Positions 1 to 42,645 of a stretch of 42,645 bases of DNA are shown piece after piece. The notes below the pieces were generated by a model that made no database searches, had not been told where the DNA came from, and saw only the letters and a list, made by a program, of their open reading frames with translations. Location: NCBI GenBank assembly GCA_017459705.1, contig JAFUCJ010000010.1, positions 1 to 42,645 on the forward strand, written 5' to 3'. Both the position numbers and the translations under genes were made by a program. Source of the DNA: Candidatus Saccharimonadota bacterium (GTDB taxonomy: Bacteria; Patescibacteriota; Saccharimonadia; Saccharimonadales; Saccharimonadaceae). Numbering within the stretch: the first letter of the stretch is position 1; every line of letters starts with the position of its first letter.

Positions 1-226
1 ATACGGACTTAACTCACCATTTTATTGTGATGTGCTTCCAGCGCCTCGGCTCGTGCTGTTTTCGATTTACTCGGCGACAAGCGCCTCGTACAGCCAGCTG
101 AGCTACCGGCCCAAATACGGACTTAACTCACCATTTTATTGTGATGTGCTTCCAGCGCCTCGGCTCGTGCTGTTTTCGATTTACTCGGCGACAAGCGCCT
201 CGTACAGCCAGCTGAGCTACCGGCCC
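1..226 (-). repeat. Two tandem copies of a 114-bp unit with a tRNA-like 5' half
   Basis: Positions 1-112 and 115-226 are identical over 112 bases, with a 2-base spacer, giving a 114-bp period. On the minus strand each unit opens with GGGCCGGTAGCTCAGCTGGC, which matches the acceptor, D-stem and D-loop start of bacterial tRNAs. The rest does not complete a cloverleaf: there is no CCGGCCC 3' acceptor strand and no TTCGAAT-type T-loop. A short GGCG-CTTGT-CGCC hairpin follows the tRNA-like part. The array touches the window edge, so more copies or a complete tRNA may lie just outside. The plus-strand reading frame through it is probably only an antisense shadow. Confidence 0.75.
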
Positions 227-258
227 GCTCATTCGTGAGTGTTTCTCTCACAGATATT

Positions 259-287
259 ATTATATCACAAAAATCATTTTTTGAAAA
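259..287 (-). promoter_or_regulatory. Promoter reading into the tRNA-like tandem repeat
   Basis: On the minus strand TTTTCA (287-282), a 17-base spacer and a perfect TATAAT (264-259) lie about 33 bases before the first repeat unit. A small hairpin (GTGAG/CTCAC) sits in the short leader. This suggests the array is transcribed as RNA. Confidence 0.55.
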
Positions 288-337
288 TACCAAAATCGTC
301 CTAAAATTAGCTTAAACCAATCCGAACTCGCCAAAAA

Positions 338-589
338 TCAATCTTCCCCTCTTGCACTCCTCTTCTCTACCAACTCAAATCTCCTCCGCTGCCCATATTT
401 CAAAACCTTTTCATCCTCCAATTCGTCAAAAAACATCGCTAGCGGCCGCGCCCACAACTGACCTTCTCCATACAATGCCCGATAAACCACCATCTCTTCC
501 CCCGTCTCCGAATGTCTCGCCACATCTACCACCAGATATTCATCCCCTTTATAATGCCGATATACCCTATTTAACACTAGCTTTTCCAT
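338..589 (-). CDS. DUF1653 family protein
   Basis: An 83-residue protein with the DUF1653 signature: YRHYKGDEY near residues 10-18, ARHSETGEE at 24-32, YRALYGEGQLWARP at 36-49, then MFFDE. It is a small cytoplasmic protein of unknown biochemical role, widespread in bacteria and CPR genomes. The length fits the family core. The ATG at 589 has no Shine-Dalgarno sequence; a perfect TATAAT (601-596) lies exactly 6 nt upstream, so the mRNA is predicted to be leaderless. It ends in TGA. It stands about 110 bases after the CmpB-like gene but has its own promoter. The family call is firm; the function is unknown. Confidence 0.88.
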   Translation of the reverse strand: MEKLVLNRVYRHYKGDEYLVVDVARHSETGEEMVVYRALYGEGQLWARPLAMFFDELEDEKVLKYGQRRRFELVEKRSARGED

Positions 590-595
590 AATCTA

Positions 596-601
596 ATTAT
601 A
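596..601 (-). promoter_or_regulatory. -10 box of leaderless promoter (DUF1653 gene)
   Basis: TATAAT on the minus strand, then 6 nt (TAGATT), then ATG. Transcription would start at or next to the start codon. Confidence 0.65.
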
Positions 602-702
602 TCATATTCAAATCACCACAAAAGATAGGCTGCACACCCAAAAAATAACCACAACCCTCCAAAAAATCACCACAAAACTTCAAAACTCGCCACCCCAAAC
701 CA

Positions 703-1329
703 CTAAAACTCCTGATACTCCCACCCGGCCGACCGATACAGGTCCATCGCATTCGGCACCCCTGCATTTTTAAGGCACAAATTCGTCACTTCATCCACCA
801 TCACCACTGCAAATAGCGAAATCGCCACTGCCAGAAACACCCGCCGAGGCCAAACAAACGCCGCCCGCGCCAGCAGTGGCAATATTCCATACACCAGCAC
901 CATCGCAAATATCCCAAAGAACAACACCGACAGTAAACACACGAACCCATTTATATTCCCAATCAACCACAATCCATGGTCATAATTCCAATACCGCGTC
1001 CCATTACCAATCGTATAGACCAACCACCCTCCGACTAGCTCAATCAAACCCGTCACAATCATCGATACCACAAATACCGCCCACGGCTTCCGTCGCAATC
1101 TATATGTGAAAGGTATCACTGCCAGCGCCCCAATCGCATAAATATTTATCCACGGCAACAAGTTCCCTCCTTGCATATACACCTTCCCAGTCTCGCAAAG
1201 CGCCACCAGAAACTCGTATACCCACCCCACAAAACCAGCCACCACTACCACCATTAGCCCCACCCCTATCTGTCGATATCGCTCCGGCCTTAACTTGCCA
1301 TCCAAATAATCTCGATAAAACTTAGTCAT
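703..1329 (-). CDS. CmpB-like membrane protein (putative ABC transporter permease family)
   Basis: A 208-residue polytopic membrane protein resembling the family annotated as putative ABC-transporter permease (PF06541, CmpB type). Marks are WVYEFL in the first membrane segment (about 36-41), GGNLLPWINIYAIGAL (about 54-69), a glycine-rich LIELVGGWLVY segment and RYWNYD followed by NINGFVC. About five membrane helices are visible. No ATPase partner is nearby, so a transport role is not supported by context. It lies 67 bases after the PP2C-like gene. A GATAAT-like -10 sits 18 nt before the ATG, and no clear ribosome-binding site is present. Known relatives have no settled function. Confidence 0.75.
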   Translation of the reverse strand: MTKFYRDYLDGKLRPERYRQIGVGLMVVVVAGFVGWVYEFLVALCETGKVYMQGGNLLPWINIYAIGALAVIPFTYRLRRKPWAVFVVSMIVTGLIELVGGWLVYTIGNGTRYWNYDHGLWLIGNINGFVCLLSVLFFGIFAMVLVYGILPLLARAAFVWPRRVFLAVAISLFAVVMVDEVTNLCLKNAGVPNAMDLYRSAGWEYQEF

Positions 1330-1396
1330 CTACAACATTCCAAACATTATCACTACCAGATTCCTCGTTCTTCCAACAGCACCATCGTCCGGCCAT

Positions 1397-3061
1397 CTAT
1401 ACCCCAAACACCACCGCCGTCCGATCGTCACGCTTTCTCGCACCAGACACCAAGTTCTTCGCCGCCTCACGCGCATCGCGCGCATTCATCACCAGGCTTC
1501 CCAGCTCCGCATCGCTCATCAAATCCGTCCCATAATCCCCTGTAATTCCATCCGAACACAGTACCACTCTGTCCCCAGGATACAATTCTTCGTCGCCAAA
1601 TTGTTGCACCCGACTCTCGCCGTTTTCCGTCTCGCGCCCCAAGGCATTATAAATATACTTCCCCTCACCTTCATCTTTCGTCACCATATGCACCTGTCCA
1701 TACTTATTCACGATATAGATCCGCGAATCCCCCGCCGAAGCCCACGCCAATTGCTTCCTGCCATCTTTTTCAACCACCTTCGTCAGCACCGCCGTTGTAA
1801 TTCCCGCATTTGGTTCATTCACGACGGCTTTATTTGCCTCATTGAGTACCCACGCAAGGTCGCGCCCATCCCGCAAAAGATATCTCTGACACAACGCCTC
1901 CGTCGCTCCAGCCGCAACCTGCGATGCTGTTCTGCCACCCTGCACCCCACCAGCACCATCATATACGCCATATGTCTGTTGACCTGGCATCGATAGCATA
2001 CTATCCTCGCAACTACCATCCGCCCACAGTCCACTACGAAGCATATCCGGCGTCACATATCCACGCGTCACCTGAGCACGCGACACTTGCCACATCCCGG
2101 CCGCACCAGGCATCCACTCCGCACTGCGCTCCCGTTCCCGCATATTAACACCGCTAGCCCGTTCCTGCATGTTCACACCACCAGCCCGTTCCCGCATATT
2201 AACGTCGCCAGCCCGCTCCTGCATGTTCACATCACCAGCCCGCCTTACTTCTGCTCGTTCATCCACACCGTCATTTCGTCCTACTCCTGCTCGTTCATTC
2301 AAATCACGCATCTGTAACCAATACTCGTATTGTTTCCCGTACACTTTACGACCCAAACTATCTAGCGCCTGTTTATATTCCGCACGCTTCTGTTCGTGAT
2401 TTCCATTAGACGACGTCAACAGTCCAATAAAAGCCTCGCCTTCGCCATCAAAATCTATCGGCGAAGGGTATTTCTCGCGAAATCCAGCCAAATCATCCGA
2501 AGTCAGTTCCTGATACCCATAAAACCCTTCATCCCCCTTCGTCATTCCACCTAGCAGTCGCAATTCATGCTTATCCGTGATTCGCTGCATCACCGCTTCT
2601 TTGCCATACTTCGTTACCGGATCCATTATTTCGGAAATCAGTTGACGTTCTTCTCGCTCACCAATCTCCCCACTACGGATCATGCTGAGCACACGCTCTT
2701 CCGCCCCATTCGGCAACGACACATCTCGCATCCATATTATTCCTTTATCGACCCGTCCGCCACCCTGGCAAAGTGCCGCGATTATCTTGCGTTGTTGACG
2801 CTCAGCATTCAATTTCGCTTCCTGATTTTCGCCAGCATATTCCCCAATATCGTTCTGCTCCACAGATTGTCCCCGCACATCATTCATCATCCTAGCATCA
2901 GCACCAGACTTCCGCATCGCACCCATCTCCGCAGCCCTAGCCGCCGCAGCGGCCTGCGGGTCAAATCCCCGCACGTCATCCATATTCCACGCATTCGCCG
3001 CCGGATTGGCTTCCGCACTCTGCTTAACTTTATTCCGATTACCAAATCCTAAAAATCCCAT
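1397..3061 (-). CDS. PP2C-like (PPM family) protein phosphatase with unusual N-terminal region
   Basis: 554 residues. The C-terminal part, about 335-554, is a bacterial PP2C-type serine/threonine phosphatase domain: VYDGAGG (366-372, normally DGMGG), ASAGDSRIY (441-449), LCSDGITGD (501-509) and KRDDRTAVV (543-551), which supply the usual metal-binding aspartates. Residues 1-330 match nothing I recognise; they are charged and mostly helical, with four tandem copies of a 9-residue R-A-G-x-V-N-M-x-E repeat at 273-309. No signal peptide or membrane segment is seen. It follows the reverse transcriptase by 7 bases, but its -10 TATAAT (3073-3068) lies exactly 6 nt before the ATG and overlaps the RT stop codon, so it is probably also transcribed as a leaderless mRNA. 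No cognate Ser/Thr kinase lies in the window. Confidence 0.85.
   Translation of the reverse strand: MGFLGFGNRNKVKQSAEANPAANAWNMDDVRGFDPQAAAAARAAEMGAMRKSGADARMMNDVRGQSVEQNDIGEYAGENQEAKLNAERQQRKIIAALCQGGGRVDKGIIWMRDVSLPNGAEERVLSMIRSGEIGEREERQLISEIMDPVTKYGKEAVMQRITDKHELRLLGGMTKGDEGFYGYQELTSDDLAGFREKYPSPIDFDGEGEAFIGLLTSSNGNHEQKRAEYKQALDSLGRKVYGKQYEYWLQMRDLNERAGVGRNDGVDERAEVRRAGDVNMQERAGDVNMRERAGGVNMQERASGVNMRERERSAEWMPGAAGMWQVSRAQVTRGYVTPDMLRSGLWADGSCEDSMLSMPGQQTYGVYDGAGGVQGGRTASQVAAGATEALCQRYLLRDGRDLAWVLNEANKAVVNEPNAGITTAVLTKVVEKDGRKQLAWASAGDSRIYIVNKYGQVHMVTKDEGEGKYIYNALGRETENGESRVQQFGDEELYPGDRVVLCSDGITGDYGTDLMSDAELGSLVMNARDAREAAKNLVSGARKRDDRTAVVFGV
2135..2245 (-). repeat. 27-bp tandem repeat inside the PP2C-like gene (4 copies)
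   Basis: Encodes four successive near-identical 9-residue units (R-A-G/S-D/G-V-N-M-Q/R-E) forming the linker before the phosphatase domain. The copies are in frame and differ by a few bases each. Confidence 0.8.
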
Positions 3062-3067
3062 ATCTTC

Positions 3068-3073
3068 ATTATA
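3068..3073 (-). promoter_or_regulatory. -10 box of leaderless promoter overlapping the RT stop codon
   Basis: On the minus strand TATGC-TATAAT (extended -10), 6 nt (GAAGAT), then the ATG of the PP2C-like gene. The TAA stop of the reverse transcriptase (3071-3069) lies inside the box. Confidence 0.6.
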
Positions 3074-4649
3074 GCATAAATGTTTTGAAAAACGTCAAAT
3101 CAGCCCCGTCATCATCAAACATATCGTCACAACTCATACCCATATCCGCCTCATCATCGTATCCATCAAACACCTGCACTTCCTTTACCGGCATCACATA
3201 GTCCATCTGCTTTATCATTTTGTGGTCAATTATTTCGCCATCATGCATCTTAAAACTCAACCAATCCGAATTCCACAGTTCCCCTCCCGTTTTATGTACT
3301 ATTTGACATATTTTACATCCATATTTTTTGCGCGGACGATTTTTTATTGTCATCCTCTGCAACCAAATCTCCAAATAATCCGTATTCGGCAACACCCGCG
3401 CTTTCTCCCATATCCTCTCCGCCAAACATTTCCGCGAAATCCCAGGGTTAAAACTCATTATTTTACACAAAATCGCCACCCCTACCGCATAAGTCCGCGG
3501 ATTCGTCACCATAATATCCGCCACAATGCTGATTAGCTGATACGAATCGCTCGGCCGATGTTCCAGCTTCATGACCCTTTTCTCGTAAATCTCAACCAAC
3601 GCCCGTTGTACACTTCCCGAATTCGGATACATTCGCGCCATTTCATCAATCATCAACAGCCATTTCTGTATGCTCAATTCTTTTACCCAACCCACTTCTT
3701 TCCCCCAAATTTCCCTATTCATATTCTCCAATCTCATCAAACCATTCCGAATATCCCAATGTCTCTTGTCGCGCTTCCTCGCTACCGCCAATATATCGTT
3801 ATGTATCACCGTCTTTTCCGAGTTCAACCGCAGCCCATTCGCCATCAACACTTCACTCAAAATCTTCAAAATCCGCCTCGCCATTACTTCATCTTTTGCA
3901 AAAATCCGGTAATCATCTCGATAACGTATAATTGTAAAATCTTTTTTCAACCCGTCCTTTTCTAGTACATTCCACACCATCACGTCAGTATACCCAAGCG
4001 CCATCTCTGCCAGAAAATCCATCACCATGCTTCCTTGCGGTAACCCCGAACTATGTTCCCTGCCCATCATCCGCATCAGCTCGCAAACTCTTTCTCCCAA
4101 TTTCCCATTCCCAAGCGCCCGCCGCACCAAGTCCAGGCTAATCGAACTATAACAATCCATCACATCGGTTTCAATCATGCACTCATAAAACAGCGCCATT
4201 TTTATTGACTCCTGCTCAATCCCCCTCCACCATTTCAAAATCGCCGCCGCCGTCTCATCTTTCTTCTCTTTTCCCCACGGGATCATACTGGCACTTCGCA
4301 CAGCACTTTGTTTCCGATACAATCGACTACGCGTCCGCAGCAACTCCCAATTCTCTTCCGTCGTAATCGTCTTAATTAATTCCGCATAAATCACCGGATG
4401 CATCAACTGGAACTCACGCCAGCAAAAACCACCATTTTTATTGCAAGGTATCACATAATTCACCCCTGTCATTTCACATGGATTCCCCGTAAGATAATCT
4501 TCCAACTCCCCCTCTTCCAGTTTATTTAACGCATATTTCAACACTCTTGTAAAATCAAAATAGGCCGGCAACGGCACTGTGAAATAATTATCGGATTTCA
4601 TAAAGTATTTTTTTGCCTCGTACGCAAGAGTCCTCTCTACCATTGCCAT
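3069..4649 (-). CDS. Reverse transcriptase, unknown-group (UG/Abi-like, defence-associated) type
   Basis: 526 residues with the polymerase motifs of RNA-directed DNA polymerases: motif A IETDVMDCYSSI (159-170), motif B SGLPQGS (201-207), motif C RYRDDYRIF (242-250, YxDD box) and GLRLNSEKT (272-280). FQLMHPVIYAELI (80-92) upstream is typical of the UG/Abi-like group. Residues about 320-435 look like helical repeats, as in Abi/DRT enzymes; a zinc-knuckle-like CKIC (445-448) and an acidic tail follow. The PQG form of motif B argues against a DGR enzyme, and no maturase or endonuclease domain points to a group II intron. The start at 4649 is supported by TATAAT exactly 6 nt upstream. The PP2C-like gene follows after 7 bases. 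Antiphage defence is inferred from the family; the exact UG/DRT class cannot be set by eye. Confidence 0.85.
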   Translation of the reverse strand: MAMVERTLAYEAKKYFMKSDNYFTVPLPAYFDFTRVLKYALNKLEEGELEDYLTGNPCEMTGVNYVIPCNKNGGFCWREFQLMHPVIYAELIKTITTEENWELLRTRSRLYRKQSAVRSASMIPWGKEKKDETAAAILKWWRGIEQESIKMALFYECMIETDVMDCYSSISLDLVRRALGNGKLGERVCELMRMMGREHSSGLPQGSMVMDFLAEMALGYTDVMVWNVLEKDGLKKDFTIIRYRDDYRIFAKDEVMARRILKILSEVLMANGLRLNSEKTVIHNDILAVARKRDKRHWDIRNGLMRLENMNREIWGKEVGWVKELSIQKWLLMIDEMARMYPNSGSVQRALVEIYEKRVMKLEHRPSDSYQLISIVADIMVTNPRTYAVGVAILCKIMSFNPGISRKCLAERIWEKARVLPNTDYLEIWLQRMTIKNRPRKKYGCKICQIVHKTGGELWNSDWLSFKMHDGEIIDHKMIKQMDYVMPVKEVQVFDGYDDEADMGMSCDDMFDDDGADLTFFKTFML

Positions 4650-4655
4650 AAATAT

Positions 4656-4661
4656 ATTATA
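4656..4661 (-). promoter_or_regulatory. -10 box of leaderless promoter (reverse transcriptase)
   Basis: TATAAT, 6 nt (ATATTT), then ATG on the minus strand; no Shine-Dalgarno sequence. Confidence 0.6.
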
Positions 4662-4705
4662 ACAAAAAAATGCAAAAATACGCTATTTCCTTTTCTACGA
4701 ATTAC

Positions 4706-4745
4706 AAAAGCCCGCTCAGATTCAAAAGTTTCTGCCAGCAGGCTT
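4706..4745 (-). terminator. Possible terminator after RNase Y gene
   Basis: On the minus strand AAGCCTGCT (4745-4737) pairs with AGCGGGCTT (4716-4708, one wobble) around a loop of about 20 nt, followed by a short T run. The 5' arm lies within the small ORF at 4722-4820. Confidence 0.4.
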
Positions 4746-4820
4746 CACCCCGGCCGCATCCAATATTTTTACCGGCGACACACCAAAATACCACGGCATC
4801 ATTTCACGCAAAATAGCCAA
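4722..4820 (-). CDS. Possible 32-aa small ORF downstream of RNase Y
   Basis: Starts with TTG two bases after the rny stop codon, or at ATG 4802 or 4799 inside, and ends in TGA. The peptide contains MPWYFGVSPVKIL and a GVKPAGRNF tail, which looks protein-like rather than random. No ribosome-binding site is visible and I do not recognise it. It could be a translationally coupled small protein, a remnant of a longer gene, or non-coding. Confidence 0.3.
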   Translation of the reverse strand: MAILREMMPWYFGVSPVKILDAAGVKPAGRNF

Positions 4821-4822
4821 GA

Positions 4823-6340
4823 CTACTTCGCGTACTCCACCGCACGCGTCTCGCGAATCACATTTACTTTGATGACGCCAGGATATGACATTGTCGCCTC
4901 AATTTTGTTCGCAATATCACGCGCCAGTTTCAGAGCCGACAAATCATCAATCTGTTTTGGCTCCACAATCACGCGTATTTCACGACCCGCCGAAATAGCA
5001 TACGCCTTGTCAATTCCAGGAAACGAAGTCGCAATGTTTTCAAGATCGCGCATCCGTTCCGCAAAGTTCTCAGCCGAAATGTTTCTAGCACCTGGTCGCG
5101 CCGCACTCATCGCATCACAAATCTTTACGATAATAGCCTCTGGCGTCGTCGGCTCAATATCATCATGATGCGCCGCTATTGCATGCACTACTGCATCCGG
5201 CATACCATATTTCTTCGCCAATTCCGCGCCAATCTCCGCATGCTTCCCCTCAATTTTATGAGTCACAGCTTTGCCAATATCGTGCATTAACGTCGCAGTC
5301 TTCGCCACGCGCTTATCAGCACCAATTTCTTCCGCAATCATCCCGGCCACATGCGCCATTTCAATCGAATGTAGAAGCACGTTCTGTCCGTACGAAGTCC
5401 TAAACTTCAATTCGCCGAGCAAATGCACCAGTTCCCGTGGTATCCCGACCAGCCCAACTTCGCGCACTGCATCTTCACCTGCCCGCACCACTTCCTTTTC
5501 TATCTCTTTCTCACCCTTCGCGACCGCTTCCTCAATCGAAGCCGGGTTGATTCGCCCATCTTTCATTAGTCTTTCAAGTGCATACCTCGCCACCTGCCGA
5601 CGAATCGGGTCGAATGACGACAAGACCACCATCCCCGGCGTATCATCCACCATAATATCTACACCAGTCGCCCGTTGCAATGCTTGTATATTACGGCCTT
5701 CCTTGCCAATTATTCTCCCCTTCATGTCGTCATCCGGCAATTTCAAAGCGGTCACGGTTCTATCTGCTGTCACCTCCGACGACATTCGCTCCATCGCCGT
5801 TAATAATATCGCTTGCGCTGTTTCGTCAATATCATGTTTTATTTCTTTTTGCTCTTTTGCAACCAAGTTCACCAAATCTTGACGGATATCATTTTCCGTC
5901 ATCTTCATCAGTTTATCTCGCGCTTCCTGCTTAGAGAGTCCTGCGATTTTTTCCAGCTTCTCGTGTTGCTTCTCACGAATCTCACGCACCTCACCTTTCA
6001 ACGATTCTATTTCACGTTCCTCTCGGTTCAGCTTCTCAGTCTTCTTCTCCAACTGGTCCAATTTCGTATCAAGCGCGGTTTCACGTTCGGTCAAACGATT
6101 TTCCGTTTTCTTCCATTCTTTACGACGTTCATTTTCTTCGGCCTGACCCTTCTCCACTAAATCCGCCGCTTCTTTTTTAGCCGCCGATACAATATCCGAA
6201 GCCTCACGTTTTGCCTTTCTTACTAGGTCGTCTGCCTTATCTTTTCCGCCGTTCTCGCTATGCTTATTATACGCAAAAATCCCACCTGCCCCCACAGCTA
6301 GACCTGCAATCGCGGCGATTATTGGAATTATTATTTCCAT
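4823..6340 (-). CDS. rny: Ribonuclease Y
   Basis: A 505-residue endoribonuclease that starts mRNA decay from the inner face of the membrane. The full domain order is present: an N-terminal membrane anchor (1-23), a long charged coiled coil (about 35-170), a KH RNA-binding domain with GRIIGKEGRN (208-217), and an HD metal-dependent nuclease domain with LMHDIGKA (351-358) and AAHHDD further on. Length is close to the usual 510-520. The start is supported by AGAAAGG before ATG. A -10 TATAAT lies about 88 bases upstream, giving a leadered mRNA unlike many neighbours. It reads toward the RT gene, with a possible terminator hairpin between them. Confidence 0.97.
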   Translation of the reverse strand: MEIIIPIIAAIAGLAVGAGGIFAYNKHSENGGKDKADDLVRKAKREASDIVSAAKKEAADLVEKGQAEENERRKEWKKTENRLTERETALDTKLDQLEKKTEKLNREEREIESLKGEVREIREKQHEKLEKIAGLSKQEARDKLMKMTENDIRQDLVNLVAKEQKEIKHDIDETAQAILLTAMERMSSEVTADRTVTALKLPDDDMKGRIIGKEGRNIQALQRATGVDIMVDDTPGMVVLSSFDPIRRQVARYALERLMKDGRINPASIEEAVAKGEKEIEKEVVRAGEDAVREVGLVGIPRELVHLLGELKFRTSYGQNVLLHSIEMAHVAGMIAEEIGADKRVAKTATLMHDIGKAVTHKIEGKHAEIGAELAKKYGMPDAVVHAIAAHHDDIEPTTPEAIIVKICDAMSAARPGARNISAENFAERMRDLENIATSFPGIDKAYAISAGREIRVIVEPKQIDDLSALKLARDIANKIEATMSYPGVIKVNVIRETRAVEYAK

Positions 6341-6427
6341 ACTGCCTTTCTAATTGTTTTTGTCGATATTTTTCTTATACCAACGGGTTAACAAATAACA
6401 TCAAATTAATAAATTTCCACTATCTAT

Positions 6428-6433
6428 TATAAC
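6428..6433 (-). promoter_or_regulatory. -10 box of rny promoter
   Basis: GTGT-TATAAT on the minus strand, about 88 bases before the rny start codon, predicting an AT-rich 5' leader of about 80 nt. Confidence 0.45.
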
Positions 6434-6464
6434 ACACTTTCCGGCAATTATTCCAGCCCATTTT

Positions 6465-6686
6465 TCAATTTGCCGCGATACGCATCTCTACGCAACCAGT
6501 AGACACATTGCGCACGACAAGATCTACACCATTACACGCTCGCTCCACTCGATGCGTCACCCACCCAGCCGAGTTTCTCACCACAAGTGTATTCGACAAA
6601 AGGCTCCCCTCCAAATACGACTGCGTCCCATCCGGCGCTCGGTAAATCAATCCATTCCTAATCAGCATCTCTTCCAGACAACCCAT
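6465..6686 (-). CDS. Hypothetical small protein
   Basis: A 73-residue ORF ending in TGA. It is supported by a Shine-Dalgarno-like AAAAGGA seven bases before the ATG and by a promoter-like TTGATT-N17-TAGAAT upstream. Short beta-strand-like stretches (TLVVRNS, VDLVVRN, VEMRI) and two cysteines are visible; there is no signal peptide or membrane segment. I do not recognise the family. It is divergent from the structured-RNA promoter at 6764-6793 and sits just upstream of rny on the same strand. Confidence 0.5.
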   Translation of the reverse strand: MGCLEEMLIRNGLIYRAPDGTQSYLEGSLLSNTLVVRNSAGWVTHRVERACNGVDLVVRNVSTGCVEMRIAAN

Positions 6687-6763
6687 TTCAATTCCTTTTT
6701 ACTCCAAATTTCTCCCATTCTACTCCATCCATCGCAAAAAATCAAGCATAAATCTTTTATTTC

Positions 6764-6793
6764 TTGCACAAAACCACAAAACTATGCTATACT
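6764..6793 (+). promoter_or_regulatory. Promoter of the 6.8-kb structured RNA
   Basis: TTGCAC (6764-6769), an 18-base spacer ending in TGC, and TATACT (6788-6793). The predicted start near 6800 falls on the first bases of a 15-bp stem, as expected for a stable RNA gene. Confidence 0.65.
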
Positions 6794-6797
6794 AAAA

Positions 6798-7006
6798 GTG
6801 GAACAAATTGATAAAACATTAACGTATTTTTAATCAAACGTATTTTATGCTGATTGAATTATGAAACGGCACCATGAGAAAACCGTTTTAATTCAATCAG
6901 CGTCTTAAAAACGTTAATGTGAATTATCGATTTGTTCCACTCGTGGTGCCGTTTTATTATAAAATAATACTCCAAGAAAAATCCGAGAGGTTGACTCTCG
7001 GATTTT
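6798..7006 (+). ncRNA. Candidate structured RNA: 143-nt rod-like hairpin with a pseudoknot
   Basis: Nested pairing is visible: 6798-6812 with 6926-6940 (15 bp), 6816-6825 with 6911-6920 (10 bp), a large asymmetric bulge, 6849-6861 with 6889-6901 (13 bp) and 6864-6869 with 6883-6888 (6 bp). In addition the apical segment 6864-6878 is complementary over 15 positions (one G-U) to 6940-6954 just 3' of the rod, which allows a pseudoknot or an alternative fold. A terminator hairpin follows at 6978-7006. No ORF with a ribosome-binding site is present. It resembles no RNA family I can name; a divergent 6S-like RNA or a miniature inverted-repeat element are alternatives. Confidence 0.6.
6978..7006. 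terminator. Bidirectional terminator hairpin shared by two convergent structured RNAs
   Basis: AAAATCCGAGAG, a GTTGA loop and CTCTCGGATTTT form a perfect 12-bp stem with A and T runs on either side, so it can terminate on both strands. The minus-strand T run is the better one and would end the J-protein transcript; the plus strand would end the 6.8-kb RNA. Confidence 0.75.
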
Positions 7007-7028
7007 CGTATTAGGAGTTTTAGTCTGT

Positions 7029-7173
7029 AAATACAAACATTTTTTATTTGTCACAGTCAGGCTGAAAATCTGAGAAAATAGTGATGGAAAGCCGGTACTG
7101 CAATACCGGAAGGATTCCATCAAATTATTTTCTCAGTTTTTCACCAAGGCAAATGAAAAAATGTTTTGTATTT
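7029..7173 (-). ncRNA. Second rod-like hairpin (145 nt), J-protein 3' UTR or separate RNA
   Basis: Pairings: 7029-7050 with 7150-7173 (about 20 bp, imperfect), 7070-7080 with 7126-7136 (11 bp), 7082-7089 with 7115-7122 (8 bp) and 7092-7097 with 7104-7109 (CCGGTA/TACCGG) with a 6-nt loop. It faces the rod at 6798-6940 across the shared terminator. On the minus strand it follows the J-protein stop codon directly, so it may be a structured 3' UTR. A weak promoter (TTCTGG-N17-TATAAA) just before it could make it independent. The strand is uncertain. Confidence 0.5.
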
Positions 7174-7187
7174 ATAGTGTAAGAAGT

Positions 7188-8129
7188 TTAATTCCAGAAT
7201 CCGCGCTTCTTAGACCCGCGAAACTCTTCCAAAAGCTCTTTCTGCTTCTTGCTCAGATTCTTCGGTGTCTCCACAATTACTGTCACGATATGTGGCCCTC
7301 GATCGCCGTCCGCCCGAAACGGCACCCCATGCCCAGACAGCTTAAAAGGCGTCCCGCTCTGCGTACCAGCCGGCACCTTCATCGTTACTGTACCGTCCAC
7401 CGTTTCAACTTCAATTTCGCACCCTAGCGCCGCGTCCACCATGCTCACGGTTTGCTCCGACAAGATAATCGTCCCTTCACGCGTCAAGTGCTTATGCGGT
7501 TTCACGCGTATACGCACATACAAATCGCCCGCCTCGCCCCCATCAGTTGGCGCCGGGCCACCCTTACCTTTGAGTCTCACGCTCATCCCATCGTCAATCC
7601 CTGCCGGTATCTTCACCGTCAAATCATTCCCATCCACCGTAATCTTTTTCGTCGTTCCGAAAATTGCCTCTTCAAAAGTTAACATCACCGAAGTCTGATA
7701 ATCCGCCCCACGACGCGGTCGCCGCGCTCCCCCACGCGCACCGAAGCCAAACAAATCCCCTAGTATATCATCCAGCCCCCCACCGCCAAAGTCAAAATTA
7801 AACGTCTGTCCATTAAAGTTAAACCCACCAGCCGAACCACCAAATGGATTCCCCGAAAACCCACCATATGCATTGGAGCCACCGCCAAATCCCGACGCCC
7901 CACCCACTCCGGCGTGTCCAAACTGATCATATCGCGCCCGCTTCTGCTTGTCGCTAAGCACTTCATGCGCTTCATTGATTTCCTTAAACTTCGCTTCCGC
8001 TTCCTTATCACCAGGATTCCTATCTGGATGATATTTCACCGCCAATTTACGGTAAGCCTTCTTAATCTCATCGTCTGACGCATTTTTTGATACGCCCAAC
8101 ACTTCATAATAATCACGTTTACTAGCCAT
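7188..8129 (-). CDS. dnaJ: Class II J-domain co-chaperone (DnaJ/CbpA type, no zinc finger)
   Basis: 313 residues from ATG 8129. The N-terminal J domain (about 1-70) carries HPDRNPG and DYYEVLG. A Gly/Phe-rich stretch follows (about 72-145), then the C-terminal substrate-binding domains. The four CxxCxGxG zinc-binding repeats of class I DnaJ are absent, so it is CbpA-like by domain type. It stimulates Hsp70 (DnaK, not in this window) in protein folding. The upstream ATG at 8138 overlaps the -10 box; ATG 8129 lies 7 nt after TATAAT (8142-8137) and opens the canonical J-domain sequence, so it is preferred. The CIRCE operator at 8148-8174 indicates HrcA control. It sits at the end of the secretion-gene run but has its own promoter. 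Confidence 0.92.
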
Positions 8130-8136
8130 ATTATCC

Positions 8137-8165
8137 ATTATACTCCATTAGCACTCAAAATACAA
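8137..8165 (-). promoter_or_regulatory. dnaJ promoter overlapping CIRCE
   Basis: TTGTAT in the CIRCE spacer, 17 bases, then TATAAT (8142-8137) and 7 nt to ATG 8129. HrcA bound at CIRCE would cover the -35 region. Confidence 0.65.
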
Positions 8166-8174
8166 GAGTGCCAG
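8148..8174. promoter_or_regulatory. CIRCE operator (HrcA site)
   Basis: TTAGCACTC, 9 bases, GAGTGCCAG: the left arm matches the CIRCE consensus exactly and the right arm differs at two positions from GAGTGCTAA, with the canonical 9-base spacer. A second copy stands before groES. Confidence 0.9.
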
Positions 8175-8180
8175 CACATT

Positions 8181-9191
8181 CTAAAACCCATTCACCTCAC
8201 TTAGCAATTTGTCTGGTACTAGCGGATTCCGATATTTACTGAGAATCCAATCCGCCCCAGTCATTATCTTCCACTCGCCATTGATTCTCCCTACTATCAT
8301 TCTCATTGTATCATAATTAGTCTGCTCGTCATCCCCTTGGTACACCTTAATTTTGACACCAAAGTATTCCCCATATTGCTTTACCTGCAATACTTCTGTA
8401 GTATATCCCGGCTCCACCAAATTATCACGCAAATACCCGCCGACCAAAATCAAGACATTATTTAATTCGCCCGTCAAGTCACCCCCATTCGCCCCGTCCT
8501 CGTATCTCAACCCCTCAGGCAACTCCACCACCATTTCACGAAAAGGCGACACATAATCTTTCACTCTAACCACATAGTCCGACAAATCCACCCCCGTTCT
8601 CTGCAGATATTGCACTGCCGCATCCCTCAAACCTACCCCCGCATCAATCATGAGACACACCCCACCCCCATTTTCTGCACATTCTATCTCATAATCTATA
8701 CCGTATGTATATAATATATATGGTACATAGTTCAGAATTGGATATTTCTCTCGCAATTCTTCTCTCCTCACTAGCGCCATCTGACTTTTGATATCCCCCA
8801 TCACCAGCCCATCCTCCGGATGCGTCTCATACCAATCGCTATTCTCCGCCGTCGGCTCCAAGTACATCATCACCTCCGCAACCTCATCCGCCGCCGCATT
8901 TAGGCGTCCAGTCTTCGTTATGAAACCATCCGCCGATACTTCCACCACATATTCACCGGGGGCTATTTTATACTGCCCTACGTTCGCAAAACTTTGCTCG
9001 CCAATTTTGACTGTCGCAATCGACGGCGTTACCGTCACGTTTAGCGTTGCCATAGCCGGTCCACGCCCTAGCACTGCCACCAGAATCGCCAACATCGCCA
9101 CCACGATTGCTAGCGCCACTAGCACAATCACGCGATTCTTTCGCATGAACTCGCCAACCTCGCCCCATCTAGTATGACCATCTTTTTTCAT
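8181..9191 (-). CDS. Membrane-anchored PEGA-domain protein of the secretion locus
   Basis: 336 residues. A single membrane helix (about 19-42) follows a short cytoplasmic N-terminus. The next 65 residues resemble a PEGA domain (LNVTVTPSIATVKIGE, then the YKIAPGEYVVEVSADGF pattern). The rest, about 115-336, is an exported domain I do not recognise. Its ATG overlaps the stop of the upstream cell-wall hydrolase (TAATG) and GGAGG lies just before it, so the two are translationally coupled. Context suggests an envelope-anchored accessory of the type IV secretion apparatus, by inference. Confidence 0.7.
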   Translation of the reverse strand: MKKDGHTRWGEVGEFMRKNRVIVLVALAIVVAMLAILVAVLGRGPAMATLNVTVTPSIATVKIGEQSFANVGQYKIAPGEYVVEVSADGFITKTGRLNAAADEVAEVMMYLEPTAENSDWYETHPEDGLVMGDIKSQMALVRREELREKYPILNYVPYILYTYGIDYEIECAENGGGVCLMIDAGVGLRDAAVQYLQRTGVDLSDYVVRVKDYVSPFREMVVELPEGLRYEDGANGGDLTGELNNVLILVGGYLRDNLVEPGYTTEVLQVKQYGEYFGVKIKVYQGDDEQTNYDTMRMIVGRINGEWKIMTGADWILSKYRNPLVPDKLLSEVNGF

Positions 9192-10618
9192 TATATCCTC
9201 CGATAAATCGAATATTCCATATCATAATCTACCCACGAGATTCCCGCATAATGTTCACCAGTTCGCGTATTAAATGACGCCGAAGCCTGCGACGGCTGGC
9301 CATCGATTTCACCTATATACAAATAGATATGTCGTCCATTACCGTTCGCTACCACGAAAATATCTCCCGGCATCAAGTTCCGCACATCGCCGTCCGCTTC
9401 AATTTTTTCATACATTTCCGGATGTTCGTCCATGTACGCCTGCTGCACCGCCGGACCGTACGGCGGAAAATTCGCATCCGCCCCAGAATACCTGATTACG
9501 GTACTCACAAATATATCGCAGCTCGCACCCCGCGGAGCACATCCAGTTTCGTTACACGGGTCCACATACGTCCCTACTTCCTGCATCGCCTTTACATACT
9601 CCGGCTTCGGATCATCTTTCGCATGATCTAGCCCCTCCCACGATAGCATTATCGCAGTATCCGCAATATTACCATTTCCTCCACACGACGTCGCACCGCT
9701 AGCCGTCACCCCCGCACTTTTAATTAGTTCGTACCCCTCACGTGCACTCGTTTGCCTCACATTACCAGCCGCATTAAAACCAGTTGCTCCCGGCATCTCC
9801 GACGTCGAGAAAAACAATTCCGCCGCTTCCTCAGGCGTTTCCACCAAGTTCAGAGCCTCGATTATATTCATCCCTTCTGTGATACCATATTTTCCTAGCC
9901 CCTGCGCCGCAACATCACTTTGCGCCACTACATAATTCTGATGCTCTGTATTGAAAAAATTTAGTTCCGCCGCGAGAATCGCATCAGCTTCACTCTGCCC
10001 AATCATATCCGCCAACTGATCGTAAGCCACGCCATCATACACATATCGCCCCTCCTGGTCATCCCATTCGCGCGCATATTTATCTAGGCCACCGGCCGCC
10101 GCCAGCGCTTGTAGCAAACGCACTCGCCGACCAAACGACCACTGTATGAATCCTAAACCGTGCATCACCTCTGGGTCGTCCAAATCTCGCACGTCTTTTT
10201 CCGCTACAAGCAAGCCATTCTCACCGTAATATGTCGCCGCACTATACCAAGTACCGATATCTTTCTGCTCGTCCACGCCGTTCTCGTGCGACAGTAAAGC
10301 CCCACTCCCCAAGCCCTCGTGCATCATGTTCCCATACACTCCGGCCGCCGCTTCCTCTGTTAGCCCCATCGACAGTAGATAAGATAACACTTTCTCATAA
10401 AGCGTAGACCCCGACAATGTCCCAAAACACGTCCGCCCATTCACCCCCTTCCCATCCGGATCATAAAACAGTATGTTATTCTGTCCATAAAAATACATCT
10501 GCGCCTCAGTCAACGCCACCACCGGCGCCGCATCCAAAACAGGCGTCAAAAACGACACCCCCATCACCATAGACACCACCAGAAGTACAACTCTCCTAGC
10601 AAGGCTTTCTCTAACCAT
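9191..10618 (-). CDS. Secreted two-domain cell-wall hydrolase (phage-tail-lysozyme-like + NlpC/P60- or CHAP-like)
   Basis: 475 residues with a signal peptide (1-30, ending near LDAAPVV). The first domain (about 70-305) resembles phage tail lysozymes: AAAGVYGNMMHEG with a candidate catalytic Glu at 101, then GLGFIQWSFGRR. The second (about 340-475) has the layout of a CHAP or NlpC/P60 cysteine peptidase: GASCDIFVSTVIRYSG with candidate Cys 367, LMPGDIFVV, and GRHIYLYIG with candidate His 430. It probably opens peptidoglycan locally for the secretion apparatus, as VirB1/CwlT-type enzymes do. TATAAT lies exactly 6 nt before the ATG, so the mRNA is predicted to be leaderless; the next gene is coupled to it. 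Confidence 0.82.
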   Translation of the reverse strand: MVRESLARRVVLLVVSMVMGVSFLTPVLDAAPVVALTEAQMYFYGQNNILFYDPDGKGVNGRTCFGTLSGSTLYEKVLSYLLSMGLTEEAAAGVYGNMMHEGLGSGALLSHENGVDEQKDIGTWYSAATYYGENGLLVAEKDVRDLDDPEVMHGLGFIQWSFGRRVRLLQALAAAGGLDKYAREWDDQEGRYVYDGVAYDQLADMIGQSEADAILAAELNFFNTEHQNYVVAQSDVAAQGLGKYGITEGMNIIEALNLVETPEEAAELFFSTSEMPGATGFNAAGNVRQTSAREGYELIKSAGVTASGATSCGGNGNIADTAIMLSWEGLDHAKDDPKPEYVKAMQEVGTYVDPCNETGCAPRGASCDIFVSTVIRYSGADANFPPYGPAVQQAYMDEHPEMYEKIEADGDVRNLMPGDIFVVANGNGRHIYLYIGEIDGQPSQASASFNTRTGEHYAGISWVDYDMEYSIYRRI

Positions 10619-10624
10619 ATCTAT

Positions 10625-10630
10625 ATTATA
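10625..10630 (-). promoter_or_regulatory. -10 box of leaderless promoter (cell-wall hydrolase)
   Basis: TATAAT, 6 nt (ATAGAT), ATG on the minus strand. It lies in the 21-base gap after virB4. Confidence 0.6.
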
Positions 10631-10639
10631 TCACATTTT

Positions 10640-12475
10640 CTATCTTTTGGTAGCCGCCGCCGGATTCGTCGTAATTAGACTCTCTTCCGTTTCCGACGCA
10701 ATAACCTGAATATGTACGTGGTTCTGCCCCGCAAAGAACAACCCCTGTCCCACCGGGAAGTTAGACAATCTCCGTTTCTCCTCTTCCGTCAATTTGAACA
10801 CATCCGACAACACATCTACCGCCGACGTCGACTGTTTCAAAAGCAGCTGCATCGAAGAGTTTGCTACGATTGCACGTCCCATTTTCATCCCCATAAAGTC
10901 TTCCACGTCTTGTGTAATTGTCGTCAGTCCTAGGTAATACTTCCTTGCTCGTTTCGCTAGTGAGAACAAGAAATTCGCCGAGTCCTCATATTGCATCAAC
11001 TGCCATGCCTCATCCACGATTAGCAATCGTTTCTTCTGATTCGCACGCACCACATTCCAAATATGCGACAGCACAATATACATCGCGACCGGCCTCAGTT
11101 CATCTTCAAGATCACGAATGTTAAAAACTACCATCTGGTTATTGATGTCGACGTTACTCTGCTGCGAGAAAATCCCCGCAAAAGTACCAGTCGTATATTT
11201 ACGCAAGCGTTGCGCCAGTTGTGGTCCACTTCCTTCCATGTGCAGCAACGTATCGTACAAATTCATGATCGTCGGCGGCGTCGACTGATGCGTCAACGGA
11301 TCGGAAGTAATCCCCGCCCGCGCATACGTATCAATCAATGCCTGATCCAAATCCGCCTCTTCATTCGCAGTCAAAATCGGTCCATTACTTACCCCTCCCG
11401 CTCGTGCCGCCGTACCACCCAGCATCAACCTAAACAGCCCGTGCAACGTCACCAAATTCGCCCGAAGCGCATCATTCGCATCCTCTGCATCTACTACCTT
11501 AGGCAAATCAAACGGATTAATCCTGACATCAGAGTTTAGCGACAATCTAATATACGACCCGCCTACCGCATCGCACAATTTCTGATACTCATTCTCTGGA
11601 TCGATAATAATCACTTCTGCCCCCACCATCATACTGCGCAAAGCCTCCAACTTCACCGTAAATGACTTACCCGCACCAGACTTCGCGAAAACCACCATAT
11701 TCGCATTTTCCAGCGAAAATCTGTCAAAAATCACCAGTCCGTTATTATGCATATTGATACCATACAAGATTCCCTTGTCCTGTGTCAAATCGGCCGAAGT
11801 GAACGGAAAACTCGTCGAAATCGCTCCTGTATTCATATTTCGGCGAATCTGCAACTGGTCCGTACATTGCGGCATAATCGAATTCAGCCCCTGCTCCTGC
11901 TGGCTTGATGCCACCTTCGAAAAAATCATCTGTTGCCCGAATATAGTCTCAATTTTTTGTTGCACAAATTTCAACTCGTCCAACGAATCTGCCCACAACG
12001 TCACATATAGCCCAAACCGGAAAAACCTTTCCGCCCCTACCTGCAACTGATCACGCAGCTCCTCCGCATCCGTAATCGCCGCTTCTAGCTCCGGATCGCG
12101 CACGCGCCCTTTTTCCGCATTCAAATTCATCGATGCTTCCAGCTGTGTCACTTTCGTTCTTAGGTTCTTCATCACCACTGCCGATTCAACCGGATAAATG
12201 TACATCGATACATCTATCACCTCGTCCATATTGATAATCGGTGAAATCCATCCCGTATAAAGTGATCTCGGATAGCCATACACGTACAGCGTCCGCCCGT
12301 ACTTTGTTCCCAACCGAAAATAATCCGAATGAATCTCAATTGCTGATGGCGAAATCAAATCCCTCAGTGTATTTGTTCCCTGCTCAAATGCCTGCTGGAT
12401 TCTTGCCAGCTCCATCGCCTCGGCTTGCGCCGCAATTTCTGCCGGTGTTAGCTGTTTTTTCTTTTTTCTAGCCAT
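10640..12475 (-). CDS. virB4: VirB4/TraC-type secretion ATPase
   Basis: 611 residues. It powers assembly and export in type IV secretion systems at the inner membrane. An N-terminal VirB4 domain (about 40-230, including YGYPRSLYTGW) is followed by a RecA-like ATPase domain with Walker A AKSGAGKSF (264-272), IIIDPENEY (289-297), Walker B RLLIVDEAW (483-491) and a downstream TTITQDVEDF motif. Length is short of the 700-850 typical of VirB4, consistent with the compact CPR form. The start overlaps the preceding TraC-N-like gene by 8 bases and has AAAGGAG upstream, so the two are coupled. Confidence 0.93.
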   Translation of the reverse strand: MARKKKKQLTPAEIAAQAEAMELARIQQAFEQGTNTLRDLISPSAIEIHSDYFRLGTKYGRTLYVYGYPRSLYTGWISPIINMDEVIDVSMYIYPVESAVVMKNLRTKVTQLEASMNLNAEKGRVRDPELEAAITDAEELRDQLQVGAERFFRFGLYVTLWADSLDELKFVQQKIETIFGQQMIFSKVASSQQEQGLNSIMPQCTDQLQIRRNMNTGAISTSFPFTSADLTQDKGILYGINMHNNGLVIFDRFSLENANMVVFAKSGAGKSFTVKLEALRSMMVGAEVIIIDPENEYQKLCDAVGGSYIRLSLNSDVRINPFDLPKVVDAEDANDALRANLVTLHGLFRLMLGGTAARAGGVSNGPILTANEEADLDQALIDTYARAGITSDPLTHQSTPPTIMNLYDTLLHMEGSGPQLAQRLRKYTTGTFAGIFSQQSNVDINNQMVVFNIRDLEDELRPVAMYIVLSHIWNVVRANQKKRLLIVDEAWQLMQYEDSANFLFSLAKRARKYYLGLTTITQDVEDFMGMKMGRAIVANSSMQLLLKQSTSAVDVLSDVFKLTEEEKRRLSNFPVGQGLFFAGQNHVHIQVIASETEESLITTNPAAATKR

Positions 12476-13430
12476 TTTGTTTTTCTCCTTTTTTCACATA
12501 CATTCCAGCCAACTTCGTAAAATCTACCAACGGCTCGCGCACCGCCGTATCCGGATTATTGAAATTATAAAATAACTCAGCTAGTTCTCTCGTATTTAAC
12601 CGCACCGAATGTATCCCAATTTGAAACAATCCCGAAATCACCGAATCCACGCGATTATTTAATTCTGACAGTGCCTTATCGTATGTCGCCCGATCAATCT
12701 TCGTTACTTCCGCCCCCTTATTCTTAGAAAAAGATTTGAAAAAGTTTTTGGTCTGGTTCAAAACTTTCTCTGCATCCGGCGACGAATAATACGGTATAAT
12801 AATGAAAAACGACTTGTCCATAATATTCGCTTCTTGCGACAACACGTCAATAAAATTAATATAATCATCCATCAATACACCAAGAAGCATATTGTCATTA
12901 TTCCGTCGTATTTCTGATAATTTCTCAATATATGGGCCAATATCTACGCGCTGAGACCGAATCAAGATCTGCGTCGTAAATCTCAGCGAATTAAGAAAGT
13001 TCTGATATGAATACTCCACGCCCTCACGTTCCATGTCGCTCATGAGGTCAAAGTTAATCGATTTGCATGCCACCACCGCGCGGAACGAACCGTCTTTCAT
13101 TATCACCACATTATCGCGCATCTCAGACAGCATTAGCGTTGCTTGCGTCGACGTCGGCACATCTTTATTAGGCGAAACTGGCGCCGCCGCCTGTGCCTGC
13201 ATCGCCGCCGCGCCCATATTCTGCGCATTCGCACCCGGCGCTCCCATAGGCATCGTCGTGCCCGGCATCGGTAGATTTTGTTGGATATTCATCTGTACGT
13301 TTGGCGCAAAATTCTGCTGAGGCATCTGTTGGGGCATTATCACCTGCGGTTGCATATTTGTCGGTTGCATCCCAGGCTGCGCCATTCCCGGTTGCCCTGG
13401 CATTATTTGTTGCGGTTGTTGTGGTTGCAT
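12468..13430 (-). CDS. Stand-alone TraC/VirB4 N-terminal-like protein
   Basis: 320 residues. Residues 1-90 are a low-complexity Gln/Pro/Met/Asn-rich tail. From about 100 on, MRDNVVIMKDGSFRAVV and FQNFLNSLRF-like stretches resemble the N-terminal domain of TraC/TrbE-type conjugation ATPases, but there is no Walker motif. Such single-domain proteins occur beside VirB4 in CPR and Gram-positive type IV systems and may form its membrane-proximal platform. It starts 6 bases after the PrgI-like stop and overlaps virB4 by 8 bases, so the three form one operon. No Shine-Dalgarno sequence is evident, so coupling is likely. Confidence 0.75.
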   Translation of the reverse strand: MQPQQPQQIMPGQPGMAQPGMQPTNMQPQVIMPQQMPQQNFAPNVQMNIQQNLPMPGTTMPMGAPGANAQNMGAAAMQAQAAAPVSPNKDVPTSTQATLMLSEMRDNVVIMKDGSFRAVVACKSINFDLMSDMEREGVEYSYQNFLNSLRFTTQILIRSQRVDIGPYIEKLSEIRRNNDNMLLGVLMDDYINFIDVLSQEANIMDKSFFIIIPYYSSPDAEKVLNQTKNFFKSFSKNKGAEVTKIDRATYDKALSELNNRVDSVISGLFQIGIHSVRLNTRELAELFYNFNNPDTAVREPLVDFTKLAGMYVKKGEKQNG

Positions 13431-13436
13431 ATTGTC

Positions 13437-14252
13437 TTAGTGGAGCGAAATGAACACTTCGCCTTCATCCTTTCTATTTATTCGGTTAGCCTCTTTCGCA
13501 ATTGTCGCTATAGAAAAATCAGAATTATTTGCTAGTTCCATTATACTATTTTTTATCGGTTTTGTCGCAGACTTTTCTTGCACTTGGTTCATCGATTGCT
13601 CCACTATCTGTCCGCCTGGTTGCTGATCAGGCAACGGCAACGACCCACCACCGACAAAAATCTCATTACGATTTATCGCCGCCCTCATCTCGCGAATCGC
13701 CTCCGCATGACGCTCCTCTTTTTCTTGAATAACTGCCCTATTCAGATTCATTGCGTTGTAATTCTCAAACATATCCGTCGTCGCATTCGCTTCCGCCACT
13801 AGATCCTCGCGCATATTATTATTCACTGCGCCCTTAATTGCATACCCCTCAGAGTCCACAATGTCAGCCAGAAACGACAATCTATGCGTCGCCTCTTCCT
13901 GCGACAAATCCCGCGTACGTACATCCTCGACGATTTTCGGTGCCGTTATCAATATAGTGGATTCACGCTGCCCTGCCGTCCAACGCCTCGTCCGCGGCTT
14001 CAAGTAATACGCCACTATCGCCGCCAAATACGTCTCCATTGGCTGATCTTTTTTGAGTGGCAAAGCCAGTGCTAGAAAAAGTAACGTCGGAAGCACTGGA
14101 ATTATCGCAAGTAGCGGAAATATCTGAAACAGCCCCACCGCCATCGCGATAAAGCCCGCGGCAATCAAAAGATACACGAACTGCCGAAAACTAAACGGCC
14201 CGATAAGTTTATCATCCGCCTCTACATCCTGAGGCACTTTATAAACCGCCAT
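13437..14252 (-). CDS. PrgI family (VirB3-like) membrane protein
   Basis: 271 residues beginning MAVYKVPQDVEADDKLIGPFS, the hallmark of PrgI family proteins, then two adjacent membrane helices (about 26-46 and 48-66) and a PRTRRW motif. The remaining 170 residues are a soluble, partly helical extension. PrgI-type proteins play the VirB3 part beside VirB4 in Gram-positive-style systems. TATAAT (14264-14259) lies exactly 6 nt before the ATG, so this heads a leaderless operon: PrgI, TraC-N-like, virB4. Confidence 0.85.
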   Translation of the reverse strand: MAVYKVPQDVEADDKLIGPFSFRQFVYLLIAAGFIAMAVGLFQIFPLLAIIPVLPTLLFLALALPLKKDQPMETYLAAIVAYYLKPRTRRWTAGQRESTILITAPKIVEDVRTRDLSQEEATHRLSFLADIVDSEGYAIKGAVNNNMREDLVAEANATTDMFENYNAMNLNRAVIQEKEERHAEAIREMRAAINRNEIFVGGGSLPLPDQQPGGQIVEQSMNQVQEKSATKPIKNSIMELANNSDFSIATIAKEANRINRKDEGEVFISLH

Positions 14253-14258
14253 ATTTAT

Positions 14259-14264
14259 ATTATA
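14259..14264 (-). promoter_or_regulatory. -10 box of leaderless promoter (PrgI-virB4 operon)
   Basis: TATAAT, 6 nt (ATAAAT), ATG on the minus strand. It lies just beyond the terminator of the VirB6-like gene. Confidence 0.6.
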
Positions 14265-14292
14265 ACATATAAATATGTTTTTTATAAATCCA

Positions 14293-14319
14293 GAAAACCG
14301 CTGAACTCAGCGGTTTTCT
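14293..14319 (-). terminator. Terminator after the VirB6-like gene
   Basis: A perfect inverted repeat GAAAACCGCTGA / TCAGCGGTTTTC with a tiny loop, just past the stop codon, with a moderate T run on the minus strand. Confidence 0.75.
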
Positions 14320-14320
14320 T

Positions 14321-17300
14321 CTACTCATCACCCACTAGATTTCCGAGTAATCTGTACAGCTCGTTAGCCAAGTCAGTAATCGAAGCTTCCGGATGCTTAT
14401 CATGGTAATCCGAGTATGCATCTATAACGATCGGCACATTATCTTTCAAAAGGTCAGTCGTTTCATCATAGAAAGCAATCACGTCGTTGTCTTTTTCTAA
14501 GTGTCGATATATCTCGGTTATTCTCTCTGTCACCGCTCGAATATCAGCCGATGAATACATTCCTACTCGCTCGACCGGTGGATTTTTGTCACTATTACTA
14601 CTTGCATTTTCTCTTTGCTTATAGATTTCTTCCACCTCGCGCATGATACGTTCGACTTCCTTGTCTTCCATATCGACCGGATGGTCCTTAGACTTTTCAC
14701 CATTCATTTTCTTCTTGTCGGTCAAGTACTTCGACAACCCAGCATTACCAGCGCCGCTATCACCATCAAGGCCTAGGAACGCGCGCACCAATGGCTTCGA
14801 ATCTAGCACACCTCTACGGGCGTTCGTCCTGCTAATCTGTTCTAGCACACCCATACCGATACACTCACGGAACTCCTCACGGCTCTCAATCGCTGTGAGC
14901 AACTTGGCTCTCTCCGCATCACTTAAGTCACCGTAGTTCGCAAGCAGCCCTTCCACCAACTTATCGTGAAGTTCCGGATTCTCTTCCATAAACCACTGCG
15001 GCAACAACTGTTCATACGCTTGCAATTCATCAGTCCGCATACTGAGCACTTGGCTCGGCAACAAGCTACTGAGATACTTTTTCGCCCACTTTTTCCGATA
15101 TTGTTTATAATTATCAATATTGTCGCCAAAACGTTTCTTAATATCGTCATCATCAAATATCGAATGTAGCGAATAAGTGCCATCGGTTTTGTTCTGCTTC
15201 TTGTAATAACCGGTCACATCCTTCACAAAGCTATTTAGCGCCTCACTACCGGACAAAACTTTTCTCATTGCCGAAATCAATTGCGGCGCCGTCGCTTTAT
15301 TCACTTCGTCAAACTTCTTCTCGAAGCCATCGTAATCCTCAATTACACCATTCTCGTCGGAATATGCTTCCATCACGCTATCAATATAGTTATCAATAGC
15401 AGTCCTCTCGATGCCATCAAGCGACGTACCTTCCATCAATTCCTTCATGCCACGCTTCGAGTAAATCTTCGTTTTGTGTTCTACATCATCAGGTGCATAA
15501 TAATAACCTTTGATATATTCTTCATAATCGACGTTCGGCTTCACCCGCTCATTTTTATTGTAAATCTTCGCCGTTTCCAGATTGATATACTTACCAAATC
15601 TTCGTAGCCATGGATCACTATCCTTCACCTCAAACATCAAGAACCCTGCCAAAGCCTGCGAAGCGTGCGAACCAAGCTGAATCACACTCTCGCCGCCATT
15701 CGCCTCATTTTTCAGCATATTTTGCATCTGTTTACGCAGCAAATCCGTATCACCACGCATATTCAACACGCGCATCCCCGGGATAATCGCATCGATCAGA
15801 TCCGCCGCATCCTTGCGCGTCGTCAATTCGCCCAAGCGATATTCCACGTCGCGCGTCGGAGGCGTCAATTCGAAATACTTCTGATACTTGCCCGCCACCG
15901 TCTTTGCCTGTGTATCATACGCATGCGCCGCAAAAGCCGCCGCGTACTGCGTATCCTGCAATTTGCCTTCCATAATATCCGAAGCCGTATTGTAGCGTTC
16001 AAGCGCCGCCATCCTATCCGCCATATCGTGTTGACGGTAAGTGCTCTCGCCTGCATGTTCCAAATCAAAGTGCGCATTAATCGCATCTTCCATACGCTTA
16101 TGGAAACCGACCGCATTGTTATAATCAATTTTCTCACCCCGCGCCTGTTCCATCTTCAAAGCATCAAACGCCTTGATATTCTGCACATCCAACTCGCCAA
16201 TTCGCGCTTTCTGCGCCATTGTCGCTCTCGCTTTCACTACTTCAAGATCACCCAACCCCTTGCTCATATTATTCTGGTGATTAAGAATTGTTCTCTGATA
16301 TTGCGCACGTCTCGCTTGTGCCTCGTATGCTTCCTCGCCGGTCCGATTCGGCACACCATTTTTACCGTAATTCGTCCGCGCCGCATACGCCTGCCCACGC
16401 AATTTCACAGTGTCCGCGTGCTCTTTCGTCTCTTCCTCACGCGCTATTTTTCTGTCCGACATAAACTGCATCAGCCTATTCGACGGAGTGTAAACATTTC
16501 GCGCCGCTAAGTATTTCTGACGCGTCAGTTCCCTGTGCGACTCTGCCCAGCCACGATTCGTCGCCACCGGACGTGCCGCAATCGCCGACAGTTTCGCATT
16601 GATGCTCGATAGGAACGTTCCACTCATCTTCATCAAACTCCATGAGAATATCAACGGGAAAATCTGCACCGCCACGCCTATAATCACCCAGAATCCATTC
16701 TGTGCGCTGACGATTATCGCCCAACCCGCCAGCGACGACGCACCAAATAGAAGTGAAAACATTGGGTAAAACACCAGCATCTTGAACAGCAAATCTTTCC
16801 ACTGACGGAACCACCTATCCGTATTCGGCAAAATATACGCCATAATTGCAAGTGGCGCAATCATAATCAAAATCACCACCACAGCTTGCCTTAGCGCAAT
16901 CGTAATTAACCCCACGACTACCGCCGCAATCGCCGACAATACCGTCGGTATCAACATCCAAATCGCACCCGTCTCAAATGCTACCACGCCCGCGCCCACT
17001 GCCAAAGTGCCACCCCCTGCCAACGCCGAATACATCTCCGCCATTGACACATGCGCTGTCGCCGTAGTCGTCGCGAGGGTATTAGTTTCTATAGTCTCGA
17101 ATAGCCCCCTTAGACCATCGCCGATAATGTTCGATAAATCTACCGCCAATGAGCAAATCACAAAGGACAGGTTCACTAGCACCGCTCCCAGTATCAATTT
17201 CGGCAAAACCTTTTTGAGCCCATAGTTTGTAATCCCCACTCCGGTCAACTGCGAATAAATCATCACCAACATGAATATAATAAATAATACGTTCGTAATT

Positions 17301-17722
17301 CCACGCATGTATTTCCATATTTCATAAATTGGTTGCCCATCCTGCATCCTCACCGGATTAATGACCAGTAACTCTTCAATCTTATCATAAATCCAATCGA
17401 CCGCCTCTGAAATCTTTCCAGTCGCCGGACACACTAGCCATCCTAACGCCCCCAAGCTTTCCTTGCAGGATTTTCCCTCCGCCGCTGGCGTCTCACCCTC
17501 AGTCGAAGCAGCCTGCCCTGCATCATTCTCGGCAGTTTCCGACTCTTGTGTCTCATTAGCACCAGTCTCAGCCGCCTCATCGATAGTCACACCCTCTACC
17601 GGTTCCGCATAAACGGTTGCCTGCGTCATCACCCCAGTTATACCGAATATACTTATAATAGCAAAAAGACACCCAAAAACGGCATTTCTGACTCGGTTTT
17701 TTGAGAATCCTTTCACCATCAT
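14321..17722 (-). CDS. Giant VirB6/TrbL-like polytopic membrane protein
   Basis: 1133 residues from ATG 17722; an upstream TTG at 17755 is a less likely start. A signal-like helix (about 13-40) leads to an acidic Glu/Thr-rich stretch, then a multi-helix membrane region (about 120-390) with the spacing of VirB6/TrbL channel proteins. A very long charged, helical, soluble region (about 400-1130) follows and has no family I recognise. The membrane part probably forms the inner-membrane pore. The long tail is typical of extended VirB6 forms and may act in the cytoplasm. A TGC-TATAAT promoter lies at 17774-17769. It is divergent from the pilin genes and is closed by the terminator at 14293-14319. 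Confidence 0.8.
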   Translation of the reverse strand: MMVKGFSKNRVRNAVFGCLFAIISIFGITGVMTQATVYAEPVEGVTIDEAAETGANETQESETAENDAGQAASTEGETPAAEGKSCKESLGALGWLVCPATGKISEAVDWIYDKIEELLVINPVRMQDGQPIYEIWKYMRGITNVLFIIFMLVMIYSQLTGVGITNYGLKKVLPKLILGAVLVNLSFVICSLAVDLSNIIGDGLRGLFETIETNTLATTTATAHVSMAEMYSALAGGGTLAVGAGVVAFETGAIWMLIPTVLSAIAAVVVGLITIALRQAVVVILIMIAPLAIMAYILPNTDRWFRQWKDLLFKMLVFYPMFSLLFGASSLAGWAIIVSAQNGFWVIIGVAVQIFPLIFSWSLMKMSGTFLSSINAKLSAIAARPVATNRGWAESHRELTRQKYLAARNVYTPSNRLMQFMSDRKIAREEETKEHADTVKLRGQAYAARTNYGKNGVPNRTGEEAYEAQARRAQYQRTILNHQNNMSKGLGDLEVVKARATMAQKARIGELDVQNIKAFDALKMEQARGEKIDYNNAVGFHKRMEDAINAHFDLEHAGESTYRQHDMADRMAALERYNTASDIMEGKLQDTQYAAAFAAHAYDTQAKTVAGKYQKYFELTPPTRDVEYRLGELTTRKDAADLIDAIIPGMRVLNMRGDTDLLRKQMQNMLKNEANGGESVIQLGSHASQALAGFLMFEVKDSDPWLRRFGKYINLETAKIYNKNERVKPNVDYEEYIKGYYYAPDDVEHKTKIYSKRGMKELMEGTSLDGIERTAIDNYIDSVMEAYSDENGVIEDYDGFEKKFDEVNKATAPQLISAMRKVLSGSEALNSFVKDVTGYYKKQNKTDGTYSLHSIFDDDDIKKRFGDNIDNYKQYRKKWAKKYLSSLLPSQVLSMRTDELQAYEQLLPQWFMEENPELHDKLVEGLLANYGDLSDAERAKLLTAIESREEFRECIGMGVLEQISRTNARRGVLDSKPLVRAFLGLDGDSGAGNAGLSKYLTDKKKMNGEKSKDHPVDMEDKEVERIMREVEEIYKQRENASSNSDKNPPVERVGMYSSADIRAVTERITEIYRHLEKDNDVIAFYDETTDLLKDNVPIVIDAYSDYHDKHPEASITDLANELYRLLGNLVGDE

Positions 17723-17768
17723 AAAACTCACTAGTAAAAACTGCCTTCCTTTCAAGGCATGCCGTAAT

Positions 17769-17774
17769 TATAGC
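17769..17774 (-). promoter_or_regulatory. -10 box of the VirB6-like gene promoter
   Basis: Extended -10 TGC-TATAAT on the minus strand, about 46 bases before ATG 17722. A purine-rich GAAAGGAAGG lies in the leader. Confidence 0.5.
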
Positions 17775-17826
17775 ACACATAAGCATTTTTGTCAATACCA
17801 ATCTTGTAAAAGCCTCCCGTGTGTGT

Positions 17827-17832
17827 TAAAAT
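17827..17832 (+). promoter_or_regulatory. -10 box of leaderless promoter (double pilin gene)
   Basis: TAAAAT, 6 nt (AATATC), ATG at 17839. Confidence 0.5.
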
Positions 17833-17838
17833 AATATC

Positions 17839-18612
17839 ATGTTCACATGTTTCAAAAAACTACTCGTTTCCCTCGCAATTCTTTTCTCGGTCACCAGCAT
17901 TCCATTTTTCGTCGCGTCCACCCCTACATTCGCCGCCGGCCCCAGTAACGTCAGTACGCCCACCAATTGCGTCCCTTTTCTCGGCATGACTCCATGGTAC
18001 TGTGGTATCGACGAAAATGTCGATAGCCAGGACAAACTCACAAGCAACGCTATCATTATCGCTTCCAACGTTCTCACCGACCTCGGCGTCATCGCCACCT
18101 ACCTCGTTATTGGCTACGTCATTTACGGCGGCTATCTATATATATTCAGTAACGGCGACGCCAGCAAAGTCATGAGCGCTAAGCGTACTTTATCCCACGC
18201 CTTTATCGGCCTCGCCATCGTTATGCTTGCCACTGTTATATTAAATACCATCCGCATCGCCTTTATGGGTAGCGCCGGCTCATTCGCCGAGAACTGCGCC
18301 ACAAGCAGTGGTGGCTGTGTTAATCCTACCGATTTTGTTAGCAATATTATTACATGGTTCATCGGTTCCGCTGGCGCCGTCGCCCTCCTCTTCGTCTTCA
18401 TCGGCGGCATTGGCTACCTTACCTCCGCCGGCGACGCTTCCAAATTACAAAAAGCCAAAAACACCATTACCTACGCCCTCATCGGCTTAGCCATCGTTGC
18501 ACTTTCCCTCACCATTACCGCTTTTGTCACTAATCTCATCAAAAATGCCAATTCCGAAACCGCATACAATCATCAAATAACCATAGCAAAGGAGTACCAC
18601 CATGAAAACTAA
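17839..18612 (+). CDS. Two-module TrbC/VirB2-like pilin protein
   Basis: 257 residues: a signal peptide (1-33, ending TFAA), then two successive pilin-like modules. Each has a long hydrophobic helix, a short turn with a G-D-A-S-K motif (FSNGDASKVMSAKRT near 100; TSAGDASKLQKAKNT near 200) and a second hydrophobic helix. The single-module genes that follow share this motif. Such hairpin proteins are the TrbC/VirB2-type pilins that form the extracellular filament. Having two modules in one chain is unusual and could serve a base or tip role. The ATG is preceded by TAAAAT at exactly 6 nt. It overlaps the next pilin gene by 11 bases. Confidence 0.82.
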   Translation: MFTCFKKLLVSLAILFSVTSIPFFVASTPTFAAGPSNVSTPTNCVPFLGMTPWYCGIDENVDSQDKLTSNAIIIASNVLTDLGVIATYLVIGYVIYGGYLYIFSNGDASKVMSAKRTLSHAFIGLAIVMLATVILNTIRIAFMGSAGSFAENCATSSGGCVNPTDFVSNIITWFIGSAGAVALLFVFIGGIGYLTSAGDASKLQKAKNTITYALIGLAIVALSLTITAFVTNLIKNANSETAYNHQITIAKEYHHEN

Positions 18613-19108
18613 ACTCATCACCGTCTTGGCAAGCATTATTGCTGTCTTCGGCATCACCGTTACCTCACTTGTCACACCTATTGCGCCTACCGCTCACGCT
18701 ATCGACAGCATCTGCGACCCGAACAGCGGCGTTGCTCCCGAAGTCAAGCAAGCTGCCGGTTGCAAAGATGCCAATTCTACCGATCGTGCCCTCCCCAACG
18801 TCATCCAAGCCATCATTAACAGCATTATCCTCGTCCTCGGCATTGTCGCCGTCGTTTTCATAGTCATCGGTGGAGTTGGCTACATGACCTCCAATGGTGA
18901 CGCTTCCAAATTGCAAAAGTCCAAAAACACCATTCTCTACGCTTGCATTGGACTGGTCATCTGCGTCTTATCATTCGCTATCACCAACTTCACCATAAAT
19001 CTCGTCAATAATTCCAGTAATTCCACTTCCAGTTCCGAATCTGCCTCAGACGACAGCTCCACCCCATGCGTCACAGTCGACGCTAGCGGTAAAGTTGTCC
19101 CCTGCTAG
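18602..19108 (+). CDS. TrbC/VirB2-like pilin
   Basis: 168 residues: signal peptide (about 1-32, ending AHA), a mature N-terminus with two cysteines, a hydrophobic helix (about 62-86), the GDASKLQKSKNT turn and a second helix (about 100-122), then a Ser-rich tail with two more cysteines. AAAGGAG stands before the ATG. The start lies inside the end of the double-pilin gene, so the two are co-translated. Confidence 0.85.
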   Translation: MKTKLITVLASIIAVFGITVTSLVTPIAPTAHAIDSICDPNSGVAPEVKQAAGCKDANSTDRALPNVIQAIINSIILVLGIVAVVFIVIGGVGYMTSNGDASKLQKSKNTILYACIGLVICVLSFAITNFTINLVNNSSNSTSSSESASDDSSTPCVTVDASGKVVPC

Positions 19109-19193
19109 AAAGCCCACATTACCCCAAAAAAGTATTGCATTTTCCAGCAATCTGTTGTAAAATAATACCAAGATTAATAAAAGGAACTATTAA

Positions 19194-19523
19194 ATGACAA
19201 ATCCATTAACCATACTTGCTAGCGGCAGCGGAAATCTCGGAAACGAAACTAACGCCGGAAACAAAATCGATTACGTTGGCGGTGGTTCAGGCGACGAGCT
19301 AGTTGGCAATGTTACTAACATCATCAACGGTATTATTGCCGCCCTCGGCATCGTAGCCGTTGTTATCATCATTATTGGCGGTGTGTCCTACATGACTTCC
19401 TCTGGCGACGCAAGCAAGGTTAAAAAAGCCAAAGATACCATCCTCTATGGCGTCATCGGTCTTGTCATTTGCATTCTCGCTTTCGCTATTGTCAACTTTG
19501 TTATTAAAAACATCATCGGCTAA
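19194..19523 (+). CDS. TrbC/VirB2-like pilin, short form
   Basis: 109 residues. A short N-terminus (no classical signal peptide is evident) leads to a hydrophobic helix (about 40-65), SSGDASKVKKAKDT and a second helix (about 80-106). AAAAGGA precedes the ATG and a -10-like TAAAAT lies about 35 bases upstream. A strong terminator follows. This may be the major filament subunit, by analogy with VirB2 size. Confidence 0.83.
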   Translation: MTNPLTILASGSGNLGNETNAGNKIDYVGGGSGDELVGNVTNIINGIIAALGIVAVVIIIIGGVSYMTSSGDASKVKKAKDTILYGVIGLVICILAFAIVNFVIKNIIG

Positions 19524-19527
19524 TCAC

Positions 19528-19556
19528 AATCCCCCCTCCGGGGGGGATTTTTTTAT
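19528..19556. terminator. Strong terminator after the pilin genes
   Basis: AATCCCCCC, a short loop and GGGGGGGATT followed by a run of T; a classic intrinsic terminator for the plus-strand pilin unit. Confidence 0.9.
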
Positions 19557-19603
19557 ACTACTCTGCTATTCTGCCTGCACTAACCCCGCACCATCATGTC
19601 CAA

Positions 19604-20317
19604 CTATCTCGTCGACACCGCAATTAAACACAATACCAACATGTGCACCGGATAAAACACATAGAACAAATATCGGCATTTAGGTCCTCTCCGTCCATCA
19701 TGTGCTAACACGACAAGTAACCCTACAATCGTCCACACCACATTCCATCCATACACCTCACCATACTCGTCACTCAGCATCCCTGGCAAATATTTGCACA
19801 GTGTTACCAGCACAAACACCGCCGACACCATCGCGCCCTGCCATATCAACCATCCACCACTCTCTCCAGCATCCTTCGTCAACTTTATCAACCAAGAGAA
19901 TATCATAGTTACCACCACTCCATACGCCCCATAATCCACACGCATCAACTCCGCCATCATACAAACCACACCAGCCATTATAGCACCCCCTATACCACCC
20001 ATTTTGTCATAGCAATACAGTGCCATCACCGAGAACAACAATGTAAAGCCGATATTCAGCCCCATACCATTTTGCCCCATCATGATCCCCATAATCGCAT
20101 ACGGCACTTGTGACACCATCGCAAATACCGCCAGTCTTATTGCATATTGCCTCAAATCACGCGTTTTCTCATACCCCATCGCCGTCTGATAAGCAAAAAT
20201 CGGAAAAGCCAGTCGCCCTAGACACATCATCCACGCCTCATTAGCAAAAAGTAGCTTTCCTGCGTGGTCAATCATCATCGATAGTAGCCCTATCATTTTC
20301 AGTACAAAACTATTCAT
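19604..20317 (-). CDS. TraX-like membrane acetyltransferase
   Basis: 237 residues with about eight membrane helices. The N-terminal LKMIGLLSMMIDHAGKLLF and RLAFPIFAYQTAMGYEKTRD match the TraX family, whose founding member N-acetylates F-pilin in the inner membrane. AGAGG lies five bases before ATG 20317; GTG at 20320 is an alternative start. It stands convergent to the pilin cluster. Pilin modification is therefore a reasonable inference, although TraX-like proteins also occur without pili. Confidence 0.82.
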   Translation of the reverse strand: MNSFVLKMIGLLSMMIDHAGKLLFANEAWMMCLGRLAFPIFAYQTAMGYEKTRDLRQYAIRLAVFAMVSQVPYAIMGIMMGQNGMGLNIGFTLLFSVMALYCYDKMGGIGGAIMAGVVCMMAELMRVDYGAYGVVVTMIFSWLIKLTKDAGESGGWLIWQGAMVSAVFVLVTLCKYLPGMLSDEYGEVYGWNVVWTIVGLLVVLAHDGRRGPKCRYLFYVFYPVHMLVLCLIAVSTR

Positions 20318-20338
20318 CACCGCCTCTCGCCAGTCAAA

Positions 20339-20368
20339 GAGCGAAGTGACTCACCCTTCACTTCGCTC
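20339..20368 (-). terminator. Hairpin downstream of hsp20
   Basis: GAGCGAAGTGA and TCACTTCGCTC form an 11-bp stem with an 8-nt loop. There is no clear T run, so it is a weak terminator or an mRNA 3'-end stabiliser. Confidence 0.5.
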
Positions 20369-20401
20369 CCTACTGCATACTCTCGCTGACCCGAAAAACC
20401 T

Positions 20402-20905
20402 TTACTGAATCGCAATACGCTTCGGTGCTTCCGCTTTTTCTTTATCAAACGAAATCGTCAAAACACCATCTTTCAACTCAGCCTTCACGCTATTCTCATC
20501 CTCACGCACCTGCACTGGAAGCGCAATCGTCCGCGAAAACTCGCCCCAATAGCATTCCTGGATATGCCAACGGGTAGTTTGCTCATCCTCGCCCCCAGAC
20601 AGGATACCCGAAATCGTCAAAATATTGTCTGATATACTCACATCAAGATCGGACTTAGAAATCCCTGCCGTCCTCGCCTTCACTACTAATTTATCTGCCG
20701 TTTCATAGACATCCACTGCCAGTTGCCCAGGAAAATCGTCAGTATCGTCAGCCCATTCATCCGACGTCGCCGCCTGCTGAGTCGCAACCTGCGGCACTTC
20801 CGCTGGCGTCTCTTCCATAGCTGGCGCCACCTCATCTTCACCACCGAGAAAAGCCGCCGCAAGGTCATCATCCATCAGCAAATCATCATTATTTGCACGA
20901 GCCAT
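20402..20905 (-). CDS. Small heat-shock protein, Hsp20/alpha-crystallin family
   Basis: 167 residues. The alpha-crystallin domain (about 60-160) shows AVDVYETADKLVVKARTAGI, a beta-strand series and a C-terminal GVLTISFDK; PKRIAIQ carries the I-x-I assembly motif. The first 55 residues are an acidic, Ala/Thr-rich, probably disordered extension, longer than usual. It acts as an ATP-independent holdase. GGAGG precedes the ATG and TATAAT lies further upstream. No CIRCE is visible here, unlike groES and dnaJ. Confidence 0.93.
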   Translation of the reverse strand: MARANNDDLLMDDDLAAAFLGGEDEVAPAMEETPAEVPQVATQQAATSDEWADDTDDFPGQLAVDVYETADKLVVKARTAGISKSDLDVSISDNILTISGILSGGEDEQTTRWHIQECYWGEFSRTIALPVQVREDENSVKAELKDGVLTISFDKEKAEAPKRIAIQ

Positions 20906-20968
20906 ATTTCCTCCACTTATATTGTTATGCTTTATTATATATCACTTTCGTAGTAAAATCAAGAGAAT

Positions 20969-21721
20969 ATGCCAAAGATTGTAAAAAATACAACATTTTT
21001 CAGCCCTCTTGACCTACTTGCTCCTCACTCCTGTCGGGGGTGTGGGCATATTGGGGACGTACTTTGCGACCGTTGTAAAAATTACATTATTCGTACCGCT
21101 CGTCCTGTATGTCCCTATTGTAAATCCGAGATTTTACCTACCATGCCAGCATCAAATACATCTCCCATAACCACGGAAGTCCCAGCCACACCTCTTTCCT
21201 GTCCCAAATGCACCACGGACCCCGACTTACCGCCCGCCTACGTCGTTAGTGACCGCTCCGGCCTTCTCGATCTTCTTATCCACGAGTACAAATACGACTC
21301 CGTTCGCGCCCTCGGCCACCACCTCGCCGAGCTCCTCGATTATCGCCTCCCGGCATTTCAGCGCCGCACCGTAATTGTTCCTCTTCCCACAGCCACCAAT
21401 CACGTCCGCAACCGCGGCTTCGATCACACTCTCCATCTCGCCAAGAATCTTTCTCACATCCGTCACTGTAAAATCACACCGCTTCTTATCCGCGCAAAGA
21501 ACACAACGCAAGTCGGCGCCGACAAAAACACTCGCGAAAAACAGGCTGATTCCGCTTATAATCTTGACGCTCGCTACCAGATCGAACCTGATACCACCTA
21601 TCTCCTACTCGACGACATCTCCACCACCGGCGCCAGCATCAAATCTGCCGTCAAAAAGCTCCGGCAAGCCGGAGCTAATCATATAGCAATCGCCCTCTTA
21701 GCAGTAAGTATTTTGAACTAA
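20969..21721 (+). CDS. ComF family phosphoribosyltransferase-like protein
   Basis: 250 residues. An N-terminal zinc-binding region has CRGCG, CDRC, CPYC and CPKC (about 22-90). The C-terminal phosphoribosyltransferase fold carries the PRPP-binding motif LLLDDISTTGAS and RNRGFDH. ComF proteins are linked to DNA uptake in competent bacteria. A TAAAAT -10 lies 9 nt before the ATG. The last 24 bases overlap the convergent pilin gene at 21698. Confidence 0.88.
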   Translation: MPKIVKNTTFFSPLDLLAPHSCRGCGHIGDVLCDRCKNYIIRTARPVCPYCKSEILPTMPASNTSPITTEVPATPLSCPKCTTDPDLPPAYVVSDRSGLLDLLIHEYKYDSVRALGHHLAELLDYRLPAFQRRTVIVPLPTATNHVRNRGFDHTLHLAKNLSHIRHCKITPLLIRAKNTTQVGADKNTREKQADSAYNLDARYQIEPDTTYLLLDDISTTGASIKSAVKKLRQAGANHIAIALLAVSILN

Positions 21722-22108
21722 TGCCGCAGCCTGCCCCTGATCTGTTGGCAACGAATTCACTACAAAGTTCACAATCGCAAATGCTAAAATACATACCACC
21801 AACCCGATAATTGCATACAGTACGGTATTCTTCGCATCAGTTACCTTCTTCGAATCGCCGCCAGACACCACATATCGAATACCACCGATAATCAACATAA
21901 TCACCGCAATAATTCCCACGATATAAAGAATAATGTTGGTCACCTGACGAAACACACCAGTATCCCCGAACAAATTCGACGGGCACCCATCACACTGCGC
22001 CGCCTGCGCACCCTCTTGCAAAGTCAAGGCCGACGCGTTGGCCACGCCCATTACTGCTACTAGCCCACACATTACTACCGGTAAAAACAATTTCATAATA
22101 CTCTTCAT
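21698..22108 (-). CDS. TrbC/VirB2-like pilin (fourth gene, separate promoter)
   Basis: 136 residues: a signal peptide (about 1-27, ending ANASA), a mature N-terminus with CDGC, a hydrophobic helix (about 55-78), GGDSKKVTDAKNT and a second helix, then a tail ending in cysteine. The motif differs slightly from the other pilins (GGDSKK for GDASK). TATAAT (22120-22115) lies exactly 6 nt before the ATG, so it is predicted to be leaderless. It lies away from the main pilin cluster, overlaps comF tail to tail, and is divergent from tRNA-Ser. Confidence 0.85.
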   Translation of the reverse strand: MKSIMKLFLPVVMCGLVAVMGVANASALTLQEGAQAAQCDGCPSNLFGDTGVFRQVTNIILYIVGIIAVIMLIIGGIRYVVSGGDSKKVTDAKNTVLYAIIGLVVCILAFAIVNFVVNSLPTDQGQAAALVQNTYC

Positions 22109-22114
22109 GCCTCA

Positions 22115-22120
22115 ATTATA
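22115..22120 (-). promoter_or_regulatory. -10 box of leaderless promoter (fourth pilin)
   Basis: TATAAT, 6 nt (TGAGGC), ATG on the minus strand. Confidence 0.6.
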
Positions 22121-22128
22121 CCATATTT

Positions 22129-22158
22129 TTTACATTTTTTTAAGATTTGTGGTACAAT
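22129..22158 (+). promoter_or_regulatory. Promoter of tRNA-Ser
   Basis: TTTACA, about 18 bases, TACAAT, ending about 10 bases before the tRNA 5' end. Confidence 0.5.
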
Positions 22159-22168
22159 AGATACATAC

Positions 22169-22258
22169 GGAGGGATACCCAAGTGGCTGAAGGGGACGGT
22201 TTGCTAAATCGTTAGTCTGGGGCAACCTGGAGCGGGAGTTCGAATCTCCCTCCCTCCG
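22169..22258 (+). tRNA. tRNA-Ser (anticodon GCT)
   Basis: Acceptor GGAGGGA pairs with TCCCTCC; the discriminator is G, followed by an encoded CCA (22259-22261). The anticodon arm CGGTTTGCTAAATCG shows GCT, there is a long variable arm as expected for Ser, and the T arm is GGGAG-TTCGAAT-CTCCC. This reads AGC/AGU serine codons. A partial copy of the 3' end recurs at 22426-22440. Confidence 0.96.
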
Positions 22259-22261
22259 CCA

Positions 22262-22398
22262 TAAATCTATAGACGCCAGACTTCGCTTCAGCGAAGTTTT
22301 TTGTTAATGAGACAAATGAGGCTAGGAAAATTTATTTTTCTAGCCGAACTTTGGCTCGTTAACAAAAGTCTACGCAGTAGACTGGCGTCTATATTTAT
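22262..22398 (+). mobile_element. Cruciform-forming element next to tRNA-Ser (candidate MITE or structured RNA)
   Basis: Outer arms ATAGACGCCAG (22269-22279) and CTGGCGTCTAT (22382-22392) close three internal hairpins with almost no unpaired bases between: 22280-22297 (ACTTCGC/GCGAAGT); 22299-22311 with 22355-22367 (13 bp), capped by 22320-22345 (11 bp); and 22368-22382 (GTCTAC/GTAGAC). The result is a nearly perfect four-way junction. A partial copy of the tRNA 3' end follows at 22426-22440, so the segment is flanked by tRNA-derived direct repeats, as after integration at a tRNA gene. It carries no ORF. Its nature as MITE, recombination site or RNA is undecided. Confidence 0.55.
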
Positions 22399-22425
22399 GC
22401 GCGCTTTGAGGGTGGCGAGATTACC

Positions 22426-22440
22426 AATCTCCCTCCGCCA
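22426..22440 (+). repeat. Partial duplicate of the tRNA-Ser 3' end
   Basis: AATCTCCCTCCGCCA repeats the T-arm/acceptor end of tRNA-Ser (22243-22261), lacking one CTCC. The preceding bases keep a degenerate T-arm (GAGAT-TACCA-ATCTC). It could be the second attachment-site-like repeat of the element at 22262-22398. Confidence 0.65.
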
Positions 22441-22450
22441 TTTTTTATGC

Positions 22451-22456
22451 TATAAT
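22451..22456 (+). promoter_or_regulatory. -10 box of leaderless promoter (membrane protein at 22463)
   Basis: TATGC-TATAAT, 6 nt (TTATTT), ATG at 22463. Confidence 0.65.
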
Positions 22457-22462
22457 TTATTT

Positions 22463-22930
22463 ATGACGAAACAATTATCTCCCGTTTCCTGGGAAGCAAC
22501 AGAATACATCACAAGAGAACATCATGCCGGTTGGTATTTCGGTCTAGCCATCATTACACTAGCACTATGCGCCCTTGCCATTTGGCTTCAAGGCTGGACA
22601 TTCCTCATACTAATCATCATCAGCGCCATTACAATCCTGATTTACACCCTACGCCCACCGCGCACCATCAAATACCACATCGACAATCAAGGCATCACAG
22701 AAGGCGCCACTCTGCATAAATACGACAACTTTCGCGCTTTCGGCATCCTCCAAGAGGGCGAGCATTTTTCCGCCGTACTCATTCCTAAAAAACGTTTTGG
22801 CCTCAGCGTCAAAATCTACTTCCCAGAAGGCAGTGGCGAACGAATCGTTGATTTCCTCGGCAACCATCTCCCCATGGAACAGGTCAAGCGAGATTTGCTA
22901 GACAAACTCGTAGATTTCTTGCGCATTTAG
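22463..22930 (+). CDS. Conserved small membrane protein of unknown function
   Basis: 155 residues. A short N-terminal part (SWEATEYITREHHAGWY) leads to two membrane helices (about 24-60), then a cytoplasmic domain with alternating strands (YHIDNQGITEG, FRAFGILQEG, GLSVKIYFPE) that has a PH-like feel, and a final helix. I know this only as a conserved CPR-type membrane protein, not by function. The frame is open further upstream through the tRNA-adjacent element, but the ATG at 22463, exactly 6 nt after TATAAT, is the supported start. Confidence 0.75.
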   Translation: MTKQLSPVSWEATEYITREHHAGWYFGLAIITLALCALAIWLQGWTFLILIIISAITILIYTLRPPRTIKYHIDNQGITEGATLHKYDNFRAFGILQEGEHFSAVLIPKKRFGLSVKIYFPEGSGERIVDFLGNHLPMEQVKRDLLDKLVDFLRI

Positions 22931-22983
22931 AAAAAGTGTGCTAATATAGATATAAGCATAAACATTATTTTAAAGGTGGGCAA

Positions 22984-23649
22984 ATGAATCCAACAGTAGA
23001 CAATGATTTACAAAAAGCAATCGACGACATCACAAAAAACACTAACGTAGACCCGGTCTTTTCCGATCCGGTCGCTGCGCCATCTTCCGTTCCAGAAGGT
23101 GATAGCGGCGTCCTCGGCGAACCAGTTGGGCCAATCAGCGATATCCGGCCAGCGACAGCGCCAGCACCCCGCCCGATGCCTCGTCCAGTTGCACCTGCGC
23201 CACGCCCAGCCATGCCCGCCCCTGCCCCGACACCAGTCGCAATGCCGATGCCGCCGGCACCAACACCGATGCCAACACCAGCAACGATACCTGCACCAAT
23301 CCCAACGCCAACACCAGTCGAAGCCTCATTGCCGCCCGCACCAGAGCCAGTCATGTCTAGTGTCGTTTCCGATGTCATTTCCGAAAGCGTCATGACCACC
23401 ACCCCAACTTCCGAGATCCCTACCGACATGCGCTCAGTCAAGGAAGCCGCCCTGCGCGACCTCGCACCACTTCTAGGCAAAATCCCTATGGATTCCTCCA
23501 AAAAGTTCAACCTTTACAAAAACATCCATGAAGAACTCCATGATGACTCCGTCATCGGCGACGCTTATGCCACTGCCAAAGATATCGCCGACGATACCGA
23601 GCGCGGCGAAGCTCTTCTCTACCTCGTCGAATCTATCGACAACATGTAA
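22984..23649 (+). CDS. Proline/alanine-rich protein with C-terminal helical domain
   Basis: 221 residues. The N-terminal 45 residues are acidic. About 50-125 is a Pro/Ala/Met/Thr low-complexity stretch built on P-A-P-x-P repeats. The C-terminal 85 residues form a compact helical domain (KEAALRDLAPLLGKI, then KFNLYKNIHEEL and a final YLVESIDNM). No membrane segment or signal is present. AAAGGTGGG lies before the ATG. A shared terminator follows, opposite groEL. I do not recognise a function. Confidence 0.75.
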   Translation: MNPTVDNDLQKAIDDITKNTNVDPVFSDPVAAPSSVPEGDSGVLGEPVGPISDIRPATAPAPRPMPRPVAPAPRPAMPAPAPTPVAMPMPPAPTPMPTPATIPAPIPTPTPVEASLPPAPEPVMSSVVSDVISESVMTTTPTSEIPTDMRSVKEAALRDLAPLLGKIPMDSSKKFNLYKNIHEELHDDSVIGDAYATAKDIADDTERGEALLYLVESIDNM

Positions 23650-23678
23650 AAATAGCCCCTTTCGGGGCTATTTTTTTA
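23648..23678. terminator. Bidirectional terminator between the Pro-rich gene and groEL
   Basis: AAAATAGCCCC-TTTC-GGGGCTATTTT with A and T runs on both sides; it serves both convergent genes and overlaps the groEL stop codon. Confidence 0.92.
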
Positions 23679-25292
23679 ATATCCCATCCCCATATCCGGA
23701 GTAGCCGGCTTCTCCTCTGGGATTTCGCAGATAAGCGCACCCATCGTAATCGCCGTCGCCGCAATCGACGTAGCGTTCTTGACCGCTTCCATCGTTACTT
23801 TCGCTGGATCAATCACACCGGCTTTTTTCAAGTCGACAAGACCTTTCTCCGGCATCATCACATTTACGCCATATCCAGGTTTCGTACATCCCTCAACCTC
23901 AGCAAGCAGAGCTTGTGCGTTAAGACCCGCGTTCTCCATAATATGCACAAATGGTGCCTTCAAGGCATTTTTTACGATTCTCGCACCAGCGTCCGCATCG
24001 TCAAGTTTTGTCGCCAGGTTCACTAGCGTTACACCGCCGCCAGTCACGATGCCCTCAGCCAGCGCCGCCTTAGTGGCTGCCACCGCATCATCCACCCTGA
24101 ACTTCTTCTCGTCGATTTCAGTTTCCGTCGCGCCACCCACCTTAATTACTGCGACCTTACCAGAAAGCGCCGCCGCACGTTTTTCTAATTCTTCACGCTC
24201 GTAATCGCTCTTTGACATTTTGGCCTGCGCGTTTATCAGTTCAATTCTTGCCGCTACTGCCGCCGTCGCGCCAGCACCCTTGATAATCGTCGTCGTGTCC
24301 TTTTCAGCAATTACCTTTCCGCAAGAACCGAGTACTTCCATCCCCACTTCTTCCAATTTCAGCCCTTTATCCGCCGAAACAACCGTTGCATCAGTTAGTA
24401 TCGCAATATCTTCCATGATTTCCTTGCGGCGTTCGCCAAATGACGGAGCTTTCAATACCAACGAATTAAATACACCTTTCAGCTTGTTGAGCACGAGCAG
24501 CGACAGCGCCTCTCCTTCCACTTCTTCAGCAATAATCACCAAATCTTTCCGCCCAGCCTGTGCACACTTTTCGAGCAGTGGCAAAATCTCATTCGCCGCC
24601 GAAATCTTCTTATCGGTCACCAGCACCAATGGCTTCTCAAATACCGCTTCCTGACGGTTCACATCAGTCACAAAGAACGCCGATGCATATCCCTTATCAT
24701 ACGAGAACCCTTCGACAATTTCTTGCTCCATTTCTAAACCTTGTCCCGCCTCGACGGTCACCACACCATCTTTGCCAATCTTCGAAATCACCTCCGCGAT
24801 CAGCTTTCCTATCTCAGCGTCGCCTGCCGAAATAGTAGCCACCTCAGCTACCTTAGCTGAATCCCCCTCAATCTTCTCTGCTGATTTCGAGATTTCTGCC
24901 ACAATGTCCGCCCCGGCTTTCTCTATGCCACGACGTAACTCCATCGGATTCACCCCCGCCGCAATCAATTTATTCGCTTCCGACAGTATATTATACGTCA
25001 ACACCGTAACAGTTGTCGTACCATCCCCGGCCGCTTTGTTTAATTTCTGTGCCGCGGTTTTAATCAATTTTGCGCCCACTGCTTCACCGAGTTGCTCATC
25101 TTTATTCGGCAACTCCACCGCTTCGGCCACCGTTACGCCATCATGCGTGATGACTGGCGCACCATATTCTTTCTCTATAATTACGTTCTTGCCTTTCGGC
25201 CCAAATGTCACTTTCACCGCATCGTACAATTGCTTTGCACCAGATAGTACCTTCTCGCGTGCTTCTGACTCATAATAAATCTTCTTTGCCAT
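23676..25292 (-). CDS. groEL: Chaperonin GroEL (Hsp60)
   Basis: 538 residues, close to the usual 540-548. ATP-dependent protein-folding ring. Visible hallmarks: VTFGPKGKNV and TITHDGVT-type nucleotide motifs (about 28-57), GDGTTTVTVL (about 89-98), VEGFSYDKGYAS and AALAEGIVTGGGVTL, ending in the short GMGY tail. AAGGAG lies seven bases before the ATG. It follows groES by 111 bases. That gap holds the DnaA-box-like array, so the two are probably co-transcribed from the CIRCE promoter, possibly with extra control in the gap. Confidence 0.98.
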   Translation of the reverse strand: MAKKIYYESEAREKVLSGAKQLYDAVKVTFGPKGKNVIIEKEYGAPVITHDGVTVAEAVELPNKDEQLGEAVGAKLIKTAAQKLNKAAGDGTTTVTVLTYNILSEANKLIAAGVNPMELRRGIEKAGADIVAEISKSAEKIEGDSAKVAEVATISAGDAEIGKLIAEVISKIGKDGVVTVEAGQGLEMEQEIVEGFSYDKGYASAFFVTDVNRQEAVFEKPLVLVTDKKISAANEILPLLEKCAQAGRKDLVIIAEEVEGEALSLLVLNKLKGVFNSLVLKAPSFGERRKEIMEDIAILTDATVVSADKGLKLEEVGMEVLGSCGKVIAEKDTTTIIKGAGATAAVAARIELINAQAKMSKSDYEREELEKRAAALSGKVAVIKVGGATETEIDEKKFRVDDAVAATKAALAEGIVTGGGVTLVNLATKLDDADAGARIVKNALKAPFVHIMENAGLNAQALLAEVEGCTKPGYGVNVMMPEKGLVDLKKAGVIDPAKVTMEAVKNATSIAATAITMGALICEIPEEKPATPDMGMGY

Positions 25293-25309
25293 ATTTCTCC
25301 TTTTTTAAT

Positions 25310-25394
25310 TTATCCACACATTATCCACATTTTGTGCGTATTTTGCACAAGTTTTCCACCACTTATTCACAAGGTTTTCCACAACTTTTCCACA
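25310..25394 (+). promoter_or_regulatory. Phased array of DnaA-box-like sequences between groES and groEL
   Basis: Seven 9-mers close to TTATCCACA on the plus strand: 25310 and 25321 (both perfect), 25341 (TTTTGCACA), 25352 (TTTTCCACC), 25363 (TTATTCACA), 25375 and 25386 (both TTTTCCACA). Start-to-start spacing is 11, 20, 11, 11, 12 and 11 bases, about one or two helical turns, so all boxes face the same side. This fits a DnaA-binding site: origin, titration site or transcriptional control. Confidence 0.65.
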
Positions 25395-25403
25395 GGATAA
25401 CCC

Positions 25404-25658
25404 CTATAAAGTAGCCAGTATATCTTCCTCTTTCAGCACGATATAACTTTTGTCGTCAATCTTGATTTCCGTCGTCGAATATTCCTTATAGACTATCTTA
25501 TCCCCCGCCTTCACTTCCTTTACTTCTGGACCGACCGATTCAATCACCGCATATGCTGGCTTTTCTTTCGCTTCTCCAAGCAAAATCCCCGAAGCTGTTT
25601 TTTCAAGCGGCTTTTCTACTACGGCCACAACTCTGTCCTTTAATGGTTTAAGTGCCAT
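25404..25658 (-). CDS. groES: Co-chaperonin GroES (Hsp10)
   Basis: 84 residues, slightly shorter than the usual 95, mainly through short loops. LKPLKDRVVAV opens the fold; TASGILL marks the mobile loop that docks on GroEL, and GDKIVYKEYSTTEI follows. AAAAGGAG precedes the ATG and TGC-TATAAT with the CIRCE operator precedes that, so expression should be heat-inducible through HrcA. Confidence 0.97.
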   Translation of the reverse strand: MALKPLKDRVVAVVEKPLEKTASGILLGEAKEKPAYAVIESVGPEVKEVKAGDKIVYKEYSTTEIKIDDKSYIVLKEEDILATL

Positions 25659-25683
25659 ATTTTTATAACTCCTTTTCTATCTC

Positions 25684-25711
25684 TATTATAGCACACTTTC
25701 TGGCACTTGCA
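25684..25711 (-). promoter_or_regulatory. groES promoter
   Basis: TTGCAA within the CIRCE spacer and TATAAT (extended, TGC before it) about 16 bases on, on the minus strand. HrcA at CIRCE would mask the -35 region, as at dnaJ. Confidence 0.7.
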
Positions 25712-25726
25712 AGCACCGAGTGCTAA
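25700..25726. promoter_or_regulatory. CIRCE operator (HrcA site) of groESL
   Basis: CTGGCACTT, 9 bases, GAGTGCTAA: the right arm is perfect and the left arm differs at three positions. It overlaps the stop codon of the upstream TetR-like gene. Confidence 0.88.
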
Positions 25727-26316
25727 TAATCCGCGCTTTTCTGCCTCAGCATCGGTCTCAATCTCTGCCGCGCCGTATCAGTCAAATACATAATATCACT
25801 CAGTACTTCTTCCATCTCTTCGTCCTTAAACCCTCCCTCACCCCAATAATCAATCATTTCTATTATCTCGCTCACATATATCCTCAGTATTTTCTCTGAG
25901 TTTTTCGGCAACCCCATTCTGCCATCCAACTTCGGCACCACCTCTGTTATCATTTTGTTTAAGATGTTCCTATTTCCGCTTTTCCGCATCATTTGAAAAC
26001 GATTTTCATATTGCATAATAAAAAGCAACATATCTATATAGATCGTCCTCAGCCTCACCCCTTCTTTTCGGAGCAGACGTCGCGCCCGCCTCCGATATTT
26101 CCCCAGCATAAACCTCTCGTAATCCGGAATAATCTCCCCAAGACGTCTATGGTGATGATATACCGTCGATCTCGACACTCCTATCTTTTTCGCCACTGCA
26201 CCCATGCTTATGTAGTTGTCTTCTTCAAAAAAAACGCTCAAAATCGCGTCCTCAGTCTTACGAAATCTTTTATTTCTCATCCTCTTTTCGGTTATTCCGG
26301 GATGATATTTGCCCAC
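25723..26316 (-). CDS. TetR-like transcriptional regulator
   Basis: 197 residues from a GTG start with GGGAGG eight bases upstream. Residues about 22-60 form a helix-turn-helix of TetR type (ILSVFFEEDNYISMGAVAKKIGV then SRSTVYHHHRRL). The C-terminal helical part would bind a ligand or dimerise. It stops right at the groES CIRCE operator. A TATAAT lies about 50 bases upstream of the start. It is not HrcA; the target is unknown and the groESL neighbourhood may be coincidental. Confidence 0.75.
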   Translation of the reverse strand: MGKYHPGITEKRMRNKRFRKTEDAILSVFFEEDNYISMGAVAKKIGVSRSTVYHHHRRLGEIIPDYERFMLGKYRRRARRLLRKEGVRLRTIYIDMLLFIMQYENRFQMMRKSGNRNILNKMITEVVPKLDGRMGLPKNSEKILRIYVSEIIEMIDYWGEGGFKDEEMEEVLSDIMYLTDTARQRLRPMLRQKSADY

Positions 26317-26427
26317 GTTGTGCCTCCCAATCTATTACGTATTATTAGTATATTCTTATTATAACATACCCCACACCATTGCCATTCAATCAAACTTACC
26401 CCCATCGCGCCATCTCAAACCCACTTC

Positions 26428-27000
26428 CTAGAAACGCACAATCATCATACTCTGGAACGCAGACTTTTCCACAGTTTTTCCACACGCCCACTCATCCACC
26501 GCTCTCTTCACCCCCGGAAGCGCCAGATTGTTATAGTCGTGTATTATCATCACACTGCCACCCACCATCCTCGGCCCCACCAGCTTCAAAGAATCCCTTA
26601 TCGACTCATAAAAATCCCCATCAAGAAACGAAAAAGCAATTCTGTCCGGCATATCCTCATCTGTCAAATCAGAGAACCAGGCCTTCTTGATGACCGGCAC
26701 CCTTAGCCCTGCCCGAAGAAACCTCTCTTTCACCTCTCTTTTCGTCACAGAAAGCTCTCCGCCCTTGAAGTCTTCCCCTAATGCAGATACGTCTTCCACG
26801 CTTTTCTCCGGTAACCCCTCAAACGAATCGTAAATATACAGCCGCTTATCGCCCGGCAAAATCCCCGCCACCAACAACGCTGTATCTCCCTTATAGCACC
26901 CCATTTCCACAAAATCCCCCGGCCGCGCAAGACACTCCCGCGCGACCTCCAATATCTTCTCCGTTTCCGGCTGACTTACTTGATCATTACGCCACGTCAT
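26428..27000 (-). CDS. TylF/MycF-type SAM-dependent O-methyltransferase
   Basis: 190 residues. FVEMGCYKGDTALLVA (SAM-binding loop, about 30-45), YIYDSFEGLP (about 55-64), FSFLDGDFYESI (about 128-139) and SVMIIHDYN (about 153-161) match the metal-dependent macrocin-type O-methyltransferase family, which usually methylates sugars. Length is shorter than the usual 230-250. It could modify a surface glycan, but it lies apart from the glycan locus. No clear ribosome-binding site is seen; the start is preceded by the long GC-rich hairpin. Confidence 0.82.
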   Translation of the reverse strand: MTWRNDQVSQPETEKILEVARECLARPGDFVEMGCYKGDTALLVAGILPGDKRLYIYDSFEGLPEKSVEDVSALGEDFKGGELSVTKREVKERFLRAGLRVPVIKKAWFSDLTDEDMPDRIAFSFLDGDFYESIRDSLKLVGPRMVGGSVMIIHDYNNLALPGVKRAVDEWACGKTVEKSAFQSMMIVRF

Positions 27001-27013
27001 AAATTAATAGTCC

Positions 27014-27100
27014 GGGTGGGTGACGCCTGTGGAAGGGTTCCCGCGAAGCTCCCGACAGGGAGGACGTCGCGGGAAGGACAACAGGCGGCAGGACCCGCCC
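27014..27100. ncRNA. Long GC-rich hairpin (candidate structured RNA) between ackA and the methyltransferase
   Basis: An 87-nt symmetrical fold: 27014-27021 with 27093-27100 (8 bp), 27024-27030 with 27081-27087 (7 bp), 27038-27046 with 27067-27075 (9 bp) and 27049-27053 with 27058-27062 (5 bp), apical loop GACA. On the plus strand the internal loops are purine-rich (GGAAGGG opposite GGACA). It is far more GC-rich than its surroundings. It abuts the ackA stop codon. I match no known RNA family; it could instead be an ackA 3' UTR element or a repetitive hairpin. Confidence 0.5.
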
Positions 27101-28299
27101 TATTCTTTGTTATCTATGAGTTCCGAGGCCCTCTTGATCATATACGCCGCCTCATTGGTCGGAATAATATAAATCGGCTTCGACCCTTCTTCCGCCACAT
27201 TCGTATATCCTGCACCTTTATCCATCGTCGCATCATTCCGAATCTTAAAACCCATAAATTCAAGATGCGACATTACTGCCGTTCGTACCGGAATCGACCT
27301 TTCACCGATCGTCGCTGTAAATACGATCGCGTCCACGCCGCCCATCTTCGCGGCAAACTCGCCAATCTTTCCAGCCACGCCATCAATAAACATATTATAT
27401 GCCATCACCGCATCTTCGCGCCCTTCTTCTGCTCCAGCAATAATCTCACGCATATCGTTCGATCCAGCAAGCGCCACGAGCCCCGACTCTTTGTTCATCA
27501 CTTTTATCGCCTCAGCCGCGCCCAACTTTTCACCTAGTAGCGCGCCCACCGTCGGGTCAATCGACCCCGTTCTCGTCGATGACATTAACCCTTCAAGCGG
27601 AGTCTCTCCCATCGAAGTATAGGCCGGTTCACCGTCGATGAAACCAGTTGCCGAACACCCACTCCCCAGATGGCACACTATCGTCCGTTTTTCTAGCAAC
27701 CCCAATTCGCGAATCCGCCCCATCACATATCCATATGACGACCCATGTGCACCCCAACGTCCCAAATCAAACTCTTCTATCACTTCACGCGGCAAAGCAT
27801 ATGCCGCATCCTTTCGTGATTCCCGAGTTAGATATTCCGAATCGCTCATCGTCATCACCGGCACTCCCGGAAATGCCTCCAAAGCATTTTTTACCCCGCG
27901 CATCGCCCCCGGCACATGTAACGGATAAGTCACCTTCGCCTTTTCCAGCTCTGCAAAGGTCCCCTCGTCCACAATGTGATGCTTCGAGAAATACGTTCCT
28001 GCCGCCGGCGTTCGTACCAGTATTCCGTCTAGTGGATGCGCCTCGTTTATATACCCTTCCTTTTCCAGAATCGCTTTCGCCTCACGGAATGCGTCATTCA
28101 GTGAATCCCACTTTTTGTCCACCTCGTATTCCGTACCATCCTCTTTAGATACTGTACAGATATACTTCTTTTTTCCGTCACATTCCACCCCCTCAAAGTA
28201 CAGCGAGCAGACCTCGTCTTCGCCCTCGTATAGCGAAAACTTCTCACTCGATGACCCCGAATTTAGCACCAAGAAAATCTTTGTATTATTTGTTGCCAT
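27100..28299 (-). CDS. ackA: Acetate kinase
   Basis: 399 residues from ATG 28299. It interconverts acetyl phosphate plus ADP with acetate plus ATP, a substrate-level ATP source suiting a fermentative, reduced-genome cell. LVLNSGSSSEKFSLYEG at the N-terminus, CHLGSGCSATGF mid-protein and FTATIGERS near the C-terminus are family signatures. An upstream extension is open, but AAAAGGAG seven bases before ATG 28299 and the family N-terminus decide the start. TATAAT lies just upstream. No phosphotransacetylase is adjacent. Confidence 0.95.
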   Translation of the reverse strand: MATNNTKIFLVLNSGSSSEKFSLYEGEDEVCSLYFEGVECDGKKKYICTVSKEDGTEYEVDKKWDSLNDAFREAKAILEKEGYINEAHPLDGILVRTPAAGTYFSKHHIVDEGTFAELEKAKVTYPLHVPGAMRGVKNALEAFPGVPVMTMSDSEYLTRESRKDAAYALPREVIEEFDLGRWGAHGSSYGYVMGRIRELGLLEKRTIVCHLGSGCSATGFIDGEPAYTSMGETPLEGLMSSTRTGSIDPTVGALLGEKLGAAEAIKVMNKESGLVALAGSNDMREIIAGAEEGREDAVMAYNMFIDGVAGKIGEFAAKMGGVDAIVFTATIGERSIPVRTAVMSHLEFMGFKIRNDATMDKGAGYTNVAEEGSKPIYIIPTNEAAYMIKRASELIDNKE

Positions 28300-28403
28300 A
28301 AATAACTCCTTTTCCCTATTATACACTTTTTTCAAACATTTCGCATCAATTTCACCGAAAAGCACTTTGGGGCGGCAAAATCTTAAACGGAGGATTGATT
28401 TTA

Positions 28404-28432
28404 CCATACAGATATGCTAAGGTGATTATGTG
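28404..28432 (+). promoter_or_regulatory. Promoter before the 28-aa ORF
   Basis: TTGATT, 17 bases ending TGC, then TAAGGT (extended -10), about 46 bases before the small ORF. Confidence 0.4.
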
Positions 28433-28477
28433 GGGCTGCATTTTATTCGTCACGAGTGGCAAGGAGAAAGGAGGGTT

Positions 28478-28564
28478 ATGAAGAAAAAAGATTTTGAGAT
28501 AAGCCTATTCTTCGGTCTAATCAAGATTAAAAAATCTTCTCAGCGCAGAGCCGAGAAGAAATAA
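28478..28564 (+). CDS. 28-aa basic small protein with a strong ribosome-binding site
   Basis: The ATG is preceded by AAGGAGAAAGGAGGG, the best Shine-Dalgarno sequence in the window. The peptide starts MKKKDFEISLFFGLIKIKK and ends in a basic RR-A-EKK tail; it could form one amphipathic helix. A promoter-like site lies upstream. I recognise no family. It is either a real small protein or a leader peptide for the membrane-protein gene at 28680. Confidence 0.5.
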   Translation: MKKKDFEISLFFGLIKIKKSSQRRAEKK

Positions 28565-28599
28565 ATAACCTACTAATATTCTACCACCCACGAGCAAAA

Positions 28600-28658
28600 A
28601 TTGCAAGACCCTTTTCGGGCATCTTGTCACCCATTAGGGTCAGCAGCCCTACTGCAAT
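28600..28658 (+). promoter_or_regulatory. Possible alternative-pairing leader before the 28680 gene
   Basis: ATTGCA (28600-28605) can pair with TGCAAT (28653-28658). Inside, GGGTC (28637-28641) can pair with GACCC (28607-28611), or AGGG with CCCT (28647-28650), but not both. Such exclusive pairings are seen in regulatory leaders. Purely structural evidence. Confidence 0.25.
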
Positions 28659-28679
28659 ATCAACTTTAACCAAATCATT

Positions 28680-29411
28680 ATGAAAACAAGCATCAAAACG
28701 ACCATCAAAGAAAAATTTCACAAAGTAAAAAAGTTTTTCAAAGAAAACACAATATCGGCACTAACCGCAGTATTTTTAGGCGTTGCAACACTACTAGTAG
28801 CCTGGGCTGGCTGGATAGGATCACTACATGGTGGCAATCAGGCTGGCAATTACACCAAAAGCAACAATTTAGCCGCCGAAGGCAACGCTGAATACAATGT
28901 AGCAACACAAGTATACATATCCGATTTATTCACCTGGAACACTCTTGTTAACTTACAAGTCGACAAACAGTCCGCCAAGGATAGAGGCGACACAGCCGAA
29001 GCTAAAACAATTGAAACCAAGATGGAAAAAATCAAACAAAATAATTGTTCACTCAAACTCCTAGAAGCAATCAACAATTTAGACACTAGCAAAAAATGGA
29101 CCTCGCCCTTCGAGGACGAAGAGTTTACCAAGGGTTATTTTGAAGAAGCCCAAAAGTTACTAGACGAATCACAGAAAGCCATGGCAGAGGGCGATATCGA
29201 CAACTTACGCGGCGACTCATACCAACTGGTTTCCGTACTATATTCCCTTGTCCTATTTTTGCTAGGCATCATTGGAGTACTTAATGATTATCAAAGCCGC
29301 AAAGCATTACTCGTATTCTCAGTATGCCTATTATGCGTTGCGATTATCTACATGCTCACGATACCAATGCCCACGGGTTTTGAAATCTCCAAGTTCTTCG
29401 ACCATGGATAG
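28680..29411 (+). CDS. Membrane protein of unknown function
   Basis: 243 residues. A basic N-terminus, one membrane helix (about 28-50), a charged, Lys/Glu-rich extramembrane region (about 55-175) with coiled-coil character, and two closely spaced C-terminal helices (about 181-200 and 205-228). No Shine-Dalgarno sequence precedes the ATG. Codon use is more A-rich than in the neighbouring minus-strand genes, which may hint at different origin. I do not recognise the family. Confidence 0.7.
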   Translation: MKTSIKTTIKEKFHKVKKFFKENTISALTAVFLGVATLLVAWAGWIGSLHGGNQAGNYTKSNNLAAEGNAEYNVATQVYISDLFTWNTLVNLQVDKQSAKDRGDTAEAKTIETKMEKIKQNNCSLKLLEAINNLDTSKKWTSPFEDEEFTKGYFEEAQKLLDESQKAMAEGDIDNLRGDSYQLVSVLYSLVLFLLGIIGVLNDYQSRKALLVFSVCLLCVAIIYMLTIPMPTGFEISKFFDHG

Positions 29412-29413
29412 AT

Positions 29414-29508
29414 AAGCCCGCCGGCAGCTCAAGCCCACCAACTCAAGCCTATCAGTTCAGACCCACCAGCTCAGACCCACCAATTCAAGCCCGCTGACTC
29501 AAACATTC
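29414..29508. repeat. 14-bp degenerate tandem repeat
   Basis: Five consecutive units of the pattern A-R-R-C-C-Y-R-Y-Y-R-R-Y-T-C (starts 29431, 29445, 29459, 29473, 29487), preceded by a 17-bp degenerate unit and trailed by a partial one. It fills the gap between the membrane-protein stop and the convergent uvrA stop. The period is not a multiple of three and no ORF uses it. Confidence 0.75.
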
Positions 29509-32459
29509 TACTGTTTTAAATATTCTTTCAGATACTCCCCAGTCGGCGTATCTGCCCGCTTTGCCAGCTCCTCCGGCGTACCCTCTGCACATACCAACCC
29601 CCCATGTAATCCCCCCTCCGGTCCCATGTCTATCACCCAATCCGCCGATTTTATCACATGTAAATTATGTTCAATAATTACCATCGAATTTCCACCATCC
29701 ACCAATCGATTTAGAATCGCAAGCAACCTCTTTACATCGTCTGTATGAAGCCCCGTAGTTGGCTCATCTAGGATATACAAAGTCTTACCGGTAGAACGCC
29801 GCGCTAGCTCCGTCGCGAGTTTTATCCTCTGCGCCTCTCCACCCGAGAAAGTCGTCGCCGGCTGCCCCAAGCGAATATATCCCAGCCCCACCTCCTGTAT
29901 AGTGCGCAATTTTGGGGCAATCGACGGTATATTTGCAAAAAACTCCACCGCCTCGTCAATCGTCATGTCCAGTACTTCCGAGATGTCTTTACCCTTGTAT
30001 TTGATTTCCAACGCCTCACGGTTATATCGTTTCCCGTGGCACGCCGGACAGGTTACATACACATCCGGCAAAAAGTGCATTTCAATCTTGTTTACGCCAT
30101 CCCCCTGACAATGTTCGCATCGACCACCTTTTACGTTAAACGAAAATCTCCCAGCCTTATATCCTCGCACCTCCGCTTCCGGTTGTGCCGCAAAAAGCTC
30201 GCGTATCTGGTTAAACACTCCGGTATACGTAGCTGGATTCGACCTAGGCGTCCGCCCAATCGGCGACTGATCGATGACAATTGCTTTATTTATCAGCTCA
30301 ATTCCCTCGATTTTATCATGTATCCCACTCACCGTCTGCGCCCTATGGAGCCGCGCCAAAAGTTCATTCGCGAGAATCCCATTTACTAGCGTCGATTTTC
30401 CCGATCCACTCACCCCCGACACCACCGTCATCACTCCCAGCGGAAATCTTACATTTATATTTTTCAAGTTATTCTCACGCGCTCCCCGTACGATTAATTC
30501 ATGTCCTTTACGCACTTTGCGCCGTTTCTTAGGTACCGGAATCGTCTCTGCACCAGAAAGGTATCGCCCCGTCACCGAATCCGGGTTCGCCGCAACTTCC
30601 GCTGGTGTACCGCATGCCACCAACTCCCCCCCACGCGATCCTGCCCCCGGTCCAATATCCACGATGTAATCTGACGCCCACATCGTATCCTCATCATGTT
30701 CCACCACGAGTACCGTATTGTGGAGATCACGCAAATGCTTCAGAGTGGCAATCAATTTATCATTATCGCGTTGGTGTAGCCCAATTGACGGCTCGTCTAG
30801 TACATATAGCACCCCAGTCAGCCCCGACCCAATCTGCGTCGCGAGCCTTATTCGCTGCGCTTCCCCACCCGAAAGCGTATTTGCCGCTCGCCCAAGCTCC
30901 ATATATCCAAGCCCCACATCCTTCATAAACCTCACTCGCTCACGAATTTCTTTCAAAATCGGCGCCGCAATCATCATCTCGGACTCCGTAAAGCCGAGAT
31001 CTTGCGACAGCACTTCGAGCGTCGCATCCACGTCCAAGTTGCACATATCCACAATGTTGAGATCATGCACCGTCACCGCTAGCACCGCAGGCTTCAACCT
31101 CGCCCCATGGCAAGTCTGACATTCGCGCACTCGCATAAATCTCTCGATGTCATGTTTGGTGAACTCGGAAGTTTTCGGATCATTATAACGCCGCTCCAAC
31201 GTCGGTATCACCCCCTCATATGTCGTCTCGTACACCGTTCCATCCGCGAAGCGCCCACTCCCGCTTATTTTCATCTCGTACTTTTCCGCACCAGTACCAT
31301 ACAAAATCAAATGTTTAATTTCTTCGGAAAGTTCCCCTATTGGCGTATAGATATTAAATCCATGCTTTGCCCCCACCGCCGCAAGCCTTTTGAGCCACCA
31401 CGAATCTTGCTGGACTCTATTGAACGGCCTAATCCCGCCCTCTGCAATCGTGAGATTGTTATTTAATACCAACGCAGGATCTACCACCATCTTACTCCCG
31501 AGCCCCGTACAGTCCGGGCACGCCCCCTCAGGAGCATTGAACGAAAATAACCTTGGGCTTAGCTCCGGTATCAACTCATCTGGATGGTCCGGACAGGCAT
31601 ATCTCTGCGAGTATGTTAGTACTTCCGTATTTTCCGACCCAATACTTGCTTCCCCCACTGCTGTCGTATGGTCGTTAATTTTTAGTAGCATCATGATACC
31701 CTGACCGAGTTCCAGAGCCTGTTCACACGAACCGCTAATTCTCGTGAGTAGTTCTGGACTCAATACAAATCTATCCACCACAATTTCAATATTGTGTCTT
31801 TCATTCTTGTTGAGCTCCGGAAATTCATCTAGTGCGTAAATGATTCCATCCACCCGTACTCGCGAAAAGCCTTTGGCTGAATATTGGTCCGGTATATGGG
31901 CAAACTCACCTTTTTTCGACGACACTATCGGTGCAAGCAGCATACACTTGCTCCCAAGTGGCAGCTTCATCACTTCGTTCACGATATCCTCCACGCTGCG
32001 ACGACTTACCGGTTTATGACAAATCGGACAATGTGGCACCCCTACCCGCGCAAAAAGTAAGCGCAAGTAATCATACACTTCCGTTACCGTCGCAACCGTC
32101 GAACGTGGATTTCGTGACGTTGACTTCTGATCAATCGATATCGCCGGAGAAAGCCCCGTAATCGAGTCCACATCTGGCTTGTCCATCACCCCGAGAAACA
32201 TCCGAGCGTACGACGATAATGATTCCACATACCGCCTTTGCCCTTCGGCATAGATTGTATCAAACGCAAGCGACGACTTCCCCGAGCCGGATAGTCCGGT
32301 GATAATCACCAGCTTATCCCGTGGAATATCTACGTTCAAATCTTTCAAATTATTTTGCCGCGCCCCCCGCACCCGTATCACATTCTCGGAACCAAAAACC
32401 TCCACCCCCTCCCCCAACTTTTTCTCAATCTCCTCTATTTTTTTGTCCTCATCATCCAT
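29508..32459 (-). CDS. uvrA: Excinuclease ABC subunit A
   Basis: 983 residues from ATG 32459. The damage-recognition ATPase of nucleotide excision repair. Two ABC modules are visible: Walker [10 protein letters not shown] and GVSGSGKST, signatures [11 protein letters not shown] and [10 protein letters not shown], and Walker B stretches LYVLDEPS and LYILDEPT. Zinc modules CPICHKP, CPDC and CEHC/CPAC are present. Length is slightly above the usual 940. The frame opens at ATG 32471, but that ATG lies in a GAGG ribosome-binding context for ATG 32459, which is preferred. TATAAT stands at 32491-32486. No uvrB or uvrC is in the window. Confidence 0.97.
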
Positions 32460-32485
32460 GACATGCCTCATTTCACTAAACCTAC

Positions 32486-32491
32486 ATTATA
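32486..32491 (-). promoter_or_regulatory. -10 box of uvrA promoter
   Basis: TATAAT on the minus strand about 26 bases before the preferred uvrA ATG, giving a short leader with GAGG. Confidence 0.5.
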
Positions 32492-32550
32492 CCAAAAAAC
32501 TTCAGTTTTGTCCAATTCAATACACCGTCCCCGCCACTATTTTTTTGTGC

Positions 32551-32556
32551 TATAAT
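32551..32556 (+). promoter_or_regulatory. -10 box of leaderless promoter (GtrA-like gene)
   Basis: GTGC-TATAAT, 6 nt (TATCTT), ATG at 32563. Confidence 0.65.
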
Positions 32557-32562
32557 TATCTT

Positions 32563-33105
32563 ATGCAAACTAAGCCCCAGCCTACAACCGCCCGTCACGC
32601 CATTCGCTATTTTCTCGTCGGTATATCAGTTACCATATTCAACTATGTCCTCTTCGCTATCCTTTCCAATCTCATCATTAATAATAACGACCTCCTCTGG
32701 CTCTCAAATCTGATCGCCACCGGCATCACCGTCATAGTTGCATTCATCGCTCACTCCCGAATCACTTGGAAAGATCGCATCGTCACCAAACATTCCATCA
32801 TCCGTTTCTTCATCTGGAATGCACTTCTTACTTTTCTCATCGCTCCCAGCCTCACCCAATTTTTCAGCATCTTTACCCCGCTTTACGAATTCGCCTACAA
32901 TATCACTTCCGCCATCCATCTCCCTTTTACCTACGAATTCGTCCTCACCACCGGCGCTTTTGTCCTCACTTCTGCCGTCATCATGGTTTTGAATTTCCTT
33001 TTCTACGACCGCTTCGTCTTCGGCAAAAAGCACGAAAATCAAACCACATCAGAAATTCCAATATCAGAATCCACCACCAAGGAGCCTTCCACCAATGCCA
33101 AATAA
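32563..33105 (+). CDS. GtrA family membrane protein
   Basis: 180 residues with four membrane helices. [20 protein letters not shown] opens the GtrA fold, and [11 protein letters not shown]-type residues close the fourth helix. A polar tail of about 30 residues follows. GtrA proteins are proposed to flip lipid-linked sugars for surface glycan decoration and often pair with a GtrB-type transferase (see 36902-37849). The supported start is ATG 32563, exactly 6 nt after TATAAT; the longer open frame upstream runs antisense to uvrA. It overlaps the next gene by 11 bases. Confidence 0.85.
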
Positions 33106-33928
33106 CCCCAAAGTCTCCATCATCATACCCATCTACAACACCGCCAAGTACCTCCCCGCCTGCCTCAATTCCATCAAAAAGCAGACTTATAAAAATCTCG
33201 AGATCATCCTCGTCGACGACGGCTCCACTGATTCTTCTGGTCGCATCGCCGATAAATACGCAGCCGAAGATTCCCGCGTCACCGTCATTCATCAACCGAA
33301 CGCCGGCCAATCGGCCGCCAGGAATATCGGACTCGCCAAAGCCACTGGCAAATACATTAGTTTTGTTGATTCTGATGACGAAATCAAACCAACTTTCATT
33401 GAGAAACTCTTGAGCCTGTACGGCGACAATACGTCAATTGCCGCTTGCGGCCACGAATATCATCGCGTCCAAGCGCAGACCTCCACTAATCCTTACAATT
33501 CCCCGCTCAAGCCTCGTCGCTCCAAAGAAACGCAGGAAGCCTATATCTTGAAACTCCTCGCAAAAGACGGCCGTCTCTACTCCTGCAACAACAAACTTTT
33601 TCTCGCCAAAATCATCCACGACCATCATTTATTTTTTGACGAAAAACTTAATTTCGCTGAAGACACCAAATTCGTCTTGACCTACCTCAAGTATGCAAAA
33701 GGCGAAATTGCCTATACTCCATCGCCTCTCTACATTTACAATTCCGGCACCGCCACTAGCACCATGCGCACTGTCTCCGCAAAGTGGAGCAATTGGCAAG
33801 CCTCATATCGTGATCTCAAATCTTGGCTCGGCCCTCATCCTACCGCACGAGAAAGGTTCTGGCTCTACGTCGTTTATCTTCGCTGGCACATATCCTATCT
33901 CCGCTCCGTTCGCCGCGCCAGAAAGTAG
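33095..33928 (+). CDS. Family 2 glycosyltransferase
   Basis: 277 residues. GT-A fold: [14 protein letters not shown] (about 6-19), [27 protein letters not shown] and [10 protein letters not shown] (the DxD-type metal site, about 88-97). No membrane helices. AAGGAG lies before the ATG, inside the GtrA-like gene, so the two are coupled. It probably adds a sugar in surface-glycan assembly; donor and acceptor cannot be read from sequence. It ends one base before the convergent CotH-like gene. Confidence 0.9.
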
Positions 33929-33929
33929 C

Positions 33930-35255
33930 TTATAATTCGATTTCCCTATTCCATTTGCTGCTTATTTCTAAATCAAAATACTCATCAAACGCATCGAATC
34001 TTCGTTCCACCCACCATTGGATATAATTCACTTCGTCCTCAAAATCTCCAAGTCCCCAGAGTTCATTATTTCTACGCACAGCATCTCGGATATAATTTGT
34101 TTTATCCTCAATATAGCTTAATGCCACATTTCTTTTGTCGGACAGCCTCTCAATATACATTTTTTTCACTACGTCCTGAAACTCCGGCATCTCAAACAAT
34201 TTATACATTAATAAAGATAAGCTATTATAATACGGTGCTATCAACTCCACTTCCCCTGGCGTTTTTTCTTTTGCCCAAATCGCAAAAAGCAAATCCGGCC
34301 TCTCTCTCCTTTCTTCATTTCTTACCTGCCAATTCCGATTATCAAAGGCCCCATCAAAATCCCATGCCGGCCCGGCATGAATTACATCATTCATACCGTC
34401 TTTATAAAAATAAAAGCTGGAAACATATGCATCGTAATTTTGAATAAATTCACTAAGCAAGAAGTATTCTGCAAAAGATTCAATATCGGCAATCTTTTTC
34501 AAGGCATCAAAATCACCATTATACACAGCTTCTTCAAGCTCATCAAAGGCAGTTTTAAAATCATTCTTCGCTTCACTCAACAAATCATAATTGACACTAT
34601 CCTCCACGCTGAACCGTACTCCATGATTAGACATAAATTCATCATCCTGCCATGCCATATCCCCCTCCACAATTATACCGAGCGGCTCTCTTAGATCGAC
34701 AATTTTTTTATCAATTGCAACTTTTGGCGATACATAATACAAACCCATATTTTCACCATTTATCAGTAATTCCGCATATCTACCATCAAGACAAAAATCT
34801 GGATTTATCAATCTCGCAAAATAATATCCCAAATCTGGCCTCAGCATACTCTCATCCGACCAATATGCCAAAAACGCCCACTTCCTTATTTTATTCATCC
34901 CCAAGAAATCTGTCTTTTTATCAAATTTAATCCTATAAGATTTTTTTGGCTCCAACCATGACGTATTACCTCTGCCTTTAATTTCTACATTGCTCCATTT
35001 CTTATTGTCACCCCAGGCATGCAAAACCAATTCATTTCTCACGAAATTCGTTTTATCCGGAGCATTAACCATTTCAAGAGTCACGCCATCTTCTAACGAC
35101 AATTCAATCATCGGCATCTCTCGTTTCTCAACTTTATGTTCTATCTTATGAAATGCAAGCGCACACACAATTAAAACAATTATCAAAAACAAAATCGCAC
35201 ACAACCCAATAAACACGCCTGCACCAAGTCGCCTTCCTCCGCGTCGCCTGCTCAT
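33930..35255 (-). CDS. CotH-family kinase-like protein, membrane-anchored
   Basis: 441 residues from ATG 35255. A basic N-terminus and one membrane helix (about 13-37) precede an exported domain of the CotH kinase family: VEIKGRGNTSW, KKSYRIKF, VRNELVL and AWDFDGAFDNR. CotH proteins are atypical kinases that phosphorylate secreted proteins in spore formers; other bacteria carry them at the cell surface. The second ATG is chosen because TAAAAT lies exactly 6 nt upstream; ATG 35261 is the alternative. Placement between glycosyltransferases and an ABC exporter suggests a surface role. Confidence 0.83.
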   Translation of the reverse strand: MSRRRGGRRLGAGVFIGLCAILFLIIVLIVCALAFHKIEHKVEKREMPMIELSLEDGVTLEMVNAPDKTNFVRNELVLHAWGDNKKWSNVEIKGRGNTSWLEPKKSYRIKFDKKTDFLGMNKIRKWAFLAYWSDESMLRPDLGYYFARLINPDFCLDGRYAELLINGENMGLYYVSPKVAIDKKIVDLREPLGIIVEGDMAWQDDEFMSNHGVRFSVEDSVNYDLLSEAKNDFKTAFDELEEAVYNGDFDALKKIADIESFAEYFLLSEFIQNYDAYVSSFYFYKDGMNDVIHAGPAWDFDGAFDNRNWQVRNEERRERPDLLFAIWAKEKTPGEVELIAPYYNSLSLLMYKLFEMPEFQDVVKKMYIERLSDKRNVALSYIEDKTNYIRDAVRRNNELWGLGDFEDEVNYIQWWVERRFDAFDEYFDLEISSKWNREIEL

Positions 35256-35261
35256 ACTCAT

Positions 35262-35267
35262 ATTTTA
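35262..35267 (-). promoter_or_regulatory. -10 box of leaderless promoter (CotH-like gene)
   Basis: TAAAAT, 6 nt (ATGAGT), ATG at 35255 on the minus strand. Confidence 0.45.
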
Positions 35268-35312
35268 CCACACTTTTCACCCAAGCCAAATTATGATAAA
35301 ATAGTAGAAGAT

Positions 35313-36125
35313 ATGAGTATTCCACTCGTCCTGAATCGCAAAAATCGCATCCTCTTAGCAGAGCTTACTAAAACTGACTTCAAGCTACGCTACCAAGGTT
35401 CTATTCTTGGTTATCTCTGGGCCCTTCTTCGTCCGCTCATGATGTTCGCCATCCTCTATATCGTTTTTGCCAAACTTTTAAAAATCGGCAGTGACATCCC
35501 TCACTATCCAGTTTATCTGTTGTGTGGTACTACTATGTGGAGCTTCTTCACTGAATGTACTTCTCAGGGCATCCAGGCCATCGTTAATCGCGGCGATCTG
35601 CTTCGCAAAATCAGCTTCCCGAAATATATAGTCGTCGTCTCCGCCACGCTCACCGCAGTTATCAATATGCTCATCAATCTTGTAGTCGTTATTATTTTCG
35701 CACTCATCAACGGCGTCACCCCGACCTGGTCTTGGCTCATCGCAATTCCAGCCATTCTACAACTTTACCTTCTTTCCCTCGGTATCGCCTTTCTCCTCGG
35801 CTCCATTAACGTCAAATATCGCGATATTACTTCCATCTGGGAAGTATTTATCCAAGCGCTTTTCTACGCAGTACCTATCATCTATCCGCTTTCCATGGTA
35901 GCATCCACTAGCCAACTAGCTGCTAAAATCCTCCTCATCAATCCACTCTCCCAGGCTATCCAAGACATTCGTTTTGGTATTATCACTCATGAGACCATCA
36001 CCACTTGGAACTATCTAGACAACATTTTCTTTTCCTTTATTCCAGTCTGTATCACACTTACCATTCTTGTCATCGGCGCCATCACGTTTCGTAAAAAATC
36101 CAAGTTTTTCGCGGAGGAAGTCTAA
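35313..36125 (+). CDS. ABC-2 type polysaccharide exporter permease (Wzm-like)
   Basis: 270 residues with six predicted membrane helices. DFKLRYQGSILGYLWALLRPL near the N-terminus and the NVKYRD turn are typical of the Wzm/TagG family, which moves undecaprenol-linked polysaccharide across the inner membrane. A TAAAAT -10 lies 10 nt before the ATG. It overlaps the ATPase gene by one base (TAATG), so the two form one exporter unit. Confidence 0.93.
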   Translation: MSIPLVLNRKNRILLAELTKTDFKLRYQGSILGYLWALLRPLMMFAILYIVFAKLLKIGSDIPHYPVYLLCGTTMWSFFTECTSQGIQAIVNRGDLLRKISFPKYIVVVSATLTAVINMLINLVVVIIFALINGVTPTWSWLIAIPAILQLYLLSLGIAFLLGSINVKYRDITSIWEVFIQALFYAVPIIYPLSMVASTSQLAAKILLINPLSQAIQDIRFGIITHETITTWNYLDNIFFSFIPVCITLTILVIGAITFRKKSKFFAEEV

Positions 36126-36901
36126 TGAAAAGACCCATCGGTACACGTACGGAAGTCAATACCAATAGCGACATCGCTATTAGCGTAGTAAACTTGCATA
36201 AGAGCTTCAAGCTCCCCACCGAACAAGCTTTTGGTCTTAAACAAGCCATCTTCAATCGTCTTCGCGGCATTAAGGGCTACAAGGAACAGAAAGTCCTCAA
36301 AGGATTAACATTCAACATCAAGAAAGGCGAATTCATAGGCATCGTCGGTCGCAACGGTTCTGGCAAATCAACCTTGCTCAAAATCCTCGCCGGCATCTAT
36401 TATCCCGAAAAAGGCGAGATCACCATCAACGGCACACTTGTACCGTTTATCGAACTTGGCGTTGGGTTTAACCCCGAACTCACCGGCCGCGAAAACGTCT
36501 ATATGAACGGCGCCCTCCTCGGTTTTTCCAACGACGAAATGGACAAAATGTACGACGACATCTGGGACTTCGCCGAACTCAAAGATTTCCAAGACCAAAA
36601 ACTCAAAAATTATAGTTCCGGCATGCAAGTTCGCCTCGCCTTCTCTATCGCTATTCGCGCCAAAGGCGACATTCTGCTCCTAGACGAAGTTCTCGCCGTC
36701 GGTGACGCCGCTTTTCAACAGAAATGCACCGACTATTTCGCCCAGCTCAAAAACGAAGACCAAACCGTTATCCTAGTTACGCACTCCATGGACAACGTCC
36801 GCAGGTTCTGCGACCGTGCCATCCTCATTGATGACGGCAGAATTATAATCGACGGCGACCCATCCACCGTCGCTGACGCTTACACCAAATTATGGCAATA
36901 A
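36125..36901 (+). CDS. Polysaccharide ABC exporter ATP-binding protein (Wzt-like)
   Basis: 258 residues. Walker A VGRNGSGKSTL (about 75-85), signature NYSSGMQVRL, Walker B ILLLDEVLAVGD and the switch His in LVTHSMD are all present. The first 30 residues precede the usual start of the ATPase core. It lacks the C-terminal carbohydrate-binding domain of long Wzt proteins, so it resembles TagH/short Wzt types. Partner of the permease upstream. Confidence 0.94.
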   Translation: MKRPIGTRTEVNTNSDIAISVVNLHKSFKLPTEQAFGLKQAIFNRLRGIKGYKEQKVLKGLTFNIKKGEFIGIVGRNGSGKSTLLKILAGIYYPEKGEITINGTLVPFIELGVGFNPELTGRENVYMNGALLGFSNDEMDKMYDDIWDFAELKDFQDQKLKNYSSGMQVRLAFSIAIRAKGDILLLDEVLAVGDAAFQQKCTDYFAQLKNEDQTVILVTHSMDNVRRFCDRAILIDDGRIIIDGDPSTVADAYTKLWQ

Positions 36902-37849
36902 TTATTTAATTACTTTTTCGATAAAATATCGCGGCCGCCTCTTAGTCTCCGCATAAATCTTACCAATATATTCACCAATTAGACCCAACGAAATCATTTG
37001 TATTCCAGCCACTAGCCAAATTGAACAAATTGTAAACGCCCACCCATCAACCGTTTGACCAATCGCCCACCTTACCAACGCATAGATCATAACAACAAAG
37101 CTCAGTATAGACACTAACACGCCTAAGCCCAGCACCAACCTAATTGGTTTTACACTAAAAGATGTAACTCCATCCCAAGCAAAACTTATCATCTTTTTTA
37201 GTGGATATTTAGACTCACCAGCAATCCTCTTATCTCTTTCATATTCAACCGTCGTAGAATTCAAGCCGATTAATGGAACCAATCCCCTCAAAAACAAGTT
37301 CACTTCCGGATACTCAGCAAGTTGCTCTAACGCCTTCTTTGACATTAATCTACAATCAGCCGCGTTATATACCAAGTCAACACCTAAAGATCTCATAATT
37401 TTATAAAATACCTGCGCCGTCCCGCGCTTAAAAGCTGTATCCGTTTTTCGACTGCCCCTCACGCCGTAAACAATCTCATTTCCGTCATTATATGCTTTCA
37501 TAAAACCATCAACCACATTTAAGTTATCCTGCAAATCTGCATCCATACTAATCGTAGCATCAGAATAATCCTTCGAGAATAACAATCCGGCAAGCAATGC
37601 ACTTTGATGCCCAACATTATGTGCCAATTTTATACCAACCGTATTTTCATTCAAACTCGCTAATTTACCTATAATCTGCCAGGTTTTATCCTTAGAACCA
37701 TCATCCACAAAAACTATACGACTTTTCTTATCTATCAAGCTATCAGCAATAAGCGTGTCGTACTTTTTATTCAATCTATCATATGTATTTTTCAAGCACT
37801 CTTCCTCATTATAGCAGGGTAGCACGAAGTATATAACAGGTGTCTTCAT
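36902..37849 (-). CDS. GtrB/DPM1-like lipid-linked sugar transferase
   Basis: 315 residues: a GT2 catalytic domain (about 5-220; YFVLPCYNEEECL, VFVDDGSKDKTW, SMDADLQDN with the DxD site) and two C-terminal membrane helices (about 235-260 and 270-295), ending in a basic tail. This layout is typical of polyprenyl-phosphate glycosyltransferases such as GtrB, which load a sugar onto the lipid for a GtrA/GT-C partner. AAGGAG precedes the ATG; the start overlaps the stop of the upstream membrane protein by 4 bases. Confidence 0.9.
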   Translation of the reverse strand: MKTPVIYFVLPCYNEEECLKNTYDRLNKKYDTLIADSLIDKKSRIVFVDDGSKDKTWQIIGKLASLNENTVGIKLAHNVGHQSALLAGLLFSKDYSDATISMDADLQDNLNVVDGFMKAYNDGNEIVYGVRGSRKTDTAFKRGTAQVFYKIMRSLGVDLVYNAADCRLMSKKALEQLAEYPEVNLFLRGLVPLIGLNSTTVEYERDKRIAGESKYPLKKMISFAWDGVTSFSVKPIRLVLGLGVLVSILSFVVMIYALVRWAIGQTVDGWAFTICSIWLVAGIQMISLGLIGEYIGKIYAETKRRPRYFIEKVIK

Positions 37850-39423
37850 CTTTTCTCCTTTTTTAGTAACTCGTTTTGAAACGCGGCATTAGCACAGTAA
37901 TATCTAGCATCCACCATTTTGTTTTCTATGGTACATATCTGTACCCCCACCTCTTTATACCAGTCTACATGATTTTCATAAATCAATTTTTCACCCAGTA
38001 CTTCAAGATTATCGTTTTGAATATCAAAATATGCCAAAAACCCATTATAGAACCATTCCGGCGTAGTGAAACCGTTACTCGAAAAATCAGTAGCATTAGA
38101 TTTCTCTATCATCACCGGCAAATCTGCCACCACGAGCTCGTCCGATAATCCATTTTTATATGCAGCAATCTGCGCATCTCTATATTCCACTGCAGATGCC
38201 CTCACGACCAATGCAGCAATATAACCCTTATCAAATCTGTATATACCAATACCCGCAATTATCATAATTACGGCAGTTACGCCCGCAAAAACCACACAGA
38301 AAACTTTTTCTTTCTTTGTATTTTCATATTTATTGAGTATGGCCGAAAAGATACCAATTAATAATATCAACTCACCAATAAAAAACCCCATAGAAGGTAA
38401 TGCAAGTGCTCTCGATTCTATACTTAAAGTATGACTTCCGTAAAAATACAACACCATTGGCACGTAAGAGAAACTCAGCGTCACTAAACAAGCGACCAAG
38501 ATATAATACCATATCGCCCTACGCATATTATTTCTCCACTGCATAAACGATATAAACAAAGCAATACATGCCACCAAACTAATCTTCCACAGTTCTGTTT
38601 CCGCCAGCATCTTAACAAATGTCTTACCTGGTGCCAGAATAAGATAATCCACCATGCTATAAGTCGCCTCAGAAGTATTAGCGCGTGCCCATAATCCCGG
38701 CGCCAAAACCATCACTAGCCCACCAACCAATAGCGTGCCAAACATAAGGCATGTCACAACACGATATTTCCTCAACTTTTTAAAGCAAAGTGCAGCAATC
38801 AAAGCGACAAAAGACCACCCTATCGTAAGCACCATCGAAGCCTCACTCGCCGTTTGCCCAATAAATACAATCAATAGCAGCACGGCAACCTTCCATTTTT
38901 TATTCTTAATGCAATCATAGTTCTTAACCATCCACACAAAAACAGACATATCAAAAACTACCATTATCATACCAAGAAAATGGACTATTGCCGAATCCAA
39001 CCATAAATATATGTCAAACAAACACGCAGTCGTATACATAATTGCACCAGCAGTCAAAAATCCAATAACGATCGCCATAAGTTTTTGATGACTCCTAAAT
39101 TTTACAAGCTGATAAATTAGCCAAGAACAAGCTAGCCCGAATGCCAATAAAAATATTATTGGCATTACCACCTGCGCCCCATATTCACCAAACACTTTAT
39201 ACGCCACCCCAACACCCACAGACTGAATCAGCCTGCCACCCCATGTCATATACTGATTAGCAGCATACCCAATGATCCCACTTCGTCGCACCTCGGAAAT
39301 AAAAAAATACTCGTCCGCGATTGGCCTCGCAAAAAAAGCCATACATAAAAGGCCGGCAACCAATATTACCGCAACTACCAAGGCGACATATGGTAACAAT
39401 CTGCGCAAATTATTCCTATTCAT
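37846..39423 (-). CDS. DUF6056-like polytopic membrane protein
   Basis: 525 residues from ATG 39423. About ten to twelve membrane helices; the first loop carries PIADEYFFISEVRR and YMTWGGRLIQS, and WLDSAIVHFLG follows, a layout seen in DUF6056/GT-C-like proteins. The C-terminal 110 residues are extracytoplasmic. Coupling with the GtrB-like gene (4-base overlap) suggests a GT-C transferase using the sugar-lipid made by it, by inference. The open frame extends further upstream, but ATG 39423 lies exactly 6 nt after TATAAT and opens a proper membrane N-terminus. Confidence 0.75.
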   Translation of the reverse strand: MNRNNLRRLLPYVALVVAVILVAGLLCMAFFARPIADEYFFISEVRRSGIIGYAANQYMTWGGRLIQSVGVGVAYKVFGEYGAQVVMPIIFLLAFGLACSWLIYQLVKFRSHQKLMAIVIGFLTAGAIMYTTACLFDIYLWLDSAIVHFLGMIMVVFDMSVFVWMVKNYDCIKNKKWKVAVLLLIVFIGQTASEASMVLTIGWSFVALIAALCFKKLRKYRVVTCLMFGTLLVGGLVMVLAPGLWARANTSEATYSMVDYLILAPGKTFVKMLAETELWKISLVACIALFISFMQWRNNMRRAIWYYILVACLVTLSFSYVPMVLYFYGSHTLSIESRALALPSMGFFIGELILLIGIFSAILNKYENTKKEKVFCVVFAGVTAVIMIIAGIGIYRFDKGYIAALVVRASAVEYRDAQIAAYKNGLSDELVVADLPVMIEKSNATDFSSNGFTTPEWFYNGFLAYFDIQNDNLEVLGEKLIYENHVDWYKEVGVQICTIENKMVDARYYCANAAFQNELLKKEKR

Positions 39424-39429
39424 ATGTAT

Positions 39430-39435
39430 ATTATA
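39430..39435 (-). promoter_or_regulatory. -10 box of leaderless promoter overlapping a stop codon
   Basis: TATAAT, 6 nt (ATACAT), ATG at 39423. The box contains the TAA stop (39433-39431) of the upstream glycosyltransferase, the same arrangement as at 3068-3073. Confidence 0.6.
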
Positions 39436-40366
39436 CCACCCTGCGAAAGATCTTGTATAGTTGACCCGTCCCAATATAGCACATCATATTGTACATCCGC
39501 AATTTCCAAGTCATGTACCGATTCTCACGAAATAAACCCAAATTACTTTTAATCCATGATATATTTTCCTGCATTGCATACTTCGGCACTTCCCCGCGCA
39601 GTCCTGCATCCACAAAAGCATATTTCGCCGTCAGCAACGCCACTTCTGCCGCTTTTTTCAAATCTACATCACCATCAAAGTATTGCACCGCTTCTTCCGC
39701 CGCCTTTTCTCGCATCGTAAGACGTTCATAAGTTCCAGTGTCATTCATTATACTACCGTCTCGCGTCACATAATTATATAAAGTCTCGCTCACATATGCC
39801 ACCTTCTTCGCTACTGCATATAATTTATATGTTGTCAAATTATCTTCATTCTTCTCCCCTATCGGATACCAAATATTTCCCTCCACAAACAATCGCTTCG
39901 CATATATTTTATTCCACGCTACAATATCTACATTCTCTTGTCCCACGAGCAACTTCACAGTCGCCTCCCTGCCAGTCATTACACCGGCTTTCGGCACCAC
40001 GTCGTTATATCCACACACTGCTATACTCGCATCTTTTTTCACAATGGTTTTCACAAGCACTAAAATGTAGTCTTCACCCACATAGTCGTCGCCATCAACC
40101 AGTGCGATTAACTCCCCCCTCGCTTTGCGTATACCATAATTTCTCGCATCCGACAATCCTCCGTTTTTCTTATGAAAAACTTTCACTCGTATATCCTTAC
40201 TAGCAAATTTATCACATATTTTTCCCGACCCATCGCTAGATCCATCATCTATTACGAGAATCTCAATATTTTCATATTTTTGCTGCACCAAAGATTTCAA
40301 ACACCGCAAAATATAACTTTCAATATTATATACCGGCACGATAATTGATACGAGCGGCTTATCCAT
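39431..40366 (-). CDS. Family 2 glycosyltransferase
   Basis: 311 residues from ATG 40366. VSIIVPVYNIESYI, ILVIDDGSSDGSG, NGGLSDARNYGIRKA and IALVDGDDYV mark a GT-A transferase, close in type to the one at 33095. The C-terminal third is helical with no membrane anchor. The start overlaps the galE stop by 8 bases; an upstream TTG in frame is less likely. Part of the minus-strand glycan operon. Confidence 0.9.
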   Translation of the reverse strand: MDKPLVSIIVPVYNIESYILRCLKSLVQQKYENIEILVIDDGSSDGSGKICDKFASKDIRVKVFHKKNGGLSDARNYGIRKARGELIALVDGDDYVGEDYILVLVKTIVKKDASIAVCGYNDVVPKAGVMTGREATVKLLVGQENVDIVAWNKIYAKRLFVEGNIWYPIGEKNEDNLTTYKLYAVAKKVAYVSETLYNYVTRDGSIMNDTGTYERLTMREKAAEEAVQYFDGDVDLKKAAEVALLTAKYAFVDAGLRGEVPKYAMQENISWIKSNLGLFRENRYMTWKLRMYNMMCYIGTGQLYKIFRRVV

Positions 40367-41369
40367 TTGCTTTTTTATAGTTTTCAAGATATTTTATCGT
40401 ATCACGCATTGCATCGTCCACAGTAAGACCTGCTTTCCATCCAAGTTCACGCTCCGCCTTGGCTGGATCAGCATATATCTTCGCAAGGTCCCCCGCCCTT
40501 CTTGCCGCTATTTTATACGGCAATTTCTCTCCGCTTGCTTTTTCAAATGCTTTCACCATCCCCATTACCGAAGTAGCCTCACCAGTTCCTAAATTATACA
40601 CACTTACGCCAGACCCCATTTTACTAATCGCCGCCACGTGCCCCTTCGCAAGATCCACTACGTGTATAAAGTCACGCATCCCAGTGCCATCCGGTGTATC
40701 ATAATCGTCACCATATATAGATAGCTCTTTCATCTCGCCCATAGCCACTTTCATTATTATTGGCATCAAATTATTCGGGATATCATTTGGATCCTCACCG
40801 ATTAACCCAGACTGGTGCGCCCCCACCGGGTTAAAGTATCTAAGTACCGTCACTTCAAAGGTGGAGTCAGCCACCGTCACGTCACGCAATATTTGCTCAA
40901 TCATGAATTTCGTCTGCCCATAAGGGTTAGTGATACCAATCCCAGTCTGCATTTCCTCAGTCAATTTTACACCATCCTGGTCTCCGTACACTGTTGCCGA
41001 CGAAGAAAATATAATTTTCTTCACATTATTCCTCTGCATCGACTCGAGCAAATTAATTGTCCCACCAATATTATTTTTATAATATTTGAGTGGCTTCTCT
41101 ACCGATTCACCTACTGCTTTGAGTCCTGCAAAATGTATCACCAAGTCATAGCTGCCATTTGTAATTACAGCCTCAGTCGCCTCTGCATCCATAAGGTCAA
41201 CCTGGTAAAACTTCGGTTTCACGCCGGTAATCCTCTCAATATCATCAAGTACTGTGATTTTAGAATTAGACAAATTATCCAAAATCTCAATCTCATACCC
41301 GCTTTTTATTAGTTCCACCGCGGTATGCGATCCAATGTATCCAGTGCCACCAGTTAACAGTATCTTCAT
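40359..41369 (-). CDS. galE: UDP-glucose 4-epimerase
   Basis: 336 residues, the usual length. It interconverts UDP-glucose and UDP-galactose (or the N-acetyl forms). NAD-binding GGTGYIGSH at residues 7-15, SSSATVYGD with the catalytic Ser/Thr region, YGQTKFM (Tyr-x-x-x-Lys) and RYFNPVGAH are all present. AAGGAG precedes the ATG. It overlaps the upstream glycosyltransferase by 4 bases, so it supplies activated sugar within the same operon. Confidence 0.96.
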   Translation of the reverse strand: MKILLTGGTGYIGSHTAVELIKSGYEIEILDNLSNSKITVLDDIERITGVKPKFYQVDLMDAEATEAVITNGSYDLVIHFAGLKAVGESVEKPLKYYKNNIGGTINLLESMQRNNVKKIIFSSSATVYGDQDGVKLTEEMQTGIGITNPYGQTKFMIEQILRDVTVADSTFEVTVLRYFNPVGAHQSGLIGEDPNDIPNNLMPIIMKVAMGEMKELSIYGDDYDTPDGTGMRDFIHVVDLAKGHVAAISKMGSGVSVYNLGTGEATSVMGMVKAFEKASGEKLPYKIAARRAGDLAKIYADPAKAERELGWKAGLTVDDAMRDTIKYLENYKKANG

Positions 41370-42508
41370 TCTTTCTCCTTTTCTATATTATACAACGGCA
41401 ACATCTTTTCGGCAAATATCTTGTCAATATTAAAATTACTCAAATAATAGTTCCGCGCATTTTTGGCTATCTCTTCCGCCCTCTTCTCGTCATCTATCAT
41501 TTGTACCATTGCTTCCGCCAATTTTCTAGCATTCTTAGCTGGTATCAAAAGCCCAGTTTCATTTTGCTTGACCACTTCAGGATTACCATCTACATTAGTC
41601 GTGAGTATTTTCCTCCCCATCATTGCCGCATCTATTAGCGACAACGATAATCCTTCACGATAACTCGGCAACACAAATACCTCATTTTCCGCAATCGCTT
41701 TTAGCGGCTCATTAGTATATCCATGAAAAACTACTCCGTCACCGGCTATTTTCTTATATTTCTCGATATCGCCATCTCCATAAATATTCAACACTGCATC
41801 CGTCCACACCCCACGCACTACGTCAAATGCCTTTATTAATTCGCCTATTCCCTTATATTCAACTATTCTTCCAACATAGCAAAAACTATGTTTCGTAGGT
41901 TTTATCTTATTATATTTAGCGAAATTATCCTCTGCACCATTTTTAATAGTTATAATATTCCCAAATTTTTGTTTGTCTACATTTTTTTTAAACCATTTTC
42001 TCTCATAATCACTAATCATTATTATTTCATCTGCTTGGCGAGCACACCTTAGTACCCATTTGCCAATCCAACCTTTATACCACACATTAGCGTTTACAAG
42101 CACCCACGAACGAAAATCCATATGGTCCGTCCATAATACTTTTATACCCATCCTCTTCGCTACGCTCGTTGCCGCAATCCAGTCGTCACGGGACTGAATA
42201 TTGACTACACTCGGCCTAAACTCACGAAAGATTCTCTTATACCACCGTCTTAGCCACATTATTTTTACATAATAAATCGGCAATAAAATATTCCGCCACC
42301 CACTATAATTTTGTTGTTCAAAATACGGCGCCCGAATCGTCCGAACCTTTATTTTCTTCGCCGCATCAAGCAATCCCACAGATGATGTTACAACCCACGG
42401 CTCAAACCCAGCTCCGCGCAACATTTCAGCCATCTTCAATTGATACGTTTCCCCACCGCCATAATAATCCGGCTGCACATTTCGTATCAAGAAAACTCTA
42501 TTTTTCAC
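41366..42508 (-). CDS. Family 4 (GT-B) glycosyltransferase
   Basis: 380 residues from a GTG start that overlaps the stop of the upstream gene. GT-B fold: GGGETYQLKMAEMLRGAGF near the N-terminus, SFCYVGRIVEYKGIGELI at the start of the second domain, and VLPSYREGLSLSLIDAAMMG with the E-x7-E-type nucleotide-sugar site. It acts on the cytoplasmic side in glycan assembly. Confidence 0.93.
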   Translation of the reverse strand: MKNRVFLIRNVQPDYYGGGETYQLKMAEMLRGAGFEPWVVTSSVGLLDAAKKIKVRTIRAPYFEQQNYSGWRNILLPIYYVKIMWLRRWYKRIFREFRPSVVNIQSRDDWIAATSVAKRMGIKVLWTDHMDFRSWVLVNANVWYKGWIGKWVLRCARQADEIIMISDYERKWFKKNVDKQKFGNIITIKNGAEDNFAKYNKIKPTKHSFCYVGRIVEYKGIGELIKAFDVVRGVWTDAVLNIYGDGDIEKYKKIAGDGVVFHGYTNEPLKAIAENEVFVLPSYREGLSLSLIDAAMMGRKILTTNVDGNPEVVKQNETGLLIPAKNARKLAEAMVQMIDDEKRAEEIAKNARNYYLSNFNIDKIFAEKMLPLYNIEKEKE

Positions 42509-42645
42509 CCAATATCCCTTCTTACCTTATCCACAAAACCATCCCAACTATGCTGTTGTAATAGCTTCTTCTGTGCATTTTTAGCCATGTTAGCAAGATT
42601 ATCAAAATTATCAATAGCCCACTCCATCTTCTTCACATACGAATC
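42505..42645 (-). CDS. C-terminus of a protein, probably a glycosyltransferase (partial)
   Basis: 46 codons remain before TGA; the gene runs off the right edge. The visible end has NLANMAKNAQKKLLQQHSWD and a final WDGFVDKVRRDIG-like helix, as at the end of GT4 transferases. The stop overlaps the GTG start of the next transferase by 2 bases, so it belongs to the same operon. Confidence 0.7.
   Translation of the reverse strand, partial: DSYVKKMEWAIDNFDNLANMAKNAQKKLLQQHSWDGFVDKVRRDIG

Follow-up and report, generated by a model that had tools for sequence, protein, structure and literature searches.

What are the two long hairpins that face each other beside dnaJ in this Saccharibacteria genome, and do they belong together? 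The window, meaning the whole stretch of DNA analysed, comprises 42,645 nt of contig JAFUCJ010000010.1, and coordinates below are positions in it. G and L numbers denote the genomes and loci compared, most of the genomes being MAGs, and G000 is the genome of the window. The hairpins occupy a gap (6764-7180) between a 73-aa ORF (6465-6686, minus strand, with rny beyond it) and dnaJ (7188-8138, minus strand). An initial annotation had placed two rods here, at 6798-6940 and 7029-7173, and inverted repeats were indeed found in both places. The 417-nt gap folds at -151 kcal/mol on the plus strand, compared with -77 +/- 6 for shuffled sequences (z = -13.0), and the minus strand gives z = -12.7; the structure is thus not due to chance. 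The rods are real but unmatched: their mirror layout, equal size and shared terminator are a coincidence. The best explanation of the whole, to which we assign a probability of about 0.6, is an orphan copy of an attenuator-like leader RNA on the left and a separate DNA hairpin repeat on the right. The parts are as follows.

6764-6793, plus strand: promoter of the left RNA (-35 TTGCAC at 6764-6769, TG extension at 6785-6786, -10 TATACT at 6788-6793)
6797-6814, plus strand: P1 5' arm, inverted repeat with 6924-6941, pairs with two-sided changes in the family
6816-6829, plus strand: P2 5' arm, inverted repeat with 6907-6920 (P2 was left out of the family alignment)
6849-6861, plus strand: P3 5' arm, inverted repeat with 6889-6901, columns with two-sided changes in the family
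6866-6878, plus strand: apical-loop strand ACGGCACCATGAG, complementary to the tail
6889-6901, plus strand: P3 3' arm, inverted repeat
6907-6920, plus strand: P2 3' arm, inverted repeat
6924-6941, plus strand: P1 3' arm, inverted repeat with family covariation
6940-6955, plus strand: 3' tail CTCGTGGTGCCG followed by a T run (terminator-like half), both nearly invariant in 59 members
6978-7006, no strand: stem between the rods, 12-bp inverted repeat, U-rich mainly on the minus strand (dnaJ side)
about 7018-7186, no strand: right element, the dispersed hairpin at full length, its basal arms variable but complementary (42 aligned copies; empty sites)
7060-7146, no strand: conserved core of the right element, GGCT...CACC (model R1, from 13 copies)

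The promoter proposed for the left rod, TTGCAC-N18-TATACT, is present and carries a TG extension. A consensus scan gave 4 promoter sites against 1.9 expected, so that the match is weak taken alone; its -10, though, is conserved across the left family. Transcription would start near 6799. A feature missed by the initial annotation is that the apical loop of the left rod (6866-6878) is complementary to the tail that follows the rod (6940-6952). It forms part of an additional inverted repeat (6853-6878/6940-6965), the core of which consists of the apical loop and the tail CTCGTGGTGCCGT directly after the rod, and this complementarity proved to be the key feature of the left element. The perfect 12-bp stem between the rods was also confirmed (6978-6989/6995-7006, with a 5-nt loop). 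Its description as a bidirectional terminator shared by both rods does not hold: the U-rich stretch lies mainly on the minus strand, for the dnaJ mRNA, and the left RNA has a terminator-like tail of its own. A terminator scanner did not call the stem at 6978-7006 on either strand.

A plain DNA search with the left rod returned the rod itself and short, weak shared motifs, which led to related loci that retain both the loop strand and the tail strand. A pattern based on this complementarity matched in 52 of 174 genomes of the genus, whereas its reversed control gave none. There are up to about 25 copies per genome; the pattern yields up to 25-30 matches per strand, many counted twice as it is nearly palindromic, and the counts per genome are approximate. 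Many leaders lie near contig ends. Sampling at the level of the order found the family in 16 of 393 genomes, all of one genus, and in no other genus among these 393. In a scan of 84,980 species genomes, nearly all of the 80 loci listed belong to Ca. Saccharibacteria, mostly from the ruminant gut. On the gene side of a copy, the contig often ends after 60-500 nt (G005, G012, G111, G116 and others), probably because the surface genes that follow are repeats that break the assembly.

Leaders followed by a secreted-protein gene also occur on MAG contigs assigned to rabbit-gut Oscillospiraceae, Dysosmobacter and Clostridia (L259, L266, L269, L283). Three of the four products are FISUMP proteins, two of the loci have CcrB-like serine recombinases nearby, and proteins about 60% identical to the recombinase of L283 occur in the Saccharibacteria genus. 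The leaders on these Oscillospiraceae and Clostridia contigs reflect either mis-binning or lateral transfer. Viral spread was considered and rejected, there being no matches in viral contigs.

The initial annotation had suggested that compensatory changes in the stems would support an RNA, and such changes are seen in the left rod. Among 59 aligned members, 97.1% of the cells of P1 are paired and 15 of its 17 pairs show two-sided changes; P1 was absent from the pattern used to collect the family and is hence an independent test. P3, where the alignment is imperfect, is 67.7% paired with two-sided changes in 11 of 12 columns. The loop-tail helix is 96.3% paired, with two-sided change in only 5 of 15 pairs. 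Its complementarity was partly built into the search pattern, the independent parts being the N-N pair, the flanking A/U pairs and P1; in the independent set the free loop-tail pair is AT in 44 copies, GC in 18 and TA in 4. Over the whole left structure 89.6% of cells are paired, compared with 71.6% after shuffling and 37-49% with slid partners, and two-sided cells number 466 vs 152. In hits collected by the pattern, 71 of 83 copies of P1 pair at 15-16 of 16 positions, whereas shuffled upstream DNA reaches at most 14.

The strand is indicated by wobble pairs. G·U outnumbers A·C by 82 to 6 in P1 of 74 independently found copies, which argues that the plus-strand RNA is the functional form. This count was repeated on the 74 copies with a Watson-Crick-only register of P1, the selection of alignment A2 having counted G·U as pairing. 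An extended -10 element, TGnTATAAT, ends about 7 nt before P1 throughout the family, with a profile over 59 members of T86 G94 n T91 A93 T64 A98 A86 T93 (percent). These comparisons support the left rod as a putative structured RNA with its own promoter. The RNA status that had been proposed for both rods thus holds for the left one, given its covariation, its bias of G·U over A·C and its extended -10; the right one shows no strand bias.

The genes that follow are of one kind. Among the 48 copies with at least 1 kb of readable downstream DNA, 46 have a co-oriented ORF of at least 150 aa within 300 nt, and 45 have a downstream ORF with a hydrophobic N-terminus, compared with 15 of 240 random points. 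The FISUMP domain (TIGR02145) is present in 33 of 36 complete downstream products. In G000 itself, a second leader (C7:128192-128266) is followed by a 712-aa FISUMP protein. FISUMP genes are found in 171 of 174 genomes of the genus and most of these genomes are without the leader, so the leader marks a subset and is not essential for such genes. Own promoter, co-oriented gene class and compensatory pairing, as expected of a cis-regulatory leader, all occur in the left family, and its members are very probably 5' leader RNAs of FISUMP surface-protein genes in one Saccharibacteria genus.

The copy in the window retains the promoter, P1, P2, P3, loop, tail and T run. No co-oriented gene lies downstream of it, where there is nothing but the 12-bp stem, the right hairpin and antisense dnaJ, and it would make only a short RNA of about 155 nt. 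In G056 (L052) a leader is found at the same place and in the same orientation, divergent from the 73-aa ORF, and is followed by a surface gene. In G004, G036 and G037, the stretch directly upstream of rny or the 73-aa ORF ends, judged by eye, in what look like the C-termini of FISUMP proteins. Taken together, these observations mark the spot as a place where surface genes come and go. Most likely the window copy lost its gene, the alternative being that it never had one. Its intact state suggests either that the loss was recent or that a role as a short RNA remains.

Transcription attenuators consist of a promoter, a structured leader, a GC-rich helix with a U run, and a regulated gene, and they rely on two competing folds. 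The left family has the promoter, the leader and the gene, and its GC-rich loop-tail helix directly precedes a nearly invariant U5, as in an attenuator-type terminator; its rod and loop-tail helix are two folds that may compete. It differs in that the terminator-like helix takes its 5' strand from the rod's apical loop and its 3' strand adjoins the base of that rod, so that both folds together would make a pseudoknot, and in being found on a dispersed surface-protein family. The loop-tail duplex has a predicted energy of -27.3 kcal/mol, compared with -10.2 for shuffled tails. The mean difference between the rod and the nested loop-tail fold is about 10 kcal/mol in favour of the rod, which is the more stable of the two in 57 of 59 copies; the loop-tail helix would therefore need a pseudoknot (a bent rod) or kinetic competition.

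A possible mechanism is as follows. The extended -10 promoter would start the RNA on the first bases of the long rod, the apical loop and U5-ended tail of which share a covarying complementarity of 12-14 bp. The loop-tail helix and the U run might then act as an intrinsic terminator. Where the tail captures the loop, transcription would stop before the gene; where the rod forms before this, or something else occupies the loop, RNA polymerase would read through. The outcome might be set by the order of folding, by a pseudoknot or by a factor. On the strength of these sequence features, we give even odds that the leader works by transcription attenuation, in what looks like an on/off switch.

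Other roles for the left RNA have to be weighed against this. It might be a trans-acting sRNA, with leader and orphan copies interacting through loop and tail sequences that are nearly common within a genome. Many copies in one genome share the tail (e.g., the first copies listed for G116 and G005), the copy in the window is intact despite having no gene, and three further copies (L144, L145, L147) also lack a typical surface gene. That a structure unneeded by a simple leader has been kept where no gene follows counts against a leader-only reading. Conversely, a free sRNA would not need to precede a gene with a hydrophobic N-terminus, as 45 of 48 copies do, and within a single copy the loop is a good match to the tail in cis; we consider the trans-acting role unlikely. 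A leader that serves as a 5' stabiliser, its rod shielding highly expressed surface mRNAs from RNase while the loop-tail pairing merely closes the fold, would agree with a transcription start next to P1 and with the 97% pairing of P1. It would leave unexplained the nearly invariant U5 after the tail and the GC-rich helix that ends exactly there, and is rather doubtful.

Sensing of a ligand or protein by a riboswitch, with the rod and its U-rich asymmetric loop as the putative aptamer, would suit a complex conserved fold with a U-rich stretch placed before one gene class. Riboswitches are not suggested by the scant conserved unpaired sequence (mean column identity of the alignment is 45%, with little conservation of this kind beyond the loop, tail and U-rich stretch), nor by any relation in Rfam, and this reading too has a low probability. 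More speculative, and improbable as it stands, is a lineage-specific switch for dozens of surface proteins, in which loops would be captured by the tails of their own or of other leaders, and terminated leaders and orphans would act as trans regulators. An attenuator-like leader thus remains the preferred reading of the left family.

As such it is a previously undescribed leader RNA that fits no named family and is absent from Rfam. At gathering cut-offs, tRNAs were the sole Rfam 15 matches, both in the window and in five left-family loci, and at permissive thresholds the best sub-threshold matches were eukaryotic miRNA models. 6S RNA was rejected: it is likewise rod-like with its own promoter, but the left RNA heads genes, has the loop-tail helix and lacks a match to RF00013 (none in G000 at E up to 10, with positive control genomes). 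Saccharibacteria go unmentioned in the main text of a large survey of structured RNAs from human microbiomes (PMC8040213). A literature search found no paper on FISUMP by that name or on palindromic repeats of Saccharibacteria, although subscription papers could differ.

This new leader-RNA family is the main find. Saccharibacteria are tiny and live on other bacteria, and the choice of host presumably rests with their surface proteins. A covarying leader that has a promoter and a terminator-like tail, and heads up to about 25 surface genes in one genome, is a testable handle on how these genes are controlled.

The right rod proved to be of another nature, and is a second, separate resource. 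Its middle is an inverted repeat (7063-7080/7126-7143). A DNA search of 100 genomes detected the core in seven further genomes of the genus, with as many as five copies in a single genome, and the covariance model R1 of the 87-nt core matched in 46 of 174 genus genomes. Copies are found after stop codons, between convergent genes and in divergent promoter regions (e.g., upstream of dnaK), and their orientation varies; the copy in the window lies after dnaJ. Ahead of the MQFD/MEFD gene, the gap measures a few tens of nt in G000, G001, G003, G004 and G010, whereas G037, G119, G048 and G018 carry the full hairpin; the presence of occupied and empty sites identifies the element as an insertion.

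The core is nearly invariant across copies. The basal arms are wholly different between loci yet complementary, all 24 basal pairs varying on both sides among 42 copies. Near-identical copies in G148 share their arms, and G000 retains a 3'-half remnant of the element at C2:5054, indicating that an element carries its arms along as it spreads and that these later change together. Such concerted change would result from templated correction of imperfect palindromes. G·U and A·C are about equally frequent (50/44 in the arms, 13/8 in the middle, 3/8 at the apex). RNA acting from one strand would favour G·U, which argues for a DNA-level palindrome or an element acting through both strands; as far as sequence can tell, the right rod is a DNA palindrome and not a dedicated RNA. 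The weaker promoter that had been placed facing it was not borne out, since the consensus matches on the minus strand fall inside or at the edge of the rod.

MITEs, ERIC and Correia elements are short, dispersed, imperfect palindromes in intergenic DNA with a patchy distribution between genomes, and the right element shares all of these properties. It resembles MITEs and ERIC, but is most conserved at its centre and not at its termini, and its outer arms are locus-specific yet complementary. Insertion at an orthologous site that is empty elsewhere agrees with a MITE; conserved terminal inverted repeats do not occur, the termini varying by locus around a conserved core. By analogy, then, the element would be MITE- or ERIC-like, with a conserved centre and variable ends that misfit the MITE definition. 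REP and BIME are also dispersed extragenic palindromes, of about 35 bp as against about 165 bp here.

It is therefore very improbable that the rods are a designed pair of facing sRNAs with a common terminator, as the initial annotation had supposed from their similar size and mirror position. The two are separate, unrelated families with separate distributions (46/174 genomes for the right, 52/174 for the left). The right one belongs to a dispersed repeat without strand bias, found in either orientation in gaps of all kinds, which makes the mirror layout coincidental. In relatives with dnaJ adjacent, 5-205 nt separate it from the next gene, and neither rod is present there. Conservation between dnaJ and rny, on which the initial annotation had staked the rods, is thus lacking in the dnaJ-side gap of relatives, but each element belongs to a family that is conserved at other places in the genomes, and its absence at this locus would have misled as a ground for rejecting them.

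Two further ideas about the right rod were abandoned. That it is a 3'-end element of surface genes holds only for several copies in G148; elsewhere it occurs in all kinds of gap. That both rods are remnants of one cassette (leader, gene and 3' hairpin) was suggested by their co-orientation in the window, but the right family is tied neither to surface genes nor to orientation.

Several other observations concern the surroundings of the locus. A reverse transcriptase gene (3069-4649, minus strand), matching the model of the AbiP2-type defence-associated reverse transcriptases at 2e-140, adjoins rny, two genes from the hairpins. The 73-aa ORF (6465-6686, minus strand), which also adjoins rny, is conserved, and in several relatives it has the opposite orientation with respect to rny. 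The start of the contig (1-226) is a perfect tandem duplication of 114 bp, probably an assembly artefact. Among the right hairpins, three (L008, L016 and L078, in G018 and G201) contain a hairpin-forming insert of 34-80 nt in the apical loop, and a tandem pair (L006, L019) is found upstream of dnaK in G048.
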